From an uncultured Alphaproteobacteria bacterium (GTDB lineage Bacteria > Pseudomonadota > Alphaproteobacteria > VGEJ01): 64,000 nucleotides of DNA. A program made the translations under genes and the position numbers. Under the pieces are notes generated by a model. It saw only the letters and a list, made by a program, of their open reading frames with translations. It ran no database searches and was not told where the DNA came from. This document shows, piece by piece, positions 1 to 64,000 of the stretch. The stretch covers positions 1-64,000 of the forward strand of contig CAJWJK010000007.1 of assembly GCA_913041535.1 (NCBI GenBank), read 5' to 3'. Position 1 is the first letter of the stretch; each line of letters begins with the position of its first letter.

Positions 1-33
1 AGTCTTCGTGGTGTGTTCATCTAATTTAGCCAT
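1..33 (-). CDS. Partial minus-strand gene, 5' end only (possibly CarD-type regulator)
   Basis: Only the first eleven codons are inside the window; they read MAKLDEHTTKT from an ATG at 33-31. A strong purine-rich ribosome binding site (GGGGGAAGGAAG) lies 7 bases upstream on the minus strand, and an extended -10 promoter box lies at 56-64, so this is a real gene start. In many alphaproteobacteria the gene beside fdxA encodes a CarD/CdnL-type transcription factor. That identity is inferred from neighbourhood alone, because the visible residues are too few to show a domain. Confidence 0.45.
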   Translation of the reverse strand, partial: MAKLDEHTTKT

Positions 34-55
34 CTTTCTGCTTCCTTCCCCCAAA

Positions 56-64
56 ATTATAGCA
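56..64 (-). promoter_or_regulatory. Extended -10 promoter element
   Basis: Read on the minus strand, TGC-TATAAT is a perfect -10 hexamer with the TGn extension. It lies about 23 bases before the ATG at 33. The -35 region is weak, as is usual when the -10 is extended. It would give a short leader carrying the GGGGGAAGG ribosome binding site. Confidence 0.5.
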
Positions 65-105
65 GACCACAATGGTAGCCAGGATAGCCGATCGGGAGTC
101 AAACG

Positions 106-133
106 AAAACGGAGCCTGACTGGCCCCGTTTTT
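106..133 (-). terminator. Intrinsic terminator after fdxA
   Basis: AAAACGGAGCC (106-116) and GGCCCCGTTTT (122-132) form an 11-bp stem with one A/C mismatch around the 5-base loop TGACT. On the minus strand the stem ends in TTTTCGTTT, a U-rich tail. The hairpin lies 28 bases past the fdxA stop, so it probably ends the suf-fdxA transcript and separates it from the gene at 33. Confidence 0.6.
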
Positions 134-160
134 ACAAAAACTTCTGCAAATTAGTAGCAT

Positions 161-499
161 TCAACTACCCTCTCCCGGCTCGGAACTAAAGTATTTTTCA
201 AACTTTCCAGCCTCTCCCTTGTACTTCTCAGCATCTTCTGGAACTTCTCCAACTTGGGTCACATTCGGCCACTTGTCAGCATATTCGCGATTCATCTCGA
301 CCCATCGCTCGCTGCCTTCCTCTGTATCAGGCAATATTGCCTCACTCGGACATTCAGGCTCACAGACACCACAATCGATACACTCGTCAGGATGTATTAC
401 CAGCATATTCTCTCCCTCATAGAAACAGTCAACTGGGCACACCTCGACACAATCCATATATTTGCAACGAATACAGTTCTCATTGACGACGTACGTCAT
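161..499 (-). CDS. fdxA: Ferredoxin FdxA, 7Fe-8S type
   Basis: A 112-residue soluble electron carrier. The N-terminal half carries [14 protein letters not shown] followed by [12 protein letters not shown]. This is the cysteine pattern of ferredoxins that hold one [3Fe-4S] and one [4Fe-4S] cluster, as in Azotobacter FdI-like and alphaproteobacterial FdxA proteins. The remaining ~50 residues are the usual acidic tail containing the 'EYADKWPN' stretch. It is the last gene of the suf run, 75 bases after sufA, and is followed by an intrinsic terminator at 106-133. The position suggests it is co-expressed with the cluster-assembly genes and perhaps supplies electrons to assembly or to a client enzyme; that role is inferred. 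Confidence 0.92.
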
Positions 500-574
500 T
501 ACTCTCTCCCAAACCTAATAGGTATCACATGTGTTATAACGAACTTACCCATGGGACAAAATAAGTTTCAACAG

Positions 575-913
575 TTAAACCTGAAATGATTCTCCACAGC
601 CGCAAACACCCTTAGCATTAGGATTATTAAAAACAAAACCCGATTGAAGCGGAGCTTCGATATAGTCCATTTCGCTACCTAGGATAAACATTACAGCCTT
701 GGGATCTATAAGAATACGAACACCCTTATCCTCTACAACCTCATCCATGGGATGGGTGGTTGTAACAAAGTCAATTTGGTAGCCGAGCCCTGAGCAACCC
801 TTTTCATCAATGCTTATCTTCAAGGCAATATTCGGATCGCCTCGATCAGCCAGAATCTTTTTAACTCGTTCGGCTGCAGCGTCTGTAATCGTAATTGAGC
901 TTGGTAAACCCAT
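575..913 (-). CDS. sufA: A-type iron-sulfur carrier SufA/ErpA
   Basis: A 112-residue HesB/IscA/SufA-family protein. The three conserved cysteines of A-type carriers are present: one in 'EKGCSGLGYQ' and two in the C-terminal 'GVCGCGESF'. These proteins take clusters from the SufBCD scaffold and pass them to apo-proteins. It lies 31 bases after sufT, in the distal part of the suf operon. The family (SufA, IscA, ErpA) cannot be subdivided reliably by eye; the suf location favours SufA. Confidence 0.9.
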   Translation of the reverse strand: MGLPSSITITDAAAERVKKILADRGDPNIALKISIDEKGCSGLGYQIDFVTTTHPMDEVVEDKGVRILIDPKAVMFILGSEMDYIEAPLQSGFVFNNPNAKGVCGCGESFQV

Positions 914-944
914 ACAAATTTTCCCTATACGATGTCTTAAAGGA

Positions 945-1361
945 CTATATCATACCCAGCTCTAGCCGAGCCGCTTCAGTCATCATTTCTGGCTCCCACT
1001 GCGGTTCCCATACTATAACAACATCCGTCCTTTTAATTCCCGGAACCGCCCTTAGCACTGCACGTTCTACCATGTTGGGCATTTCATCCGCTACCGGACA
1101 CATAGGTGAAGTCAGAGTCATCCAGATCTTAACCTGCTGATCACTATCATTGGCCTCAATATGATATATAAGTCCAATATCATAAACATTAACCGGTATC
1201 TCCGGATCATAAACTGTTCGCAGCGCAGCAACAGTCCAATCTTCGACAGTTTCAGGTTCTAAAACTGGATCGTTGATCGTTGGGCTGTGACGTTGGTGGT
1301 GAGGAACCTTTACCATCCCATCCGACAAATCAGCAACCGATTCTGCAGAAATAAATTCCAT
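945..1361 (-). CDS. sufT: SufT, MIP18/DUF59 iron-sulfur assembly protein
   Basis: A 138-residue protein. The MIP18/DUF59 domain begins near residue 40 with 'AALRTVYDPEIPVNVYDIGL' and continues through 'MTLTSPMCPVADEMP'. The first ~40 residues are a poorly conserved extension, as in other proteobacterial SUF-linked DUF59 proteins. Such proteins are cluster-maturation factors that act after the scaffold. The gene starts 4 bases after sufU ends, so translation is probably coupled. The conserved cysteine in 'SPMCPVAD' is present. Confidence 0.88.
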   Translation of the reverse strand: MEFISAESVADLSDGMVKVPHHQRHSPTINDPVLEPETVEDWTVAALRTVYDPEIPVNVYDIGLIYHIEANDSDQQVKIWMTLTSPMCPVADEMPNMVERAVLRAVPGIKRTDVVIVWEPQWEPEMMTEAARLELGMI

Positions 1362-1365
1362 AAAA

Positions 1366-1821
1366 CTATTCCGTGGTAACCGTTTGACTTTGTTCGCCTA
1401 ACGCAGCATTTAATGTGTGCCAAGCAAGCGTCGCGCACTTCACTCGCACAGGAAATTCACGCACACCTGAAAGCACAGCTAGTTTTTCCAACTCCTGCCA
1501 GTCATTATCTGAGCCGGCTTCACGTGTTACCAGGTGGTGAAAACGCGAAAACAACGCGCGTGCATTATCCACCTTCATACCAGTCATAACTTCTGTCATA
1601 AGTGAGGCAGAAGCAATAGAAATAGCACAGCCCCTGCCTTCAAAGTAAACCCGTTCGACTACGCCCTTCTCAACTTTCACGTATATGGTGATTTCATCGC
1701 CACATAACGGATTGTCACCGTGCGCACACCGAGTGCAGTCCTTCGGCTCACCAAAGTTACGCGGTCGCCGACTATGATCAAGAATAACCTCTTGATAAAG
1801 CTCTCTCAGACCGTCACTCAT
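1366..1821 (-). CDS. sufU: SufU, NifU-like sulfur acceptor/scaffold
   Basis: A 151-residue IscU/SufU-fold protein. It shows the N-terminal 'LYQEVILDHSRRPRN', then 'NPLCGDEI' with the first cysteine, 'GRGCAISIASASLM' with the second, and 'VKCATLAWHTL' with the third. The spacing with an insert before the last cysteine is that of SufU, the zinc-bound partner that takes persulfide from SufS. No SufE gene is in the operon, so SufU is the likely sulfur acceptor. The start overlaps the sufS stop by 4 bases (ATGA). Confidence 0.9.
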   Translation of the reverse strand: MSDGLRELYQEVILDHSRRPRNFGEPKDCTRCAHGDNPLCGDEITIYVKVEKGVVERVYFEGRGCAISIASASLMTEVMTGMKVDNARALFSRFHHLVTREAGSDNDWQELEKLAVLSGVREFPVRVKCATLAWHTLNAALGEQSQTVTTE

Positions 1822-3095
1822 GTGTCGAAAACCTCCAGCGTTCTATGAATACCAGAAATCAATGCATCAACATCATCGCGCGTATTGTACATTCCAAATG
1901 ATGCCCTAACGGTAGCCGACAGTCCAAATCTATCCATTGTTGGCTGGGCACAATGATGCCCAGCACGAACAGAAACACCCTCATTATCAACGATGGTTCC
2001 AACGTCGTGAGGGTGAATGTCATCAAGGCAAAAAGATAGAATCGCACCCTTATCAGCTGCGGTGCCAACCAAACGAATACCACGAGTATCGGAAAGAGAT
2101 TTTGTCGCATAGTCCAACAGATCTTGCTCGTGATCATTAATCCGTCTGAAATCAAATTGGCTAACATAGTCGATGGCCGCTCCGAGTCCTATTGCCCCAG
2201 AAATATTCGGGGTTCCCGCCTCAAATTTATGAGGGGGCGCAGCGAACTTGGTTTGATCAAAGGAAACGGACGTGATCATCTCTCCACCTCCTTGATAGGG
2301 TGGCATCATATTCAAATGCTCCTGCTTGCCATATAGAACCCCTATACCTGAAGGACCATACAGCTTATGCCCAGAAAAAACGTAAAAATCGCAATCAAGA
2401 TCCTGCACATCCACTGGAAGATGAGGTACCGCTTGGCAGCCATCAACCAACACCTTGATTCCACGTGCACGAGCCATCGCTATCACTTCCGTTACGGGTG
2501 TAATGGTCCCAAGAGCATTGGACATATGTGTTATGGAAACAAGTTTGGTTCGTGGCCCAAGCGCGTCCGAAAACTCATCCAACTCCAGTTCACCAGCCGC
2601 ATTAATGGGAGCAACCTTAATCACAATCCCTATTTGATCGCGCAACAGCTGCCACGGCACAATATTTGAGTGATGCTCTAGTTGACTCAATACAACTTCA
2701 TCTCCTCTTTCAAGTTGCTCCCGACCATATGTTTGTGCCACCAAATTTATTGCCTCAGTAGCGCCACGTACAAAGACAATTTCACTAGACTTTTTCGCTC
2801 TGATAAATGCACGAACCCTTTCCCTTGCATATTCAAAATTCTCAGTCGCGCGCTGGCTCAAATAGTAAACCCCTCTATGAATGTTCGAATATTCCTCTTC
2901 GTAGCAATGTCTGACCGCTTCTATAACTCTTGCAGGTTTTTGAGCACTTGCAGCCGTATCGAGAAAAACGAGTGGTTTTCCCTTTATAGTACTTTTTAGG
3001 ATTGGAAAATCTTTCCGTACTTTTTCGGGAACAAACTTACAGTATTGGCGCGCGTGAGACGCTTGCAAAGTATCCATGACAACCTTACTGCTCAT
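1818..3095 (-). CDS. sufS: Cysteine desulfurase SufS
   Basis: A 425-residue PLP enzyme that removes sulfur from cysteine and holds it as a persulfide. The PLP lysine lies in 'FSGHKLYGPSGIG', and the catalytic cysteine (C382) in 'RAGHHCAQP'. The loop around it is the short one typical of group II (SufS/CsdA) enzymes. About 25 residues precede the usual 'VRKDFPILKSTIKGKPLVFLD' start, so the true start could be slightly internal. It overlaps the end of sufD by 11 bases and the start of sufU by 4, which indicates tight translational coupling. Confidence 0.95.
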   Translation of the reverse strand: MSSKVVMDTLQASHARQYCKFVPEKVRKDFPILKSTIKGKPLVFLDTAASAQKPARVIEAVRHCYEEEYSNIHRGVYYLSQRATENFEYARERVRAFIRAKKSSEIVFVRGATEAINLVAQTYGREQLERGDEVVLSQLEHHSNIVPWQLLRDQIGIVIKVAPINAAGELELDEFSDALGPRTKLVSITHMSNALGTITPVTEVIAMARARGIKVLVDGCQAVPHLPVDVQDLDCDFYVFSGHKLYGPSGIGVLYGKQEHLNMMPPYQGGGEMITSVSFDQTKFAAPPHKFEAGTPNISGAIGLGAAIDYVSQFDFRRINDHEQDLLDYATKSLSDTRGIRLVGTAADKGAILSFCLDDIHPHDVGTIVDNEGVSVRAGHHCAQPTMDRFGLSATVRASFGMYNTRDDVDALISGIHRTLEVFDT

Positions 3096-4401
3096 GGCGT
3101 TTCATCATCCACGATGCAAACATAGAGCCTAACCACTCTGAAAGCACAGGGCTTAAACTTTCTCTGCAGAGTTCGTTGATAAACCCGTCTATCAACATGT
3201 CAGTCGCAGTTCCACGGGAAATGCCTCGACTTTGCATATAAAAAAGGGCCTCTTCATCAAGCGCTCCGACAGTTGCCCCGTGGGTGCATTTCACGTCGTT
3301 CGCATTGATTTCAAGCTCAGGCTTCGTATCAATCTCTGCTGAGGAAGACAGTATCAGATTTTGATTTAGTTGGTGAGCATCAACGCCCTGCGCATCGGGA
3401 GCGACAACGACCTTCCCCTGAAAGACCCCACGAGCTTCTCCATCAAGAACACCTCTATAAACCTGACGACTGCGACCATGCGGTGCCAGATGATGTATTT
3501 GTACGGTATTATCGATATGTTGAGAGCAATATCCAAGGTAAATTCCCGTAAGGTCACATCCAGCGTCTGTACCCGTGAGATGAGCAGATATTTCATGCCG
3601 CGCGAGTTTCCCGCCAATAGAAACGGTAAAACCCTCGTACTTTGCGCCCGTTCCAATCTCTACCAATGTTGTCCCAATATGATGTGCAAGTAGAGAATCA
3701 CCCTGGAAGCGATGGTGTCTCACGTGCGAGCCAGATTCGAGAAAAATACTTGTGTACGAATTGCTCCAATAAGCACCTTCATCAAGCCCAACATGGGTCT
3801 CCACAATTTCAGCCACTGAGTCACGTTCCGCAATAACGATGTTTCGTGGGTGGGTAGCAGCTGCATCAGCACCTGGAGCGGTAACAAACACAAGATGATA
3901 TGGACCTTCACTCTGTTTTCCCTTCGCAAAGCGGATCACTGCCCCATCAGTCATGAAAGCGCTATTTAGGGAGTGAAGAGCTCTCTCCGGTTCAGGTGCA
4001 GGCGAGCCAAGCAACACATGCGAATCCAACTGTCCCTCGTGAAGGGCTGATGCCAGCGATGTTACTGTCTCTTCAGCCCCATCCATGTCATCGCTGAGGT
4101 CACACCGAAACCACCCATTAACAAACACCAAAGTTCGCTCCCCTAAACCTTCTGGCAAAAAGGGTTTCAGTGATTTTCGATCAACGTGCAAGCACTCCGT
4201 GGAAGCCAAGGGCAGTGCTCTTTGGCCCAGTACATGAAGATTCGTGTACTTCCAGCTTTCAAGTTGGGGTGTTGGAATGCCGTTCTCCAGAAATATCTGC
4301 AAAGACGCCTGTCGGTGCTCATTCAACCAATTGCGCTCATAACCTGGTAAATGTGATGCGACAGAGAGAAATTCCTCGGCATAGTCATCAAGTAAGGTCA
4401 A
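3085..4401 (-). CDS. sufD: Fe-S scaffold subunit SufD
   Basis: A 438-residue member of the SufB/SufD family. The conserved C-terminal core contains 'NANDVKCTHGATVGALDEE' and 'FYMQSRGIS', which are hallmark SufD motifs. The N-terminal helical part has 'LESWKYTNL'. SufD forms the SufBC2D complex with SufB and SufC. The ATG overlaps the sufC stop by 4 bases, and its own 3' end overlaps the sufS start. Confidence 0.93.
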   Translation of the reverse strand: MTLLDDYAEEFLSVASHLPGYERNWLNEHRQASLQIFLENGIPTPQLESWKYTNLHVLGQRALPLASTECLHVDRKSLKPFLPEGLGERTLVFVNGWFRCDLSDDMDGAEETVTSLASALHEGQLDSHVLLGSPAPEPERALHSLNSAFMTDGAVIRFAKGKQSEGPYHLVFVTAPGADAAATHPRNIVIAERDSVAEIVETHVGLDEGAYWSNSYTSIFLESGSHVRHHRFQGDSLLAHHIGTTLVEIGTGAKYEGFTVSIGGKLARHEISAHLTGTDAGCDLTGIYLGYCSQHIDNTVQIHHLAPHGRSRQVYRGVLDGEARGVFQGKVVVAPDAQGVDAHQLNQNLILSSSAEIDTKPELEINANDVKCTHGATVGALDEEALFYMQSRGISRGTATDMLIDGFINELCRESLSPVLSEWLGSMFASWMMKRHEQ

Positions 4402-5147
4402 GCAGCCTCCGTCGAAAATTCTGCATACCCTTTGCGTTCCAATGTCAAGGCTAGATCCTTACCACCTGATGCGACTATTCTGCCGCCGCTCAGAACATGC
4501 ACCTTATCAGGGACAACATGGCTCAACAGGCGTTGGTAATGGGTTATCAGAAGAATCGTCCTGTTTTCACTGCGCAAATTATTTACACCTTTTGCCACTA
4601 CTTTGAGGGCATCTATATCTAACCCCGAGTCAGTTTCATCAAGTACGAGTAGTTGAGGCTGCAGTATTGCCATCTGGAGAATCTCACAGCGCTTCTTCTC
4701 ACCACCTGAAAATCCCATGTTGACCTGACGGTTCAGCATTTCATGATCCATACCGAGTGTGTCGGCATTGCTTCGCGCCAGTTTGAGGAACTCAATTGCA
4801 TCCACTTCTTTTTCACCGCGATGCTTTCGATGAGCATTCAAGGCAGCCTTGAGAAAATACAGAACAGAGACACCGGGAATCTCTACAGGGTACTGAAAGG
4901 CCATGAACATACCTTCTCGCGCACGGTCCTCAGGGCTCATCTTCAAAAGGTTAACGCCCCTATAAAGAATCTGTCCGTCTGTCGCGACATACCCTTCACG
5001 ACCAGCCATCGTATAAGATAAGGTGCTTTTCCCAGACCCGTTGGGACCCATTATCGCATGCACCTCCCCTTCTGGCACAGTAAGATCCAGACCATTGAGG
5101 ATTACACTACCCTGGACGCTGACATGTAGACCTTTGATTTCAAGCAT
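4398..5147 (-). CDS. sufC: Fe-S assembly ATPase SufC
   Basis: A 249-residue ABC-type ATPase that is cytosolic and not linked to a membrane domain. Walker A is 'GPNGSGKST', the signature is 'FSGGEKKR' and Walker B is 'LLVLDETDSGLD'. The SufC-specific 'DETDSGLDIDAL' is intact. ATP hydrolysis by SufC drives conformational change of SufB/SufD during cluster assembly. It lies 8 bases after sufB and shares an ATGA overlap with sufD. Confidence 0.96.
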   Translation of the reverse strand: MLEIKGLHVSVQGSVILNGLDLTVPEGEVHAIMGPNGSGKSTLSYTMAGREGYVATDGQILYRGVNLLKMSPEDRAREGMFMAFQYPVEIPGVSVLYFLKAALNAHRKHRGEKEVDAIEFLKLARSNADTLGMDHEMLNRQVNMGFSGGEKKRCEILQMAILQPQLLVLDETDSGLDIDALKVVAKGVNNLRSENRTILLITHYQRLLSHVVPDKVHVLSGGRIVASGGKDLALTLERKGYAEFSTEAA

Positions 5148-5155
5148 TTGTTTCC

Positions 5156-6625
5156 TCAGCCAATGCTGCCCTCAAGACTTACCTCAAGCAACTTCTGTGC
5201 CTCCACTGCAAATTCCATTGGAAGTGATTGGAATACTACCTTACAAAACCCATTGACTATTAGGTTTACCCCATCCTCAGCCCCAAGGCCCCTTTGCATA
5301 CAATAGAATAATTGGTCATCGCTAATTCTTGATGTACTTGCCTCGTGCTCTACTCTAGCTCCACTGTTCTTCACTTCAATATAAGGCACTGTGTGAGCCC
5401 CACAACGATCCCCAAGAAGCAACCCATCACATTGGGTGAAATTTCGCGCGGAGTGCGCCCTCGGCTGAATACGGACCAAACCGCGGTACGTATTCTGTGC
5501 ATGACCTGCCGAAATACTTTTTGAAATGATCGTAGAGCGTGTGTTTGCACCAATATGAATCATCTTAGTGCCAGTATCAGCCTGTTGGTAATTATTGGTG
5601 ACGGCGACTGAGTAAAACTCGCCCACAGAGTTATCACCTTGAAGGATACAACTCGGATACTTCCATGTTATAGCTGATCCCGTCTCTACCTGCGTCCATG
5701 AAATTTTTGAGTTTCTACCTCGGCATGCTCCCCGCTTAGTAACAAAGTTATATATACCTCCCTCGCCATGCTTATTGCCTGGATACCAATTCTGTACCGT
5801 AGAGTATTTAATCTCGGCATCGTCTAAGGCAACTAGCTCAACCACGGCTGCATGCAATTGATTCTCATCACGCATAGGCGCAGTGCATCCTTCTAGATAG
5901 CTGACATAACTTCCTTTGTCAGCTATGACCAAAGTCCGCTCGAATTGCCCGGTATTTTCTGCATTAATCCGAAAATAGGTTGACAGTTCCATAGGGCATC
6001 TCACGCCGGGAGGCACATAGACAAACGTCCCATCACTGAAAACGGCAGAGTTTAAGGTAGCAAAAGAGTTGTCGGAGTAGGGCACTACCGTACCAAGGTA
6101 TTTTTTCACAAGGTCAGAGTGTTCTCGCACCGCCTCGGACATTGCACAAAAAATTATTCCCTTTTCAGCGAGAGCAGCCTTGTAAGTTGTTGCGACAGAA
6201 ACGCTGTCAAATACCGCATCAACAGCTACCCCTGCTAAAACCTCCCGCTCGTGCAGAGGAATGCCTAGTTTGTCGTATGTCTTTAGTAGCTCTGGATCAA
6301 CTTCATCCAAGCTCCGTGGTCTGTCGGCCTGAGATTTTGGAGCTGCGTAATAAAATGCATCCTGGTAATTGATAGGTGGGTACCGAAGTTTCGCCCATGT
6401 TGGATCACCGGCTGGAAGGTATCGTTCTTCCCAAGCACGAAATGCCCGCAGCCGCCAATCAAGCAGCCACTGTGGCTCTTCCTTCTTAGCCGAGATATAA
6501 CGCACCACGCCCTCGTTGAGACCCTTAGGAGCACGGTCCTCTTCGACCTCTGTAACAAAGCCATACCCATACTCGCTATCCACAAGCCGTTGGGTGGCAG
6601 CTAATGTGTCCGTATCCGTAGCCAT
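5156..6625 (-). CDS. sufB: Fe-S scaffold subunit SufB
   Basis: A 489-residue scaffold protein of normal family length. It carries '[15 protein letters not shown]', 'EGCTAPM' and '[20 protein letters not shown]', all signatures of SufB. It is the first structural gene after the regulator, 14 bases downstream, and should be the main platform on which clusters are built with SufC and SufD. No truncation or odd residue is seen. Confidence 0.96.
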
Positions 6626-6639
6626 AATACTCCAGTCCG

Positions 6640-7107
6640 TTAGGCGCAGCCTGTTCGTTCTATCGTCCCAGGGACATCTGTTTGCATCTGAGGAATCGTT
6701 GTTATCGGAGAAATGAGATCGGCCAGCGTAACTTGCCTAAGTGCTTTACTTATGGCCGCATTGATTAGCTGCCAATGGCTACGCAACGGACAGAATGTCT
6801 CGATCCCACAATCCCCAGGCCCATCCTCTAAACAATTTGTGAGAGCAATTGGGCCGTCCACAGCCACTATAATATCAACCACGGTTATGTCACGCTGTGA
6901 ACGGGCTAATCTATAGCCCCCATTTGTGCCACGCTTTGATTCTAAAAGATGCCTTTGAGCAAGTTTCTTCAAAATACGGCTAACCGTAGGCAGCGGAAGT
7001 CGAGTCTCGCACGCCAGATCACTGGCACTCTTCGAACTACCCATATTTTCTGGAAGACAGGTCATCAGCACTACAGCATAATCAGCCATGCGGCTTAATC
7101 GGATCAC
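6640..7107 (-). CDS. Rrf2-family SUF operon regulator
   Basis: A 155-residue transcription factor. The Rrf2 winged helix spans about residues 1-85 ('[13 protein letters not shown]', then '[15 protein letters not shown]'). It is followed by a cysteine loop, NC-x7-DC-x5-FC, that could bind an Fe-S cluster. This layout matches the alphaproteobacterial SUF-associated Rrf2 regulators. I take the GTG at 7107 as the start: family members begin '[14 protein letters not shown]', and a GGAAGG ribosome binding site lies 7 bases upstream; the later ATG at 7089 would cut the first helix. As the first gene of the operon it probably represses its own transcript in response to iron or cluster status. Confidence 0.9.
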
Positions 7108-7118
7108 GATAACCTTCC

Positions 7119-7130
7119 AGTCTTAAGACT
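7119..7130. promoter_or_regulatory. Perfect 12-bp palindrome, candidate Rrf2 operator
   Basis: AGTCTTAAGACT is a perfect dyad located between the candidate suf promoter (7156-7183) and the GTG of the Rrf2 gene. It would lie about 20-30 bases into the transcript, a position suited to a repressor roadblock. Assignment to the Rrf2 protein is inference from position. Confidence 0.4.
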
Positions 7131-7155
7131 ATATAGGACCAAATCAATCCCTATT

Positions 7156-7183
7156 AACATAGTATACCAATCCCGAGTGTCAA
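7156..7183 (-). promoter_or_regulatory. Candidate sigma-70 promoter of the suf operon
   Basis: On the minus strand a perfect -35 TTGACA (7183-7178) is followed after 16 bases by TATGTT (7161-7156), which matches the -10 consensus at four of six positions. The transcript would start near 7149, some 40 bases before the rrf2 GTG. A TATAAT facing the other way at 7203-7208 suggests the divergent gene's promoter overlaps this region. Confidence 0.45.
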
Positions 7184-7210
7184 TATGTCTTCTTCAACAT
7201 ATTATAATCT

Positions 7211-7870
7211 TTGTTGGTAGTACTAATCGCAACAGAACACACACTCGTGCAGTATAACCTGATCAAAACCAGACTGGGCACCAACTTTAGCGAACTTGCC
7301 GCACAACTTAGATTGCATGGTGCCGCATCTTTATCACTACTGCCGTCACATCAGCGCTTAGCCCTACTAAAAGAGGCAAAGGAGCACACTTTTTGTAAAG
7401 GCCGATCGTCAATTGGCAGTGGTGACAAAATAGTTTGTCAAGGTCTGAGCTACTGCGACAATTTGTTGAAGAGTGGTTCTTTGAGACGCCTAGTCAGAGA
7501 AGTACAGTCGTATCTCGAACAAGAGTTTAGGGCAACTATAAGTTATCCCTTTCAAACGCCACTTCGGCTTCACGAGCCCATGTTGCAGTTTTACTCATCA
7601 GGTTCCATAGGCATTACTCCGCACCTTGACCAAGCATCGTACATAAATCTTGTGGTCATAATCGTTCTAGGAGGAGGAGGGCAATTCTATACCTGCGCGG
7701 ATCGCAAGGGGAAAAATATCCGAAACATTCCAGCAGGTCCTGGTGATATGATTCTTCTTCGCTGTCCCGGATTCAAAGGCGCACAACAGAGAGTCTTCCA
7801 TGGAGTAAGTGATATCACAGAAGCACGTTATAGTCTCGGTATCCGACAGAACAGCTCTCTCTATCCATAG
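7211..7870 (+). CDS. 2OG-Fe(II) oxygenase-like protein
   Basis: Up to 219 residues. The C-terminal half looks like the double-stranded beta-helix of 2-oxoglutarate/Fe(II) dioxygenases: an H-x-D pair in 'TPHLDQASYINLVV' (H138, D140), 'IPAGPGDMILLRCPG', a distal histidine in 'VFHGV' (H197) and an arginine in 'RYSLGIRQ' (R206 or R212) that could bind 2-oxoglutarate. The N-terminal 100 residues are not recognised. The start is uncertain: 7211 is a TTG with no ribosome binding site, and a TATAAT at 7203-7208 would put transcription downstream of it, so the GTG at 7247 is possible. Substrate unknown. It is divergent from the suf operon. Confidence 0.6.
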   Translation: MLVVLIATEHTLVQYNLIKTRLGTNFSELAAQLRLHGAASLSLLPSHQRLALLKEAKEHTFCKGRSSIGSGDKIVCQGLSYCDNLLKSGSLRRLVREVQSYLEQEFRATISYPFQTPLRLHEPMLQFYSSGSIGITPHLDQASYINLVVIIVLGGGGQFYTCADRKGKNIRNIPAGPGDMILLRCPGFKGAQQRVFHGVSDITEARYSLGIRQNSSLYP

Positions 7871-8027
7871 ATAGGTAAATTAGGCGCTTAACCCTCAAAA
7901 CAATATCCACCATGAGCTTAACTGCCGACACACAAAGCTGTACGGCCACCGACTAGCGAGAGGATGTTTTTGGAACAATCCGACATATATCTACTTCCGT
8001 GTGCTATCATAAAAGCTACATTGAATC

Positions 8028-9020
8028 ATGCATAGACTCTGCCCAATAATTCTAACCATATTGTGCGGCCTCCTAGTCATTATGGCTCAAGCTCGTGCAG
8101 ATTATGACGCCCTGCGCAAAGCATACGATCAACTCGATCTACCTAAGGCTAAGTTATTGCTCGCCACTATGTATAGAAATGGAAATAGTGTAGATGCAAA
8201 TATTGATAAAGCGGTCTTTTGGTACCTAGAAGCTGCGTCGTTTGGAATGCCAGAGGCACAAGTGGCAATCGGTTTACTGCACCATCGTGGTGAAGGAGTA
8301 AAACGAAACCATGGACAAGCCGCATATTGGTTTCGCAAAGCTGCAGCTCAACAATCTCCTGATGGAGAGAATAACCTCGGTACAATGTATGACCTAGGCC
8401 AAGGGTTAAAACAAGATCATGCACAGGCCGCGTATTGGTACCACCGTGCTGCTAAACAGAACTTACCCGATGCGCAGTTTAATCTTGGAGCCCTCTATGA
8501 ATACGGTCTTGGAGTGCCTAAAGACGTGAAGCGCGCATACATTTTATACGCGCAGTCAGCATTCAATTTCCCATATGAAACTCTGCGGATACGGGCAGAA
8601 ATCGCTCGAGACCGCACGGCCAAAAAGATTGGTGCAGTAGAACTTGCTAAACTAGTAGTAAAGGTACGCAGTCTGACAGGAGGAACGGCAACAGTTCAGA
8701 CAAAAACAGGAATAAGCAACACACGAACTACAGACACCAATTCTAACTTTACCGAACTGTCTACTGCTTCAAACATTGTTGACACACCACAAGACATAGG
8801 AAGGCTGGTCCAATACCCACTGTCAATCCTTGGATACAAGCCTGGGCCTATTGACCAGCAACTCGGCCCAAAAACACAAATAGCAATTCGGGCGTTTCAA
8901 GCTGATAGCAACCTCGCAGTTACTGGACAATCCGACAAACAACTTGTCATAGAATTAATGGGTGCCATGTTACTGCACTGGTCGAGTGAAAATGAGATGA
9001 GGAGTCGCTTCCGTTTTTAA
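8028..9020 (+). CDS. Secreted Sel1-repeat protein with peptidoglycan-binding domain
   Basis: 330 residues. Residues 1-24 form a signal peptide with a probable cut after 'AQARA'. Residues ~30-190 hold four to five Sel1-like repeats, for example 'AQVAIGLLHHRGEGVKRNHG' and 'DAQFNLGALYEYGLGVPKD'. A low-complexity Ser/Thr linker follows. Residues ~255-315 are a PG_binding_1-type domain ('YPLSILGYKPGPIDQQLGPK', 'AIRAFQ'). The protein should sit in the periplasm on the cell wall, with the repeats holding partner proteins. It is followed 35 bases later by the dehydratase gene but shares no obvious function with it. Confidence 0.85.
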   Translation: MHRLCPIILTILCGLLVIMAQARADYDALRKAYDQLDLPKAKLLLATMYRNGNSVDANIDKAVFWYLEAASFGMPEAQVAIGLLHHRGEGVKRNHGQAAYWFRKAAAQQSPDGENNLGTMYDLGQGLKQDHAQAAYWYHRAAKQNLPDAQFNLGALYEYGLGVPKDVKRAYILYAQSAFNFPYETLRIRAEIARDRTAKKIGAVELAKLVVKVRSLTGGTATVQTKTGISNTRTTDTNSNFTELSTASNIVDTPQDIGRLVQYPLSILGYKPGPIDQQLGPKTQIAIRAFQADSNLAVTGQSDKQLVIELMGAMLLHWSSENEMRSRFRF

Positions 9021-9055
9021 ACGATGTGCCACTAAGTAGGAGACATGAAAACGTA

Positions 9056-10027
9056 ATGGTTAATGAAATAGTTACATTATCAGACGTCTATCGGGCACAG
9101 AGAAATATTGTATCGCTCGCTCGTAACACTCCTACACTACCTTCTCACACCCTATCAGAGCTTTGCGGCTCGCCGGTGTACTTGAAACTTGAAACGATGC
9201 AGGATCTTGGTGCTTTCAAAATTCGTGGGGCCACAAATCGAATAGCCAACTTAAGCGCAGATGAGAAGACACGTGGCGTTATAACGGTTTCCACAGGGAA
9301 CCATGGACGAGCTGTAGCCCATGTTGCTCATCATTATAGAATTCCTGTGATTATATACCTATCTAAAATGGTACCAAAAAATAAGGTTACAGCTATCGAG
9401 AATCTTGGGGCTACAGTCAAAGTCTACGGTAACAGCCAAGATGAGGCGCAAAAAGAAGCGGAACGTTTAGCCCAAGAGGACAACTTAACGTTCGTAAACC
9501 CATTTGATGACCCGTGGGTTATCGCTGGCCAAGGAACCATCGGACTAGAACTTCTTGAGTCAGTACCGAAGATCCGTACTGCCGTCATACCTATTGGTGG
9601 TGGAGGGTTGATCTCTGGAATCTCACTCGCACTAAAAGCTTTCTCTAAAGATATTCACATTGTTGGTGTTTCAATGGAAAGAGGGGCTGCCATGATAGAG
9701 AGCCAGATAGCTGGCAGCCCAGTTATAGTCGAAGAAGTTGAGACTCTAGCTGATTGCCTAGGCGGAGGTATCGGCCTAGATAACCGATATACCTTTTCCA
9801 TGGTAGAAAAGCTCGTTGATGAGTTCATCGTAGTAAGCGAAGTGCAAATCGCCGCTGCAATGGCCCACATGTACCACCATGACCGAATGATCGTTGAGGG
9901 AGGAGGTGCGGTGGGCGTAGCTGCATTGTTGCACGGGCTAATTCCCAACCTCATCGGACCAACCGTGGTAGTGTTAAGTGGCAACAACGTAGATATGGAT
10001 TTGTTTAGCCAAGTCGTCAATGGTTAA
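9056..10027 (+). CDS. PLP-dependent threonine/serine dehydratase family, EutB-like
   Basis: 323 residues. It is a fold-type II PLP enzyme with the PLP lysine in 'GAFKIRGATNR', the phosphate loop 'STGNHGRAVAH' and the glycine-rich 'PIGGGGLISG'. The stretches 'YLKLETMQDLGAFKIRGA', 'VSMERGAAM' and 'LGGGIGLDNRYTF' resemble EutB, the dehydratase of hydroxyectoine breakdown, more than biosynthetic IlvA; no regulatory ACT domain is present. I chose the ATG at 9056, in frame with an upstream GTG at 9026, because AGGAGA precedes it and family proteins start with 'TLSDVYRA'. No other ectoine gene is adjacent, so a generic hydroxy-amino-acid dehydratase is equally possible. Confidence 0.85.
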   Translation: MVNEIVTLSDVYRAQRNIVSLARNTPTLPSHTLSELCGSPVYLKLETMQDLGAFKIRGATNRIANLSADEKTRGVITVSTGNHGRAVAHVAHHYRIPVIIYLSKMVPKNKVTAIENLGATVKVYGNSQDEAQKEAERLAQEDNLTFVNPFDDPWVIAGQGTIGLELLESVPKIRTAVIPIGGGGLISGISLALKAFSKDIHIVGVSMERGAAMIESQIAGSPVIVEEVETLADCLGGGIGLDNRYTFSMVEKLVDEFIVVSEVQIAAAMAHMYHHDRMIVEGGGAVGVAALLHGLIPNLIGPTVVVLSGNNVDMDLFSQVVNG

Positions 10028-10059
10028 CAAAGGTCGAAGCAATCACAGCTGACCTGGAG

Positions 10060-11370
10060 TTAATAGGCCTCCATGTATCTTCGACACTTAGCCAAATCAT
10101 CGTAACCTTCCAACATGCTCATCTCATAACGCTTTAGCCGGGTATAACAATCGAGCATATCAGCTGACAACCACCCAGATACGATAGCGCTCTTCTCCAT
10201 TTCCTGTAATGCTGTTTCTAGAGAAGTCGGCAGCGTGCGTATGCCAAGCTGAGTTCGTTCGTCCTCTGACAAACTACCCGGATGACCCTCAGTTAGCGGA
10301 GGGGTTTTCATACCGGAACGTATGCCCTCAAGGCCAGCTCTAACCATAACGCCTAACGCAATATAAGGACTAGCAGCACCATCAACAGCGCGGAATTCAA
10401 AATGGAACTGCGGTGAACGCGATGCATCGCCAATTGTAACTGTGGGGCAAATGCGCACAGCAGCTTCCCTATTATTTGAGTCAAAAGCGTTAAAAGCCGC
10501 ACTCCAATGGTCGGGTCGTAAGCGTAAATAGGAAATATCACTGGGACAGGTCAATGCCACCATAGCTGGAAGATAATGAAGAATACCTGCAATGAATTGC
10601 CCAGCAATTGTACTTATCTTGCCTTGATTATTTTCGTCGTAGTTGCATGCGCCGGACGAATCATTGAGGCTAAAATGTATGTGAACACCATTCCCCGTAC
10701 CCTTGGGTTCTACCATGGGAGTAAAACTCGCCCGATTACCAAGGCGACGCGCTACTTCTCTCACAATCTCACGTACCAGCACAGCTCTATCAGCTGCAAT
10801 CAGCCCCGTCGCAGAACGCACAGTTACTTCAAACTGATTAGCAGCGTATTCAGTCATAAATACCTCTGGCTCCTGCCGAGCCAGCCTCAACGCCGTCATG
10901 ACGTTTGGACCAAAAGGTTCAGTCAGCCGGTACCCATCAAGTCCGAAAGCCCTACACGGACCGTTCTCCACATTTGCGAGGTGAAATTCATGCTCAAAAG
11001 ACGCTTGAACGCGTAAGCCTGACTCTTCATAAAGATCAGATAATGCAGTTTTAAGAAATGAGCGTGGACACGCATCAAACTCACTACCATCTGTGTGCAC
11101 TATATCGCATAGAAAAAGATTAAAGGGACTTGCGTCCTCCCAGAGATCAATATGAATCTCGGTGCTCGGATCCGGAATTAAGCGAAGGTCACCCAACGGC
11201 CCCCACGGGTTTGGTGCAATCGGTCCCAGTGCAGTAATACCAAGGTTTGCGGGCACCCAACTGACGCCGCACTGCATGTGAAGCGCTGTGTCGGACCGTG
11301 GCACTGCCCGTCCCCTGGTAATACCCGAGAGATCATTGGTAGCAAAGATAACTAGAGAATCACTTCTCAT
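10060..11370 (-). CDS. Glutamine synthetase family ligase (GlnA/PuuA-like)
   Basis: 436 residues. The glutamine synthetase catalytic domain is visible through 'ASFEHEFHL' (metal-binding glutamates), 'GTGNGVHIHFSLND' (ATP and metal site) and 'RPDHWSAAFNAFDSNNREAA' (substrate arginine region). The N-terminal beta-grasp part is short. The sequence differs from housekeeping GlnA, lacks its adenylylation loop, and is closer to gamma-glutamyl-amine ligases. It probably joins glutamate to an amine or similar nitrogen compound. AGAAGGTG precedes the ATG. The gene is divergent from the N-formylglutamate amidohydrolase pair at 11490, so the two units may share a control region. Confidence 0.85.
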   Translation of the reverse strand: MRSDSLVIFATNDLSGITRGRAVPRSDTALHMQCGVSWVPANLGITALGPIAPNPWGPLGDLRLIPDPSTEIHIDLWEDASPFNLFLCDIVHTDGSEFDACPRSFLKTALSDLYEESGLRVQASFEHEFHLANVENGPCRAFGLDGYRLTEPFGPNVMTALRLARQEPEVFMTEYAANQFEVTVRSATGLIAADRAVLVREIVREVARRLGNRASFTPMVEPKGTGNGVHIHFSLNDSSGACNYDENNQGKISTIAGQFIAGILHYLPAMVALTCPSDISYLRLRPDHWSAAFNAFDSNNREAAVRICPTVTIGDASRSPQFHFEFRAVDGAASPYIALGVMVRAGLEGIRSGMKTPPLTEGHPGSLSEDERTQLGIRTLPTSLETALQEMEKSAIVSGWLSADMLDCYTRLKRYEMSMLEGYDDLAKCRRYMEAY

Positions 11371-11489
11371 GGATGATCACCTTCTTGGGACACATAGCCT
11401 ACACCTTAGACTTCGAAAAAGAGACCAGAGCGCTTGCAGGCCTGCTATCTCGCTGAGATGATTATGTATTAATAGCAGAGGTTAGCGTA

Positions 11490-12335
11490 ATGGACGAATC
11501 GGATCTGCCTCCGTCACAGTGGATTGAGAACGACGAACCGCCAGCTGTTGAGCTGCGCAATCCGCAAGGAAAGAGTCGTGTAGTCCTAACATGCGAGCAT
11601 GCAAGCCCTCAGATTCCTCGGCGGTTGGGCACACTTGGTCTTTCAGAAGAGGATCGCATGAGACACATTGGCTGGGATAAAGGGATTGCCGTGGTAGCTC
11701 AACAAATTTCAGACCGCTTAAACGCTCCTCTCATAATAAGCGGTTATTCTCGTTTGGTTATTGATTGTAACCGCCGACCAAATATGCCTCAGTCTATTCC
11801 AGAAATAAGTGACATGACCATTATACCCGGAAACCTTGAGATCAACGACGAAGAACAGAATATGAGGGCAGACGCATTGTTCTGGCCATACCATAAGGCT
11901 GTACACGATGTGCTTGAGGCCCGAGCTGCAAGTCAACCAATAATGATCTCAATGCATAGCTTTACCCCTGTTCTGCAAGGCCAACTGCGTCCATGGGATA
12001 TTGGCCTTACCTATCGTCACGATATGCGGTTGGCGGAGTTTCTAATGAATGAACTTACTAAAGAGGTCAACATCAACGTTGGCAATAACCAACCATATTC
12101 TGTTGAACTAGAAACAGATTATGCGATACCGGTTCACGCTGAACGTCGGGGAATTTCCAATTGCTTGATCGAAATACGGCAGGACCACATCGAAGAATCT
12201 AACGGATCACGAGAGTGGGCTTCTCGTTTAACTGCCATCATAAGATTACTCGAAGAAAACCCTAATATCGGAGCAACAGGAACGCCAGCGAAAGATATTT
12301 TTGAAGAAAGATTGCCTATCGGAGATAAACGATGA
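11490..12335 (+). CDS. N-formylglutamate amidohydrolase family (copy 1)
   Basis: 281 residues of the FGase/HutG-like family. Conserved blocks are 'VVLTCEHASPQIP', 'HIGWDKGIAVVA', 'VIDCNRRP', 'SMHSFTP' and 'CLIEIRQD'; the histidines and glutamates in them form the metal site. The enzyme hydrolyses N-formyl- or related N-acyl-glutamate-type amides. An ATG with GAGG 8 bases upstream is used. The stop overlaps the next ATG (ATGA at 12332), coupling it to an isochorismatase-type hydrolase. A second, clearly related copy lies at 23564. Confidence 0.9.
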   Translation: MDESDLPPSQWIENDEPPAVELRNPQGKSRVVLTCEHASPQIPRRLGTLGLSEEDRMRHIGWDKGIAVVAQQISDRLNAPLIISGYSRLVIDCNRRPNMPQSIPEISDMTIIPGNLEINDEEQNMRADALFWPYHKAVHDVLEARAASQPIMISMHSFTPVLQGQLRPWDIGLTYRHDMRLAEFLMNELTKEVNINVGNNQPYSVELETDYAIPVHAERRGISNCLIEIRQDHIEESNGSREWASRLTAIIRLLEENPNIGATGTPAKDIFEERLPIGDKR

Positions 12336-12979
12336 ATCGAGCCGAAGCATATGCAATTCCCCCAAATGGCAATGTAGCTATACGGGAAAACAAAGTTGAA
12401 CCACTCAAAACTGCGCTGCTGCTTGTTGACCTCCAGAACATGGAATTTAGACCGGGAGCTCGCGACCTAAAAGACTCGTACTATTATGATCGAATAGAGA
12501 ACCTTGTCATACCGAATAATAAGCGCCTTCTAGAGGCATGTCGGAAAACTGGTATAGAGCCTATTTTTACCGTAATCGAAAGCCTAACGCTCGACGGGCG
12601 TGATAGAAGTTTAGATCACAAGATATCCGGTATTTTTGCAGCGAAAGGATCATGGGAAGCTCAAGTGATTCCTGATCTTGCTCCGCGTGACAATGAAATC
12701 CTCATTCCTAAAACAGCGTCAGGAATATTTAACTCAACCAATTTTGAGTATGTTCTTCGAAACCTTTACATTGAATGCTTAATTGTCACGGGTTTAGTTA
12801 CTGATCAATGTGTCGAAGGCGCAGTGAGAGATGGTTGTGACCGCGGCTTTCTGGTTACATTGATTGATGATGCCTGTGCAACACATTCACAAGACAGACA
12901 CGATGCATCGTTGCGTGGACTAAAAGGATATTGTCGTATACGTACCACTGAAGAAATCATTACAGAATTACAAAAATAG
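12332..12979 (+). CDS. Isochorismatase-family cysteine hydrolase (copy 1)
   Basis: 215 residues. The family triad is visible: Asp33 in 'LLLVDLQNMEF', Lys in 'IPKTASGIF' and the nucleophilic Cys in 'TGLVTDQCVEGAVRDG', which is followed by the usual 'LIDDACATHS'. Members near amidohydrolases generally hydrolyse amides such as N-carbamoyl compounds, nicotinamide or ureidoacrylate. Its 4-base overlap with the upstream FGase gene suggests that the two act on successive bonds of one substrate; this is inferred. Confidence 0.88.
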   Translation: MNRAEAYAIPPNGNVAIRENKVEPLKTALLLVDLQNMEFRPGARDLKDSYYYDRIENLVIPNNKRLLEACRKTGIEPIFTVIESLTLDGRDRSLDHKISGIFAAKGSWEAQVIPDLAPRDNEILIPKTASGIFNSTNFEYVLRNLYIECLIVTGLVTDQCVEGAVRDGCDRGFLVTLIDDACATHSQDRHDASLRGLKGYCRIRTTEEIITELQK

Positions 12980-13138
12980 CTAACCGCTATTCACAAATGC
13001 CGATAGTATTTAGAAAGATATCATCAAACTAATATAGAGTTCAGGTACGAGGTCAAAACAACCCGTTGTGTTCGAGAATGCAATTGAAGTGCGGATGATT
13101 TTGCCTTTGCTCAACATCCACTTAAGGGCTAAACGCCA

Positions 13139-14065
13139 GTGACGGTCCGTTTGTTGTGCGATTTGGGAGCAACATATATACGATTCGCCATAAGCGAATC
13201 CGGAACTAGACGTGGCAAAACCACCTCCTATCGCTGCGACGGGTATAGGAGTTTTTTTGATGCTGTCACGACGTATCTCAACTCATTTGACGGTGATATG
13301 TGGCCCACTGAAGCATCATTCGCCGTTGCAGCTCCAATTACAGGGGACCTTATTGAACTAACAAACCGACCTTGGCAATTCTCCATTCGCGAGTTAAAGA
13401 AAACGTGCAAAATACCACGTCTATCAGTAATTAATGATTTTTCAGCGATAGCGCTTGCTCTCCCATGGCTGGATAAAACAGATCGACGAAAGATCGGGAC
13501 TGGACGTCCTGAACCCAAAAAACCTCTCGGCGTAATCGGTGCGGGAAGCGGTCTCGGCTCATCAGGCCTTATTGCTGGACCCAAAGGTTGGATACCACTT
13601 GCGGGGGAAGGGGGTTACACTGATTTCGCACCGAAGACAGAGGAAGAACTGTCAGTCTTTTTTTCCCTTGGTGGTCCAAGCCAGCACGTCGCAGTTGAAC
13701 ATGTTCTCTCTGGCCCCGGTCTAGTCGCAATACATAAATCTCTATGGGGACAGTCTGTACCCTGCCCCAAGAATATCACTGAGCGCGCAATAGAGGGCGA
13801 TTATTCTGCAATTCGAACCCTTGATATGTTCAGCCAAATCCTGGGATCTGCTGCCGGAAACCTAGCTCTAAGTATTGGTGCCCGTGGGGGAGTATTTATA
13901 GCTGGGGGAATAGTTCCTAAACTTGGAAGCCACTTCAACGAAAAGGCTTTTCGGAAACGCTTCGAATCAAAAGGCAGCCTCTCACCCTACCTCAAGCAAA
14001 TACCCACCTACCTCATAACCACCGAGAATCCAGCGTTAATCGGTCTGGAGCATTACTCACTCTAG
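13139..14065 (+). CDS. glk: Glucokinase-like sugar kinase
   Basis: 308 residues, the usual length for Glk of the PF02685 type. It has an N-terminal phosphate loop 'LLCDLGATYIRFA', the catalytic 'VINDFSAIALALP', an ATP-site 'GAGSGLGSSGLI', 'LAGEGGYTDFAPKTEEE' and 'VEHVLSGPGLVAI'. A GTG start at 13139 fits the family N terminus. Two departures are seen. The first loop reads DLGAT where most have DxGGT. Position 160 is Tyr instead of the His of the EGGH motif, which contacts glucose in E. coli Glk. Sugar specificity may therefore differ. Its TAG stop overlaps the opposite-strand stop of the next gene. Confidence 0.85.
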   Translation: MTVRLLCDLGATYIRFAISESGTRRGKTTSYRCDGYRSFFDAVTTYLNSFDGDMWPTEASFAVAAPITGDLIELTNRPWQFSIRELKKTCKIPRLSVINDFSAIALALPWLDKTDRRKIGTGRPEPKKPLGVIGAGSGLGSSGLIAGPKGWIPLAGEGGYTDFAPKTEEELSVFFSLGGPSQHVAVEHVLSGPGLVAIHKSLWGQSVPCPKNITERAIEGDYSAIRTLDMFSQILGSAAGNLALSIGARGGVFIAGGIVPKLGSHFNEKAFRKRFESKGSLSPYLKQIPTYLITTENPALIGLEHYSL

Positions 14066-15132
14066 TTGGAGAGGTCAGAAGAGTTTTCCTCCAATAGATC
14101 GTTAAAGTTGCCTCGAAGTTTGCGGGCCTTGTAGTCAGGGATAAGATACACCCACGGGAGTGTTTTGCTATTAAAGCGTTTGATCCAATCCTGCCCACCG
14201 AGTCCACCGCCATCGGCACGCAAGCGAATCCAAGTTCTACCCTCATAGTTCGCCAATTCAGCAGATATCACACGACCATCAAAGAGACCTAGTTCAACTA
14301 TATGATCAAAGTCTCCCGACTCAAATGAATTAACGGAAACCACATCGTCAAAATCAAGGTATGATAGTCCTGTATGCACAAAGTTTACTTCGGACTGATC
14401 ATACCGCATTCCCGAAGGCACGTTAAAATTGCCATCAACAGAGAAGTCTGCATCGTTCTGATCACGAAATACACGCATTAGTGATTGATCTGGATATGTT
14501 ATCGTCACCGAACTAATCAAATGCGCTCCAAGATCAATTATGTTGGGGTTTATCCAGTCACGGAAGTTTTTTCCTGGATCTACTCTGCCCGTCGCCAACC
14601 AAGCTTGTGGCTGGTCTGGGAAACGTACGTAGGTAGCCAACTCTCTGCTTCCAAACGCATATGAGCGCGGACGACCAATCAGAATTGAACCCAACTGATG
14701 CCCAAATGAATCATACAAGGTTACTAGACTTGACTGAGAGTTTTCTTCATTTACATCTTCGACACCTAAACGCTTATGAAGAGCTGCACGTTGGGTTTTA
14801 GGCTCTAGGTAATGCAGGTCACCTAATGCTACAAGAAATTCGTTTACAACATCATTTCTCGCAGCAAAGCCATCTTTGGTAGGCAGTGACCAATTTCCAA
14901 GCTGATCTCGTTCGAGTATGAGTCCACCTTGAGAATAATTAATTTCTATTCGCTTAACATCAGAGATGTTCTCAGCAATACCCTTCATAACTACGTCGGT
15001 TCGAATGGTCGATCCCGTTTGCCGAGATTCAATGATGATTGCTGCTACAGCGCACCCTAACGTCACTGCGGTGACTGCGGTTAGTAGCCATGCTGATGTT
15101 CGTGCCATATGCTTACTAGGGTTTCTGCTCAC
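14062..15132 (-). CDS. DUF4340 domain protein of an ABC export module
   Basis: 356 residues. One N-terminal membrane helix ('TSAWLLTAVTAVTLGCAVAAI') is followed by a long periplasmic domain of the DUF4340 type, with 'LILERDQLGNWSLPTKDGF' and 'LLEENSSDLSN' near the ends. It is the last gene of the ATPase-permease-GldG-DUF4340 set and overlaps the GldG gene by 17 bases. The annotated GTG at 15132 is uncertain; the in-frame ATG at 15108, just before the membrane helix, is an alternative, and neither has a well-spaced ribosome binding site. Function in the complex is unknown. Confidence 0.8.
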   Translation of the reverse strand: MSRNPSKHMARTSAWLLTAVTAVTLGCAVAAIIIESRQTGSTIRTDVVMKGIAENISDVKRIEINYSQGGLILERDQLGNWSLPTKDGFAARNDVVNEFLVALGDLHYLEPKTQRAALHKRLGVEDVNEENSQSSLVTLYDSFGHQLGSILIGRPRSYAFGSRELATYVRFPDQPQAWLATGRVDPGKNFRDWINPNIIDLGAHLISSVTITYPDQSLMRVFRDQNDADFSVDGNFNVPSGMRYDQSEVNFVHTGLSYLDFDDVVSVNSFESGDFDHIVELGLFDGRVISAELANYEGRTWIRLRADGGGLGGQDWIKRFNSKTLPWVYLIPDYKARKLRGNFNDLLEENSSDLSN

Positions 15133-16999
15133 GCCTCGCAGGATGTGCGCGCCCTACAACAACAAGAAAAAGGGCTACGCATATTACAACTACGGGCATA
15201 GCTCCGATGTTAACAACCGTTAACCATAACTTAGTTCTTTCGATATCTTCGCGCAAAGAGAGTTGAACTCCACGCAACTCATTTCGAATGTCGTCGGCTT
15301 CGCCACGCAATTCTCTTAAAATCTCAAACTGTTTCTCAGTTAGAACAATTGCGCCGCTATTATCAATTCGAGCAGAGCGGATCCTACTCTCAGTTTCTGC
15401 TAACTTTTCAGTTAAAAGTTTTTCGCTAGATCTGTACCGAGATTCAGCCTTCCTCGTGATGGCCTCAAGTCGTTGAAATGGCCGAGACAAAATCCCACGG
15501 CTGCGAAGGTCAACCAAACCAATGCTGCCATGAAGGCTATCAAGAGCGTTTAAGATAAACTGCGCATTTGATGCAAATGGCCTTATTTGCACATCCCTAC
15601 CGATTTGCTCAGCGCCTGCCCAAAGATCATCGAACAGGATATCCGTATCGGCAACAACCACGACATTAATTGGCGCGACTGATTCAGTTCGGTGGAGCCG
15701 ATTATGAAAAATATCTGATAGCGTTCCATCAGGGTCGAGAGGCGGACCACTAACGAAAGCACTAGGAACGTGGCCATTGATTCGCGCAGCCATTGTAAAG
15801 CTACGTTCTTCTGAAACAAACTCATCTATCAGACCAAAAGCATCGGGAGGAAATTGAATTCTATCAACATCAATGCGCATCGATTGCAAGCTCGAGGAGA
15901 GGAGAGGAGAAATTGATACTTTAGCGCCCTCAAGAAGTTCAATTGAGCCGGCACTTGCCATATTGATTTGATTTACATCCCGCGTTATCACGTCATCCTT
16001 ATTGAAGGAAGATCCCCGCAACGCAAGCCACGGCAAGTAACGAACAGCACGATCGCGACCTCTCTCTCTAACACGGATACGTTGAGCCAACTGGCTGTCA
16101 CCAACAACATGCTCCACATCAACATCAAGTTTCCAAGCCCCAAACAATTTTTCTAGCGCACCGCTGTCTAGCTCTTCCCCTAGCTGATATATCGACCTAA
16201 TCGACATCTCAGGAAGCGGATCAATGAGAATAAGCGCACTTCCTCCACCAAGAATATATTGGTCAATTGCATAAAGCTCTTTTTCTGACAACTTTCCCGG
16301 TAAAGCTATAAAAATGATATCAAACTCATCGTCAATGGCAGAGAAAATGCCGTCATGCCTTCGAATTTCAAAAAATTCCTTGATCTCTTCGTAGACAAAC
16401 CATGGTCTATTTTGGCGCGCTGGATCGGCGTTAAGAGGAAGAGTGCCGATAAGAGCAACGGTAGGTTTTTGGGGATTAGACAAAGCTGCGATCATCTTTG
16501 TCAAATCGTACTCAAGAAACCTCTCACGGTCCGGTGAAAAAAAGGGGATCACCTGCAAATCATCCGTACTATTAGTCGCAGCCAAACCAAGAAATACAGG
16601 GTCTCCATTTACATTAACGGGTATCGATTGCAACCCGTATTCCATCGCACGTTCTTCATCCACCGTAAACAAACCTGGACGATAAATGTTTAAGACTAAT
16701 TGACCTCTCGCAATTTCAGAATAGCGAAGCAATAATTCACGAACCCTATCAGCATAATTAGCAAGACTCGGTAATTCTTCGTACAACAATGGTGAAACAT
16801 AAAAGTCTATTACTATAGGTTCATCGATATTGGCGAGCGTATTGTGGGTGGCACGAGAAAGTGTATAGAGATTATCCTCTGTGACATCGATACTGACATT
16901 CTTCAGAGTAACGTTGGCAAGGATTGTAATGGACATGAATGACAGAATCGCCATTAGAATCGCCAATATCTGAAAGTTATGATGGCCTGCCATGTGCAA
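15116..16999 (-). CDS. GldG-like ABC transporter auxiliary membrane protein
   Basis: 627 residues. A membrane helix lies near residues 8-30 ('ILAILMAILSFMSITILA'). It is followed by a large periplasmic region of the GldG/ABC_transp_aux type ('NIDEPIVIDFYVSPLLY', 'ILIDPLPEMS'). Then comes a coiled coil rich in Arg/Glu (about 520-590) and a C-terminal helix ('LTVVNIGAMPVVVICVALFLVV'). In Bacteroidetes this family belongs to the gliding machinery; in proteobacteria it occurs in gldA-F-G-like operons of unknown cargo. It lies 8 bases after the permease gene. Confidence 0.85.
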   Translation of the reverse strand: MHMAGHHNFQILAILMAILSFMSITILANVTLKNVSIDVTEDNLYTLSRATHNTLANIDEPIVIDFYVSPLLYEELPSLANYADRVRELLLRYSEIARGQLVLNIYRPGLFTVDEERAMEYGLQSIPVNVNGDPVFLGLAATNSTDDLQVIPFFSPDRERFLEYDLTKMIAALSNPQKPTVALIGTLPLNADPARQNRPWFVYEEIKEFFEIRRHDGIFSAIDDEFDIIFIALPGKLSEKELYAIDQYILGGGSALILIDPLPEMSIRSIYQLGEELDSGALEKLFGAWKLDVDVEHVVGDSQLAQRIRVRERGRDRAVRYLPWLALRGSSFNKDDVITRDVNQINMASAGSIELLEGAKVSISPLLSSSLQSMRIDVDRIQFPPDAFGLIDEFVSEERSFTMAARINGHVPSAFVSGPPLDPDGTLSDIFHNRLHRTESVAPINVVVVADTDILFDDLWAGAEQIGRDVQIRPFASNAQFILNALDSLHGSIGLVDLRSRGILSRPFQRLEAITRKAESRYRSSEKLLTEKLAETESRIRSARIDNSGAIVLTEKQFEILRELRGEADDIRNELRGVQLSLREDIERTKLWLTVVNIGAMPVVVICVALFLVVVGRAHPARREQKP

Positions 17000-17007
17000 C
17001 TATATAT

Positions 17008-17745
17008 CTAGGGCGATCGACGTAAATCAATTATCGCAACGTTAGCGACCAATCCAAGCACTATCAGTGACCCAAAGAAAATCAGGTCCCGAACATCGAT
17101 AAGACCACGGGTGATATTTTGGTAATGAGTTAAAACACTGAAGGAAGCTAGAACATCAACCAATAACGTTGGCGCCCACCCCTGAAAAACATCCCGAACC
17201 ATGCTAAGCCCACTACTAAGAAACATGAAACATGCACTGGCAGTTATAATGTATGCAATAACTTGGTTTCGGGTTAATGCAGAAAGGCAAGCACCTAAAG
17301 AAAGAAACCCGCCCGCCATCAACCAACTACCGATATAACTTGCCGCTATCACACCATGATCAGGATTGCCCAGATATGCTACAGTAACCCATACTGGAAA
17401 AGTCAGCGCTAATGCGATACCCGTAAATGCCCAAGCAGCCATAAACTTTCCTATCACGGCAGCACCAGAGGAAACAGGCAATGTCATTAGAAACTCTATA
17501 GTGCCTGTTTTCCTCTCTTCAGCCCATAACCTCATCGTAACTGACGGCACTAAAAACAAATATATCCACGGATGGAAGTTGAAAAACGGTTTTAAATCCG
17601 CCTGATTGCGCTCAAAGAAATCACCTATAAAGAAAGTAGCTGTAGCAGCTAGAATCAGAAATATTACTATGAAAACATAGGCAACAGGTGTTGAAAAATA
17701 TGCCATAAGCTCACGACGAAATATTACAGAAGACGTGGCCACCAT
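17008..17745 (-). CDS. ABC-2 type permease, GldF-like
   Basis: 245 residues with about six membrane helices and the ABC-2 permease pattern: 'VIFRRELMAYFSTPVAYVFI', 'MRLWAEERKTGTIEFLMTLP'. The E-E-R-K-T-G-T-I-E-F motif is typical of GldF/NosY-type permeases. It would pair with the ATPase encoded just upstream, whose TAA stop overlaps this ATG by one base (TAATG). Cargo unknown. Confidence 0.88.
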   Translation of the reverse strand: MVATSSVIFRRELMAYFSTPVAYVFIVIFLILAATATFFIGDFFERNQADLKPFFNFHPWIYLFLVPSVTMRLWAEERKTGTIEFLMTLPVSSGAAVIGKFMAAWAFTGIALALTFPVWVTVAYLGNPDHGVIAASYIGSWLMAGGFLSLGACLSALTRNQVIAYIITASACFMFLSSGLSMVRDVFQGWAPTLLVDVLASFSVLTHYQNITRGLIDVRDLIFFGSLIVLGLVANVAIIDLRRSP

Positions 17746-18476
17746 TATTTATCCACCTTACCTTTTTCGGAGGTGATTATTCGAAATATTTCCTCCATTG
17801 TAGAACCTTGGTACATCATTCGTAGATTAGATGGAGTGTCATCTACGCGGATTCTTCCCTGTGCAATAACCACAGCCCGTGTGCACAATGCCTCCACTTC
17901 CTCAAGAGCATGTGTCGATATAATTATTGCTTTATCACGAGCCAGTGATCGAAGAAGCGCACGAACCTCATATTTCTGATTCGGGTCAAGTCCATCTGTA
18001 GGCTCATCAAGAATCAGCACATCAGGGTCGTGGGCAATAGCTTGAGCAAGCGCAACGCGACGTTTGAATCCTTTAGAGAGGGTGTGAATGGGACGATGTA
18101 AAACCTCGTGAAGTTCGACGCTGCTAATCACAGCATTTATCCGCTCTGTTCGCTCTTTTCTGGGAAGCCGACGCAACATCAGAGCAAACTTGAGTAGATT
18201 GGCAGGAGTCATATCACCGTAGAGCGGCGCTCCTTCCGGGAGGTACCCTATGCAAGCCTTAGCACTAAGAGGATCATCGGACACACCAAAGCCACACACA
18301 TGTGCGCTCCCAGAGTCTGACAATATAAACCCTGCCAGCATTCGCATGGTCGTAGTCTTTCCAGCTCCATTTGGACCAAGAAAACCAAGAATCTCTCCAC
18401 GCTCAACCCTGAATGAGACATCGTCCACCGCTAATAAGGAGCCGTACCATTTACTGAGTTTCCTAGCTTCAATCAT
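17745..18476 (-). CDS. ABC transporter ATP-binding protein, GldA-like
   Basis: 243 residues. Walker A 'GPNGAGKTT', a drug-exporter-type signature 'LSKGFKRRVALAQA' (LSKG in place of LSGG), Walker B 'VLILDEPTDGLDP' and the switch histidine in 'IIISTHALEEVEAL' are all present. It is the first gene of the four-gene export module and supplies its energy. Confidence 0.92.
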   Translation of the reverse strand: MIEARKLSKWYGSLLAVDDVSFRVERGEILGFLGPNGAGKTTTMRMLAGFILSDSGSAHVCGFGVSDDPLSAKACIGYLPEGAPLYGDMTPANLLKFALMLRRLPRKERTERINAVISSVELHEVLHRPIHTLSKGFKRRVALAQAIAHDPDVLILDEPTDGLDPNQKYEVRALLRSLARDKAIIISTHALEEVEALCTRAVVIAQGRIRVDDTPSNLRMMYQGSTMEEIFRIITSEKGKVDK

Positions 18477-18614
18477 AGTTCTTTAGAACTATCACCCGAC
18501 ACCACATTAGTGAACCTTTTTCAGTAAATTTTAAATAATATCCACTGGTGGACACAGTTTGTTCAAAGTACGAAAATACTATTTCTAAAACCACTTACCA
18601 ACGAGGAGAGAGCC

Positions 18615-19298
18615 ATGCACCCCGGTGCTATCCCCCAAGATATCCTTGATCGTTGTATGGCCCGACGTGGTCGTATACATACCTTTGAAGCCATCGACCC
18701 ACGTAAGTCAGCGATGGTTATTGTCGACATGCAGGATGCTTTCGTCGCCGACAATGCTATAGCCGAAATTCCAATGGCCCGTGAAATCGTTCCAAATATC
18801 AACCGCCTAAACAACGTACTGCGTGATGCTGGGGGAATGGTTGTGTGGATAGTCTCAACTTACGGACCTAGGCAAGAAGATCGATGGCCTATCATGTATG
18901 ATCATATCTTCGATCCATCACTCGGCAACCAGGTGCGCGCAGCATTAAGTGAAGGAGCTTTAGGTCATTCGATTTATGCGGAGCTACAAACCAAGACTGA
19001 GGATCACACTATAAGTAAAAACCGTTTCAGCGCCTTCGTGGGTAGTGACGGGCAACTTGAACACCTCCTGCGGTCAAACAACATTGATACAATCTTGATA
19101 ACCGGTACAGTGACAAGTGTCTGCTGTGAATCCACAGCAAGAGAGGCTGCCATGCGAAACTTTAAGACAGTCATGATTTCAGATGCCAACGCTGGTCGCG
19201 ATGACGAAGAGCACTGGGCTTCTCTATCAAATATTATACTCGGCTTTGGAGACGTATATACCACTGAAGAAATAATTTCCCTCATTAAGGACAGGTAA
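18615..19298 (+). CDS. Isochorismatase-family cysteine hydrolase (copy 2)
   Basis: 227 residues. The triad Asp ('AMVIVDMQDAF'), Lys ('TISKNRFSAF') and Cys ('TGTVTSVCCESTAREA') is complete, with the cis-peptide region before the nucleophile. It belongs to the same superfamily as the protein at 12332 but is only distantly similar, and it has two adjacent cysteines at the active site. A strong GAGGAGAG precedes the ATG. It stands alone and converges with the aminotransferase gene. Substrate unknown; an amide or carbamoyl compound is likely. Confidence 0.87.
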   Translation: MHPGAIPQDILDRCMARRGRIHTFEAIDPRKSAMVIVDMQDAFVADNAIAEIPMAREIVPNINRLNNVLRDAGGMVVWIVSTYGPRQEDRWPIMYDHIFDPSLGNQVRAALSEGALGHSIYAELQTKTEDHTISKNRFSAFVGSDGQLEHLLRSNNIDTILITGTVTSVCCESTAREAAMRNFKTVMISDANAGRDDEEHWASLSNIILGFGDVYTTEEIISLIKDR

Positions 19299-19405
19299 GT
19301 CTATAGGGTCCAAATCCCTGTATGTTGAAGGCTTTTATCAATTTCTGAAGTTGGCTCATGGTTAGCTTTACTTAACTATATAGCGTTGGACAACTGACAA
19401 GTAGA

Positions 19406-20620
<1,215 letters not shown>

Positions 20621-20781
20621 TTAACTCTAACCCAAGACGCTAATTCACGATTACGCAGAAAAGGACGCAAGAACAAAATAGATCATCATACTACATACGG
20701 AGTTCCACCGACTAAGTCTACTATCACAGCTTGTTCACAGGATCATGACGGACAGCGAATCTCCATACCCGTGTTTTGCAG

Positions 20782-22029
20782 TCATCCTATAAGGATCACT
20801 CTGAAATCGTTAACGTTAGTATATGTAGGACCAGTGTTGATCAAGCCACCAACAGCTTCGAAAGCACCATACGAATCATTATTAGCAAGACATGCGTGCG
20901 GATCAATTCCCGCATACTGCATCTGCGAGAGACTATTTGGTGATATTATTGCCCCAGCGTTGTCTTCACTACCGTCGATACCGTCTGTATCACAAGCTAA
21001 AGCCGCAATGTATTCGTTACTATTAAGAGCCAAGCATAATGACAACATGTACTCAGTATTTGGCCCTCCACGCCCAGTTCCCGACACAGTGACCGTTGTT
21101 TCACCACCAGAGAGGATTGCGGTCTTCCTGCCTCTCTCTACCATGGACAATGCCATTTCAGCATGTTCAAGTGCGACTGTCCGCGATTCACCCTCAATAC
21201 CCCCACCCAGTATAAGCGGCTGATACCCAGCCTCCTGAGCAACAATCGCTGCTGCCTCCAAAGCTTGATCTGCATTCGCTATAATGACATGGCTAACTCT
21301 GGACAGACGGTTATCCTCTGGTGCAATCGGCCTATTCTCGTTTGAATGGAAATGACGCGACACACTTGGCGGCAATGAAATTCTGTACTTGCTCAGGATC
21401 TCTTTTATTTCAGTTCCAAGCGGCGGGTGCCCAACGGTTGGACCAGATGCTATCACCGCTGGGTCGTCACCGGGCACATCAGAAATCATGAGAGTAACAA
21501 CACGTGCCGGAGCCGCGGCTGCAGCAAGTCTGCCACCCTTTATCGCGGACAATTGTTTCCGAATTAAATTAATCTCGCTGATCGTTGCTCCGCAGTCTAA
21601 TAACAAACTGGTTGTTTGGCGCTTGTCCTCCATAGAAAGGCCCGGCAAAGGCAATGCAAGAAGTGCTGACCCACCGCCAGACAAAAGACAGCACACAAGA
21701 TCATCCTCACCAAGCCTGCTAACCATAGCCATCATCCGACGTGCAGCTTTCTCACCTGCCGCATCTGGCAAAGGGTGCCCAGCTTCAACCACTTCAATCA
21801 ACTCAGTCGACAGTCCGTACCCATACCGAGTCACGACAAGCCCTTCAACGTTAGGCCCAAATTGAGCCTCGGTTACTTGAGCCATTGCCGCTGCCGCCTT
21901 TCCCGCGCCGACAACTACAACGCGGCCAGGCGGCCTTTCTGGCATATGCGGAGGCATACAGACTTTAGGCTGAGTTCTGGAAATTGCTTCATTGAACAAT
22001 TTTCTTAGGAGATCCGAAGATGCAACCAT
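20782..22029 (-). CDS. gckA: Glycerate 2-kinase (GckA/TtuD, MOFRL family)
   Basis: 415 residues. It has an N-terminal nucleotide/substrate domain ('VVVVGAGKAAAAMAQ', 'CCLLSGGGSALLALP') and a C-terminal MOFRL domain ('ILSGGETTVTVSGTGRGGPN', 'ALACDTDGIDG'). These enzymes phosphorylate D-glycerate, often in tartrate, glyoxylate or serine-cycle metabolism. It begins 12 bases after the MFS transporter gene, which suggests joint uptake and phosphorylation of the substrate. Confidence 0.92.
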   Translation of the reverse strand: MVASSDLLRKLFNEAISRTQPKVCMPPHMPERPPGRVVVVGAGKAAAAMAQVTEAQFGPNVEGLVVTRYGYGLSTELIEVVEAGHPLPDAAGEKAARRMMAMVSRLGEDDLVCCLLSGGGSALLALPLPGLSMEDKRQTTSLLLDCGATISEINLIRKQLSAIKGGRLAAAAAPARVVTLMISDVPGDDPAVIASGPTVGHPPLGTEIKEILSKYRISLPPSVSRHFHSNENRPIAPEDNRLSRVSHVIIANADQALEAAAIVAQEAGYQPLILGGGIEGESRTVALEHAEMALSMVERGRKTAILSGGETTVTVSGTGRGGPNTEYMLSLCLALNSNEYIAALACDTDGIDGSEDNAGAIISPNSLSQMQYAGIDPHACLANNDSYGAFEAVGGLINTGPTYTNVNDFRVILIG

Positions 22030-22041
22030 GGCGCTCTCTTC

Positions 22042-23382
22042 TCAACTATTCCCAACCAACTGACGTGCATGAGATTCACGCAAACAAAATGATATCAATA
22101 TCGCTATGCTAGTGCATATTGGATATGCCAAAAATGCATTTTGAAAATCTAAGCTTGAGTATAATGGAACACCACGAACTATGACCCCATCCCAACTTAG
22201 ATCAATTAACCAACCCACCAACGGCTGGAAAAGCGCCGGGCTGATCATACATATGGTATTGAAAAGGCCAGTAGCAGTACTCCCAAGTCTCGGAGCAGTG
22301 TGTTCACGCAAAAGCGCAAACATTACCCCCATCGTACTGGCGGCCACACCTAGAACAAACAGAACAGTGTACAACGTCCACAATGGCATGGTCGGCGTTA
22401 ATGCTAAAATTAACCACATTGCGAGACTTAGAACTGCCCCTACCACCATGGGAGGTTTTCGCCTGCGCATTTTATCAGCTACCCATCCACTAATAGGCGC
22501 ACCAATAGCCCATCCAATCATTACTATTGATGTCGTGGCTGCTGCAGATGACCGACTCATATCATACCCTTGCATGAGGTATGCAACACTCCATAAGCTT
22601 AAGAATGATAGAATGGGCCCTGCTACCATCGCTCCATACAGTGAAATAAGCCATGTGTGACGGCTAGCAGCAACGACGCACATATCGGCCCAAAAGGAGG
22701 CGCCCTGGGCCTTAACTTGGTCAGGCTTATCTGCCATTCGACTATTCGGTTGGGCCGAGGCTGTTTGGGGAGGTCGGTCACGCACTGTTATCCACAACAT
22801 GGATGCCCAAATAACGGCCGCAGCTGCAAGCACATAATAGATGACCCGCCAATCCAATGTTTCAGAGATTGCAGCAAGCGGTGCCTGACCGAGAAACGCG
22901 CCTGCCATGCCCGAAAACATCACTAAACCAGTAACGAAGGCAAAACGCTCCGGAGGTAGCCATGCTCGGGCAATAACCAGGGCGCCCACGAACGGCACAC
23001 CTGCTCCAGCTCCAATCAAAAGCTGGCCAATAGATGCCGTGCCCAATGATTCCGAAAATGCGAATACAATACTGCCCAGCCCACACAATAGCGCTGCAAC
23101 CGTTAGTACTACCCTTGCACCATATCGATCTAGCAGAATACCCAAAGGAATCTGAAGACCAGCATACGAATAAAAGTAAAATGCCGAGAGATTTCCAAGC
23201 AATAGTGCGGTGACTCCAAAGTCACGCATAAGGTTGTCGACAATTACGTTAGGAGCTACCCGCTGAAAAAATGCATAGGTGTAGAGAGAAGTTGCCAGAC
23301 CAAACATTACCCAAGGCAGATAACCCGCAACAGACGCCACTTCAGACGTTTCTCTGGCTGATCGGCTTCGCATATCAGTCAT
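22042..23382 (-). CDS. Major facilitator superfamily transporter
   Basis: 446 residues from the ATG at 23382, with twelve hydrophobic segments in two halves. The motif-A region reads 'GILLDRYGARVVL' after helix 2, and an internal repeat 'GWVADKMRRRKPP' after helix 8. A GTG nine codons upstream (23409) is also in frame, but GGGAGG lies between the two, so the ATG is favoured. Its position immediately before glycerate kinase suggests an organic-acid importer. Which acid cannot be told from sequence. Confidence 0.87.
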   Translation of the reverse strand: MTDMRSRSARETSEVASVAGYLPWVMFGLATSLYTYAFFQRVAPNVIVDNLMRDFGVTALLLGNLSAFYFYSYAGLQIPLGILLDRYGARVVLTVAALLCGLGSIVFAFSESLGTASIGQLLIGAGAGVPFVGALVIARAWLPPERFAFVTGLVMFSGMAGAFLGQAPLAAISETLDWRVIYYVLAAAAVIWASMLWITVRDRPPQTASAQPNSRMADKPDQVKAQGASFWADMCVVAASRHTWLISLYGAMVAGPILSFLSLWSVAYLMQGYDMSRSSAAATTSIVMIGWAIGAPISGWVADKMRRRKPPMVVGAVLSLAMWLILALTPTMPLWTLYTVLFVLGVAASTMGVMFALLREHTAPRLGSTATGLFNTICMISPALFQPLVGWLIDLSWDGVIVRGVPLYSSLDFQNAFLAYPICTSIAILISFCLRESHARQLVGNS

Positions 23383-23563
23383 TGCATTGAATACCTCCCG
23401 AAACAACACACGGCATAAGAAACTCCTTAGTATGCTGCGCGAGCCGTCGCATATACCCTACGTGATTGCCACTCAACTTATGCTGAATAGACTATAGCCT
23501 TTTACACGGCATACGAATCATACTAATACAATAGCCTTTCCGTTCGAACCCGTCGGAGTTTCC

Positions 23564-24343
23564 ATGCCAAAACCTAAAACGGAACCATTTTCTATAGTGA
23601 ACCAGAATGGCACTAGCGCTTATGTATTAAGCTGCGAGCACGCCAGCTTCTATATACCTGAGCATTTATCTCAGTTGGGCCTAGACCCGAAGATTATAAG
23701 ACGTCACATTGGCTGGGACATTGGTGCAGCCAATGTCACTAACGAGCTTTCTTCCAGTCTGGACGCTATATCGGTCCACTCCAATGTTTCGCGCTTAGTA
23801 ATCGATTGTAACCGACACCCTGACCACCCAACTTCAATACCAGAAATAAGTGATAATACAGTCATTCCAGGAAATATGGACATATCTAAGGATGATCGGG
23901 CAGATAGGTTAAAAAACTATTTTCAACCATACCATGACGCACTAAGACAAACCTTAAACGGTGCCCTACATCGTCATCCGAATCGAGCTCCAGCTCTAGT
24001 ATCCATCCACAGTTTTACCCCTTCCATGGGAGGGTTTAATCGACCTTGGCACATCGGTATACTTTGGGATCGAGACCAACGTCTGGCTCAGCTACTTGTT
24101 TCCACCCTAGGAACTAATACCGACTTGGTTATCGGAGAGAATGAGCCCTACTCCGGACATGACATGGCAGGACACTCCATACGATATCATGCCCAAAACC
24201 GAGGCATTCCCAACGTGTTGATTGAAGTTCGACAAGACTTAATTTCAACCCCTAAAGGCGTTAAAACCTGGGCTAAACAATTGCATGATGCGCTTGAGGA
24301 AGCAGCACGACACCCCGATCTGTTAACAATGGATCCACCATGA
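23564..24343 (+). CDS. N-formylglutamate amidohydrolase family (copy 2)
   Basis: 259 residues. It shares the blocks 'VLSCEHASFYIP', 'RRHIGWDIGAANV', 'VIDCNRHP', 'VSIHSFTPSMGG' and 'VLIEVRQDLI' with the protein at 11490, so the two are paralogues. This copy lacks the N- and C-terminal extensions of copy 1. It stands alone between the MFS gene (divergent) and DUF1244. The metal-binding residues are kept, so it should be an active amidohydrolase, but its substrate may differ from copy 1. Confidence 0.88.
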   Translation: MPKPKTEPFSIVNQNGTSAYVLSCEHASFYIPEHLSQLGLDPKIIRRHIGWDIGAANVTNELSSSLDAISVHSNVSRLVIDCNRHPDHPTSIPEISDNTVIPGNMDISKDDRADRLKNYFQPYHDALRQTLNGALHRHPNRAPALVSIHSFTPSMGGFNRPWHIGILWDRDQRLAQLLVSTLGTNTDLVIGENEPYSGHDMAGHSIRYHAQNRGIPNVLIEVRQDLISTPKGVKTWAKQLHDALEEAARHPDLLTMDPP

Positions 24344-24582
24344 CTTGGGACCATCTAAAAACTGGCTTTATGTGTAATCCCAATTACTCGAAAAAACTTG
24401 ATGCAGTAACCGTTATTATTGTTTATTTACACTACCATATCTCATCAGACTCTAAGCTCAATTTTTATCAACTGTAATTATCAAAGTTTGAACGATAAGG
24501 TTACGAGAATAGAGACATAGAAACTTTAGGCCTACGGGCTAGCAGTTTGCATGCCATCACTATCCGCCTTGTAGAGGTAAAT

Positions 24583-24882
24583 ATGGACGAAAAAACCCGA
24601 ACTGAACTAGAAGCAGCCGCATTTCGAACCCTAGTCTCCCACTTACGAGATCGCACTGACGTGCAAAATATAGATCTAATGAACTTAGCCAGTTTCTGTC
24701 GTAATTGTCTCTCAAAATGGTATCGTTCTGCAGCTGAAGAACGTGGACTTGAGCTCTCATACGCCGACGCGCGTGAAATTATTTATGGCATGCCTTACGA
24801 TGAATGGAAGGATAAATACCAAACTGAGGCCACCCCTGAGCAGCGAGCCGCCTTTGAATCTGCCAAGCCTCACAAGCATTGA
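24583..24882 (+). CDS. DUF1244 family protein
   Basis: 99 residues. The core 'LMNLASFCRNCLSKWYRSAA' followed by 'YADAREIIYGMPYDEWKDKY' is the hallmark of the DUF1244 family, small soluble proteins widespread in proteobacteria with no established function. The C-x2-C pair could bind a metal. I place the start at the ATG at 24583 (GAGGTAAAT just upstream) rather than at the earlier in-frame ATG at 24547, which adds twelve unlike residues. Confidence 0.9.
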   Translation: MDEKTRTELEAAAFRTLVSHLRDRTDVQNIDLMNLASFCRNCLSKWYRSAAEERGLELSYADAREIIYGMPYDEWKDKYQTEATPEQRAAFESAKPHKH

Positions 24883-25028
24883 CTTTAGCTTGTAGGTTTC
24901 AGTCACAATTGCTACTCAGCGTGGGACTAGGTGTCTATGGGGATTATGTGCTTTTCTTCGATCCTAAAAGTCTGGATGCGGACCCAAGTAACCTGGAAAA
25001 GATACAGCTAAACCTCACAAGGTTATGA
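24879..25028 (+). CDS. Candidate 49-residue small ORF after DUF1244
   Basis: An open frame of 49 codons starts at a TTG overlapping the DUF1244 stop (TTGA at 24879-24882) and ends six bases into the opposite-strand gene. It reads 'LTLACRFQSQLLLSVGLGVY' and then a stretch ending 'DPSNLEKIQLNLTRL': a short hydrophobic part and a charged tail. The overlap is of the translational-coupling type seen elsewhere in this window. There is no clear ribosome binding site and no recognised family, so it may be chance. Confidence 0.22.
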   Translation: MTLACRFQSQLLLSVGLGVYGDYVLFFDPKSLDADPSNLEKIQLNLTRL

Positions 25029-26039
25029 TAAACCCCTATAGTCTGTAGCTAAATGTGCGAGGCAGTCCCCGCGCTCGCAGCGGGCGAAGTGGCGTTTACA
25101 TATAAACAATCCATCATGTCTGAACACCACCTCCATCGGCGCCCTAGCGGGATTATCATTGAAATGAAGCATACCCGCCACCTGGCCTTCTTTTACCTCT
25201 TCCCCGAGTGCACAATACCACTCAAATAGGCCTGCGTCCGGGGCATAAACATAATAATCGCGCCCCGCCAGCTCAGTTAGACGGATCTCTGGAGCGGCAA
25301 CGACAGGAAATTTACTAGTGTTCTTTAAAACACCAACATGAGAAAGAGTGCGAATAACGCCTTGATCACATATTTGTACGCCTGCGGGGTTTAAGGAACC
25401 CGTCCCACCAGCCTCAGTTGCTAAATAGACAAGCCCATGTCTGTGTGCCGAGCCAGTGGCAGTACGAGGCTCATTAAAATACGCCCAAACCATACTAACT
25501 GGCGACCCAAAAGCCCTAAGTAACTCGAGCGCTCGAGTGTCAAGCTGGTCATCGCCCGAAACCATGACCGAAGCGAATGGTATGTAATCAAGTGAAGAAC
25601 CTCCGGAATGCAGATCAATCCAATAATCAGCAAGTGGAGCTAGAGTCGTATCGATGTAGTACGCTATCTGAGCCGTGGGCCCCCCATCAGGGCTCCCCGG
25701 AAATGAACGATTAAGATTACCTCCATCCAGCGGAGACACACGTAAGCCTGCCATCGCTGCTGGAAAGTTTGCCATAGGAAGAAAAATTACACGCCCTTCG
25801 ATATCAGCAGGATCAAGGCTGCGGATAAGCTTATTTAGACAAACTTGTCCTTCAAATTCGTCCCCATGATTACCTGACATCAAAAGAACAGTTGGACCAA
25901 TTCCATTCTTCACAACTGCTATAGGCATGGCAATAGTACCGTACGCTGAACGGGTTACGGAATGAGGCAAGTGAAGATATCCAATCTGTTTACCTTCAGT
26001 TTCATAATCGACTTCTGTCCAGATCAGTGATTTTTCCAT
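25023..26039 (-). CDS. Succinylglutamate desuccinylase/aspartoacylase family hydrolase
   Basis: 338 residues of the zinc-dependent AstE/AspA family (M14-like). The zinc ligands are visible as His and Glu in 'SGNHGDEFEGQ' and the His of 'DLHSGGSS'; the substrate arginine/asparagine pair is in 'GGNLNRSFPG'. A C-terminal beta domain ('DAGLFEWYCALGEEVKEGQV') is typical of the subgroup that includes N-alpha-acetyl-diaminobutyrate deacetylases. It probably removes an acyl group from an acylated amino acid. It is divergent from larA across a 239-base region holding a long palindrome. Confidence 0.87.
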   Translation of the reverse strand: MEKSLIWTEVDYETEGKQIGYLHLPHSVTRSAYGTIAMPIAVVKNGIGPTVLLMSGNHGDEFEGQVCLNKLIRSLDPADIEGRVIFLPMANFPAAMAGLRVSPLDGGNLNRSFPGSPDGGPTAQIAYYIDTTLAPLADYWIDLHSGGSSLDYIPFASVMVSGDDQLDTRALELLRAFGSPVSMVWAYFNEPRTATGSAHRHGLVYLATEAGGTGSLNPAGVQICDQGVIRTLSHVGVLKNTSKFPVVAAPEIRLTELAGRDYYVYAPDAGLFEWYCALGEEVKEGQVAGMLHFNDNPARAPMEVVFRHDGLFICKRHFARCERGDCLAHLATDYRGLS

Positions 26040-26108
26040 CGCTTCCTACCGCATGCTATTAGGTAATATTGTTAGCAAACCTCATTAAACGGTCGTAAAC
26101 CGAGCTCC

Positions 26109-26136
26109 GATATACTCCGCCATGGCGGAGTATATC
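26109..26136. promoter_or_regulatory. Perfect 28-bp palindrome between divergent genes
   Basis: The left half GATATACTCCGCCA is followed directly by its exact reverse complement, giving a 28-bp dyad with no spacer or mismatch. It lies 70 bases upstream of the aspartoacylase-like ATG and 143 bases upstream of larA. A continuous palindrome between divergent genes suits an operator for a dimeric regulator; as RNA it would form a hairpin in either leader. No U-run follows on either strand, which argues against a simple terminator. Confidence 0.5.
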
Positions 26137-26278
26137 CCATGAGTGCCCCAAGAAGTATGGCTTATAGATAATTATTGAGGTTGCATTGCTATCATACTAG
26201 TTACATCGCCAAATATATGGGGAATAAACCCCTATAGCCACTTACCTCATTGTCACGTAGCCTAGACCAGAGGAATGT

Positions 26279-27565
26279 ATGCAAGTTCATCTTAACTACG
26301 GAAAAGAAAAATTAGCTGTCTGCTTGGCTGATGATTTAGCGGTTAGCGTGATCTCTAAGCGCAAGATGCCAGTCCTGCAAGAGCCAATTACTGCAGTTGA
26401 ACAAGCACTTAAGGCTCCCATCGGCTGCGCGCCGTTACATCAAATTGCGCGCAATGCAAAAAAAGCATGTATTCTAATCTGCGATATTACTCGCCCAGTA
26501 CCTAATGGACTAATACTCCCGCCTTTGATTCGAACACTATTAAACTCTGGTCTCAATTCAGATCAGATCGAAGTGATCATTGCCACCGGGCTACATCGTC
26601 CGAACGAAGGCGCTGAATTAACTGAAGTAATTGGAGATCCATGGGTTGCTGAAACGATTCAAGTATCGAATCACTTTGCTCGCGACAATGATGCCCATAC
26701 CTATGTTGGAACAACATCACAGAATACTGTCGTCAAATTAGATCGTCGATTTATTCAAGCCGACCTTCGTATCGTAATTGGCCTTGTAGAACCTCACTTT
26801 ATGGCGGGCTATTCAGGCGGGCGAAAGATTGTAGCTCCTGGCATTGCGCATCGTGACACTATTACAGCACTGCATGCCGCACGCTTCATGGAGCATCCAA
26901 TGACGACCAATTGCATACTGGAGGGCAACCCCCTGCACGAAGAGCAGTTAGAAATAATGGAAATGATTGGGGAAGTGCTTGCGTTAAATACCGTTATTGA
27001 TGAACAAAGGCTACTTTCTTATGTGAATTTTGGTGACGTCATACAAAGCCACCTTCAAGCTGTCCAGTATACACGCGGCTACGCCGAGGTTCCGATTGTT
27101 GAACGTTTTTCGACCATTGTTACCAGCGCAGCTGGATACCCACTCGATAATACCTATTACCAAACCGTTAAGGGTATGGTTAGCCCTATAGATATACTTG
27201 AAACTGGAGGCAGCCTGATAATAGCGTCAGCCTGCAGTGAAGGCATAGGCTCAAAGGAGTACGTTGCAGCTCAAAAGCGATTGCTTTCTGATGGCTCTGA
27301 AATGTTTCTGTCTAATCTTTTGAAAAAAAATCATGCAGCAATCGATGAGTGGCAGACTGAAATGCAGCTAAAACCAATGAAACATGGAACTGTTTATCTG
27401 TATACCGATGGGTTAACAGACAGCGAACGTCAACTCACAGGTGTGCAGATGACTAATTCCCTTGAAAACACAATTGTTGAAAGCGTTACACGGTCTGGGG
27501 ATAATCGAGTTGCGATTATCCCGGAGGGACCTTATGTAGTTCCCAGATATCTACCTGAAACCTGA
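26279..27565 (+). CDS. larA: LarA-family nickel-pincer lactate racemase
   Basis: 428 residues. Family motifs include 'ATGLHRPNEGAEL' and 'VEPHFMAGYSGGRKIVAPG'. In the latter, His173 and Lys183 match His174 and Lys184 of Lactobacillus plantarum LarA; that lysine carries the pyridinium-thioamide nickel cofactor. The enzyme should racemise or epimerise an alpha-hydroxy acid; the LarA superfamily has substrates other than lactate, so the exact one is open. AGAGGA precedes the ATG. larC follows after 16 bases; larB and larE are not in this window. Confidence 0.88.
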   Translation: MQVHLNYGKEKLAVCLADDLAVSVISKRKMPVLQEPITAVEQALKAPIGCAPLHQIARNAKKACILICDITRPVPNGLILPPLIRTLLNSGLNSDQIEVIIATGLHRPNEGAELTEVIGDPWVAETIQVSNHFARDNDAHTYVGTTSQNTVVKLDRRFIQADLRIVIGLVEPHFMAGYSGGRKIVAPGIAHRDTITALHAARFMEHPMTTNCILEGNPLHEEQLEIMEMIGEVLALNTVIDEQRLLSYVNFGDVIQSHLQAVQYTRGYAEVPIVERFSTIVTSAAGYPLDNTYYQTVKGMVSPIDILETGGSLIIASACSEGIGSKEYVAAQKRLLSDGSEMFLSNLLKKNHAAIDEWQTEMQLKPMKHGTVYLYTDGLTDSERQLTGVQMTNSLENTIVESVTRSGDNRVAIIPEGPYVVPRYLPET

Positions 27566-27581
27566 CTGCTGAGGCCGCTTC

Positions 27582-28784
27582 ATGCATATCCACCTTGATC
27601 CTATCGGTGGCGTGGCCGGTGACATGTTTGTTGCAGCTATACTTGACGCTTGGCCAGAACTTTCTACTACCGTGCAGCAATCCATTCATAATGTTCGACT
27701 TCCTATTGATTGGAAGGCAGAGATTGTTACCCACAATGACGGTACGCTATCAGGGTCCCGTTTCAATGTAATCGGGCCAAAAGACTCGCCCCCAAGTGGG
27801 AGCTTTAACGACATAAAAAACTATCTAAGACGTTCTGAACTATCTAATTCCTCTAGTGAGAGAGCGATTGAAATTTTTTCGCTTCTTGCAGCCGCTGAGA
27901 GCTCTATTCATGGAGTAGCTATAGAGAAGGTGCACTTCCATGAACTGGCGGATTGGGATTCTATTGCCGATATCGTCGCTGCTGCATCTCTGATTGAGGC
28001 CCTCGAACAACGTTATAACGGAGTTAGCTGGTCAACCTCCCCATTGCCTATAGGAGCGGGTCGCATCCACACTGCGCACGGAACCATGCCGATACCAGCT
28101 CCTGCTACGGTAAAGTTACTGGAAGGGCTAGAGGTATTCGATGATGGTCTCAGTGGAGAACGAGTGACACCAACGGGAGCTGCCATCCTTCGCCACTTAA
28201 CCCCCCGAGAGTCACCTGGCAGTATAGAACTTCGTGTATCACATAGCGGTCACGGTTTCGGACAACGAACTATTTCTGAAATTAGTAATGTGTTAAGAGT
28301 TATCGCCTTCGAATCACCAATGCCAATGTGGCAATATGAGCAAATTGCAGCCGTCTCTTTCGAGGTTGATGACCAAACGCCTGAAGACCTGGCTATAGCA
28401 CTTGACAGAATTCGCGGTGCAAACGGCGTACTTGATGTAACTCAGTCCTCTCTTTACGGAAAAAAAGGACGAATGATGGTAGGGGTACAAGTACTATGTA
28501 AACGCGATAAAATAGAAAACGTTATCGCCCAGTGTTTCGACGAGACAAGCACCATTGGAATCCGTTGGTCACTAGTTCACAGAGCCTTGCTTGAACGCTC
28601 CAACATTTGCAAAACTGATGATAATGAAACAGTACAGGTTAAAGTGGTCCAACGCCCTAGCGGCCTTACTGCCAAAGCGGAGATTAGTGATATTAGTAAA
28701 ATTGACGGGCCCCGAGTTACAAGAGAACATTGGCGGCATCAAGCAGAGGCGTATGCGCTACACCAATCTGAAAAGAAAAAGTAA
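27582..28784 (+). CDS. larC: LarC, nickel insertion enzyme for the pincer cofactor
   Basis: 400 residues, full length, in one frame (DUF111). It begins 'MHIHLDPIGGVAGDMFVAAI', the LarC signature, and contains 'KVHFHELADWDSIADIVAAA' and 'ERVTPTGAAIL'. LarC puts nickel into the cofactor using CTP. In L. plantarum the protein is made from two frames by programmed shifting; here no shift is needed. It forms a two-gene unit with larA. Confidence 0.9.
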   Translation: MHIHLDPIGGVAGDMFVAAILDAWPELSTTVQQSIHNVRLPIDWKAEIVTHNDGTLSGSRFNVIGPKDSPPSGSFNDIKNYLRRSELSNSSSERAIEIFSLLAAAESSIHGVAIEKVHFHELADWDSIADIVAAASLIEALEQRYNGVSWSTSPLPIGAGRIHTAHGTMPIPAPATVKLLEGLEVFDDGLSGERVTPTGAAILRHLTPRESPGSIELRVSHSGHGFGQRTISEISNVLRVIAFESPMPMWQYEQIAAVSFEVDDQTPEDLAIALDRIRGANGVLDVTQSSLYGKKGRMMVGVQVLCKRDKIENVIAQCFDETSTIGIRWSLVHRALLERSNICKTDDNETVQVKVVQRPSGLTAKAEISDISKIDGPRVTREHWRHQAEAYALHQSEKKK

Positions 28785-28804
28785 CCAGGCTTAATACTAC
28801 TATT

Positions 28805-29998
28805 TCACTTTTCCGCATCAGTGCCTTTTGCAGCCCTCTCAGCTTCATGTTTATCCATCATTTCCTTAACTGCACCCTGAGCAGAGCCAATGAAAGAATC
28901 ATGATTCTCTGCCACCCAATCATAGCTTCCTTGACGTTGAGCCATACTCCCGCTGGCTTGGAAGTGAGGGAAGACATAACGCGTAATGAGCTCATAGCTT
29001 CGTTTGGTTTCGGTCCAATCCGCCCAGTTATGCGACCAGAGCATTTGTGTTCCAAATCCGCCCGATTTCTCCCACATTTGCTCTATTCGAGCTATTGCAT
29101 CATCAGGAGTACCTATCACTGCCACACCACTCTCAATCATCCAAGCAATCCGGCCCTCAATGTCTTTCGGGCCATCAGGAGGAATGACAGGAAATGTTGC
29201 TGCTCTATCAAAGTAATCAAGAAATGTTTCAATCCCAAAGTGCACATCTTCAATCGCCTTCTCACGAGTATCAGCAACATGCATCATTAACAGTAGACGC
29301 CAACCGTCACGCTCCATTTTATGGCCATGCTCCGCGCCTACTTCCTCACAAACGCGCCAGTGGTCATTAAGTTTCTCGAAACCAGCCTGAGAGCCAGCTG
29401 CCAGAGACAACATATTAAGACCAAACATTCCAGCTGCTCTAGGGCCTGATGGCGAAGTTGCAGTAGCCACCGCCATCTCTATTCGCGGATAAGAATAAGG
29501 TTTGAGCTGAAGCCTCGCCCCATTAAGCTCGTACCAGTCAGTCTTTTCCGTAACAGTCTCACCGGCTAGAAGGCGAAGAATGGCTGGCATAGCCTCCTCC
29601 ATCCGAGGACGCAACTCCGATGCCTTTATACCCATCATCAAAGCATCTGAAACCAATGCACCAGGACCTATTCCGAACATTACACGCCCACGTGTGAGGT
29701 GATCCAACATCATAATACGTTCTGCCACCATGAACGGATGATGGTAAGGAATCGACACTACCCCGGTGCCAAGTTTTAGATGCTTAGTACGCTCAGCAGC
29801 AGCAGCGATAAAGATCTCGGGCGAAGCTATTATTTCCAGACCCGCAGAATGATGTTCACCTATCCAAGCCTCATCCCATCCGAGTCGATCGATGTGTTCC
29901 AGCAACTCAAGATCACGTTGCAGCATGTATGTAGGATTTTGATCCATCGCGTGAAATGGCGCGTGGAAGATACCAAAACGTAGATTACGATCCGTCAT
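28805..29998 (-). CDS. LLM class flavin-dependent oxidoreductase (copy 1)
   Basis: 397 residues from the ATG at 29998, which has GGAGG eight bases upstream; the longer reading frame (to 30037) adds 13 unlike residues. It is a bacterial-luciferase-like TIM barrel: 'LRFGIFHAPFH' at the start, 'DEAWIGEHHSAGLE', 'LKLGTGVVSIPYHHPFMVAE' and 'GRVMFGIGPGA'. Such enzymes use reduced flavin to oxidise small organic molecules, for example aldehydes, sulfonates or amines. Substrate not assignable. It sits 113 bases after a related gene on the same strand. Confidence 0.87.
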   Translation of the reverse strand: MTDRNLRFGIFHAPFHAMDQNPTYMLQRDLELLEHIDRLGWDEAWIGEHHSAGLEIIASPEIFIAAAAERTKHLKLGTGVVSIPYHHPFMVAERIMMLDHLTRGRVMFGIGPGALVSDALMMGIKASELRPRMEEAMPAILRLLAGETVTEKTDWYELNGARLQLKPYSYPRIEMAVATATSPSGPRAAGMFGLNMLSLAAGSQAGFEKLNDHWRVCEEVGAEHGHKMERDGWRLLLMMHVADTREKAIEDVHFGIETFLDYFDRAATFPVIPPDGPKDIEGRIAWMIESGVAVIGTPDDAIARIEQMWEKSGGFGTQMLWSHNWADWTETKRSYELITRYVFPHFQASGSMAQRQGSYDWVAENHDSFIGSAQGAVKEMMDKHEAERAAKGTDAEK

Positions 29999-30111
29999 CA
30001 CTGCCTCCGCGTTACGTACACTACAAATTACCAACAAATTTAGGCCGAATAAACCGACAAAAAAAACTACTAAAAGATAACATTAGTATTAGAGATCAGA
30101 TTAGACATTCC

Positions 30112-31224
30112 CTATTTACCGACAACATCGACATCCATCTGACCAAGGCGTGGCATTACTTCTTTAGCAATCAGCGATAATGAACGCTTGTGTAATTCTC
30201 TATCGGGAAAATCAAGAGCTGAAACAATAAACGTGCCAAATGGTCCAACCTCCTCACGAATAGATATCAACTTTTCGACCACCGTATCCGGATTCCCATA
30301 GATAAAATTATCTCGCATATAATCGTACTGCGAATAACTCTCCCCAGCAGCAGTACCTACGAGTTTAGGCGGCAAAATGTAATCCTTACCACCACCCGAG
30401 CAGACCATGTCATAGATGTACTCAAAGTAGTATGCTGCATTGCATTTATTCTCTGGATCTCGCAAAGCCGCCTCAGCCTCAGCATCACTTTCTGCCACAA
30501 AGATATTCCGTGACACCCTCCAGATTTCAGGATCAAAAGGCCTACCCGCCTCCTCACAGCCTTGTTGATACATTACTCGGTGTGAAGCAACCGCCTCAAT
30601 CGGAATGAGTTGGGAAGAAATTGGTATATAGCCTCGCGTGCCAGCAAACTTCATAGATGGAGAGTTCATGCTCATGGCCGGAATCATAATAGGCGGATGT
30701 GGTCTCTGATATGGTCGCAATAGCTGTCCAACCCCATGACGCTCCATCAAATTCTCAGTTAGCTTCACGTTCCAAAACTTACCCTCAATGTTATAGGGTG
30801 GATCTTCAGACCACAGCTTCAGAATTATATCCAGAGAATCCGCCACCATTTGTGAGGGCTCAGATGCCCCAAACAATTCCCAATCTGCTGCTATGCCTCC
30901 AGAGGCAACACCAAACATTAATCGTCCCTCAGATAAGTGGTCCAAAATTGCTACATGCGAAGCTACCTGCGCGGGGTGCCAAACAGGTAATGGAATAACA
31001 CCTGTTCCCAACATAATCCGTTCAGTTCGCGCAATTAGGTTAGCCAAAAATATCATTGCGGATGGCATCGGCTCACCAACGACAGCATAGTGCTCCCCGC
31101 ACCAATATTCGTCATAACCCAATTCATCCAAGTAGACAGCGATCTCCAAGTCGTCCATGAACAACTGGTGCACGTCACGAGCTGGGTCGTGCACCGGTTG
31201 CATAAAAAGGCCGAGTTTCATCAT
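30112..31224 (-). CDS. LLM class flavin-dependent oxidoreductase (copy 2)
   Basis: 370 residues. Luciferase-like motifs are 'MKLGLFMQPVHDPARD', 'YDEYWCGEHYAVVGEP', 'IMLGTGVIPLPVWHPAQVA' and 'GRLMFGVASGG'. It resembles copy 1 only at the family level, so the two are not a recent duplication, though they could form a two-component or sequential pair. A flavin reductase is not visible nearby. It is divergent from the hydantoinase-B-like gene. Confidence 0.87.
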   Translation of the reverse strand: MMKLGLFMQPVHDPARDVHQLFMDDLEIAVYLDELGYDEYWCGEHYAVVGEPMPSAMIFLANLIARTERIMLGTGVIPLPVWHPAQVASHVAILDHLSEGRLMFGVASGGIAADWELFGASEPSQMVADSLDIILKLWSEDPPYNIEGKFWNVKLTENLMERHGVGQLLRPYQRPHPPIMIPAMSMNSPSMKFAGTRGYIPISSQLIPIEAVASHRVMYQQGCEEAGRPFDPEIWRVSRNIFVAESDAEAEAALRDPENKCNAAYYFEYIYDMVCSGGGKDYILPPKLVGTAAGESYSQYDYMRDNFIYGNPDTVVEKLISIREEVGPFGTFIVSALDFPDRELHKRSLSLIAKEVMPRLGQMDVDVVGK

Positions 31225-31664
31225 CTACCTCCACATGCCAACTGACAGGACATCCTTTGCTGCAACAAATGAACCATACATGGATCCAGATCCATCATAT
31301 CCAGTAAAGCAATATTCCGCATAGTAATTTGTTTATTTTCTTACTCACTACTAATAACACGATACAATCTTTCGTACGCACCTAAGGAACCATCATGACA
31401 GATCCACGTTTTATCGAATCTGGGCAACCGCAATGGATGTTGCCTTTACAACTCTCGACAGAGGCCTCAAATACTACATAGAATTTGAAATTGGGTATGA
31501 TATAGCTTTGTTTTAAAATCATTATGCAACCTAAACACCTCTCTAAGCAGAAAGAAAATGTTCAGAAAAATGCTTCTGCGACTCGCACTTGCCATTTAGT
31601 TGTCATAAAAGAGATCTAAGTACTACATTCTGGGTTCAATATTTCAGGTTATGGAGTCAAACGA
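31225..31664. other. 440-base intergenic region with no recognised gene
   Basis: This AT-rich stretch separates two divergent genes. It holds two short overlapping frames: an ATG at 31394 after AAGGAACC, giving 28 codons, and a second ATG in another frame at 31433, giving 27 codons. Neither resembles a known protein. No long hairpin, RNA gene or clear promoter pair was found by eye. It must carry the promoters of the LLM and HyuB genes. Confidence 0.4.
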
Positions 31665-33455
31665 ATGTCAAATGGGGATACCACACGTGACGGCGTTCGC
31701 CTTGCTATTCTAAGCAACCGATTTGAGTCAATTGCTCGAAAAATGGCCAACACATTAATGCGCACAGGGCGTTCTGGCGTTCTGAATACTGCGAGAGATT
31801 TCTCATGCTGCATTATCACTCGCGAGGATGAACTCCTCGCCACCGCTGAAAGTCTGCCTATCCATGTTCTGTCAGGACCAGACCTGATGGCAAAATCTAT
31901 GAAACAGTTTCATCCCGAATTGACCCGTGGTGACGCGTTTCTCCACAACTCTCCATATCACGGCTGCTCGCATCCTGCAGACCACACCATACTGGTGCCA
32001 GTTATTGACGATGAGGGTGTGCATCATTTTACGGTACTTGCTAAAGCACACCAGGCCGATATCGGTAATTCTGTACCAACCACATATGTTGGACATGCCC
32101 GTGATGTATATGAAGAAGGGGCTCTAATTTTTCCCGCGGTACAAGTTCAAAAAGATTACCAAAACATTGAGGATATCATCCGGATGTGCCGAATGAGAAT
32201 CCGTGTCCCCGAACAATGGTGGGGGGATTATTTAGCAATGCTGGGTGCAGCGCGAATCGGCGAACGCGAAATCCTCTCCTTAGCTCAAGAGGTTGGTTGG
32301 GAATCACTTCATGAATATACAGGGGACTGGTTTGATTATTCGGAAAAACGCATGATTGACGCGATTAAAGCCTTGCCTTCAGGAGATATGAGCAGAACAA
32401 GCACGCATGACCCGTTCCCTGGAACTCCATCGGAAGGTATTTCCGTAACAGTAAAAGTATCAATCGATAGCAAAGAGGGAAAGATTGAAGTTGACCTTCG
32501 AGACAACCCTGACAACTATCCGTGCGGCCTTAATCTCTCGGAAGCCTGCGCTCGCACGGCAGCTATGATTGGTGTTTTTAACTCAATTGACCACAACGTT
32601 CCAAAAAATGCCGGAACTTTTCGTCGAATAAAGCTCCATCTGCGAGAGGGTTGCGTTGTGGGCATTCCCAAGCATCCAACCAGCTGTTCTGTAGCGACTA
32701 CTAACGTTGCAGACCGTGTGTCCAACCCCATTCAATGCGCGATTGCTGAAATCTCTGAAGGACATGGAATGCCAGAGTGTGGAGCAATCATTCCGCCATC
32801 TATGGGTGTAATCTCTGGCATGAATCCACGCACTAAAGAGGCATTCGTCAACCAAATATTTGTCGCGATTACAGGTGGCTCTGCCTCACCTACTCAAGAC
32901 GCCTGGCAGACAATCTGTCACGTTGGCAATGCTGGCCTTTGCATGCTTGATAATGTGGAAATCGACGAGCTGCATTTCCCTATGAAAATTCATGCCCGTT
33001 ATATGCTTCCTGATACGGAAGGTGCTGGCACCCACCGTGGCGCATCAAGCTGTTTTGCGGAGTACGGACCGACACAGGACTGTGTTATGGAGGTCGGCTA
33101 TGTTAGCGATGGCAACACAAATTTTGCAAGAGGCGTACGAGGCGGTGGAGCAGGCGGAGCAGCAAAACAACATTGCCGTCGACGCAATGGCGAACTAGAA
33201 ACGCTGCCTGCTTGCGCTCAGGTGTTTCTCAATCCAGGAGAAAGCATAATCTCTTACACCGCCGGGGGTGGAGGTTATGGCTCTCCGACAAAGCGTGACC
33301 CGGAGCAAGTACGTCGGGACGTGGAAGAAGGATGGATTACGATAAATCGTGCTGCAGAAGTGTACGGGGTCGTCTTGAAAGAATGTGGCTCAATTGATGC
33401 AGAAGCAACAAGAACCCGTCGCACGGATATTGAGGCTGCAACCCAGTCCGTCTAG
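31665..33455 (+). CDS. Hydantoinase B/oxoprolinase-type subunit (HyuB)
   Basis: 596 residues of the HyuB family. Characteristic stretches are 'RARDFSCCII'-like ('NTARDFSCCIITREDELLA'), 'GDAFLHNSPYHGCSHPADHT', 'DLRDNPDNYPCGLNLSEA' and the C-terminal 'ISYTAGGGGYGSPTKRDPE'. In ATP-dependent hydantoinases, oxoprolinases and acetone/acetophenone carboxylases this subunit works with an ATP-binding HyuA partner. No HyuA is present here; the 440 bases upstream are empty, and the next gene is a TPR-oxygenase fusion 13 bases away. The partner must be elsewhere, or the protein has another role. Confidence 0.88.
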   Translation: MSNGDTTRDGVRLAILSNRFESIARKMANTLMRTGRSGVLNTARDFSCCIITREDELLATAESLPIHVLSGPDLMAKSMKQFHPELTRGDAFLHNSPYHGCSHPADHTILVPVIDDEGVHHFTVLAKAHQADIGNSVPTTYVGHARDVYEEGALIFPAVQVQKDYQNIEDIIRMCRMRIRVPEQWWGDYLAMLGAARIGEREILSLAQEVGWESLHEYTGDWFDYSEKRMIDAIKALPSGDMSRTSTHDPFPGTPSEGISVTVKVSIDSKEGKIEVDLRDNPDNYPCGLNLSEACARTAAMIGVFNSIDHNVPKNAGTFRRIKLHLREGCVVGIPKHPTSCSVATTNVADRVSNPIQCAIAEISEGHGMPECGAIIPPSMGVISGMNPRTKEAFVNQIFVAITGGSASPTQDAWQTICHVGNAGLCMLDNVEIDELHFPMKIHARYMLPDTEGAGTHRGASSCFAEYGPTQDCVMEVGYVSDGNTNFARGVRGGGAGGAAKQHCRRRNGELETLPACAQVFLNPGESIISYTAGGGGYGSPTKRDPEQVRRDVEEGWITINRAAEVYGVVLKECGSIDAEATRTRRTDIEAATQSV

Positions 33456-33468
33456 CTGGAAAGCTAAT

Positions 33469-34899
33469 ATGGCAGACAAACAAAACCTTAATGAACTCCT
33501 TCGCAACGCCAACGTCCTACGCCGACAAGGTGACTTAAGAGGTGCGTACAAATCATACCGCCGAATACTGGCATCTAAGCCAAATCAACCAGAGGCCCTT
33601 AATAACGGTGGGATCGTGGCATTCCAACTTGGAAGAACGGATGAAGCACTGCAGCTTTTGACAACAGCTTCGGACATCGACCCCGGAAACGCAGAAGCAC
33701 ATACGAATCTGGCTATGGCACTACTCGCGCTCGGATATAGCGAAAAGGCAAGTGCAGCGTGCCGTCGCGCTACAGTGTTAAACCCTCAGCTTTTTGACGC
33801 ACACGTAAACCTTGGGCATGCGCTGATGGATTTAGAACAGCCCCTTGGTGCTGCAGAAGCATACGAAAAAGCTTCTAAATTGCGACCTAATGGTGCCGAA
33901 ATTCACTTTCAACTGGGAATGGCAAGGCATGCCTCAGGTGCGTTAGATGAAGCGGTATCCGCTCTTGAAAAAGCAGCTGCGCTCGAACCCACATCAGGTC
34001 GCGCCCTCTACGGATTAGGGAATGTTTTTCAAACCTCTGGACAGTTGGAAAAAGCAATTGAAGCTTACCGTGGAGCCCTTAACCGTGAACCTACAATCGC
34101 CAAACAAGTGTTTGGCGTTGGAAAGCCTCGACATATCCACGCGTTATTGTCACATGGAGATGCTGCAGGTGCACGCTCACTTTGTTATGATTATCTCAAG
34201 GACAATCCCGGAGATAGTTGTGCTCTAGCTCACTTGGCAATTGCCCATAATGAACTTGGTGATAATGAGGCACTCCATCACCTTTACGATTTTGATCGTC
34301 TCGTCCAACATTATCGGCCACACACCCCTAAACCTCATCGAGACATAGCTGCTTTTAATAAGTCCCTTGAAACCCACATTAGGTCCCATCCGTCTCTAAT
34401 TAATGCTCCAAGTAGTTTTTCTGTAGAAGGAGGGCAAACGACCGGCGAACTTCTCACAAAGCCACTAGGCCCCATGAATGCTTTCCAACGAATTATCCAT
34501 GATGCTGTAGAAAACTATATCTCTGAACTCCCAAACGACCCAAGCCACCCTTTCATTGCTCGCACGCCCAAACGTTGGAAGGCGACAGTTTGGGCTATTA
34601 TAATTGGACCTAATGGGCACCAGGTGCCACATATTCACCCATCAGGATGGCTTAGCGCTGTTTACTACGTAAACCTTCCAACTGCCATTTCAGTTCCTGA
34701 CAGCGAAGATCATGGTTGGATCGAATTTGGGAAACCATACAAAGACGTACCTTTTAGCACTATCCCTCCAACTCGAAGAGTTCGGCCAGAAGAGGGACTA
34801 ATGCTAATGTTCCCCTCCTACCTCTATCATAGGACGATCACCTATCCAGGCGCAGAAGATCGGATATCAATTTCTTTTGATATACTTCCTCTAAACTAA
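33469..34899 (+). CDS. TPR-repeat protein with C-terminal 2OG-Fe(II) oxygenase domain
   Basis: 476 residues from the ATG at 33469; longer frames run into the upstream gene. About six TPR units fill residues 5-220, for example 'EALNNGGIVAFQLGRTDEAL' and 'AHTNLAMALLALGYSEKASA'. The C-terminal ~200 residues hold a putative 2OG-Fe(II) oxygenase of the 2OG-FeII_Oxy_5 type: 'HQVPHIHPSGWLSAVYYVNL' supplies metal-binding histidines, 'FPSYLYHRT' the distal one, and 'EDRISISFDI' the 2-oxoglutarate arginine. Possible roles are protein or small-molecule hydroxylation. The 13-base gap implies co-transcription with hyuB. Confidence 0.85.
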   Translation: MADKQNLNELLRNANVLRRQGDLRGAYKSYRRILASKPNQPEALNNGGIVAFQLGRTDEALQLLTTASDIDPGNAEAHTNLAMALLALGYSEKASAACRRATVLNPQLFDAHVNLGHALMDLEQPLGAAEAYEKASKLRPNGAEIHFQLGMARHASGALDEAVSALEKAAALEPTSGRALYGLGNVFQTSGQLEKAIEAYRGALNREPTIAKQVFGVGKPRHIHALLSHGDAAGARSLCYDYLKDNPGDSCALAHLAIAHNELGDNEALHHLYDFDRLVQHYRPHTPKPHRDIAAFNKSLETHIRSHPSLINAPSSFSVEGGQTTGELLTKPLGPMNAFQRIIHDAVENYISELPNDPSHPFIARTPKRWKATVWAIIIGPNGHQVPHIHPSGWLSAVYYVNLPTAISVPDSEDHGWIEFGKPYKDVPFSTIPPTRRVRPEEGLMLMFPSYLYHRTITYPGAEDRISISFDILPLN

Positions 34900-34991
34900 A
34901 GACGCAAAACAATCACCAAATTTAAGAAATTTTGATGTGTAGGGAAAACACCACCGCTATAAACTGTGCTCACTATAGACAAGGAAAGAGA

Positions 34992-35867
34992 CTAAGTTGA
35001 ACGGTCAAGTCTCGCAAAAAGAAGCCAGAAAAACACAGCCATTAACGGTAGCGTAATAGCTAGAATAACCGTGGCCAGGGCAAAAATTATTGGCACTTGC
35101 GACTGGTGAGATGCCGCCATCGTCCAATTATATAATGGCATAGTTGTCTCAGAACCGCGCAGAAAAATGGATCTCAATAATTCATTAAACGAAAGAAGAA
35201 AACCAAACAAACCAGCTCCAATTATTCCTGGCCTAAGAATAGGAAACTCAATGTCCCAAAAACGTCGCCAAGTTGAGGCGCCCAGGTCAGACGCTGCCTC
35301 CAGCAATCTAAGATCAAAACGCGTCGCAATTACCAAAACCAGCAGCAAAGAAAACGGCAACGCCCATACAATATGAGCGATAAATATCGACCACAAGCCC
35401 AGCCTAAGATCTAGATATTCCCGCAGAAAGATAAACAGCGCCGCACCCATTGTAAGGGCAGGCACAAACAACGGCGAAAGAGCGAGCAGTAGCACACCAC
35501 CCGGCCTAATCATTCGTGGAATTGCACGTCCCACAGCGGTCGCTACAACCATACACACAGCCCCCACAATCAGGCCCATTATAACACTTTCCAAGAGTGG
35601 TTCCCGCCATGCCTTATCAGCCATAAGGGCTGCGTAATGCTCTATGGTTATGGGGTATGGCATTCCCGAAAGAGGCCGCTCGCTAAACGACATTACGGCT
35701 AACCAAACCAATGGAATATAGGTAAGAAGTATAACAATAAGCCCGGCCCATTTTGCAATTTGGGTCCAGCCGCCCCATGACACTATGTGACGCCAGAACA
35801 AGACGCGCTCTTGTCCCATTTGACCATGAATAGTAGCGGAAACAAATTGTGAAGCCTGATCGGTCAT
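34992..35867 (-). CDS. ABC transporter permease, PotC-like
   Basis: 291 residues with six membrane helices. The inner-membrane binding-protein-dependent loop reads 'AASDLGASTWRRFWDIEFPI', the EAA motif that contacts the ATPase. It resembles permeases of the spermidine/putrescine family. Its ATG overlaps the stop of the partner permease by 4 bases. It is the last gene of the importer operon. Confidence 0.9.
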   Translation of the reverse strand: MTDQASQFVSATIHGQMGQERVLFWRHIVSWGGWTQIAKWAGLIVILLTYIPLVWLAVMSFSERPLSGMPYPITIEHYAALMADKAWREPLLESVIMGLIVGAVCMVVATAVGRAIPRMIRPGGVLLLALSPLFVPALTMGAALFIFLREYLDLRLGLWSIFIAHIVWALPFSLLLVLVIATRFDLRLLEAASDLGASTWRRFWDIEFPILRPGIIGAGLFGFLLSFNELLRSIFLRGSETTMPLYNWTMAASHQSQVPIIFALATVILAITLPLMAVFFWLLFARLDRST

Positions 35868-36793
35868 CGTTTCATAGTCTGAAAAATATTGCCAAGTGCA
35901 CCACGTCGTCTTGAAATTACTACTAACACTACCAACAAAAGAGCGAGTAGAATCATAACCAATGTCGACATCGCAGCCGCAGTTGGATACTTAAGATTTC
36001 GTAATGCGGCTTCGATTGAATCACCAAGAACATTTACGAATCCCCCACCCAACATACCAGGCTCAACAAAAGCAGCCATTAGCGGCACCATGGTAAACAC
36101 AACACCTGCAACTATGCCCGGCAACGATAACGGGAGAATGACGTGAAAAAGCGTCTGACCTGGACTCGCCCCTAGGTCTCGACTCGCTTGGATGTACTCA
36201 TCATCAATCAAAGTCAAAACGAGAAAAATAGGAAAAACCATAGTCGGAAAGTAAGGTGCCAACATTCCAAAATGAACCGCAAATTCAGAAAACAACATCC
36301 ATTCCATAGGCTGGTTAATTATGCCAAGGTCCATCAGTACTGTGTTGATGACACCATTTGTTCCGAGGATCGGCCTCCATACGATAATTCGGGAAGAAGC
36401 ATCCAGAAAGAAAGGAATTGTTAGAAGAGTAATTATGGAAGCCTTAACGCCCTTGGATTGACATCCCTTGGCAAGCCAAAGTGCGAATGGAAAAGCGATC
36501 AATAATTGAATGATAGTTAGGGTAGCCGTTATACGTAAAGTTCTGGTTACAGCCATCCATCGGCCAGATTCGATTATCGACCACCAGATCTTGAACGATG
36601 GCTCATCGTAATAAACTTCGTAATAGCGAACGTCCAAAAAACTGAAATACACCATAATTACCAGTGGAATGACTACAATACATATCCACGTAGCAACAAA
36701 TGTCGGCACAACCCAGCCAGCCGACATCATGTTCGTGTACCAACCCTTCAGGCCTCGGGGACCTTCAATTTCTTGAATATTATTCATAGGCAA
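35864..36793 (-). CDS. ABC transporter permease, PotB-like
   Basis: 309 residues with six membrane helices and the EAA loop 'QASRDLGASPGQTLFHVILP'. Together with the permease encoded next it forms the membrane channel of a polyamine/opine-type importer. A GC-rich hairpin in the 86-base gap before it (36801-36843) separates it from the binding-protein gene, so it may be made in smaller amounts. Confidence 0.9.
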   Translation of the reverse strand: MPMNNIQEIEGPRGLKGWYTNMMSAGWVVPTFVATWICIVVIPLVIMVYFSFLDVRYYEVYYDEPSFKIWWSIIESGRWMAVTRTLRITATLTIIQLLIAFPFALWLAKGCQSKGVKASIITLLTIPFFLDASSRIIVWRPILGTNGVINTVLMDLGIINQPMEWMLFSEFAVHFGMLAPYFPTMVFPIFLVLTLIDDEYIQASRDLGASPGQTLFHVILPLSLPGIVAGVVFTMVPLMAAFVEPGMLGGGFVNVLGDSIEAALRNLKYPTAAAMSTLVMILLALLLVVLVVISRRRGALGNIFQTMKR

Positions 36794-36800
36794 AACGAAA

Positions 36801-36843
36801 CTGCCCCGGCACGCGCGTCACGGAAAGCGCGCCGCGCCGGGGC
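36801..36843 (-). terminator. GC-rich intercistronic hairpin, partial terminator or mRNA stabiliser
   Basis: TGCCCCGGC (36801-36809) and GCCGGGGCA (36835-36843) pair perfectly, and the interior CGCGCG/CGCGC tracts can extend the stem. It is far more GC-rich than its surroundings. On the minus strand it is followed by GTTTCGTTTT, a weak U tract, then the permease gene. Such structures between binding-protein and permease genes commonly raise the binding-protein ratio. Confidence 0.6.
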
Positions 36844-36879
36844 AAATCTCAACCGATTAGTACAGCAATCCTCTCTAAC

Positions 36880-38061
36880 TTACACGTTGAGGAACCGCTG
36901 CCACTCCTCTTCCATCTCTGCCGCATGGATTGCCGCTGGCTTACCAAAGAAAGGCTTCTCAAACTTCTTGTTGACCTTTTTCTCAGTCCACGCAAGGTTT
37001 GCAATCTGATCTTCAGACCAACCGTTAGCAGTCGCATACTCGATGCCAAGATCCATATTCGGGCCAGCATAACCGCGCTGTTCAGCCTGATAAGCACGGT
37101 ACTCGCCACTCATATAGTAGTTCAACATCTTGTGAATGTTATCGACATTGCCGCGATCCTTGGCCTTGACATGCATATAAGCGCCATGGCCCCACTTGTA
37201 GTATCCCTCAACTGTAAAGGCATACTTCACGATGTCCGCACCAAGCTCAAGGTTGGCATTCTTGGTTGCCGGCTCCCAGCAGTTGATAATATCAACTTCT
37301 CGGTTCGCCAACAGCTGTACCTGCTCTTCAAACGCTGTATGAAGAGTCCGGAACTGGCCAGCCTTCTTCCACTCAATCGCAATATCAACAACTTGTCGCA
37401 TCTCAGCGCCGGTACAATCAGTCGCATCCTCAATCTCCACACGACCGTGATGCTTGCAGTAGTGAGCCATCTCACTACCCGATAGCAACCAACTCTGATC
37501 TGTCGCACAGCGACCACGAGTCACCTCACTCTCATACAGCATCTCGAACGAAATTTCGTCCATACCGTCTGCGCTCGCACCAAGCTTGTCAGGGAAATAA
37601 CCAAAGCTATCTCCATTACCGATTACAGGCACACCGTATTGTACGCCAGCCGCATCTTTCAAAAGATCGGTGCGTTTCCAATCGTCGGAAGTTCTATCCC
37701 ACAGAGTAAGCTCTGGGTGATCTTCCTGAAGTACGGCGTAATGCCCCTTGGGCCCAAGAATATCTTCCGTTCCACCATCAAAGATGAAAATGTCATGGGT
37801 CTCACCAAGATCATTGGAGATAACATCACGCATGTAGGTTCCAATGTCAGCATTGGTACCAGTCCATTGCATCTCAAGACCAATGGACGCCGTCATGATG
37901 CTCCAATCTTTAAGCTGCGATGTTGTAACGCCATATCCGGTTACAACATTGCTTGCAGCCAAGGCTTGTTTTGCAGGATCAAAACTTGATGCTGCTGCCA
38001 CGACAACGCCAGCTGCCGCACCTTTTACAACATCTCTTCTCGTTGGTTCAAATTTGCTCAT
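36880..38061 (-). CDS. Tat-exported ABC substrate-binding protein, PotD-like family
   Basis: 393 residues. The N terminus has a twin-arginine signal, 'TRRDVVKGAAAGVVVAAASS', with a probable cut near 'KQALA'. The mature part is a periplasmic binding protein of the spermidine/putrescine type, with 'DIFIFDGGTEDILGPKG', 'GYKWGHG'-like text and 'AFEEQVQLLANREVDIINCW'. It should capture the substrate for the two permeases. Many acidic residues and several Trp/Tyr suggest a cationic or quaternary-amine ligand, but that is inference. Confidence 0.88.
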   Translation of the reverse strand: MSKFEPTRRDVVKGAAAGVVVAAASSFDPAKQALAASNVVTGYGVTTSQLKDWSIMTASIGLEMQWTGTNADIGTYMRDVISNDLGETHDIFIFDGGTEDILGPKGHYAVLQEDHPELTLWDRTSDDWKRTDLLKDAAGVQYGVPVIGNGDSFGYFPDKLGASADGMDEISFEMLYESEVTRGRCATDQSWLLSGSEMAHYCKHHGRVEIEDATDCTGAEMRQVVDIAIEWKKAGQFRTLHTAFEEQVQLLANREVDIINCWEPATKNANLELGADIVKYAFTVEGYYKWGHGAYMHVKAKDRGNVDNIHKMLNYYMSGEYRAYQAEQRGYAGPNMDLGIEYATANGWSEDQIANLAWTEKKVNKKFEKPFFGKPAAIHAAEMEEEWQRFLNV

Positions 38062-38087
38062 CCTATACTTCCTCCGTGAAGTACCAC

Positions 38088-39215
38088 TTAATTAACGCTT
38101 TCCGATGACTTATCAGAAGGCACAATAACACAGTCGTTCTCATGCCACCACACATGGCTCACCGTATCAAGAGAAAAATCTCCATCCCAGATACGAGCAT
38201 TAACCATTCCTACATCCGTTTCTAAAGTTTGGTCAAGGTATTTTCCTTTATAAATGGTCGCACCGGGCTTGCACGAAATACGATTCGGCTCATCCCCTGA
38301 CCCTTCTGCAAATTTTACTCTTTCTGCACGCACACATACACAGATGGGCTGATCAGGAACGGGCGTAGTCTTCCCTGACCAACGTCCTTTTACCGTGTGC
38401 TCACCCATACGGACTGTTGTTATCTCACCATTAGACTCCAAAACAACCCCATTCAACAGGTTCTCTACCCCCATGAAGTCAGCAACGAATCTACTTGCAG
38501 GACGGTCAAACAAATCACGTGGCGGGCCCTCTTGCACTATCTGACCCTGTCGCATAAGGATCACCCTATCCGACATTGTCAACGCCTCCTCCTGACTATG
38601 TGTAATATACACAAACGTCATCCCGAGCTTGCTATGGAGCTCAAGCAACTCGACTTGCATATCAAGACGAAGCTTTTCGTCTAGTGCGCCCAGAGGCTCA
38701 TCCAGCAGCAATATCGCGGGACGCGTAACTAGTGCTCGCGCCAAAGCAACCCGTTGACGTTCACCGCCACTAAGCTGATGCACGCGTCGATCATACTTAT
38801 CCCCAAGGCGAACCAATTCGAGAGCATCTCGAGATCTCTCTTCACGTTCGCCAAGTGGCACACCTCTCACCTTTAGGCCATAGGCCACATTCTCCCCAAC
38901 GGCCATGTGCGGGAACAACGCATAATGTTGGAATACTGTCGTGCAATTTCGATCAGATGCTGGTGTGTTAGACACATCTTCACCGGCAATCCTCAGAGCA
39001 CCAAGTGTACTGGGCGTCTCTAGCCCCGAAATTACTCTCAACAGCGTTGTCTTACCCGAACCGCTCTCTCCAAGAATAGTAAGGAACTCCCCCTGCTGTG
39101 CCTGGATGGATATGTTGTCCACAGCAACGACCTCACCAAAACGATGGGTGACATCGCGTATCTCTAGAATGGGTCCACTGGATCCGAAACTATCAGCGTT
39201 ATTCTGCTCCGTCAT
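38088..39215 (-). CDS. ABC transporter ATP-binding protein, PotA-like
   Basis: 375 residues. Walker A 'GESGSGKTT', signature 'LSGGERQRVALARAL', Walker B 'ILLLDEPLGALD' and the H-loop 'VYITHSQEEA' are followed by a C-terminal TOBE region (about 290-365). This layout is that of PotA/FbpC-type ATPases. It is the first gene of the four-gene importer operon, 26 bases before the binding-protein gene. Confidence 0.93.
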   Translation of the reverse strand: MTEQNNADSFGSSGPILEIRDVTHRFGEVVAVDNISIQAQQGEFLTILGESGSGKTTLLRVISGLETPSTLGALRIAGEDVSNTPASDRNCTTVFQHYALFPHMAVGENVAYGLKVRGVPLGEREERSRDALELVRLGDKYDRRVHQLSGGERQRVALARALVTRPAILLLDEPLGALDEKLRLDMQVELLELHSKLGMTFVYITHSQEEALTMSDRVILMRQGQIVQEGPPRDLFDRPASRFVADFMGVENLLNGVVLESNGEITTVRMGEHTVKGRWSGKTTPVPDQPICVCVRAERVKFAEGSGDEPNRISCKPGATIYKGKYLDQTLETDVGMVNARIWDGDFSLDTVSHVWWHENDCVIVPSDKSSESVN

Positions 39216-39245
39216 GGTCCCCTCGCCCTGTTAGATGGTATCATA

Positions 39246-40892
39246 TTATTCTTCCGAAAATGCTCGCGAAACTTTCTTAGGTTCTAGCCGCTTCGCCACC
39301 ATTGCTTCTGTCGTTATAACTAGCCCAGCAGTAGAAGCCGCATTAGCTAATCCTACCTTAACCACACGCGTCGGATCAATTACCCCACTTTTCATCATAT
39401 TAGCAAACTTGCCATTTACGGCATCATAACCCCAACTGCGATCCTTATGCTCCATTAGCTTAGCGACAGCTAGGGTGCCATCTTCACCACCACTCTCGAC
39501 TATACGTTTGAATGGTTCACTTAAAGAGCGCAGAACAGCGTTAATTCCTGCCCTTTCATCTATTGATTCTGTCTCAAGTAGCGATACATCGATAACCGCG
39601 CGAGCCAAGGAAACACCGCCACCTGGCAATATTCCTTCAGCAACAGCGGCTTTGGTAGAGTTCACCGCATCCTCCACCATCTGCTTCCGCTGATTAATCT
39701 CAACTTCCGTGTCCCCACCAACCCGAACTACGGCAATGCCGCTGACAAGTCTTGCCAACCGTTGTTGCAATTGCTCACGATCGTATGCAAGATAACGCTC
39801 TCTTTCTACCGCTTTTCGAAGCTCTGCACAGCGTGCAGTAATAGCCTTTTTCTTCCCTGCACCATCGACAATTGTTGTAAAACCCGCCGACAAAACAGCA
39901 CGTTTCGCCCTGCCAAGCATCTCTGGCCGTAAGCGACTGATGGTGTTACCAAGATCTCCAGTGACCAATTCAGCTCCTGTCATTATGGCAATATCTTCTA
40001 ACATTGCCTTTCGACGTGCCCCAACTCCAGGCGCTTTGGCCGCTGCAACCTTAAGACCGCCATCACGATGGTTTACCACAAGACTGGTTAAGGCTTCACC
40101 TACAACATCTTCCGCTATTACTAAAAGCCATTTCCCCGACTTTGCAAAAGCACGAAGCGCAGGCTCGATGGCATCGAAACTTTCAATTTTACCATCGTGA
40201 AGCAATATATAAGGATCATCCATCTCTACCACCATCCGCCGAGAGTCCGTGTGAAAATGGGATGATAGATACCCTCCATCAACATGCATGCCGTCACGTA
40301 ATTCCAACTCAATCTCTCTAGTCGACCCTTCCTCGACCACTACAAAGCCCTCTGAACCTATAGATTCAACGGCCCGTGAAATAATTCGGCCGACCTCACG
40401 GTCACCGTTTGCCGAAATTGTAGCAATGTTTTCTACGTCAGATGACGACCGCACTGAACGAGACTGGTGATCCAATGCTGCGAGTGCCGTTTTTACTGCT
40501 TTATCAATTCCACGTTTCACCCCTAGTGGTGTTAAACCCGCAGCAACGGCAGTAAGCCCTCTACGAACCATTGTACCTGTTAGCACCACCGCAGTGGTTG
40601 TGCCATCGCCAACACTAATATCAGTCTGGTGTGCCACCTCGCGCAACATTCTTGCGCCCATATCCGCACCACGATCATCCAACTCAATAGAGCGTATGAT
40701 AGCGTAGCCATCACGAGACAATTCGGGCTTCGCATTCTGTTTTTCAATTAGTACTGTGCGACCGCGAGGGCCAAGCGTAACTCCGACAGTAGCTAAAGTG
40801 AGATCAACGCCTGCAAGAACTCTCGAACGGGCGTCAGTGCCGAAAGAAATATCTTTCGGGCCAGGATCAGTTAAAAGGGGCGTCGCAGCCAC
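39246..40892 (-). CDS. groEL: Divergent chaperonin GroEL (orphan, no GroES)
   Basis: 548 residues from a GTG at 40892, which has GAGAGG six bases upstream; the frame extends to a TTG at 40910 without a ribosome binding site. The ATPase elements are kept: 'TLGPRGRTV', 'GDGTTTAVVL' and the 'VEDAV' aspartate. The apical 'GGYLSSHFHTDSRRM' differs from the usual GYLSPYF. The C terminus ends 'RLEPKKVSRAFSEE' and lacks the GGM repeat tail. No groES precedes it. This suggests a second, specialised chaperonin; the housekeeping groESL would be elsewhere. Confidence 0.88.
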   Translation of the reverse strand: MAATPLLTDPGPKDISFGTDARSRVLAGVDLTLATVGVTLGPRGRTVLIEKQNAKPELSRDGYAIIRSIELDDRGADMGARMLREVAHQTDISVGDGTTTAVVLTGTMVRRGLTAVAAGLTPLGVKRGIDKAVKTALAALDHQSRSVRSSSDVENIATISANGDREVGRIISRAVESIGSEGFVVVEEGSTREIELELRDGMHVDGGYLSSHFHTDSRRMVVEMDDPYILLHDGKIESFDAIEPALRAFAKSGKWLLVIAEDVVGEALTSLVVNHRDGGLKVAAAKAPGVGARRKAMLEDIAIMTGAELVTGDLGNTISRLRPEMLGRAKRAVLSAGFTTIVDGAGKKKAITARCAELRKAVERERYLAYDREQLQQRLARLVSGIAVVRVGGDTEVEINQRKQMVEDAVNSTKAAVAEGILPGGGVSLARAVIDVSLLETESIDERAGINAVLRSLSEPFKRIVESGGEDGTLAVAKLMEHKDRSWGYDAVNGKFANMMKSGVIDPTRVVKVGLANAASTAGLVITTEAMVAKRLEPKKVSRAFSEE

Positions 40893-40942
40893 GGTAGACC
40901 TCTCAGTCAATTAGGCAAATACAATAACCAACGTGTTTGCAA

Positions 40943-40971
40943 GGCATAAGAAGTACCAAAGCGCTTGTCAA
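40943..40971 (-). promoter_or_regulatory. Candidate promoter of the groEL-like gene
   Basis: On the minus strand a perfect TTGACA (40971-40966) is followed after 17 bases by TATGCC (40948-40943). The -10 match is only partial. No CIRCE inverted repeat and no heat-shock sigma-32 pattern is seen, so this chaperonin may not be under the usual heat-shock control. Confidence 0.4.
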
Positions 40972-40989
40972 CACTTCCAAGATTAACAC

Positions 40990-41919
40990 CTAGCGCTTTG
41001 CAGCACGCAAAGCGCTCAGATTGGTAAGGGTAAGGCCAAGAAAAATGAGTACAAATGCTGTCCAAACCCAAATACTTAAGGATTCATCAAAAAGAACCAA
41101 GGCCCACACGAATCCCGAACCAACAATTACGTAATTCATTTGTGAGACGTACACAGGACCGGCCATACGTGCAACTTCAAGGCCCGCAATAAATGCCACC
41201 AGCTGACCAGCAGAAGCCCACACCATGGCCCAAATCCCTGGTCCACTAGCGTTCCAGAAGACATAAGCTTCCCCGCTTACTAACATGCAAACAAAAGTAA
41301 TCAGGGCCGCAGAAAGCAACAGACCGCAAACAAGTGATACCGTAGTTGTTTCCGGTGGTCGTAGATACGAAATGACCAAGAGATTGATCGCTACTGACAG
41401 AGGCACCAATAAAGCAACGACCAACCATACAGCAGAACCAGAAACCGCGAGACTTTGCTCCGGTAGCACAATCAAAAGAATGCTAGCAAATCCAAACAGC
41501 ACACCACCCACAGCTAGCCAGCGAAAGCGTTCACGCCCAAGTATAAAGGCGAAGAGATACGTAAGGGAGGGCGTAAGACCAATGATCAAGGTAACCACAC
41601 CAGCAGGCAACTTGTCCGCAATAAAAGTTAGTACAAGGACCGGAACAACAACCCCAAGTAAGCTCATTAGGCCGTATTGGCGGAGATGGATGATAGAGAC
41701 TTTTGGCACATCACCGCGAGCCACAGCAAAAGCAAGCAATACAAGTCCCGCAATCATCGCCTGCCAGAACGTGTAGGCCACAAAAGGGAAACCCGATTCA
41801 ATTGCAATCTTATTTGCCGCAAACAGACTGCCATATGCCACACCTCCACAAACTACAAGTGCAGCAGGAACAATCAAGAATTTTGACTGAGCAACCAATG
41901 AATTAAACATAAGCCGCAC
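40990..41919 (-). CDS. DMT-superfamily (EamA) permease
   Basis: 309 residues with ten hydrophobic segments arranged as two EamA repeats; 'AIESGFPFVAYTFWQAMIAG' and 'LIIGLTPSLTYLFAFILGRE' mark the first, and 'FVWALVLFDESLSIWVWTAF' the second. DMT permeases export or exchange amino acids and metabolites; the substrate cannot be read. A GTG at 41919 has GGGAAG at workable distance; the ATG at 41910 is an alternative start. It lies upstream of the groEL-like gene on the same strand, 97 bases from its start. Confidence 0.88.
   Translation of the reverse strand: MRLMFNSLVAQSKFLIVPAALVVCGGVAYGSLFAANKIAIESGFPFVAYTFWQAMIAGLVLLAFAVARGDVPKVSIIHLRQYGLMSLLGVVVPVLVLTFIADKLPAGVVTLIIGLTPSLTYLFAFILGRERFRWLAVGGVLFGFASILLIVLPEQSLAVSGSAVWLVVALLVPLSVAINLLVISYLRPPETTTVSLVCGLLLSAALITFVCMLVSGEAYVFWNASGPGIWAMVWASAGQLVAFIAGLEVARMAGPVYVSQMNYVIVGSGFVWALVLFDESLSIWVWTAFVLIFLGLTLTNLSALRAAKR
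40992..41016 (-). terminator. Hairpin over the 3' end of the DMT transporter gene
   Basis: AGCGCTTTGC (40992-41001) and GCAAAGCGCT (41007-41016) form a perfect 10-bp stem with a 5-base loop. On the minus strand the stem covers the last codons of the transporter gene and runs into its TAG stop. The following bases are not U-rich, so it is either a weak terminator or a 3'-end protecting structure. Confidence 0.45.
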
Positions 41920-42179
41920 AGTGCCAACTTCCCACAGTACAACTCAGCCATAGATGCCGATCGATACAGAGATCTATAGGATGCAACCGATGCATTATAG
42001 CTTTAACCCCATTTCGCATAATATCTGTACGTTATACCCCGCATTTCGGTACTCAGCTGGTTATTCTGCCAGCACTTTACGAATGCATCTTCCAGTCTTG
42101 CAAATCTTGCCAAGATAAGACATGTATCTTAATTGTGATTGTATCCATTGGCATACTTAAAGTTTTATATGATCATTAG

Positions 42180-42329
42180 ATGTCATTTCTGATTGAGTTT
42201 TGGAAATTCATTCGCGTTCGGAAGAAGTTCTGGCTTCTGCCGATTCTCATCGTGATGGCGCTGTTCGGTGGTTTAATCGTTTTGACTCAAGGAACCGCCG
42301 TGTCACCCTTTATCTATACAATTTTCTAG
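42180..42329 (+). CDS. DUF5989-type small membrane protein
   Basis: A 49-residue protein starting 'MSFLIEFWKFIRVRKKFWLL', continuing with one membrane helix ('PILIVMALFGGLIVLTQ') and ending 'VSPFIYTIF'. This matches the DUF5989 family, short proteins commonly encoded beside carbamoyltransferases in polysaccharide and toxin clusters. The gene ends five bases before the carbamoyltransferase ATG, so the two are surely co-expressed. The basic 'RVRKK' before the helix predicts a cytoplasmic N terminus. No function is established; a membrane anchor or partner for the carbamoyltransferase is an inference. Confidence 0.82.
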   Translation: MSFLIEFWKFIRVRKKFWLLPILIVMALFGGLIVLTQGTAVSPFIYTIF

Positions 42330-42334
42330 GTTAC

Positions 42335-44170
42335 ATGCGCATTCTAGGCCTATCCGCGTTCTACCATGACAGTGCAGCAGCACTGTTGGTGGACGGGGAC
42401 ATCATAGCTGCAGCGCAGGAAGAACGTTTTAGCAGACATAAACATGACTCACAGTTTCCGAGAAATGCAACGCAATACTGCCTTGATGAAGCAGGCATCA
42501 CAATGGACCAAATCGATCATTTTGCCTTTTATGACAAGCCATTCTTAAAGTTTGAGAGGCTGTTGGAAACTTATACTGCAGTCGCCCCGCGAGGATTCCA
42601 GTCTTTTCGTCAAGCAATGCCTCTGTGGCTGCGAGAGAAACTATTTCAGAAAAGTCTTCTGACATCAGAACTTAAGGCGTTTGCCCCAAATGTCGATTTT
42701 GCCTCAAAACTATTGTTTGCCGAACACCACCAAAGCCATGCAGCAAGTGCATTTTTTGCATCTCCATTTGCAGAAGCGGCCGTTCTTACGCTCGATGGCG
42801 TCGGTGAATGGGCAACGACATCCCTTGCTATTGGTTGCGGCAACAATTTAAAAATGATTCGTGAAATGCATTTTCCACACTCACTCGGTCTACTGTACTC
42901 AGCATTCACCTACTATACGGGATTTAGGGTGAATTCCGGGGAGTATAAAGTTATGGGGCTAGCTCCATATGGAACCCCAATATATCGGGACCGAATCCTA
43001 GATAACCTCATAGATTTAAAAGCGGATGGTACATTTCGACTAGACATGTCCTATTTCGACTATTGTTCTGGCCTTCGCATGACCAGCAAACGCTTTCACG
43101 ATCTATTTGGCGCGCCCCCCCGAAACCCAAACTCTCTTCTAGACCAACGACATATGGACCTTGCAGCTTCCATCCAGGAAGTGACTGAGGAAGTGATGCT
43201 GCGGCTAACTCGCTCTATTGTTAAAGAGACAGGCCATAACAAACTTTGTCTGGCAGGAGGAGTTGCGCTTAACTGCGTTGCCAATGGCAAGATTATGCGC
43301 GACGGACACGTCAAAGAACTATGGATTCAACCTGCTGCAGGAGATGCTGGAGGGGCTCTTGGAGCTGCCCTTTGCGCATACTATGGATTCAAAAGGCAAC
43401 CCCGTACTATCGATAGCAATAGCGACTCAATGCAGGGAAGCTATCTTGGCCCCTCCTTTAAGCAAAAAGATATTGAAAAACGTCTTTCTGATTCAGGCGC
43501 AAGATTTACAGTGGTTAACGATACAAACCTTATCGGTCAAACTGTATCTGCTTTATCGGAAGGTAAAGCAGTAGGCTGGTTTCAAGGGCGTATGGAATTC
43601 GGACCTCGTGCACTCGGCGCACGCTCCATCCTCGGTGATGCACGCTCACCCACTATGCAGAAACTCTTGAATCTAAAGATCAAGTATCGCGAGAGTTTTC
43701 GCCCATTTGCTCCATCTATTTTGCGCGAAGATGTTGGGGATTGGTTCGAATTAGATTCAGATAGCCCCTACATGCTTTTAGTTGCAAAAGTCAACGAAGA
43801 GCACCGCCGCCAGACAACTCCTGAAGAAGATGCCCTGTTTGGTATTGAAAAGATTAGCGTCCGAAGATCTAGCATTCCAGCCATCACCCACGTCGACTAT
43901 TCGGCTCGAGTGCAGACCGTTCATCTCTCAACAAATCCGCTCTACTATAACCTAATTAAAAATTTCAAGAAGCAAACGGGCTGCCCGCTTATTGTCAATA
44001 CAAGCTTTAACGTGCGCAGTGAACCGATCGTCTGCACTCCCGAAGACGCATTTCGCTGTTTCATGGGAACTGAAATCGAATACCTATCCATCGGAAATTG
44101 TGTACTGAACAAAGAGGAACAAGACCCTGCGTTGATATCAGATTACAAAGATAATTTCGAAGCTGATTAA
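42335..44170 (+). CDS. Carbamoyltransferase, NodU/CmcH/TobZ family
   Basis: 611 residues from the ATG at 42335; a longer frame upstream overlaps the small DUF5989 gene and is rejected. Family features are 'MRILGLSAFYHDSAAALLVD' at the start, the metal motif 'EHHQSHAASAFFASPF', 'LTLDGVGEWATTS', 'CLAGGVALNCVANGKI' and the C-terminal 'EFGPRALGARSILGD' with 'FRPFAPSIL'. The enzyme makes carbamoyl-adenylate from carbamoyl phosphate and ATP and transfers the carbamoyl group to a hydroxyl. The acceptor is unknown; no glycosyltransferases or antibiotic genes lie near. Confidence 0.93.
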   Translation: MRILGLSAFYHDSAAALLVDGDIIAAAQEERFSRHKHDSQFPRNATQYCLDEAGITMDQIDHFAFYDKPFLKFERLLETYTAVAPRGFQSFRQAMPLWLREKLFQKSLLTSELKAFAPNVDFASKLLFAEHHQSHAASAFFASPFAEAAVLTLDGVGEWATTSLAIGCGNNLKMIREMHFPHSLGLLYSAFTYYTGFRVNSGEYKVMGLAPYGTPIYRDRILDNLIDLKADGTFRLDMSYFDYCSGLRMTSKRFHDLFGAPPRNPNSLLDQRHMDLAASIQEVTEEVMLRLTRSIVKETGHNKLCLAGGVALNCVANGKIMRDGHVKELWIQPAAGDAGGALGAALCAYYGFKRQPRTIDSNSDSMQGSYLGPSFKQKDIEKRLSDSGARFTVVNDTNLIGQTVSALSEGKAVGWFQGRMEFGPRALGARSILGDARSPTMQKLLNLKIKYRESFRPFAPSILREDVGDWFELDSDSPYMLLVAKVNEEHRRQTTPEEDALFGIEKISVRRSSIPAITHVDYSARVQTVHLSTNPLYYNLIKNFKKQTGCPLIVNTSFNVRSEPIVCTPEDAFRCFMGTEIEYLSIGNCVLNKEEQDPALISDYKDNFEAD

Positions 44171-44378
44171 GTTTTTTGGATTACCCACCTTGAAAAAGGC
44201 AAGTCATATGTTAAGCCGACGCCGAAACAAATTTGATAATATGGAAATCCTCACAACTCACATGTCCCAAAGGTTACTGGGTGAAAAATTAAATCACATT
44301 ATTTGTGCAGTTTAGGCCTAATTTATTTAAGTTATGCTAACATAGTAGTGTTTCCATGGGCATCTAGGAGGCTCGGAA

Positions 44379-44690
44379 TTGTCATTTTCAGATGAAGTAC
44401 CGGAACACGATACTGATACTATACGTTACGAGGAAGCACAGCGTTACGTGCAAAAACTCAAAGGTTTTTACACTCACCTCGCTGTTTTCATAACGGTAAA
44501 CTTGCTTCTACATTTGGCCAACATCGTTACAGCGGGTGGCTATTGGGCTTTTTGGCCGGCGCTCGGATGGGGAATTGGCGTGGCAATTCACGGAAATAGC
44601 GTGTTACGTTGGGTGGATTATTTTGGGCGCGAATGGGAAGAGCGAAAGATCCGCGAGTATCTGGGTGGCGAGAGACGAGAGGAAGACTAA
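44379..44690 (+). CDS. 2TM-domain small membrane protein
   Basis: 103 residues. A TTG at 44379 is the start, supported by a perfect AGGAGG eight bases upstream. The acidic N terminus (about 25 residues) is followed by 'VQKLKGFYTHLAVFITVNLL', a second hydrophobic helix ('YWAFWPALGWGIGVAIHG') and the basic-acidic end 'WEERKIREYLGG'. This is the 2TM domain pattern, often found fused to or near sensor kinases. Here it is free-standing. Function unknown. Confidence 0.85.
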   Translation: MSFSDEVPEHDTDTIRYEEAQRYVQKLKGFYTHLAVFITVNLLLHLANIVTAGGYWAFWPALGWGIGVAIHGNSVLRWVDYFGREWEERKIREYLGGERREED

Positions 44691-44759
44691 ACTAGACACA
44701 AAAAAACTTCCTTATATGCGCTCTATTGAAAATTTTCCTCCATCGATGTCACTGAACCC

Positions 44760-45602
44760 CTACAGCACTTGTGCCCCTTGCGCATAGTCAAAGTAAAGTT
44801 GCCTAGCTCGCCGATATATTGGGCCTGACTGCAGCTCACGCCCCTCTACCCTCGTAACCGGCAGTAGCTTACTAAAGTTGCCACTGTTAAAAACTTCATC
44901 CGCATGCAGAACTTCGTCAAAAGAAAGCGCACGTTCCTGCACCTCAATCCCATCAGACCTCAGAAGAGTAATAAGGCGCTGTCTTGTTATTCCATTCAGA
45001 AAAGTTCCATTTATGGCAGGAGTAACAGCTACCCCACCCTTGGCAATCCAGAGATTAGCATTGGCAAATTCGGCAACATTTCCATTGCAATCAAGTACAA
45101 TAGCGTTATCAAAGCCGCGGTCACGTGCTTCCATAATCGCAAGGTATGAATTAGGGTAGAGGCAAGTTGCTTTAGCGTTAGTCGGTGCCATATCGCGAGC
45201 TGGTCTTCGGCGTGTTGATAAGCAAACGGTAAAACCATTCTGCGGAAGAGGCGCATCATAAACGGCGAGAGCAAATTGCGTGCTCTCGGGATCAGGCAAA
45301 ACGGAGCCCTGAGCCGCATAAAACATAGGGCGTAGATATAATTCAGCCTCTGGCGGAAAGCGAGAAATAGCTTCCCGACAGATATCGAACACCTGTGAGC
45401 TTGAAAGAGGCGGCTTAAGCCTAATAGCCGCCGCAGATGACACGGCCCGAGCACAATGCAGATCAAGATCAGGCGCAAGGCGACTGATCGAACGTCCACC
45501 ATCAAAAACTGCTGACGCTTTCCAAAAAGCATGATCCATTGGACCAGTCAGTTTTACATCTCCAGACTGCCATTCTCCGTCAGCGTATACTATTGAACCC
45601 AT
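44760..45602 (-). CDS. Class IV aminotransferase (IlvE/PabC/DAAT-like)
   Basis: 280 residues of the fold-type IV PLP family. The N-terminal domain has 'GGRSISRLAPDLDLHCARA'. The PLP lysine is in 'PTNAKATCLYPNS', and the conserved Glu/Asn pair in 'NVAEFANANLWI' followed by 'TPAINGTFLNGITRQ'. It most resembles branched-chain aminotransferases, but the short D-amino-acid or aminodeoxychorismate-lyase relatives cannot be excluded. It is transcribed after the fusion-protein gene at 45677 on the same strand, 74 bases away. Confidence 0.87.
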   Translation of the reverse strand: MGSIVYADGEWQSGDVKLTGPMDHAFWKASAVFDGGRSISRLAPDLDLHCARAVSSAAAIRLKPPLSSSQVFDICREAISRFPPEAELYLRPMFYAAQGSVLPDPESTQFALAVYDAPLPQNGFTVCLSTRRRPARDMAPTNAKATCLYPNSYLAIMEARDRGFDNAIVLDCNGNVAEFANANLWIAKGGVAVTPAINGTFLNGITRQRLITLLRSDGIEVQERALSFDEVLHADEVFNSGNFSKLLPVTRVEGRELQSGPIYRRARQLYFDYAQGAQVL

Positions 45603-45676
45603 TTAAATGCCCCTAGCTAACTTCTCTTTGGGCTCATCATTACCCAATAGTCTAGACCGAACGCTAAGGAATGTTT

Positions 45677-48067
45677 TTACCCTTGCCTAAGCGTAAGAGA
45701 GAAAAAGTCCTCTGGGTTTACCCGAAGAGCTGCGCCTGTCGGGCAGGCACGAACGCATGCAGGACCGCCAGCTATATCTTTGCACATATCGCATTTAACA
45801 GCGCTCTTTTTTTGCAAATTATCAGCTACACCAAGATTTTCATGCTCCCCTGGCCCCGGCCCCTGCCCAAACAACATCCATTGCCACAAAGGCGGCTTAT
45901 TCGGAGGCTTACTTGCCATATGTATGACACCGTATGGGCAATTACGCTCACAGTTTCCACAGCCAATACACGATTCATCTATAAAAACCTCGCCATTAGA
46001 GGCTCGATGAATCGAGTTTGAAGGACATTCCGACATGCAATGTGGATGCTCACAGTGCCTACAAGACGTCGGCACATGAACATTCGCGAATGTAGGACCA
46101 GCCTCCCGATCGAGGCGAGATGTTCCACCATGCGTTTCAGCGCACGCAACCTCACAATTGTCACAGCGCACACACAAGGACTCGTCGATCAACAGTATAT
46201 CAGTAGCCTCACCAGCACCCTGGCTGACTAGAAATTCTATTATACCGCCTACCTCAGGCGCATTTTCCATGGCAACATTCTGTGCCAGCCGATCCTGAAA
46301 GCGTGCCTCAACACTTGACCTGAGTTCGGGATTACGATCCAAAAGAGACTTAAACTCGTTACCATCCATGCATAGCACTTCGGTTGCTACCGCGGCCCGA
46401 ACCGTTGCCGAGCGCTTAGAATCCGTGAGTAACGCCATCTCCCCCACATAGTGCCCAGCAGGCACATAAGACAACACTATCTCGCGACCACCGATAGTTC
46501 GGGAGACGGTCACAGACCCTCTCCTGATCAAATATACTACCTCCCCCTCATCACCTTCACGGAACAAGACGTCGCCAGCAGAAAAACTCTCTAGAGTTGT
46601 GGACTCAACAATTTCCCGAAGATCTTCCTGATCAAGGTGCGGCGCTATGTACGTCTGTATCTGGCGGCGCATTGCCTCCTGGTCTATCTCCCGTTTGACC
46701 GATTCAATAGAGCACATCAATTTGATCATCGACCGACGTGGAGTTTCCACTACAACGCAGTCATCGATGGCTCTTGCTGTTGCCGTGCGGCGTCTCCCAG
46801 AGATTAAACCCATCTCACCGAAGAATCGCCCTTGCCCTAAAGATACCACTTCCCCAGAATCATCGGGATTAACTTCAATTCCCACTGCACCCGATAAGAC
46901 CGAATAGAAACTATTCGTAAAATCATTTCGCTCAAAAATGAGATCGCCTGGTTTTAAAGTATGAATCTCACTATCAATCAGGAACTCCCTAAGTTGTAGG
47001 GTTGTGAGACCAGATAAAAGTGGAATATTAGTCCTTAACATTTCAAGAGCCGTGCCTACCCCAACTCCTAAATTTTCAAATTTAGCCTCTAATAACGGCT
47101 CATCAGCGGGCTTCACATCATTCCCAATAATAAATTCTACTACCTCATAGCCCTGGTTCATGGCCTGCTTTATCAGCGGGTAACCACCGAGCGCACCCAC
47201 AATGAATATGCCGGGTACGTTGGATTCATACTTTGCACTAACTTCTGGTAGGGCGCTTGGCGCTGTCCCCGAAAATTCGATACCACAGGATTCAACGAAT
47301 TTGCGCGGCGCAATCGCACCAAGTCTTGCAATAACTCGATCACATTCAATATTGGCTTCACCATCTGCAGTCGTTAGCACTAAAACCTTACCCCCATCAT
47401 CTTCTCTCACTTCTTTTGGGTTAGCATTGTAATAGCAGTGGATCTCACCATTCTCGATAGCCGCCGTAATCAGGTTTAGATTGCCTTGTTTTGCCCGAGC
47501 AAACTCATCACGACGATTCACAATTATGACGTTATTGTGAGCAGCCAGCGCCATAGCATTTTCAATGGCAGCATCACCGGCACCGACAACGACAATTGTC
47601 TCATCATTATATTCGTCTGGGTCATCTAACTGATACTGAATCCACTCCCTATCAGCACCTGGAACATCCATTTTACGGAGATTGCCTTGAAGACCTATAG
47701 CTAACACAACATTTTCAGAAGTAAGTGTTTCCCCACCCTGTAGCGCCAGAGTAAAGTTACCTTTCTCTCCTGTTATGCCTATAACCTCGCTGCGATATTG
47801 CACTTTCAGGCTCAGTTCCTGTGCTCGAGTATCCCAGCCTCCTAACACATCTTCCCTACGTCCAGCACCAAATTCAAAGCTAGAACGCAATGGCAACACG
47901 TCCGGTGTTGACATGACGTGCTTGCCCTTTTGGTACTTAAAAATGGTGTCTGACAAATGATCAGACTTTTCCACGAGCACATAATCCAGCTCACGTTCTG
48001 ACGCTTGACCAGCGGCACTTAAACCAGCCGGCCCCGAACCAACAATGACAATACGATGATCAGCCAT
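45677..48067 (-). CDS. Four-module FAD oxidoreductase / cNMP / cNMP / ferredoxin fusion
   Basis: 796 residues. About 1-330 is a thioredoxin-reductase-like FAD/NAD(P) module ('IVIVGSGPAGLSAAGQA', 'VVVGAGDAAIENAM') without the redox CxxC. Two cyclic-nucleotide-binding domains follow (about 345-460 and 475-600), with 'FFGEMGLISGRRRTATARA' and 'YVGEMALLTDSKRSATVRA' as their phosphate-binding cassettes, both keeping Glu and Arg. About 620-790 is a DmsB-like ferredoxin with four cysteine groups (CVRCDNCEVAC, CRHCEHPHCMSEC, CIGCGNCERNC, CDMC with CVRACP), enough for four [4Fe-4S] clusters. It appears soluble. It could pass electrons under cAMP-like control. GAGAGGCG precedes the ATG. Confidence 0.9.
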   Translation of the reverse strand: MADHRIVIVGSGPAGLSAAGQASERELDYVLVEKSDHLSDTIFKYQKGKHVMSTPDVLPLRSSFEFGAGRREDVLGGWDTRAQELSLKVQYRSEVIGITGEKGNFTLALQGGETLTSENVVLAIGLQGNLRKMDVPGADREWIQYQLDDPDEYNDETIVVVGAGDAAIENAMALAAHNNVIIVNRRDEFARAKQGNLNLITAAIENGEIHCYYNANPKEVREDDGGKVLVLTTADGEANIECDRVIARLGAIAPRKFVESCGIEFSGTAPSALPEVSAKYESNVPGIFIVGALGGYPLIKQAMNQGYEVVEFIIGNDVKPADEPLLEAKFENLGVGVGTALEMLRTNIPLLSGLTTLQLREFLIDSEIHTLKPGDLIFERNDFTNSFYSVLSGAVGIEVNPDDSGEVVSLGQGRFFGEMGLISGRRRTATARAIDDCVVVETPRRSMIKLMCSIESVKREIDQEAMRRQIQTYIAPHLDQEDLREIVESTTLESFSAGDVLFREGDEGEVVYLIRRGSVTVSRTIGGREIVLSYVPAGHYVGEMALLTDSKRSATVRAAVATEVLCMDGNEFKSLLDRNPELRSSVEARFQDRLAQNVAMENAPEVGGIIEFLVSQGAGEATDILLIDESLCVRCDNCEVACAETHGGTSRLDREAGPTFANVHVPTSCRHCEHPHCMSECPSNSIHRASNGEVFIDESCIGCGNCERNCPYGVIHMASKPPNKPPLWQWMLFGQGPGPGEHENLGVADNLQKKSAVKCDMCKDIAGGPACVRACPTGAALRVNPEDFFSLTLRQG

Positions 48068-48093
48068 TACGCCTCTCGTCAGTGGAATCTATG

Positions 48094-48122
48094 AAGCTAA
48101 GTTTTGTTGAGGCGCCTGTCAA
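48094..48122 (-). promoter_or_regulatory. Candidate promoter of the fusion-protein gene
   Basis: On the minus strand TTGACA (48122-48117) is followed after 17 bases by TAGCTT (48099-48094), a weak -10. It lies 27 bases before the ATG at 48067. A short dyad CTGGCT-A-AGCCAG sits just upstream at 48130-48142 and could be an activator site or part of the upstream gene's terminator. Confidence 0.3.
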
Positions 48123-48334
48123 TAAAACGCTGGCTAAGCCAGAGCATTGAAATAATGTTAATCAACCCACCATATGTTACGAATTTCGATTCCTTCCTGA
48201 CATTAACACTACCCATTCCTGGCCTAAACAGAAGGTCTCCACTTACATATCAACAGTCTGGCAAAATACAATAACACCCGACACTACATATAGTTTTTAA
48301 CACGACACATGAATCCCATACATACAGGAACTAT

Positions 48335-49555
48335 CTAGAGAATTGGATCCGATGACGACAATCCAAGAATCACCCTCCCGTGATTGGAAGCGTTAATATC
48401 CCAATTCTGGGTGATATGGCCACGAATACAATTCATATCCCTCATCGCTTGGGAGATTGGGTTACGATCATAAACCCCAGCGCCACCAGAAACTTGAAAT
48501 AAAAGATCTAAAGCTTTTGCAGAAAGCTTACCAGCCATCGTCGCTTTGGCTCTCAGCCCCGTCTTTAACGTCATTGGTATACTGCTTGCTTCTTTCTTTT
48601 CCCTTGCAATCTCCATTCCCAGATCGCAGCAGTTATGAAGAAGCAAGCGAGCAGTTTCAATCGCAGTGAGCGCCTCGGCAACCTTAACCTGCACAGTGGC
48701 ATAATCTGACACATTGCGACCAGACATACGTGCAACTCGGTTCCGAGCATTGGCAATGTATGCATCGTAAGTTCCTTGGGCCAGCCCAAGCGCAACTGCA
48801 CTTTGGTTGATAGAAAACATGGCAGCGGCCGGAACTCTGTATAGTAAGTCCTTGTTAACTATGCATCCCGGGGCATCCCCCCCACCTTTCATATCGATCA
48901 TGCGAAGCGCACGGTGCTGAGGAACAAAACAGTTCACTATTGACACGTCAGCGCTCCCGGTTCCACGCAGCCCTGCAGTGTGCCATGTATCAATAATCTG
49001 AATGTCGGTTGCCGGTACAACATGCATCTGAGCAATAGAGGAGCCATCATCGTCGTTAACTAAGGCAGTCCCAATAAACCAATCTGCGGCATATACCCCA
49101 CTGGCAAACGGCCACTGCCCATTGAGCTGCCAGCCCCCATCAACTTTTTGCGCACTTCCACCCGACGGAATCAAGCTGCCAGCCACAATAGCATCAGGAC
49201 TCTGGCTCCAAACGTCATCCTGACCCTCGCCCGGCCAATAACCCAGTAGACAGTTATGAGAGCAATACTGCGTGAGGCACCAACCAGCTGCAGAACAGCC
49301 CGCGGAAATGGTCTCCACAATTTCAACCATACCCGAGAAATGTGCGGCCGCTCCGCCATGCCTCTGCGGCTGAAGTATCCGATGTAACCCGGCATCTCGC
49401 ATCGCCTTCACTACATCATTGGACAACCGTCGTTGCCGCTCCGCCTCATCCGTGTAACTACGCACCGTATCGACGAGCTGGACTGCCCTTTCCATAAGTT
49501 TCGTCCGTGACAGAGAAACTCTATCTTGATCCTCATTTCCCATCGTTATGCCCAT
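48335..49555 (-). CDS. Acyl-CoA dehydrogenase-fold flavin monooxygenase (HpaB/HsaA type)
   Basis: 406 residues. The N-terminal helical domain has 'DEAERQRRLSNDVVKAMRDA', the middle 'ETISAGCSAAGWCLTQYCSH' and the beta domain 'WQLNGQWPFASGVYAADWFI'. The C-terminal 'GGAGVYDRNPISQAMRDMNC' ends in 'HITQNWD'. This is the pattern of two-component flavin monooxygenases such as HsaA and the C2 subunit of p-hydroxyphenylacetate hydroxylase, not of true acyl-CoA dehydrogenases; the usual catalytic base of the latter is absent. A flavin reductase partner is not nearby. AGGAGGG precedes the ATG. Substrate unknown, possibly aromatic. Confidence 0.8.
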   Translation of the reverse strand: MGITMGNEDQDRVSLSRTKLMERAVQLVDTVRSYTDEAERQRRLSNDVVKAMRDAGLHRILQPQRHGGAAAHFSGMVEIVETISAGCSAAGWCLTQYCSHNCLLGYWPGEGQDDVWSQSPDAIVAGSLIPSGGSAQKVDGGWQLNGQWPFASGVYAADWFIGTALVNDDDGSSIAQMHVVPATDIQIIDTWHTAGLRGTGSADVSIVNCFVPQHRALRMIDMKGGGDAPGCIVNKDLLYRVPAAAMFSINQSAVALGLAQGTYDAYIANARNRVARMSGRNVSDYATVQVKVAEALTAIETARLLLHNCCDLGMEIAREKKEASSIPMTLKTGLRAKATMAGKLSAKALDLLFQVSGGAGVYDRNPISQAMRDMNCIRGHITQNWDINASNHGRVILGLSSSDPIL

Positions 49556-49782
49556 TAAGAATCAGTCCCTCCTTTTGCCAAGCAAGAAGTGGATAGCGAA
49601 TTTGAGCTCTGGATTACATGCATTTGTGGTCCCCTCCGCGCAACAAAACTAATGCTCTATCTTTATCGTCAGTGTCTTGGGCTAGAAAACAAGCAAGAGC
49701 ATTACACAAACACCAACGCTATATTGTGTCGCAAACCACAAGCATACGCTTCCGCTGGCTTAAAATATCCCCACAAGTTAAC

Positions 49783-49858
<76 letters not shown>

Positions 49859-49961
49859 GTGTCCATTTTTATACAACGGTATGAATACGATGATCAGGAA
49901 TCAAGCCCCAGCTGGAACAGGATTACCTGCAATTACCCCCAAAATTTGTAAATGTCTCTAA

Positions 49962-50303
49962 CTACGAATCTTGACCCTCATCCATGGACCCCTTGTCAAT
50001 CACATTTTTCACATCGTCATCGTCCTGCAAGTCCGAAGTGTCCTCAATAAAATCGTCAGCATCGTCGGCATCGACGTCTTCGTCCAATTCATCCCCAATT
50101 TCAGCCGTTTGAGACGCCATAGATGTTTTCTCTTCCTCCTTTGGTGTATCAGGTGCTGGCCGAGGCTCTGATCTGCGTCTTGCCGCAGGGGAGCGTTGAA
50201 CAGTTTCACATCGTGGACACACTGCTGGCTTATTCCCAAGGTCGTAAAATCGACGATCACAATTTTGACAAGTATGTTTCTGTCCTAATTCCGCTTTTAC
50301 CAC
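49962..50303 (-). CDS. TIGR02300 family protein (zinc-ribbon FYDLG protein)
   Basis: 113 residues. The first 40 contain 'KHTCQNCDRRFYDLGNKPAV' and 'CPRCETV', a two-CxxC zinc ribbon. The rest is a very acidic, disordered tail (runs of Asp/Glu such as 'DELDEDVDADDADDFIEDT'). Proteins of this type are nearly confined to alphaproteobacteria and have no assigned role. The gene commonly lies opposite aroA, as here, and supports the taxonomic reading. Confidence 0.92.
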   Translation of the reverse strand: MVKAELGQKHTCQNCDRRFYDLGNKPAVCPRCETVQRSPAARRRSEPRPAPDTPKEEEKTSMASQTAEIGDELDEDVDADDADDFIEDTSDLQDDDDVKNVIDKGSMDEGQDS

Positions 50304-50372
50304 ATGTCCCTCACTAAGATCACATTAACATGGTTTTCAATAACAACGGATTTCAAATGACACGTGTGTGGT

Positions 50373-50408
50373 ATGGTGTCAAAAACTTTTACACCATTTT
50401 TTATTATA
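50373..50408 (-). promoter_or_regulatory. TATAAT box with adjoining inverted repeat before the FYDLG gene
   Basis: On the minus strand a perfect TATAAT (50408-50403) is followed at once by an inverted repeat, ATGGTGT and ACACCAT, with an 11-base centre (50397-50373). The repeat begins about where transcription would start, so it could be an operator or a 5' leader hairpin. On the plus strand the same hairpin is followed by a T-run, but no plus-strand gene precedes it, so a terminator role is less likely. Confidence 0.4.
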
Positions 50409-50447
50409 TCCCAATTGTAGGATGTTACAGTTACACTGCTAAATACC

Positions 50448-51788
50448 ATGGACAACCCTGATAAAAGCAAGAAACTAAAATGTCTATCGACCGAATCAAA
50501 CGGACCTTTGATCGGACATGCAACAATCCCTGGTGACAAGTCTATCTCTCATCGTGCTCTAATTCTTGGATCAATGGCTTTAGGTGAAACGACGCTGCAT
50601 GGCCTCCTAGACGCGGATGACATAAACAGCACCGCGAAAGCTCTTGTTTGTCTAGGTGCCAGAATCAACAAAGAATCTAATGGCATAGTTCGGGTAAATG
50701 GCCGTGGAGTGGGAGGTCTCAGCGAACCGAGCGACATCCTTGACTTGGGTAATGCCGGCACCGGTGCCAGGTTGCTAATGGGCATTCTGGCAACACACGA
50801 CTTTATCAGCATAATCAATGGCGACCAGTCTCTTAGGCAACGACCGATGGCCCACATCGTAAAACCACTCGAACAAATGGGTGCTCAAATTCACACACGG
50901 GATGGTGGGCGTCTCCCTGCAACCATCATCGGAACTAACAACCCAATCCCCATCTCCTACCATTTACCAATACCGTCAGCGCAGCTAAAATCGGCAGTAA
51001 TACTTGCTGGCTTAAACACACCGGGTCGCACGCGCGTTATCGAACCAGCGGCGACCCGTGATCATACTGAGCAACTACTGCGTAGATTTGGTGCCAAAAT
51101 TCAAATCACCGTTTCTGAAGACGAAGGAAAAATCATTGACCTTATAGGCCTAACTGAGCTGCAAGCCCAAGAATTATTCATTCCAGCTGACCCATCATCT
51201 GCAGCATTTCCTATCGTAGCCGCTTTGTTGGTACCTGGATCCAAAGTCACAGTCAGTAATGTGGCCCACTCCCCCACAAGGAGTGGATTATTTGAAACAT
51301 TAGTAGATATGGGGGCCAAGATAGATATAACACGATCTGAGAATAGCACGGTAGACATAACGGCGGAATTCAGCACCCTACACGGAGCTGACATTCCCGC
51401 TGAACGCGCACCACGAATGATTGATGAGTACCCAATACTGGCTATAGCAGCCTCTTGCGCGCAAGGTAGTACGATTATGCGCGGATTAAGTGAACTTAAA
51501 GTTAAGGAAAGCAACCGCCTCAATACTATTGCTGAAGGCTTGAATGCCTGTGGCGTAGAAACTGAAATTCTTAAGGATTCTCTTGTAGTACACGGAAAGG
51601 GTGGCCCACCTTCAGGTGGGGGGGTTGTTCATACCCATCATGACCATCGTATAGCCATGTCTTTTCTCGTGCTTGGGTTGGCCACACCCAAACCAGTTGC
51701 CATCGACGACAGCTCAGTAATCGCCACAAGTTTCCCTGGTTTTATCGATATGATTGAGGAGCTTGGAGGATCTATCGGTCCAAAATGA
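50448..51788 (+). CDS. aroA: EPSP synthase (3-phosphoshikimate 1-carboxyvinyltransferase), class II-like
   Basis: 446 residues. It catalyses the sixth shikimate step, joining PEP and shikimate-3-phosphate. Motifs are 'IPGDKSISHRALILGS', 'LGNAGTGARLLMGIL', 'SAQLKSAVILAGLNT', 'RAPRMIDEYPILA' and 'HHDHRIAMSFLVLGLA'. The overall text resembles the CP4/class II group. At the residue matching CP4 Ala100 this protein has Gly104, as class I enzymes do. It starts the aroA-cmk-rpsA block; cmk begins 11 bases later. Confidence 0.95.
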   Translation: MDNPDKSKKLKCLSTESNGPLIGHATIPGDKSISHRALILGSMALGETTLHGLLDADDINSTAKALVCLGARINKESNGIVRVNGRGVGGLSEPSDILDLGNAGTGARLLMGILATHDFISIINGDQSLRQRPMAHIVKPLEQMGAQIHTRDGGRLPATIIGTNNPIPISYHLPIPSAQLKSAVILAGLNTPGRTRVIEPAATRDHTEQLLRRFGAKIQITVSEDEGKIIDLIGLTELQAQELFIPADPSSAAFPIVAALLVPGSKVTVSNVAHSPTRSGLFETLVDMGAKIDITRSENSTVDITAEFSTLHGADIPAERAPRMIDEYPILAIAASCAQGSTIMRGLSELKVKESNRLNTIAEGLNACGVETEILKDSLVVHGKGGPPSGGGVVHTHHDHRIAMSFLVLGLATPKPVAIDDSSVIATSFPGFIDMIEELGGSIGPK

Positions 51789-51799
51789 AATAACAAACA

Positions 51800-52447
51800 A
51801 TGATCATTGCAGTAGACGGTCCGGCCGCGGCCGGAAAAGGAACCTTGGCACGCGGACTTGCCCAACGATTCGAACTTGCCTATCTGGACACTGGCAGTCT
51901 CTATCGAACAGTCGCCGCCCGACTGATTCACCTCGGACACAACTATAATAATGAGGAAGCAGCTAATGTCGCCTCTTCACTTTGCCAAATTGACACAAAC
52001 GATCCGATCCTTCGCGATGAACAAACCGGAGTAGTAGCTTCCAAGATTGCAACATTTCCAAAGGTTAGAGAAGCATTGCGTGACTACCAAAGAAACTTCG
52101 CATTCAACCCTCCCAATGGTGCTCTCGGCTCAGTGCTCGACGGGCGCGACATAGGGACAACAGTTTGTCCTGATGCTGATGTAAAGTTCTTTGTAACCGC
52201 CAGTTTGGAGATAAGAGCCGAACGCCGAGCGCGTGAGATAGCCGCGAATGGTCAACCAGAAAACCTCAAAATAGTGAGGGCTAAACTCGAGGAACGAGAT
52301 GCCCGCGACATGCTTCGAGCGACTGCACCATTGCGGCCCGCACCAGATGCTCACTTGCTCGATACCACGAACTTGGATATAGAGACAGCATTGACCGAGG
52401 CAGAATCTCTCATTCTCGCTAGAATGAGTCGGCCAAACTGGCCGTAA
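51800..52447 (+). CDS. cmk: Cytidylate kinase
   Basis: 215 residues. The P-loop reads 'VDGPAAAGKGTLARGLA', followed by 'YLDTGSLYRTVA', the CMP-binding 'LDGRDIGTTVCPDADVKFFV' and the lid 'RAERRAREI'. It phosphorylates CMP and dCMP. Length and motifs are normal. Its place between aroA and rpsA is the conserved arrangement in many proteobacteria. Confidence 0.95.
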   Translation: MIIAVDGPAAAGKGTLARGLAQRFELAYLDTGSLYRTVAARLIHLGHNYNNEEAANVASSLCQIDTNDPILRDEQTGVVASKIATFPKVREALRDYQRNFAFNPPNGALGSVLDGRDIGTTVCPDADVKFFVTASLEIRAERRAREIAANGQPENLKIVRAKLEERDARDMLRATAPLRPAPDAHLLDTTNLDIETALTEAESLILARMSRPNWP

Positions 52448-52554
52448 AGCCCCTGTCGTGAAGACAAAGTATAGGTTTATAAGCTGACCCGGAAAGTTCC
52501 GAGGTAAGCATTTTTCTTGCGGAACATGAATGGACATACGACGATGGAAACAAT

Positions 52555-54468
52555 ATGACGGATCAAACAACCGAACCAAGGACCTCCGAGGGTGGTAATG
52601 ATAAACCATCAACAACCGAGAATTTTGCTGAACTCCTAGATGAATCATATGGCACTACCCAAAATCTAGAGGGAACCGTTGTGCCAGGCACCATAATTGC
52701 AATCGAAAATGATATGGCAGTGGTTGATGTGGGGTTGAAGTCGGAAGGTAGAATCTCCCTCAAGGAATTCTCAGGCCCTGGCCAAACCAGTAATCTGCAA
52801 ATTGGTGACAAGGTCGAGGTTTTTTTGGAAAGAATGGAAAGCGTGACCGGAGAGGCAGTACTCAGCCGTGACAAAGCACGGCGTGAGGAAGCCTGGGGGA
52901 AACTTGAAAAGGCTTTCAGCAGTACTGATCGTGTAGACGGTGTCATATTCGGACGTGTAAAGGGTGGTTTCACTGTGGACCTCTCAGGAGCAGTAGCGTT
53001 TCTTCCTGGGAGTCAAGTTGATGTTCGCCCAGTCAGAGATGTAGGTCCATTAATGGGTAAAAGCGAGCCCTTCCAGATTCTCAAAATGGATCGGCGACGT
53101 GGTAACATAGTAGTCTCAAGGCGGGCGGTTTTGGAAGAAGATCGAGCAGAAGCACGAGCAGAAATAGTTTCCAACCTCGCTGAAGGTCAGGTGCTAGATG
53201 GCGTCGTTAAGAATATTACCGACTACGGTGCCTTTGTTGACCTTGGTGGGATCGATGGTTTGCTGCATGTTACAGATATTGCATGGCGTCGTACCAACCA
53301 CCCAAGTGAAGTGCTCTCTATAGGACAGACTGTCAAAGTGCAGGTGGTTCGTGTTAATCCCGATACCCAACGAATTTCTCTCGGGATGAAGCAATTGGGA
53401 GCCGATCCCTGGGAGAGCGTCGATTCAAAATACCCTGTTGACTCTAACTACACAGGACGAGTCACCAACATTACTGATTATGGTGCTTTCGTTGAGCTAG
53501 AGCCAGGCGTTGAAGGATTAGTGCACGTCTCCGAGATGAGCTGGACCAAAAAAAATGTTCACCCCGGTAAGATTGTCTCAACCAGTCAACAGGTTGACGT
53601 GAAAGTCCTTGATGTTGACCCAGCCAAACGTCGAATTAGCTTAGGCCTCAAGCAGTGCATCGATAATCCATGGGAAAGTTTTCTCGCAAGCCACCCGACA
53701 GGTGATGTCGTCGAAGGCCAAATCAAAAGCATTACAGAATTTGGTCTGTTTGTCGGCCTGGATGATGATGTAGATGGAATGATCCACCTTTCAGACCTTA
53801 GTTGGGGCCAACCAGGTGAAAAGGTAGTTGCTGAATATAAAAAAGGAGATACTGTCCGAGCGAAAGTTCTAGAAGTAAGTGTAGAGCGCGAACGAATAGG
53901 TCTCGGAATAAAACAGCTTTCCGATGACCCCTTTGCCAATGCAGTCAGCTTAAATAAGGGCGAAACCGTTACGTGCACTGTAAGTGAGGTAAAGGATAGT
54001 GGATTAGAGGTCACGGTTAGCGAAGGTGTCACCGGATTTATTCGTCGAGCAGACCTCGCAAGGGAACGATCTGAACAGAGACCAGACCGTTTCGCCGCCG
54101 GCGATCGTTTTGATGCTCGCATCACGAATGTTGATCACGATGCGCGACAAGTAACGTTATCGATTAAAGTGCTTGAAATTGCTGAAGAAAAGGAAGCAAT
54201 GGCACAGTATGGTTCATCAGATAGTGGCGCCAGTTTGGGGGATATACTTGGTGCTGCGATCAGTCGCCATGCGGAAGAGCAAACTGACGTTCCGAGCGAT
54301 GAAAGTGAGCCTTCTACACAACAGACTGTCAGTGACAAACCAACTGAGACGCCTGACCAAGAGGTAAAGGAGACCCAAGATATCAATGTGGAAATATCGG
54401 CAGATGGGAGTGCCGAAAGTGAGCATGAAAACCCAGAATCGACCGATGATATTGACAAAGCTAAATAA
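52555..54468 (+). CDS. rpsA: 30S ribosomal protein S1
   Basis: 637 residues with six S1 domains. Their starts are near 'GTVVPGTIIAIENDMAVVDV', 'VDGVIFGRVKGGFTVDLS', 'LDGVVKNITDYGAFVDLGG', 'YTGRVTNITDYGAFVELE', 'VEGQIKSITEFGLFVGLD' and 'VTCTVSEVKDSGLEVTVS'. It recruits mRNA to the 30S subunit. The acidic C-terminal tail beyond about residue 555 is longer than usual and disordered. The ribosome binding site is weak (GGAAAC) and the leader holds a possible GTTCCG/CGGAAC stem, in keeping with autoregulated S1 genes. Confidence 0.96.
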   Translation: MTDQTTEPRTSEGGNDKPSTTENFAELLDESYGTTQNLEGTVVPGTIIAIENDMAVVDVGLKSEGRISLKEFSGPGQTSNLQIGDKVEVFLERMESVTGEAVLSRDKARREEAWGKLEKAFSSTDRVDGVIFGRVKGGFTVDLSGAVAFLPGSQVDVRPVRDVGPLMGKSEPFQILKMDRRRGNIVVSRRAVLEEDRAEARAEIVSNLAEGQVLDGVVKNITDYGAFVDLGGIDGLLHVTDIAWRRTNHPSEVLSIGQTVKVQVVRVNPDTQRISLGMKQLGADPWESVDSKYPVDSNYTGRVTNITDYGAFVELEPGVEGLVHVSEMSWTKKNVHPGKIVSTSQQVDVKVLDVDPAKRRISLGLKQCIDNPWESFLASHPTGDVVEGQIKSITEFGLFVGLDDDVDGMIHLSDLSWGQPGEKVVAEYKKGDTVRAKVLEVSVERERIGLGIKQLSDDPFANAVSLNKGETVTCTVSEVKDSGLEVTVSEGVTGFIRRADLARERSEQRPDRFAAGDRFDARITNVDHDARQVTLSIKVLEIAEEKEAMAQYGSSDSGASLGDILGAAISRHAEEQTDVPSDESEPSTQQTVSDKPTETPDQEVKETQDINVEISADGSAESEHENPESTDDIDKAK

Positions 54469-54595
54469 TAGTTCACCGCTCCCTATGCAGCCCTTTCTCG
54501 CCAGTAGCTACGTGGTCGTTCTGAGTGACTTCAAATAATTAAGTCTCCCTGTTGGCCATGTATTTATTAGTTGGCTCTCTTGCTTAGGCTCAAGA

Positions 54596-55519
54596 ATGAC
54601 AATGACTCCTCTGGATCTTGAAATCGCGATTGACCGTCGTCGGCTTAAGAGACGAGTTGCTGTGTGGAGAACGGCTACAGTTTTAATAACTCTTGCCGCT
54701 ATTCTAATCATTACGGGAAAACTTGGTGTTTTGGACCAGGGGGATCACGTTGCCCAATTAAACGTCGAGGGACTAATTATCTTTGACCCTGACATTACCA
54801 CGGCACTCAGAACTGTAAAGAATGACGAAACTGCCCAAGCACTCATAGTCAACATTAATAGTCCGGGTGGTACTACTGTGGGTGGGGAAGAAATGTATGA
54901 GGCTTTGCGGCAAGTGGCTGTTGAAAAACCGGTAGTAGCTGTGATTGGAACACTAGGAACATCGGCAGGTTATCTTGTGGCGCTTGCCGCCGATCACATA
55001 ATCACCCGCAACTCCTCGCTAACCGGCTCCATAGGAGTCATGATGCAAACTGCCGAGATGAGTCAGCTTTTGGATGACATAGGAATACAGACAGAAGTTG
55101 TCCGTAGTTCACCACTAAAGGGACAACCATCCCTATCTGAACCAATGAACAATCTAGCTCGAACGGTGAACCAGAAACTTGTCGATGATGTTTTTATGTG
55201 GTTTGTCGACAGACTAGCTGAGCGTCGCAACATGAACCGCGCTAAAGCAATCAAACTCGCGGATGGCAGAGTCTATACGGGTCGTCAAGCATTAGCCTTG
55301 AACCTTACTGACAATATCGGCGGAGACCTAATGGCCCGCCAATGGCTAGAAACTGAACACGGAGTTTCACAAAACCTGCCTGTTCGGGACATAGACCAAA
55401 TTGGAGCTACCGAAACCATTATTCGACAAACTCTAGGATTTGCTCGAAAAGCTTTGTTTTCTAAGAGGGTTATGCTTGACGGGCTGGTTTCGGTTTGGCA
55501 CCCTCAGAGTCCGAGATAG
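54596..55519 (+). CDS. sppA: Signal peptide peptidase SppA, short form
   Basis: 307 residues. One membrane helix lies at about residues 22-40 ('[20 protein letters not shown]'). The S49 peptidase domain follows with '[19 protein letters not shown]', the nucleophile serine in '[15 protein letters not shown]' and '[11 protein letters not shown]'. The general-base lysine should fall in the later '[10 protein letters not shown]' region or its neighbours. This is the single-domain type. It cleaves leftover signal peptides in the membrane. It lies between rpsA and ihfB, a common alphaproteobacterial order. Confidence 0.9.
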
Positions 55520-55574
55520 GAAGGGTTCGTTACAGCTGAAACCCCATAAACTAGCTGCAAAGAACGAAGTCGGC

Positions 55575-55895
55575 ATGGTCAAATCTGAATTGATACTACG
55601 CTTGGCGGAACTTAACCCGCACCTTTACCAGCGCGATATTGAGAGAATTGTCTCGACCATGTTTGACGAAATCTCTACTGCCCTAGCAGACGGGGATCGA
55701 GTCGAACTAAGGGGTTTTGGAGCCTTCTCCGTGAAGGCGAGGGCCGCCCGAACGGCGCGCAACCCTCGCACTGGTGTATCGGTAAGTGTGTCGGACAAGC
55801 GCGTGCCGTTTTTTAAATCGGGCAAAGAACTCCGCGAAAGGCTGAACGCTCCCTCGAGAGCTGAAAAGTCAACTCTTCGCGATCCGGCGGATTAG
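55575..55895 (+). CDS. ihfB: Integration host factor beta subunit
   Basis: 106 residues from the ATG at 55575; the frame is open upstream into sppA, but family proteins begin '[17 protein letters not shown]'. The DNA-bending arm '[20 protein letters not shown]' and '[20 protein letters not shown]' are typical of IHF-beta. The C terminus is about ten residues longer than usual. With IhfA it bends DNA in promoters and recombination sites. Confidence 0.95.
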
Positions 55896-55929
55896 CCGCG
55901 TCGGTGGGTATACGTCGGAGTCCGTACAA

Positions 55930-56271
55930 ATGAGGACTCTTTATCTGTTATCCCTACTACCAGTGGCAATTGTGGTAGCAGCTTTTTCCGTTTCGAACCG
56001 AGAGTATATTGATCTAAGTATATACCCTCTCCCTGTTGAAATCAGGTTGCCCATATTTGCCTTGGTGATTGCCTCATTGTTTATTGGTGCCATTTTTGGA
56101 GTTACCGCAGGATGGTTTAGTGGCTCTCGACGACGACGCAGAATGGCAAAGAGGCGACGACAAATTTCCCAACTACAGAAGCAAGTAGAAGAACTAAGGT
56201 CTACAAAGGTTCAAAAAGCTGTTCCAAGACCCATAACCACTAGATCTGACGCGCCAAAGATTGGCGAATAG
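55930..56271 (+). CDS. lapA: LapA-domain membrane protein (DUF1049)
   Basis: 113 residues with two membrane helices ('LYLLSLLPVAIVVAAFSVSN' and 'LPIFALVIASLFIGAIFGVT'), a basic stretch 'SGSRRRRRMAKRRRQ' and a short coiled coil. This is the LapA/DUF1049 pattern, linked to lipopolysaccharide assembly in enterobacteria. It stands 34 bases after ihfB, which is the common alphaproteobacterial arrangement. Confidence 0.85.
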   Translation: MRTLYLLSLLPVAIVVAAFSVSNREYIDLSIYPLPVEIRLPIFALVIASLFIGAIFGVTAGWFSGSRRRRRMAKRRRQISQLQKQVEELRSTKVQKAVPRPITTRSDAPKIGE

Positions 56272-56446
56272 AACATCAACGTAAGCCACAAATTAATTAC
56301 ACAAGAATCATTTCATTGCACTCTTGCATGAGTTAAATGTTATTGTATCCGCCCGTGCCAAGGAAACGTTGACTCCACTAATTTCCAGTTTTTTAAACGC
56401 GCACTGATGAATAAATTAACTCGGAAGGGTTCGGCCTAAAAAGATT

Positions 56447-56779
56447 ATGAACAGCTCAAAAAAAGATATAGTCCAGATACAGCAGGATTACGTTTCTAGG
56501 TTTTCCTCCGAGATTTTTAATCGCCCCGGCCTAGGAAAGAGGACTCGCATCCTTCTCAATCTTGCTATGCTCACGATGGCTGGAGAGAGAGAGGTTCTCC
56601 GCAAATTCATATACGACGCCTTGGATCTTGGATGTTCTCGGACCGCAATACGTGAAACGCTGCTGCAGACAATAAGTTTCGCTGGCCATAATAAAGTTTC
56701 TTTAGCTACTAACATTGCACAAGAGGTATTTATGGAGATTGGTAAACTTCGTCACAAATCAAGACAAAAAGCCAGATGA
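56447..56779 (+). CDS. Carboxymuconolactone decarboxylase family protein
   Basis: 110 residues. The helical CMD core is seen in 'GLGKRTRILLNLAMLTMAGE' and 'CSRTAIRETLLQTISFAGHN'. There is no AhpD-type CxxC, so it is closer to the PcaC type with the conserved histidine (FAGHN). It probably acts on a lactone or keto-acid. Its stop overlaps the start of the next gene (ATGA at 56776), so it belongs to a three-gene operon with the cyclodeaminase-like and DAO-like genes. Confidence 0.82.
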   Translation: MNSSKKDIVQIQQDYVSRFSSEIFNRPGLGKRTRILLNLAMLTMAGEREVLRKFIYDALDLGCSRTAIRETLLQTISFAGHNKVSLATNIAQEVFMEIGKLRHKSRQKAR

Positions 56780-57708
56780 GATATATCGGTGCCGATGGCG
56801 TTCACACTGCGCTTGATTATGAACCGCTAATAGAGCGTTTACGAAACGCTTTTCAAGATGAGGTTAATACGCCCTCCCGCCATCACCACCCTATAACGCG
56901 GTCAGATGGACCCGACAGTATGCTTCTCCTGATGCCAGCTTGGCGTAAAGGAGGAAAATTAGGTGTCAAATTGGTCACATTCTTTCCTAGAAATTCGGAT
57001 CAAGGATTAGCCACAATTCAAGGTTTGTACGTTGTTTTTGATGAAACAGATGGCACACCAGAACTAGTAATGGATGGAGTCGCCTTAACGCTCCGACGCA
57101 CTTCTTGTGCCTCAGCCTTAGCAGCCAGTTACCTTGCACGCAAAGATGCATCAGTACTGATTATGGTAGGCGCCGGAGCACTAGCACCCCATCTTATACG
57201 AGCGCACTGCGCAGTGCGCCCCATAAAAGAGATACTCATCTGGAATCGCCACATTGAACGTGCACTTGCATTAGCTAAATCATGCCAAAGAGATGGTTTA
57301 AATGCTACGGCAAGTGATGACCTTGAATCTGCAGTGCGCACGGGTGACATAATTTCGTGTGCTACAATGAGTGAGAAACCTTTAGTTCAAGGCCGTTGGC
57401 TAAAGCATGGCTGCCACCTTGATCTGGTTGGCAGCTTCAAGCCAAGTATGCGTGAGGTAGACGATGAAGCTGTGCAACGCGCACGCATTTTTGTTGATAC
57501 CCGCAATGGCGCTGGTACAGAAGCTGGCGACCTTGTTAACCCCATGAAACGTGGCGTAATAGGCCCTGATGCCATAATTGGCGATCTATTTGAGCTCACT
57601 CGAAATAGTCCTGGACGTCGTACTAAGAATGAAATAACACTCTTCAAATCAGTAGGTACTGCAATTGAAGACTTGGCCGCTGCTGAGATGGTGGTGGAGC
57701 GTAGTTGA
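56776..57708 (+). CDS. Ornithine cyclodeaminase/mu-crystallin family protein
   Basis: 310 residues. Substrate-side residues are in 'GKLGVKLVTFFPRN' and 'ALTLRRTSCASALAASYLAR'. The Rossmann part is 'VLIMVGAGALAPHLIRAH', followed by 'ISCATMSEKPLVQG' and 'HLDLVGSFKPSMREVD'. Family members reduce ketimines or deaminate ornithine and related amino acids with NAD(P)H. It overlaps the CMD gene and precedes an amine oxidase, so a joint role in a cyclic imine or amino-acid pathway is plausible (inference). Confidence 0.88.
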   Translation: MRYIGADGVHTALDYEPLIERLRNAFQDEVNTPSRHHHPITRSDGPDSMLLLMPAWRKGGKLGVKLVTFFPRNSDQGLATIQGLYVVFDETDGTPELVMDGVALTLRRTSCASALAASYLARKDASVLIMVGAGALAPHLIRAHCAVRPIKEILIWNRHIERALALAKSCQRDGLNATASDDLESAVRTGDIISCATMSEKPLVQGRWLKHGCHLDLVGSFKPSMREVDDEAVQRARIFVDTRNGAGTEAGDLVNPMKRGVIGPDAIIGDLFELTRNSPGRRTKNEITLFKSVGTAIEDLAAAEMVVERS

Positions 57709-57721
57709 GGGGAATTTTCCT

Positions 57722-59026
57722 ATGACTGGGCACTCAAGCGGCACACCAGATATTCATAATCTAAACGATTCCCTGTGGTATGCGACAGCCATCCCAGAAA
57801 AAAAATCATCTCCATTGCAAGGAAAGCGCGTTGCTGACGTAGCAGTAATTGGGGGTGGTTTTACTGGGTGTTCAGCGGCTCTTCATCTAGCTCTTCAGGG
57901 TGCTGCTGTGGTGTTAGTGGAAAGTAACGAAATCGGATGGGGTGGGTCAGGTCGTAATGCTGGGTTATGTAACGCGGGCCTATGGCTTGATCCTGATGAT
58001 GTCATGGACCGTGTTGGACATCACCACGGAACCAAACTAATAGCCGGGCTAACGGAGACTCCAAAACTCGTATCCAACATCATAGGTCGATACAACATTG
58101 ATTGTGACTGGGACCCAAGAGGTGTTGTTAAAGCTGCATTCAAACCCTCCCATGTCAAAGGTCTTGATCGCCATGCCGAACAGTGGCGCAAATTAGGGGC
58201 GGATATTGAGTCGTTTGACCGTGAGCAAACTTCAAACATCCTCGGCACAACTCGGTATCACGGATCAATCATTGATCATCGGAGCGGGACTCTTCACCCA
58301 TTGAGTTATGCACGCGGTCTTGCCCGTGCTGCCCAAACCGAAGGCGCATCAATACATACACACAGTCCGGCACTGACCTTAGAGCGTGATGGCTCTAAGT
58401 GGAACGTAAGCACTCCTGACGGCTCCATTTGTGCTGATTCCGTCGTACTAGCAACAAATGCTTATTCGAACAGCCTTGTCCCTGGGCTTAAAGAATCAGT
58501 CATACCGGTAGGCTGCTTCATGTGTGCCACAGAACCCCTCGGCCAAAACATCGTTCGGACTATTCTTCCAGCCGGAGGCGCCATGTACGACACGCAACCT
58601 TCTATGTATTTTGCGCGTTTAGATCGTGAACGTAGATTGATTCTAGGTACACTGGGATACTTCCGTATAAAAGACTTAAGTGATAAGAGAACGTGGCCAA
58701 ATCGAATTATGAGATGGCTATTCCCACAGCTGGAAAATGTCGGATGGACGCACCACTGGAGCGGGACAATTGGCTTCACTCCCGACCATGTTCCGCGATT
58801 GTACTCGCCGGAGCCAGGGTTATATATTACACTAGGCTATAATGGACGCGGTATTGGGCCAGGAACTTTCTTTGGAAAAATGTTGGCGGGTTGGATTGGC
58901 GGAACGCCAGAATCTGACTTACCTCTCCCTATTGATCCCATAAAACCCATAACATTCCGACATACACGTCAGCTATTCTATCAAACGGCTTTTCGCGCAT
59001 CGCTGCTTCGTGGCTTCGTGAGTTAA
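57722..59026 (+). CDS. FAD-dependent amine/amino-acid oxidase, PuuB-like (DAO family)
   Basis: 434 residues from the ATG at 57722, with GAGGGG upstream. The FAD motif 'VADVAVIGGGFTGCSAALHL' starts near residue 38, followed by 'GWGGSGRNAGLCNAG' and, at the C terminus, 'ITLGYNGRGIGPGTFFGK'. It resembles gamma-glutamylputrescine oxidase and related enzymes that oxidise C-N bonds. It could feed a ketimine to the cyclodeaminase-like protein, and would fit with the glutamine-synthetase-like ligase at 10060 in a gamma-glutamyl-amine route, though they are far apart. Confidence 0.88.
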   Translation: MTGHSSGTPDIHNLNDSLWYATAIPEKKSSPLQGKRVADVAVIGGGFTGCSAALHLALQGAAVVLVESNEIGWGGSGRNAGLCNAGLWLDPDDVMDRVGHHHGTKLIAGLTETPKLVSNIIGRYNIDCDWDPRGVVKAAFKPSHVKGLDRHAEQWRKLGADIESFDREQTSNILGTTRYHGSIIDHRSGTLHPLSYARGLARAAQTEGASIHTHSPALTLERDGSKWNVSTPDGSICADSVVLATNAYSNSLVPGLKESVIPVGCFMCATEPLGQNIVRTILPAGGAMYDTQPSMYFARLDRERRLILGTLGYFRIKDLSDKRTWPNRIMRWLFPQLENVGWTHHWSGTIGFTPDHVPRLYSPEPGLYITLGYNGRGIGPGTFFGKMLAGWIGGTPESDLPLPIDPIKPITFRHTRQLFYQTAFRASLLRGFVS

Positions 59027-59237
59027 AAACGGGGAATGGTTTGGATTCCTTGTCATATCCGAGTAGTTTTCCAAAATTCTCCCTATTCATGTTTTGTCTC
59101 GTCGGATCTGTAAGATTTTCCAATGACGCCTAGAAACCATACACACTATAAGTACAATACAAAGACCAACCAAGTTCTGGAAAGTCTATGGCAAGTAACC
59201 ACAATGCCGAGTTCCCCTAAGGAGATATCGTGAACAA

Positions 59238-59882
59238 ATGGTAGAGGTCAAAATATGCGGCCTCAACACAGCACCGACGTTGGCCGCTGCAATTTCCGGG
59301 GGAGCAAAGTACTTAGGGTTTGTTTTTTACCCACCCTCCCCCAGAAATATCAATATTTCTGACTTTGCGCGCCTTGCTTCAGCAGTACCACCGAATGTTA
59401 AGCGTGTCGGATTATTTGTGGATGCTAACGATGACTTTATTGCCAGAATGATTGCATCAGCTCGGCTGGATATGCTCCAACTACATGGTGCTGAAACCCC
59501 AGACCGTGTAACTGCTGTTAAAAAACATTTCAAACTTAGAGTCATGAAAGCAATAAAAGTTTCCAGTAGGGCTGACCTACGTCAAGCAAAACGCTACGAA
59601 GCTGTAACTGACTATCTGTTGTTTGACGCCAAAGCGCCTAAAAAAATGCGGTCGGCCCTTCCAGGGGGGAATGCCTTAACCTTTGATTGGCACTTGTTAA
59701 ACGGCATAAACTGGTCCAAGCCATGGATGCTTTCAGGTGGTCTCAATGCCGACAACGTAGCAAAAGCAATCCAAGTTACTGGCGCGCGAATGGTAGATGT
59801 TTCATCGGGTGTCGAGGAAAATCCAGGGACAAAAAGTAGAGAGCGCATTTCTGAATTTCTTAAAGCCGTTTCCGCAATCTGA
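59238..59882 (+). CDS. trpF: Phosphoribosylanthranilate isomerase
   Basis: 214 residues, a TIM barrel. It begins '[11 protein letters not shown]' with the catalytic Cys7, has '[16 protein letters not shown]', the general-acid aspartate in '[11 protein letters not shown]', and ends with '[16 protein letters not shown]'. It catalyses the third tryptophan step. AGGAGA lies 12 bases upstream of the ATG. It opens the trpF-trpB-trpA-accD-folC unit; trpB follows after 8 bases. Confidence 0.95.
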
Positions 59883-59890
59883 GAAGAACT

Positions 59891-61108
59891 ATGTCTGTTC
59901 AGAAAACCAATAGTTACAAGCTTGGTCCTGACGAAAAAGGTTACTTTGGCCCATACGGTGGACGATTTGTTGCCGAAACACTGATGCCGCTAGTATTAGA
60001 ACTCGAAAACGCCTATGAAAATGCCAAAAATGACCCTAAGTTTGCCAATGAAATCATAAATTATGGCAAACACTATATTGGCCGACCTAGCCCACTATAT
60101 GAGGCTAAACGACTCACTAAACACTTCGGTGGAGCGAAAGTATTCTTTAAGAGAGACGAGCTAAACCATACCGGTTCTCACAAAATTAATAACTGCATAG
60201 GTCAAATATTGCTCGCTCGAAGAATGGGAAAAACACGCATCATTGCTGAGACGGGCGCAGGACAACACGGTGTTGCAGCGGCTACAGTTGCAGCACACTT
60301 TGACATGCCCTGCGTTGTCTACATGGGTGAGATTGACATAGAACGCCAGAAGCCAAATGTATTCCGTATGAAGCTGTTGGGCGCAGAGGTCAGACCTGTA
60401 ACTTCTGGATCAAGAACTTTAAAAGATGCCCTAAACGAGGCGCTTCGTGATTGGGTCACGAACGTTTCAGACACTTTTTACATAATTGGAACTGCTGCAG
60501 GCCCTCACCCTTATCCCGCAATGGTGCGTGACTTCCAATCGGTTATTGGAACCGAAGCGCGTGATCAAATTCTTGAAGCGGAAGGTAGGCTGCCTGATAC
60601 GGCTATAGCTTGTATTGGCGGTGGTTCAAACGCGATGGGCCTTTTTTATCCATTTCTGGATGATAAGTCTGTTAGCCTTGTTGGGGTTGAAGCTGCTGGT
60701 CGCGGCACTAATAGCGGTGACCATGCTGCTAGCATCAGTGCAGGTTCCCCTGGGGTTTTGCATGGTAATCGTACATACCTATTGCAAGACCAGGATGGGC
60801 AGATCAAGGAGGCTCATTCGATCTCAGCTGGCCTCGATTACCCTGGTGTAGGACCAGAACATGCATGGCTTGCCGACGCTGGGCGGGTAACTTACGCCTC
60901 AGTTACCGATAAGGAGGCACTAGAAGCGTTTAGACTATGTAGTCGACTGGAAGGCATTATCCCAGCTCTAGAGCCCGCGCACGCTCTGGCGCATGTTTCC
61001 AAAACAGCTGGAATGCTTCCTAAAGACCATATCATTTTAATGAATCTTTGTGGCCGCGGAGACAAGGATATTTTCACAGTAGCAGAAGCACTAGGGGACA
61101 GGCTTTGA
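59891..61108 (+). CDS. trpB: Tryptophan synthase beta chain
   Basis: 405 residues. The PLP lysine lies in '[12 protein letters not shown]', the COMM/hinge region in '[12 protein letters not shown]', the phosphate site '[10 protein letters not shown]' and the C-terminal '[11 protein letters not shown]' are intact. It condenses indole and serine. It has normal length. The stop TGA is shared with the TTG start of trpA. Confidence 0.97.
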
Positions 61109-61941
61109 CTAGCGGAAGACTGGAGCAACGCTTTGCTAAACTGAAATCTATCGGGCGCCCAGGCCTCATTACGTTTGTAACTGCGGGAGACCCTGCAGAG
61201 GATGCGTGTAGCTCAATATTACAAGGACTCCCCTCTGCAGGAGCTGATATCATTGAACTTGGCATGCCCTTCACTGATCCGATGGCCGACGGCCCGGCAA
61301 TACAGGCGGCCAGTGTTCGCGCCCTCAAGGCTGGGGCTACTATGCACAGTACTCTCAGTCTGGTGCGAAACTTTCGAGCAACCGATACCTCAACCCCTGT
61401 AGTGCTAATGGGATATTTTAACCCAATATTTGTTTACGGTCGGGACCGCTTTATTCAGGACGCAATCGCCAGCGGTGTCGATGGGCTAATTGTTGTTGAC
61501 CTCCCTCCTGAAGAAGATGAGGAGCTGTGTCTTCCGGCAAAACAATCAGGACTAGATTTTATCCGACTAGCCACGCCAACAACTGACGATGTTAGGTTAC
61601 AGCAAATACTTCCAAATGCTTCCGGATTTCTCTACTACGTGTCCGTAACTGGCATTACTGGAGACAAGTCACCCGACGCCAACACAGTCCAAATTGCAGT
61701 TGAGCGGTTGCGGCAACACACGAAACTCCCTATTGCTGTCGGTTTTGGAATACGGAATAGCGAACAGGCATACGCCATTGCAAGTTTTTCTGATGCTGTG
61801 GTGGTTGGTTCAGCGATTGTTGATCAGATAAAAAGCGACCTCGACAAGATGGACTCCCGCAATCCAAAACTCATAAAAAATGTTCTTGATTTAGTGAAGA
61901 CGCTTGCCTCTGGTGTCCAAAAAACAACAGCGCCATCATGA
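61105..61941 (+). CDS. trpA: Tryptophan synthase alpha chain
   Basis: 278 residues from a TTG at 61105 that overlaps the trpB stop (TTGA), with AGGGGA upstream. The longer open frame would add 19 residues unlike the family. The catalytic Glu and Asp are in '[17 protein letters not shown]', and the phosphate loop is '[15 protein letters not shown]'. It splits indole-glycerol phosphate and passes indole to TrpB. Confidence 0.95.
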
Positions 61942-62840
61942 GCTGGCTGTCCAATTTTGTGCGCCCACGTATCCAAGCATTGGTGCGGAAGCGAGAGACG
62001 CCAGAAAATCTTTGGCTTACATGTGATGAATGCAGTCAAATGATTTTTCATAGAGACCTTGTGGCAAATCAACATGTTTGCCCTCACTGTGATCACCACA
62101 TGAGAATTGGTCCGCACGAACGTTTTTCAGCCCTTTTCGACGCTAACAGTTTTCAACGTATAGAATTACCATCTGTCGTCGTCGATCCTCTAAAGTTCAA
62201 AGACGAAAAAAGATACGTCGATCGTTTGAAAGAGAATCGGCAACAGACAGGTGAGGACGAAGCGGTCTCAGTTGCGCATGGCACAATTGATGAAATGCCA
62301 ACCGTGATCGCATGCCAGAATTTCGCTTTCATGGGCGGGTCAATGGGCCTCGCCACGGGTGAAGCCATGCTTTCTGCAGCACAACTGGCAATATTACAAG
62401 AAGCATCCCTAATCTCTATTTCCGCAACCGGGGGAGCGCGAATGCAGGAAGGAATTCTCTCACTAATGCAAATGCCTCGTACAACGATTGCTGTGACCCA
62501 GGTTCGAGAAGCTGGATTACCCTACATAAGCGTTCTCACAGATCCGACAACAGGTGGCGTCACAGCTTCCTTTGCTATGCTCGGTGACGTGACCATTGCA
62601 GAGCCACGGGCTCTAATAGGGTTTGCTGGACCAAGGGTTATCGAAAATACAATTCGCCAAACATTACCAAGTGGTTTTCAGCGCTCTGAGTACCTTTTGG
62701 ACCATGGGATGGTTGATATGGTAGTTCCACGTAAGGAACTTAGAGAGACTCTTATACGGTTACTTGGCATGCTCCGTCGACCACACTCCACCTCTTCAAT
62801 TTCTACAATTGACTCCACACAAGAAGGTTCCTCATCCTGA
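61938..62840 (+). CDS. accD: Acetyl-CoA carboxylase carboxyltransferase beta subunit
   Basis: 300 residues. The N-terminal zinc ribbon is 'LTCDECSQMIFHRD' with 'HVCPHCDHHM'. The crotonase-like carboxyltransferase core contains 'FMGGSMGLATGEAM', 'ISATGGARMQEGI' and 'PTTGGVTASFAMLGD'. With AccA it transfers CO2 from biotin to acetyl-CoA. The ATG overlaps the trpA stop by 4 bases, and its own stop overlaps the apparent folC start. Confidence 0.96.
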   Translation: MSWLSNFVRPRIQALVRKRETPENLWLTCDECSQMIFHRDLVANQHVCPHCDHHMRIGPHERFSALFDANSFQRIELPSVVVDPLKFKDEKRYVDRLKENRQQTGEDEAVSVAHGTIDEMPTVIACQNFAFMGGSMGLATGEAMLSAAQLAILQEASLISISATGGARMQEGILSLMQMPRTTIAVTQVREAGLPYISVLTDPTTGGVTASFAMLGDVTIAEPRALIGFAGPRVIENTIRQTLPSGFQRSEYLLDHGMVDMVVPRKELRETLIRLLGMLRRPHSTSSISTIDSTQEGSSS

Positions 62841-64000
62841 GTACTGACCCCGTATTCGATCGAGTTTCCCGACTGCACCCTAAACTGATCGACTTGTCGC
62901 TTGATCGCATGCGTCGTTTACTAAAACGACTGGGTAATCCTGAAAGATCTCTGCCACCAGTAATTCATGTTGCAGGAACAAACGGCAAAGGCTCAGTCAT
63001 CGCAATAATGCAGTCCATACTGGAGTCTGCAAGATATCGTGTTCAGGCTTACACTTCTCCGCACCTAGTAAATTTCTCAGAAAGAATTCGACTCGCCAAT
63101 GGTCCAATTTCTAATTCTGCCCTGACTGATGTTATGATTGAATGCGAAAATGCTAATAGCAACCTGCCAATAACATTTTTTGAGATAACAACCGCCGCAG
63201 CGTTTCTTGCTTTTTCTAGATCTCCCGCCGACATCTTATTGTTGGAGGTTGGGCTCGGTGGCCGTCTCGATGCTACAAACGTTATAGAAAAACCTTGCCT
63301 CACGGTAATTACACCAATCGGATTGGATCACGAACAATTCTTAGGTCATAGCCTCTCTTCTATTGCCGCGGAAAAAGCTGCCATACTAAAAAAAGGAGTG
63401 CCAGCGATAATCGGGCGGCAACCACCGGCGGCTACAAGAACACTTGTGAATCATGCCCAAGGTGTTGGAGTGCAACCACTTCGGCATAGCCAGCGTGGGC
63501 CTTGGCAAGGCCGTTGGTCAGCGCGATCGAAGGGTAGCGATATGATTATCCGAATAGAAGATTGGACTGCCAAACTACCCTCTCCATCTTTAAAAGGTCA
63601 TCACCAGATTGATAACGCGGGCGTTGCAATTGCCAGCCTTAAACAGCTATCTGACTTTAATATAAGCCTAAATTCGATATCGTCTGGCTTAACTAAGGTT
63701 GATTGGCCTGCCCGTCTTCAGCGCATCAACCGGGGTGCACTCCGAACTATTCTTCCCAATGATGCTGAACTCTGGCTGGACGGCGGGCACAACCCAGCAG
63801 CTGCTAATGCTATTTCGCAGTGGTGTGCAACACGACAGGAAGCCCCCCCCTATCGGCCACTGGTATTGATTATAGGCATGCTTCAAACAAAGGCGCTGCT
63901 TGATTTCCTAAGTCCATTGGCAGCAGTAACAACATTATTATGTGCTGTACCAATCCAAGGAGAGAATGCCGCCCTCAGCACATCCACAATAATCTCTGGT
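62837..64000 (+). CDS. folC: Folylpolyglutamate/dihydrofolate synthase (partial, runs off window)
   Basis: 388 codons are in the window; the 3' end is missing. Motifs are 'HPKLIDLSLDRMRRLL', the P-loop 'VIHVAGTNGKGSV', 'AYTSPHLVNFSERI', 'FFEITTAAAF', 'LEVGLGGRLDATN' and 'LDGGHNPAAA'. It adds glutamate to folates. The family N terminus requires a start before residue 24. The only plausible codon is a CTG at 62837 in the overlap CTGA with the accD stop, with GAAGG nine bases upstream; the TTG at 62894 or ATG at 62909 would cut off conserved residues. Confidence 0.93.
   Translation, partial: MSTDPVFDRVSRLHPKLIDLSLDRMRRLLKRLGNPERSLPPVIHVAGTNGKGSVIAIMQSILESARYRVQAYTSPHLVNFSERIRLANGPISNSALTDVMIECENANSNLPITFFEITTAAAFLAFSRSPADILLLEVGLGGRLDATNVIEKPCLTVITPIGLDHEQFLGHSLSSIAAEKAAILKKGVPAIIGRQPPAATRTLVNHAQGVGVQPLRHSQRGPWQGRWSARSKGSDMIIRIEDWTAKLPSPSLKGHHQIDNAGVAIASLKQLSDFNISLNSISSGLTKVDWPARLQRINRGALRTILPNDAELWLDGGHNPAAANAISQWCATRQEAPPYRPLVLIIGMLQTKALLDFLSPLAAVTTLLCAVPIQGENAALSTSTIISG

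Follow-up and report, generated by a model that had tools for sequence, protein, structure and literature searches.

The protein g1 is best read as a cytoplasmic module through which electrons enter a trans-envelope transfer chain, probably gated by cyclic nucleotides, and we hold this reading with moderate confidence. It is encoded on the minus strand at positions 45677–48067 of the window (the whole 64,000-nucleotide stretch of DNA that was analysed), where one chain of 796 amino acids plus a stop codon joins an FAD/NAD(P) module, two cyclic-nucleotide-binding (cNMP) domains and a ferredoxin with sixteen cysteines for four [4Fe-4S] clusters. The protein recurs widely, and its gene is paired again and again with the same set of genes for a membrane protein, multihaem cytochromes and an outer-membrane barrel.

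Domain organization of g1

The frame is intact, with 796 residues and zero internal stops, just as the first-pass annotation had described it; the strand, which that annotation left unstated, is the minus strand. A domain search, which the annotation had called for, returned PF07992, two stretches of PF00027 and Fer4 models on g1. The FAD/NAD(P) module (47150–48055, minus strand, residues 5–306; PF07992, E 4.3e-32) has the fold of YpdA and of ferredoxin-NADP reductases of the thioredoxin reductase (TrxR) type, and carries the nucleotide motifs GSGPAG and GAGDAA together with an NRRDEFARAK motif. At the position of the CxxC of thioredoxin reductase, g1 reads VVLAIGLQGN, and the only cysteines in the module (C211, C242 and C261) form no conserved CxxC. 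TrxR-type ferredoxin-NADP reductases likewise lack this pair. We rejected a role of g1 as a disulfide reductase because of its absence.

Next along the chain come the two cNMP domains, on which PF00027 scores 144 bits against a gathering score of 27.5 (E 1.4e-42, two stretches). The first (46703–46969, minus strand, residues ~367–455), placed by Pfam, the secondary structure of our model and conservation, contains the cassette FFGEMGLISGRRRTATA; the second (46331–46591, minus strand, residues 493–579), placed by the best Pfam stretch and conservation, contains the cassette YVGEMALLTDSKRSATV. The C-terminal ferredoxin (45719–46195, minus strand, residues ~625–783), recognised by Pfam, NCBIfam, solved relatives and the alignment, is of the DmsB/HycB type, with sixteen cysteines in four groups (C632/635/638/642, C669/672/677/681, C700/703/706/710 and C759/762/771/775) that follow the C-x2-C-x(n)-C-x3-C pattern. 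Several Fer4 models match it at residues ~660–780. Pfam and the alignment thus bear out the earlier description of a CxxC-less FAD/NAD(P) module joined to two cNMP domains and a DmsB-like ferredoxin with 16 cysteines.

By sequence, the closest solved proteins are YpdA for the flavin part, the regulatory parts of protein kinases G and A for the cNMP domains, and formate hydrogenlyase subunit 2 (7z0s) and HycB3/HycB4, the ferredoxin subunits of HDCR, for the C-terminus. The closest NCBIfam models (YpdA, CRP, AegA, HydN and DmsB) all score far under their cut-offs, the DMSO_dmsB equivalog at 53 bits against 214, and no curated family among the NCBIfam models listed covers the whole of g1. The bacillithiol disulfide reductase YpdA/Bdr and the TrxR-type ferredoxin-NADP+ reductases have the FAD/NAD(P) fold in common with g1; unlike YpdA, however, g1 is fused to three further domains, and it scores 131.2 bits on the YpdA model TIGR04018 against a cut-off of 339.9. 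Position 14 of g1, which we take to correspond to Cys14 of YpdA, is variable among homologues (A, G, C or S). AegA and YgfT resemble g1 in uniting a cytoplasmic FAD reductase and a 4Fe-4S ferredoxin in one polypeptide. Their module order is reversed, however, and they have neither cNMP domains nor a cytochrome conduit; the corresponding models (NF009408 and NF009451) match weakly, on the ferredoxin part, with 76 and 41 bits against equivalog cut-offs of 1003 and 1154.

Conservation and predicted structure

Scanning the GTDB species genomes, we confirmed 481 places that encode a relative of g1. The best 80 of these, which include alpha-, beta- and gammaproteobacteria, align over nearly the full length at 57–67% identity. 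In an even sample of the phylum, 15 of 399 genomes, the window's genome counted, contained a strong match, and the cultured genera Dokdonella, Lysobacter, Solimonas and Sphingobium possess the system. The AlphaFold2 model of g1, built with an alignment of 51 sequences, has a mean pLDDT of 75.6, with good flavin and cNMP parts and a poor ferredoxin part (pLDDT about 40–70). For the flavin part, Foldseek placed YpdA (7a7b) first, with a TM(target) of 0.85, and TrxR-type ferredoxin-NADP reductases close behind. The gene is a genuine one and not an artefact, given the 481 relatives, a model whose best solved relative is YpdA, and a GC content of 0.483 that is like that of the window (0.472); contig C21 of the same genome, which presumably holds its partners, has 0.482. 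Scans for promoters and terminators gave nothing above shuffled sequences.

None of the 16 ferredoxin cysteines varies among the 51 aligned members, the glycine motifs for FAD and NAD(P) are retained, and the thioredoxin reductase CxxC is absent. The NRRxEFARAK motif, whose R185 and R191 are kept in 50 of 51, resembles the 2′-phosphate-binding motif of thioredoxin reductase and so hints at NADPH as the donor. In the mechanism that we propose, NAD(P)H, probably NADPH, would reduce the FAD of the TrxR-type ferredoxin-reductase-like domain, and electrons would move from the flavin to the four [4Fe-4S] clusters of the C-terminal ferredoxin and on to the product of the neighbouring gene g2 in the membrane.

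The g1 operon in relatives

The first-pass annotation had also proposed surveying the architecture and its conserved neighbours in other genomes, and around relatives of g1 this survey brought out a conserved operon for the proposed conduit. There g1 heads a run of genes on the same strand, followed by g2, g3, often g4, and then g5, g6 and g7. Searched by tblastn with reference operon proteins, the best 80 of the 481 loci contained g3 in 73 cases, g2 in 69, g5 in 63, g6 in 62 and g7 in 58, many of the absences being contig ends. Betaproteobacteria have an altered order and retain most of the gene set, and in an independently drawn sample of the phylum the same genes adjoin g1 in nearly all cases. 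In one genome, G059, g1 occurs twice, and the second copy (L140:4485-6962) has no g2, g3 or CXXCH protein nearby.

The g2 protein (~275 aa) has several hydrophobic segments and five histidines that are invariant in 43 sequences, and is probably a small multi-histidine membrane protein resembling b-type cytochromes. In g3, an FHA-like domain is followed by one membrane segment and then, in 62 of 72 sequences, by ten CXXCH motifs; L036:13265-15025 is an example in which a single membrane helix joins the FHA-like domain to the ten-haem cytochrome. The Gly-Arg of the FHA-like domain is invariant, and the serine that usually contacts phosphothreonine is replaced in the alignment, for which reason we marked down a role for g3 as a phosphothreonine reader. 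A small secreted protein (g4) and an HbpS-like protein with a repeated domain (g5) accompany g7, a cytochrome of ~1250 aa that has ten haems and LVIVD repeats. The remaining gene, g6, encodes a predicted barrel of ~18 strands with a C-terminal aromatic residue, to which AlgE and Pseudomonas porins are most alike; it appears to be AlgE/porin-like and not MtrB-like, and a passage of electrons over the outer membrane is putative. An outer-membrane beta-barrel is nevertheless encoded together with the ten-haem cytochromes g3 and g7.

From g2, electrons would pass to g3, a single-span decahaem protein whose FHA-like domain would lie in the cytoplasm, and from g3 to interchangeable outer modules. 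In most relatives these modules would be the ten-haem LVIVD cytochrome, the HbpS-like protein and the AlgE-like barrel. The earlier proposal of a self-contained, signal-controlled oxidoreductase therefore survives in part. A path from NAD(P)H through FAD to the Fe-S clusters, with the cNMP domains in between, fits the data well; its self-containment is not supported, since in nearly all cases g1 comes first in an operon that also encodes membrane and periplasmic cytochromes of a chain and an outer-membrane barrel.

A counterpart of g1 without the flavin module

In many alphaproteobacteria (L151-L162, L169, L170 and L115), the g1 slot is filled by an FAD-less cNMP-ferredoxin protein of 540–572 aa. 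A survey for the pentahaem cytochrome was positive in 29 of 385 genomes of the class, and around the best 20 of these 29 loci the usual order is c554, FAD-less cNMP-ferredoxin, g2-like gene, FHA-decahaem, pentahaem and barrel. In three genomes (L163, L164 and L168), full-length FAD-type g1, g2 and g3 adjoin the same pentahaem and barrel genes. The existence of the FAD-less version suggests that the cNMP domains and the ferredoxin form the common core, to which the flavin module was added as an inlet. Because the slot is filled in other genomes by this version (about 560 aa), the chain may draw electrons from sources besides NAD(P)H.

Proposed cyclic-nucleotide gating

Residues G417, E418, R426 and R427 of the first cassette and G542, E543, R552 and A554 of the second are each present in 51 of 51 aligned members. 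In known cyclic-nucleotide proteins, the Glu and Arg of the cassette contact the ribose and the phosphate. Placed between the flavin and the ferredoxin, the two domains most likely bind cAMP or cGMP and would thereby switch electron entry on or off. Class III cyclases occur in 14 of 14 genomes that bear the gene or are related, with six matches in the window's genome, and also in 5 of 14 control genomes, so that a supply of the ligand is plausible and the presence of cyclases counts as permissive evidence.

There is a modest chance that the conduit role is right and that the cNMP domains are nonetheless structural or bind another ligand, the flow being set by expression and not by ligand binding. 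In the one FAD-less cNMP-ferredoxin sequence that we read, the second cassette looks degenerate, and since the FHA-like domain of g3 is without its usual serine, regulatory folds may be repurposed in this system. Against such a loss of sensing stand the Glu and Arg of both cassettes, which no FAD-type member in the alignment has given up, and the cyclases found in every gene-bearing or related genome tested.

Direction of electron flow

The chain as proposed would export electrons from NAD(P)H. The same conduit could run in reverse, with electrons moving inward from a periplasmic or extracellular donor and g1 reducing NAD(P)+, a reaction that TrxR-type ferredoxin-NADP reductases are able to carry out with reduced ferredoxin. 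Ferredoxin-NADP+ reductases are indeed among the closest folds to g1, and nothing in the sequence fixes the direction. Cytochromes of the c554 and pentahaem kinds are found in both oxidative and reductive pathways. We nevertheless consider inward flow unlikely, as the potential of haem chains would usually be too high for NADP+ to be reduced unless energy is put in, and we recognised no proton-motive or bifurcating partner in the conserved operon.

The split arrangement in the window's genome

In the window, g1 lies between a gene like those for acyl-CoA dehydrogenases and one for a class IV aminotransferase, with no redox-chain genes beside it. The g2 of this genome, 56% identical to the g2 of a close relative, lies on contig C21, in the order c554-type tetrahaem cytochrome (C21:5396-6334), g2, ten-haem g3, pentahaem cytochrome and a barrel-like protein whose last residue is Phe; a search of the genome for g7, the LVIVD decahaem protein, found none. 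The C21 cluster has the order of the FAD-less-type loci with the g1 slot empty, and its g2 groups with the partners of FAD-type g1 (nearest G001, L005 and L033) and stands well apart from the FAD-less clade (support 1.0). From the gene type of this g2 and the neighbourhoods in relatives, we infer that the g1 of the window is the partner missing from the C21 cluster and would work in trans with g2 and g3, to which it is here unlinked. A comparable separation occurs in G053, where the g1-g2-g3-c554 group is on one contig and the pentahaem-barrel pair on another. About 3 kb upstream of the c554-g2-g3 cluster on C21 there is a gene of the aldehyde ferredoxin oxidoreductase type (G000, L109:692-2629), and a link to the chain is possible.

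The terminal partner, which the first-pass annotation had listed as missing, is accordingly no longer wanting in the main: it is largely identified as g2 and g3 with the outer modules, and the window's genome has such a chain on C21, where the pentahaem or tetrahaem c554-type cytochromes and the barrel would be the outer modules. That g1 is instead a stand-alone soluble signal-controlled oxidoreductase, whose partner here is a soluble cytoplasmic acceptor outside the cytochrome chain, is improbable, for the lack of redox-chain genes beside it in the window and the likewise solitary second copy in G059 are outweighed by the almost universal placing of its relatives in the conduit operon and by the FAD-type g2 and g3 that this genome retains on C21.

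Comparison with known conduits

Of the described systems, the Geobacter ext and Mtr-type conduits come closest. Like the g1 operon, the Geobacter ExtHIJKLMNOPQS cluster (PMC5877670, PMC6148476) combines a barrel in the outer membrane with several multihaem cytochromes and with a membrane protein, which is a b-type cytochrome in Geobacter and probably a b-type-like one here. As given in PMC5877670, however, the ext genes include neither an FAD-cNMP-ferredoxin protein nor an FHA-decahaem protein; a mention of 'cyclic nucleotide' in the Geobacter paper refers to a GAF domain. At the level of single proteins the likeness is partial: g7 matches ExtM at E 2.8e-21 (75.5 against a cut-off of 800), and the pentahaem cytochrome of the window's genome matches ExtKL at E 5.9e-8 (31.7 against 250). 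Shewanella MtrCAB, with its decahaem cytochromes and barrel, works in outline like the g1 conduit but differs in the barrel, which is MtrB in the one and closest to AlgE and porins in the other. The two also differ at the entry, where MtrCAB receives electrons from quinol through CymA and the g1 conduit would receive them through a cNMP-bearing NAD(P)H module. A Magnetospirillum protein described as 'with a cyclic nucleotide-binding domain' (MGMSRv2_1306) was set aside, as no tie to the g1 family was established.

The first-pass annotation had put g1 forward as a candidate for an undescribed system. Limited searches of the literature and the PDB brought up no well-characterised enzyme with the same order of modules, which agrees with that claim; the architecture is, on the other hand, widespread and not unique. 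We also found no published account of the architecture or the operon in the open-access literature, the only literature covered, which makes this weak evidence of absence. Taken singly, the parts are all familiar (flavin reductase, cNMP domain, four-cluster ferredoxin, multihaem cytochromes and barrel), and the novel element would be an entry protein that binds a signal at the head of an electron chain across the envelope. Tentatively, then, g1 and its partners may represent an undescribed class of conduit, in which a cyclic nucleotide directly gates an NADPH:ferredoxin-type entry into a membrane and decahaem chain, an FHA-like second control domain sits on the decahaem wire, and the outer-membrane modules are exchangeable.

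If this is true, cyclic nucleotides would act here directly on an electron-transfer enzyme, not via transcription, and second-messenger signalling would be coupled to redox flow over the cell envelope. It would also offer a function for the many genes whose annotation says no more than cyclic-nucleotide-binding or hypothetical protein. Because the system is common and found in cultured genera, it is testable in laboratory strains.

Other genes in the window

Two further loci in the window deserve mention. On the minus strand at 39246–40910 lies a gene for a member of the Cpn60/TCP-1 family, whose Pfam score is moderate (213.6 bits) and which may be a second, divergent chaperonin; the genes around it look transporter-like. 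On the plus strand, 42200–44170 encodes a carbamoyltransferase (Carbam_trans_N and _C) beside a small 2TM-domain protein, unrelated to g1.
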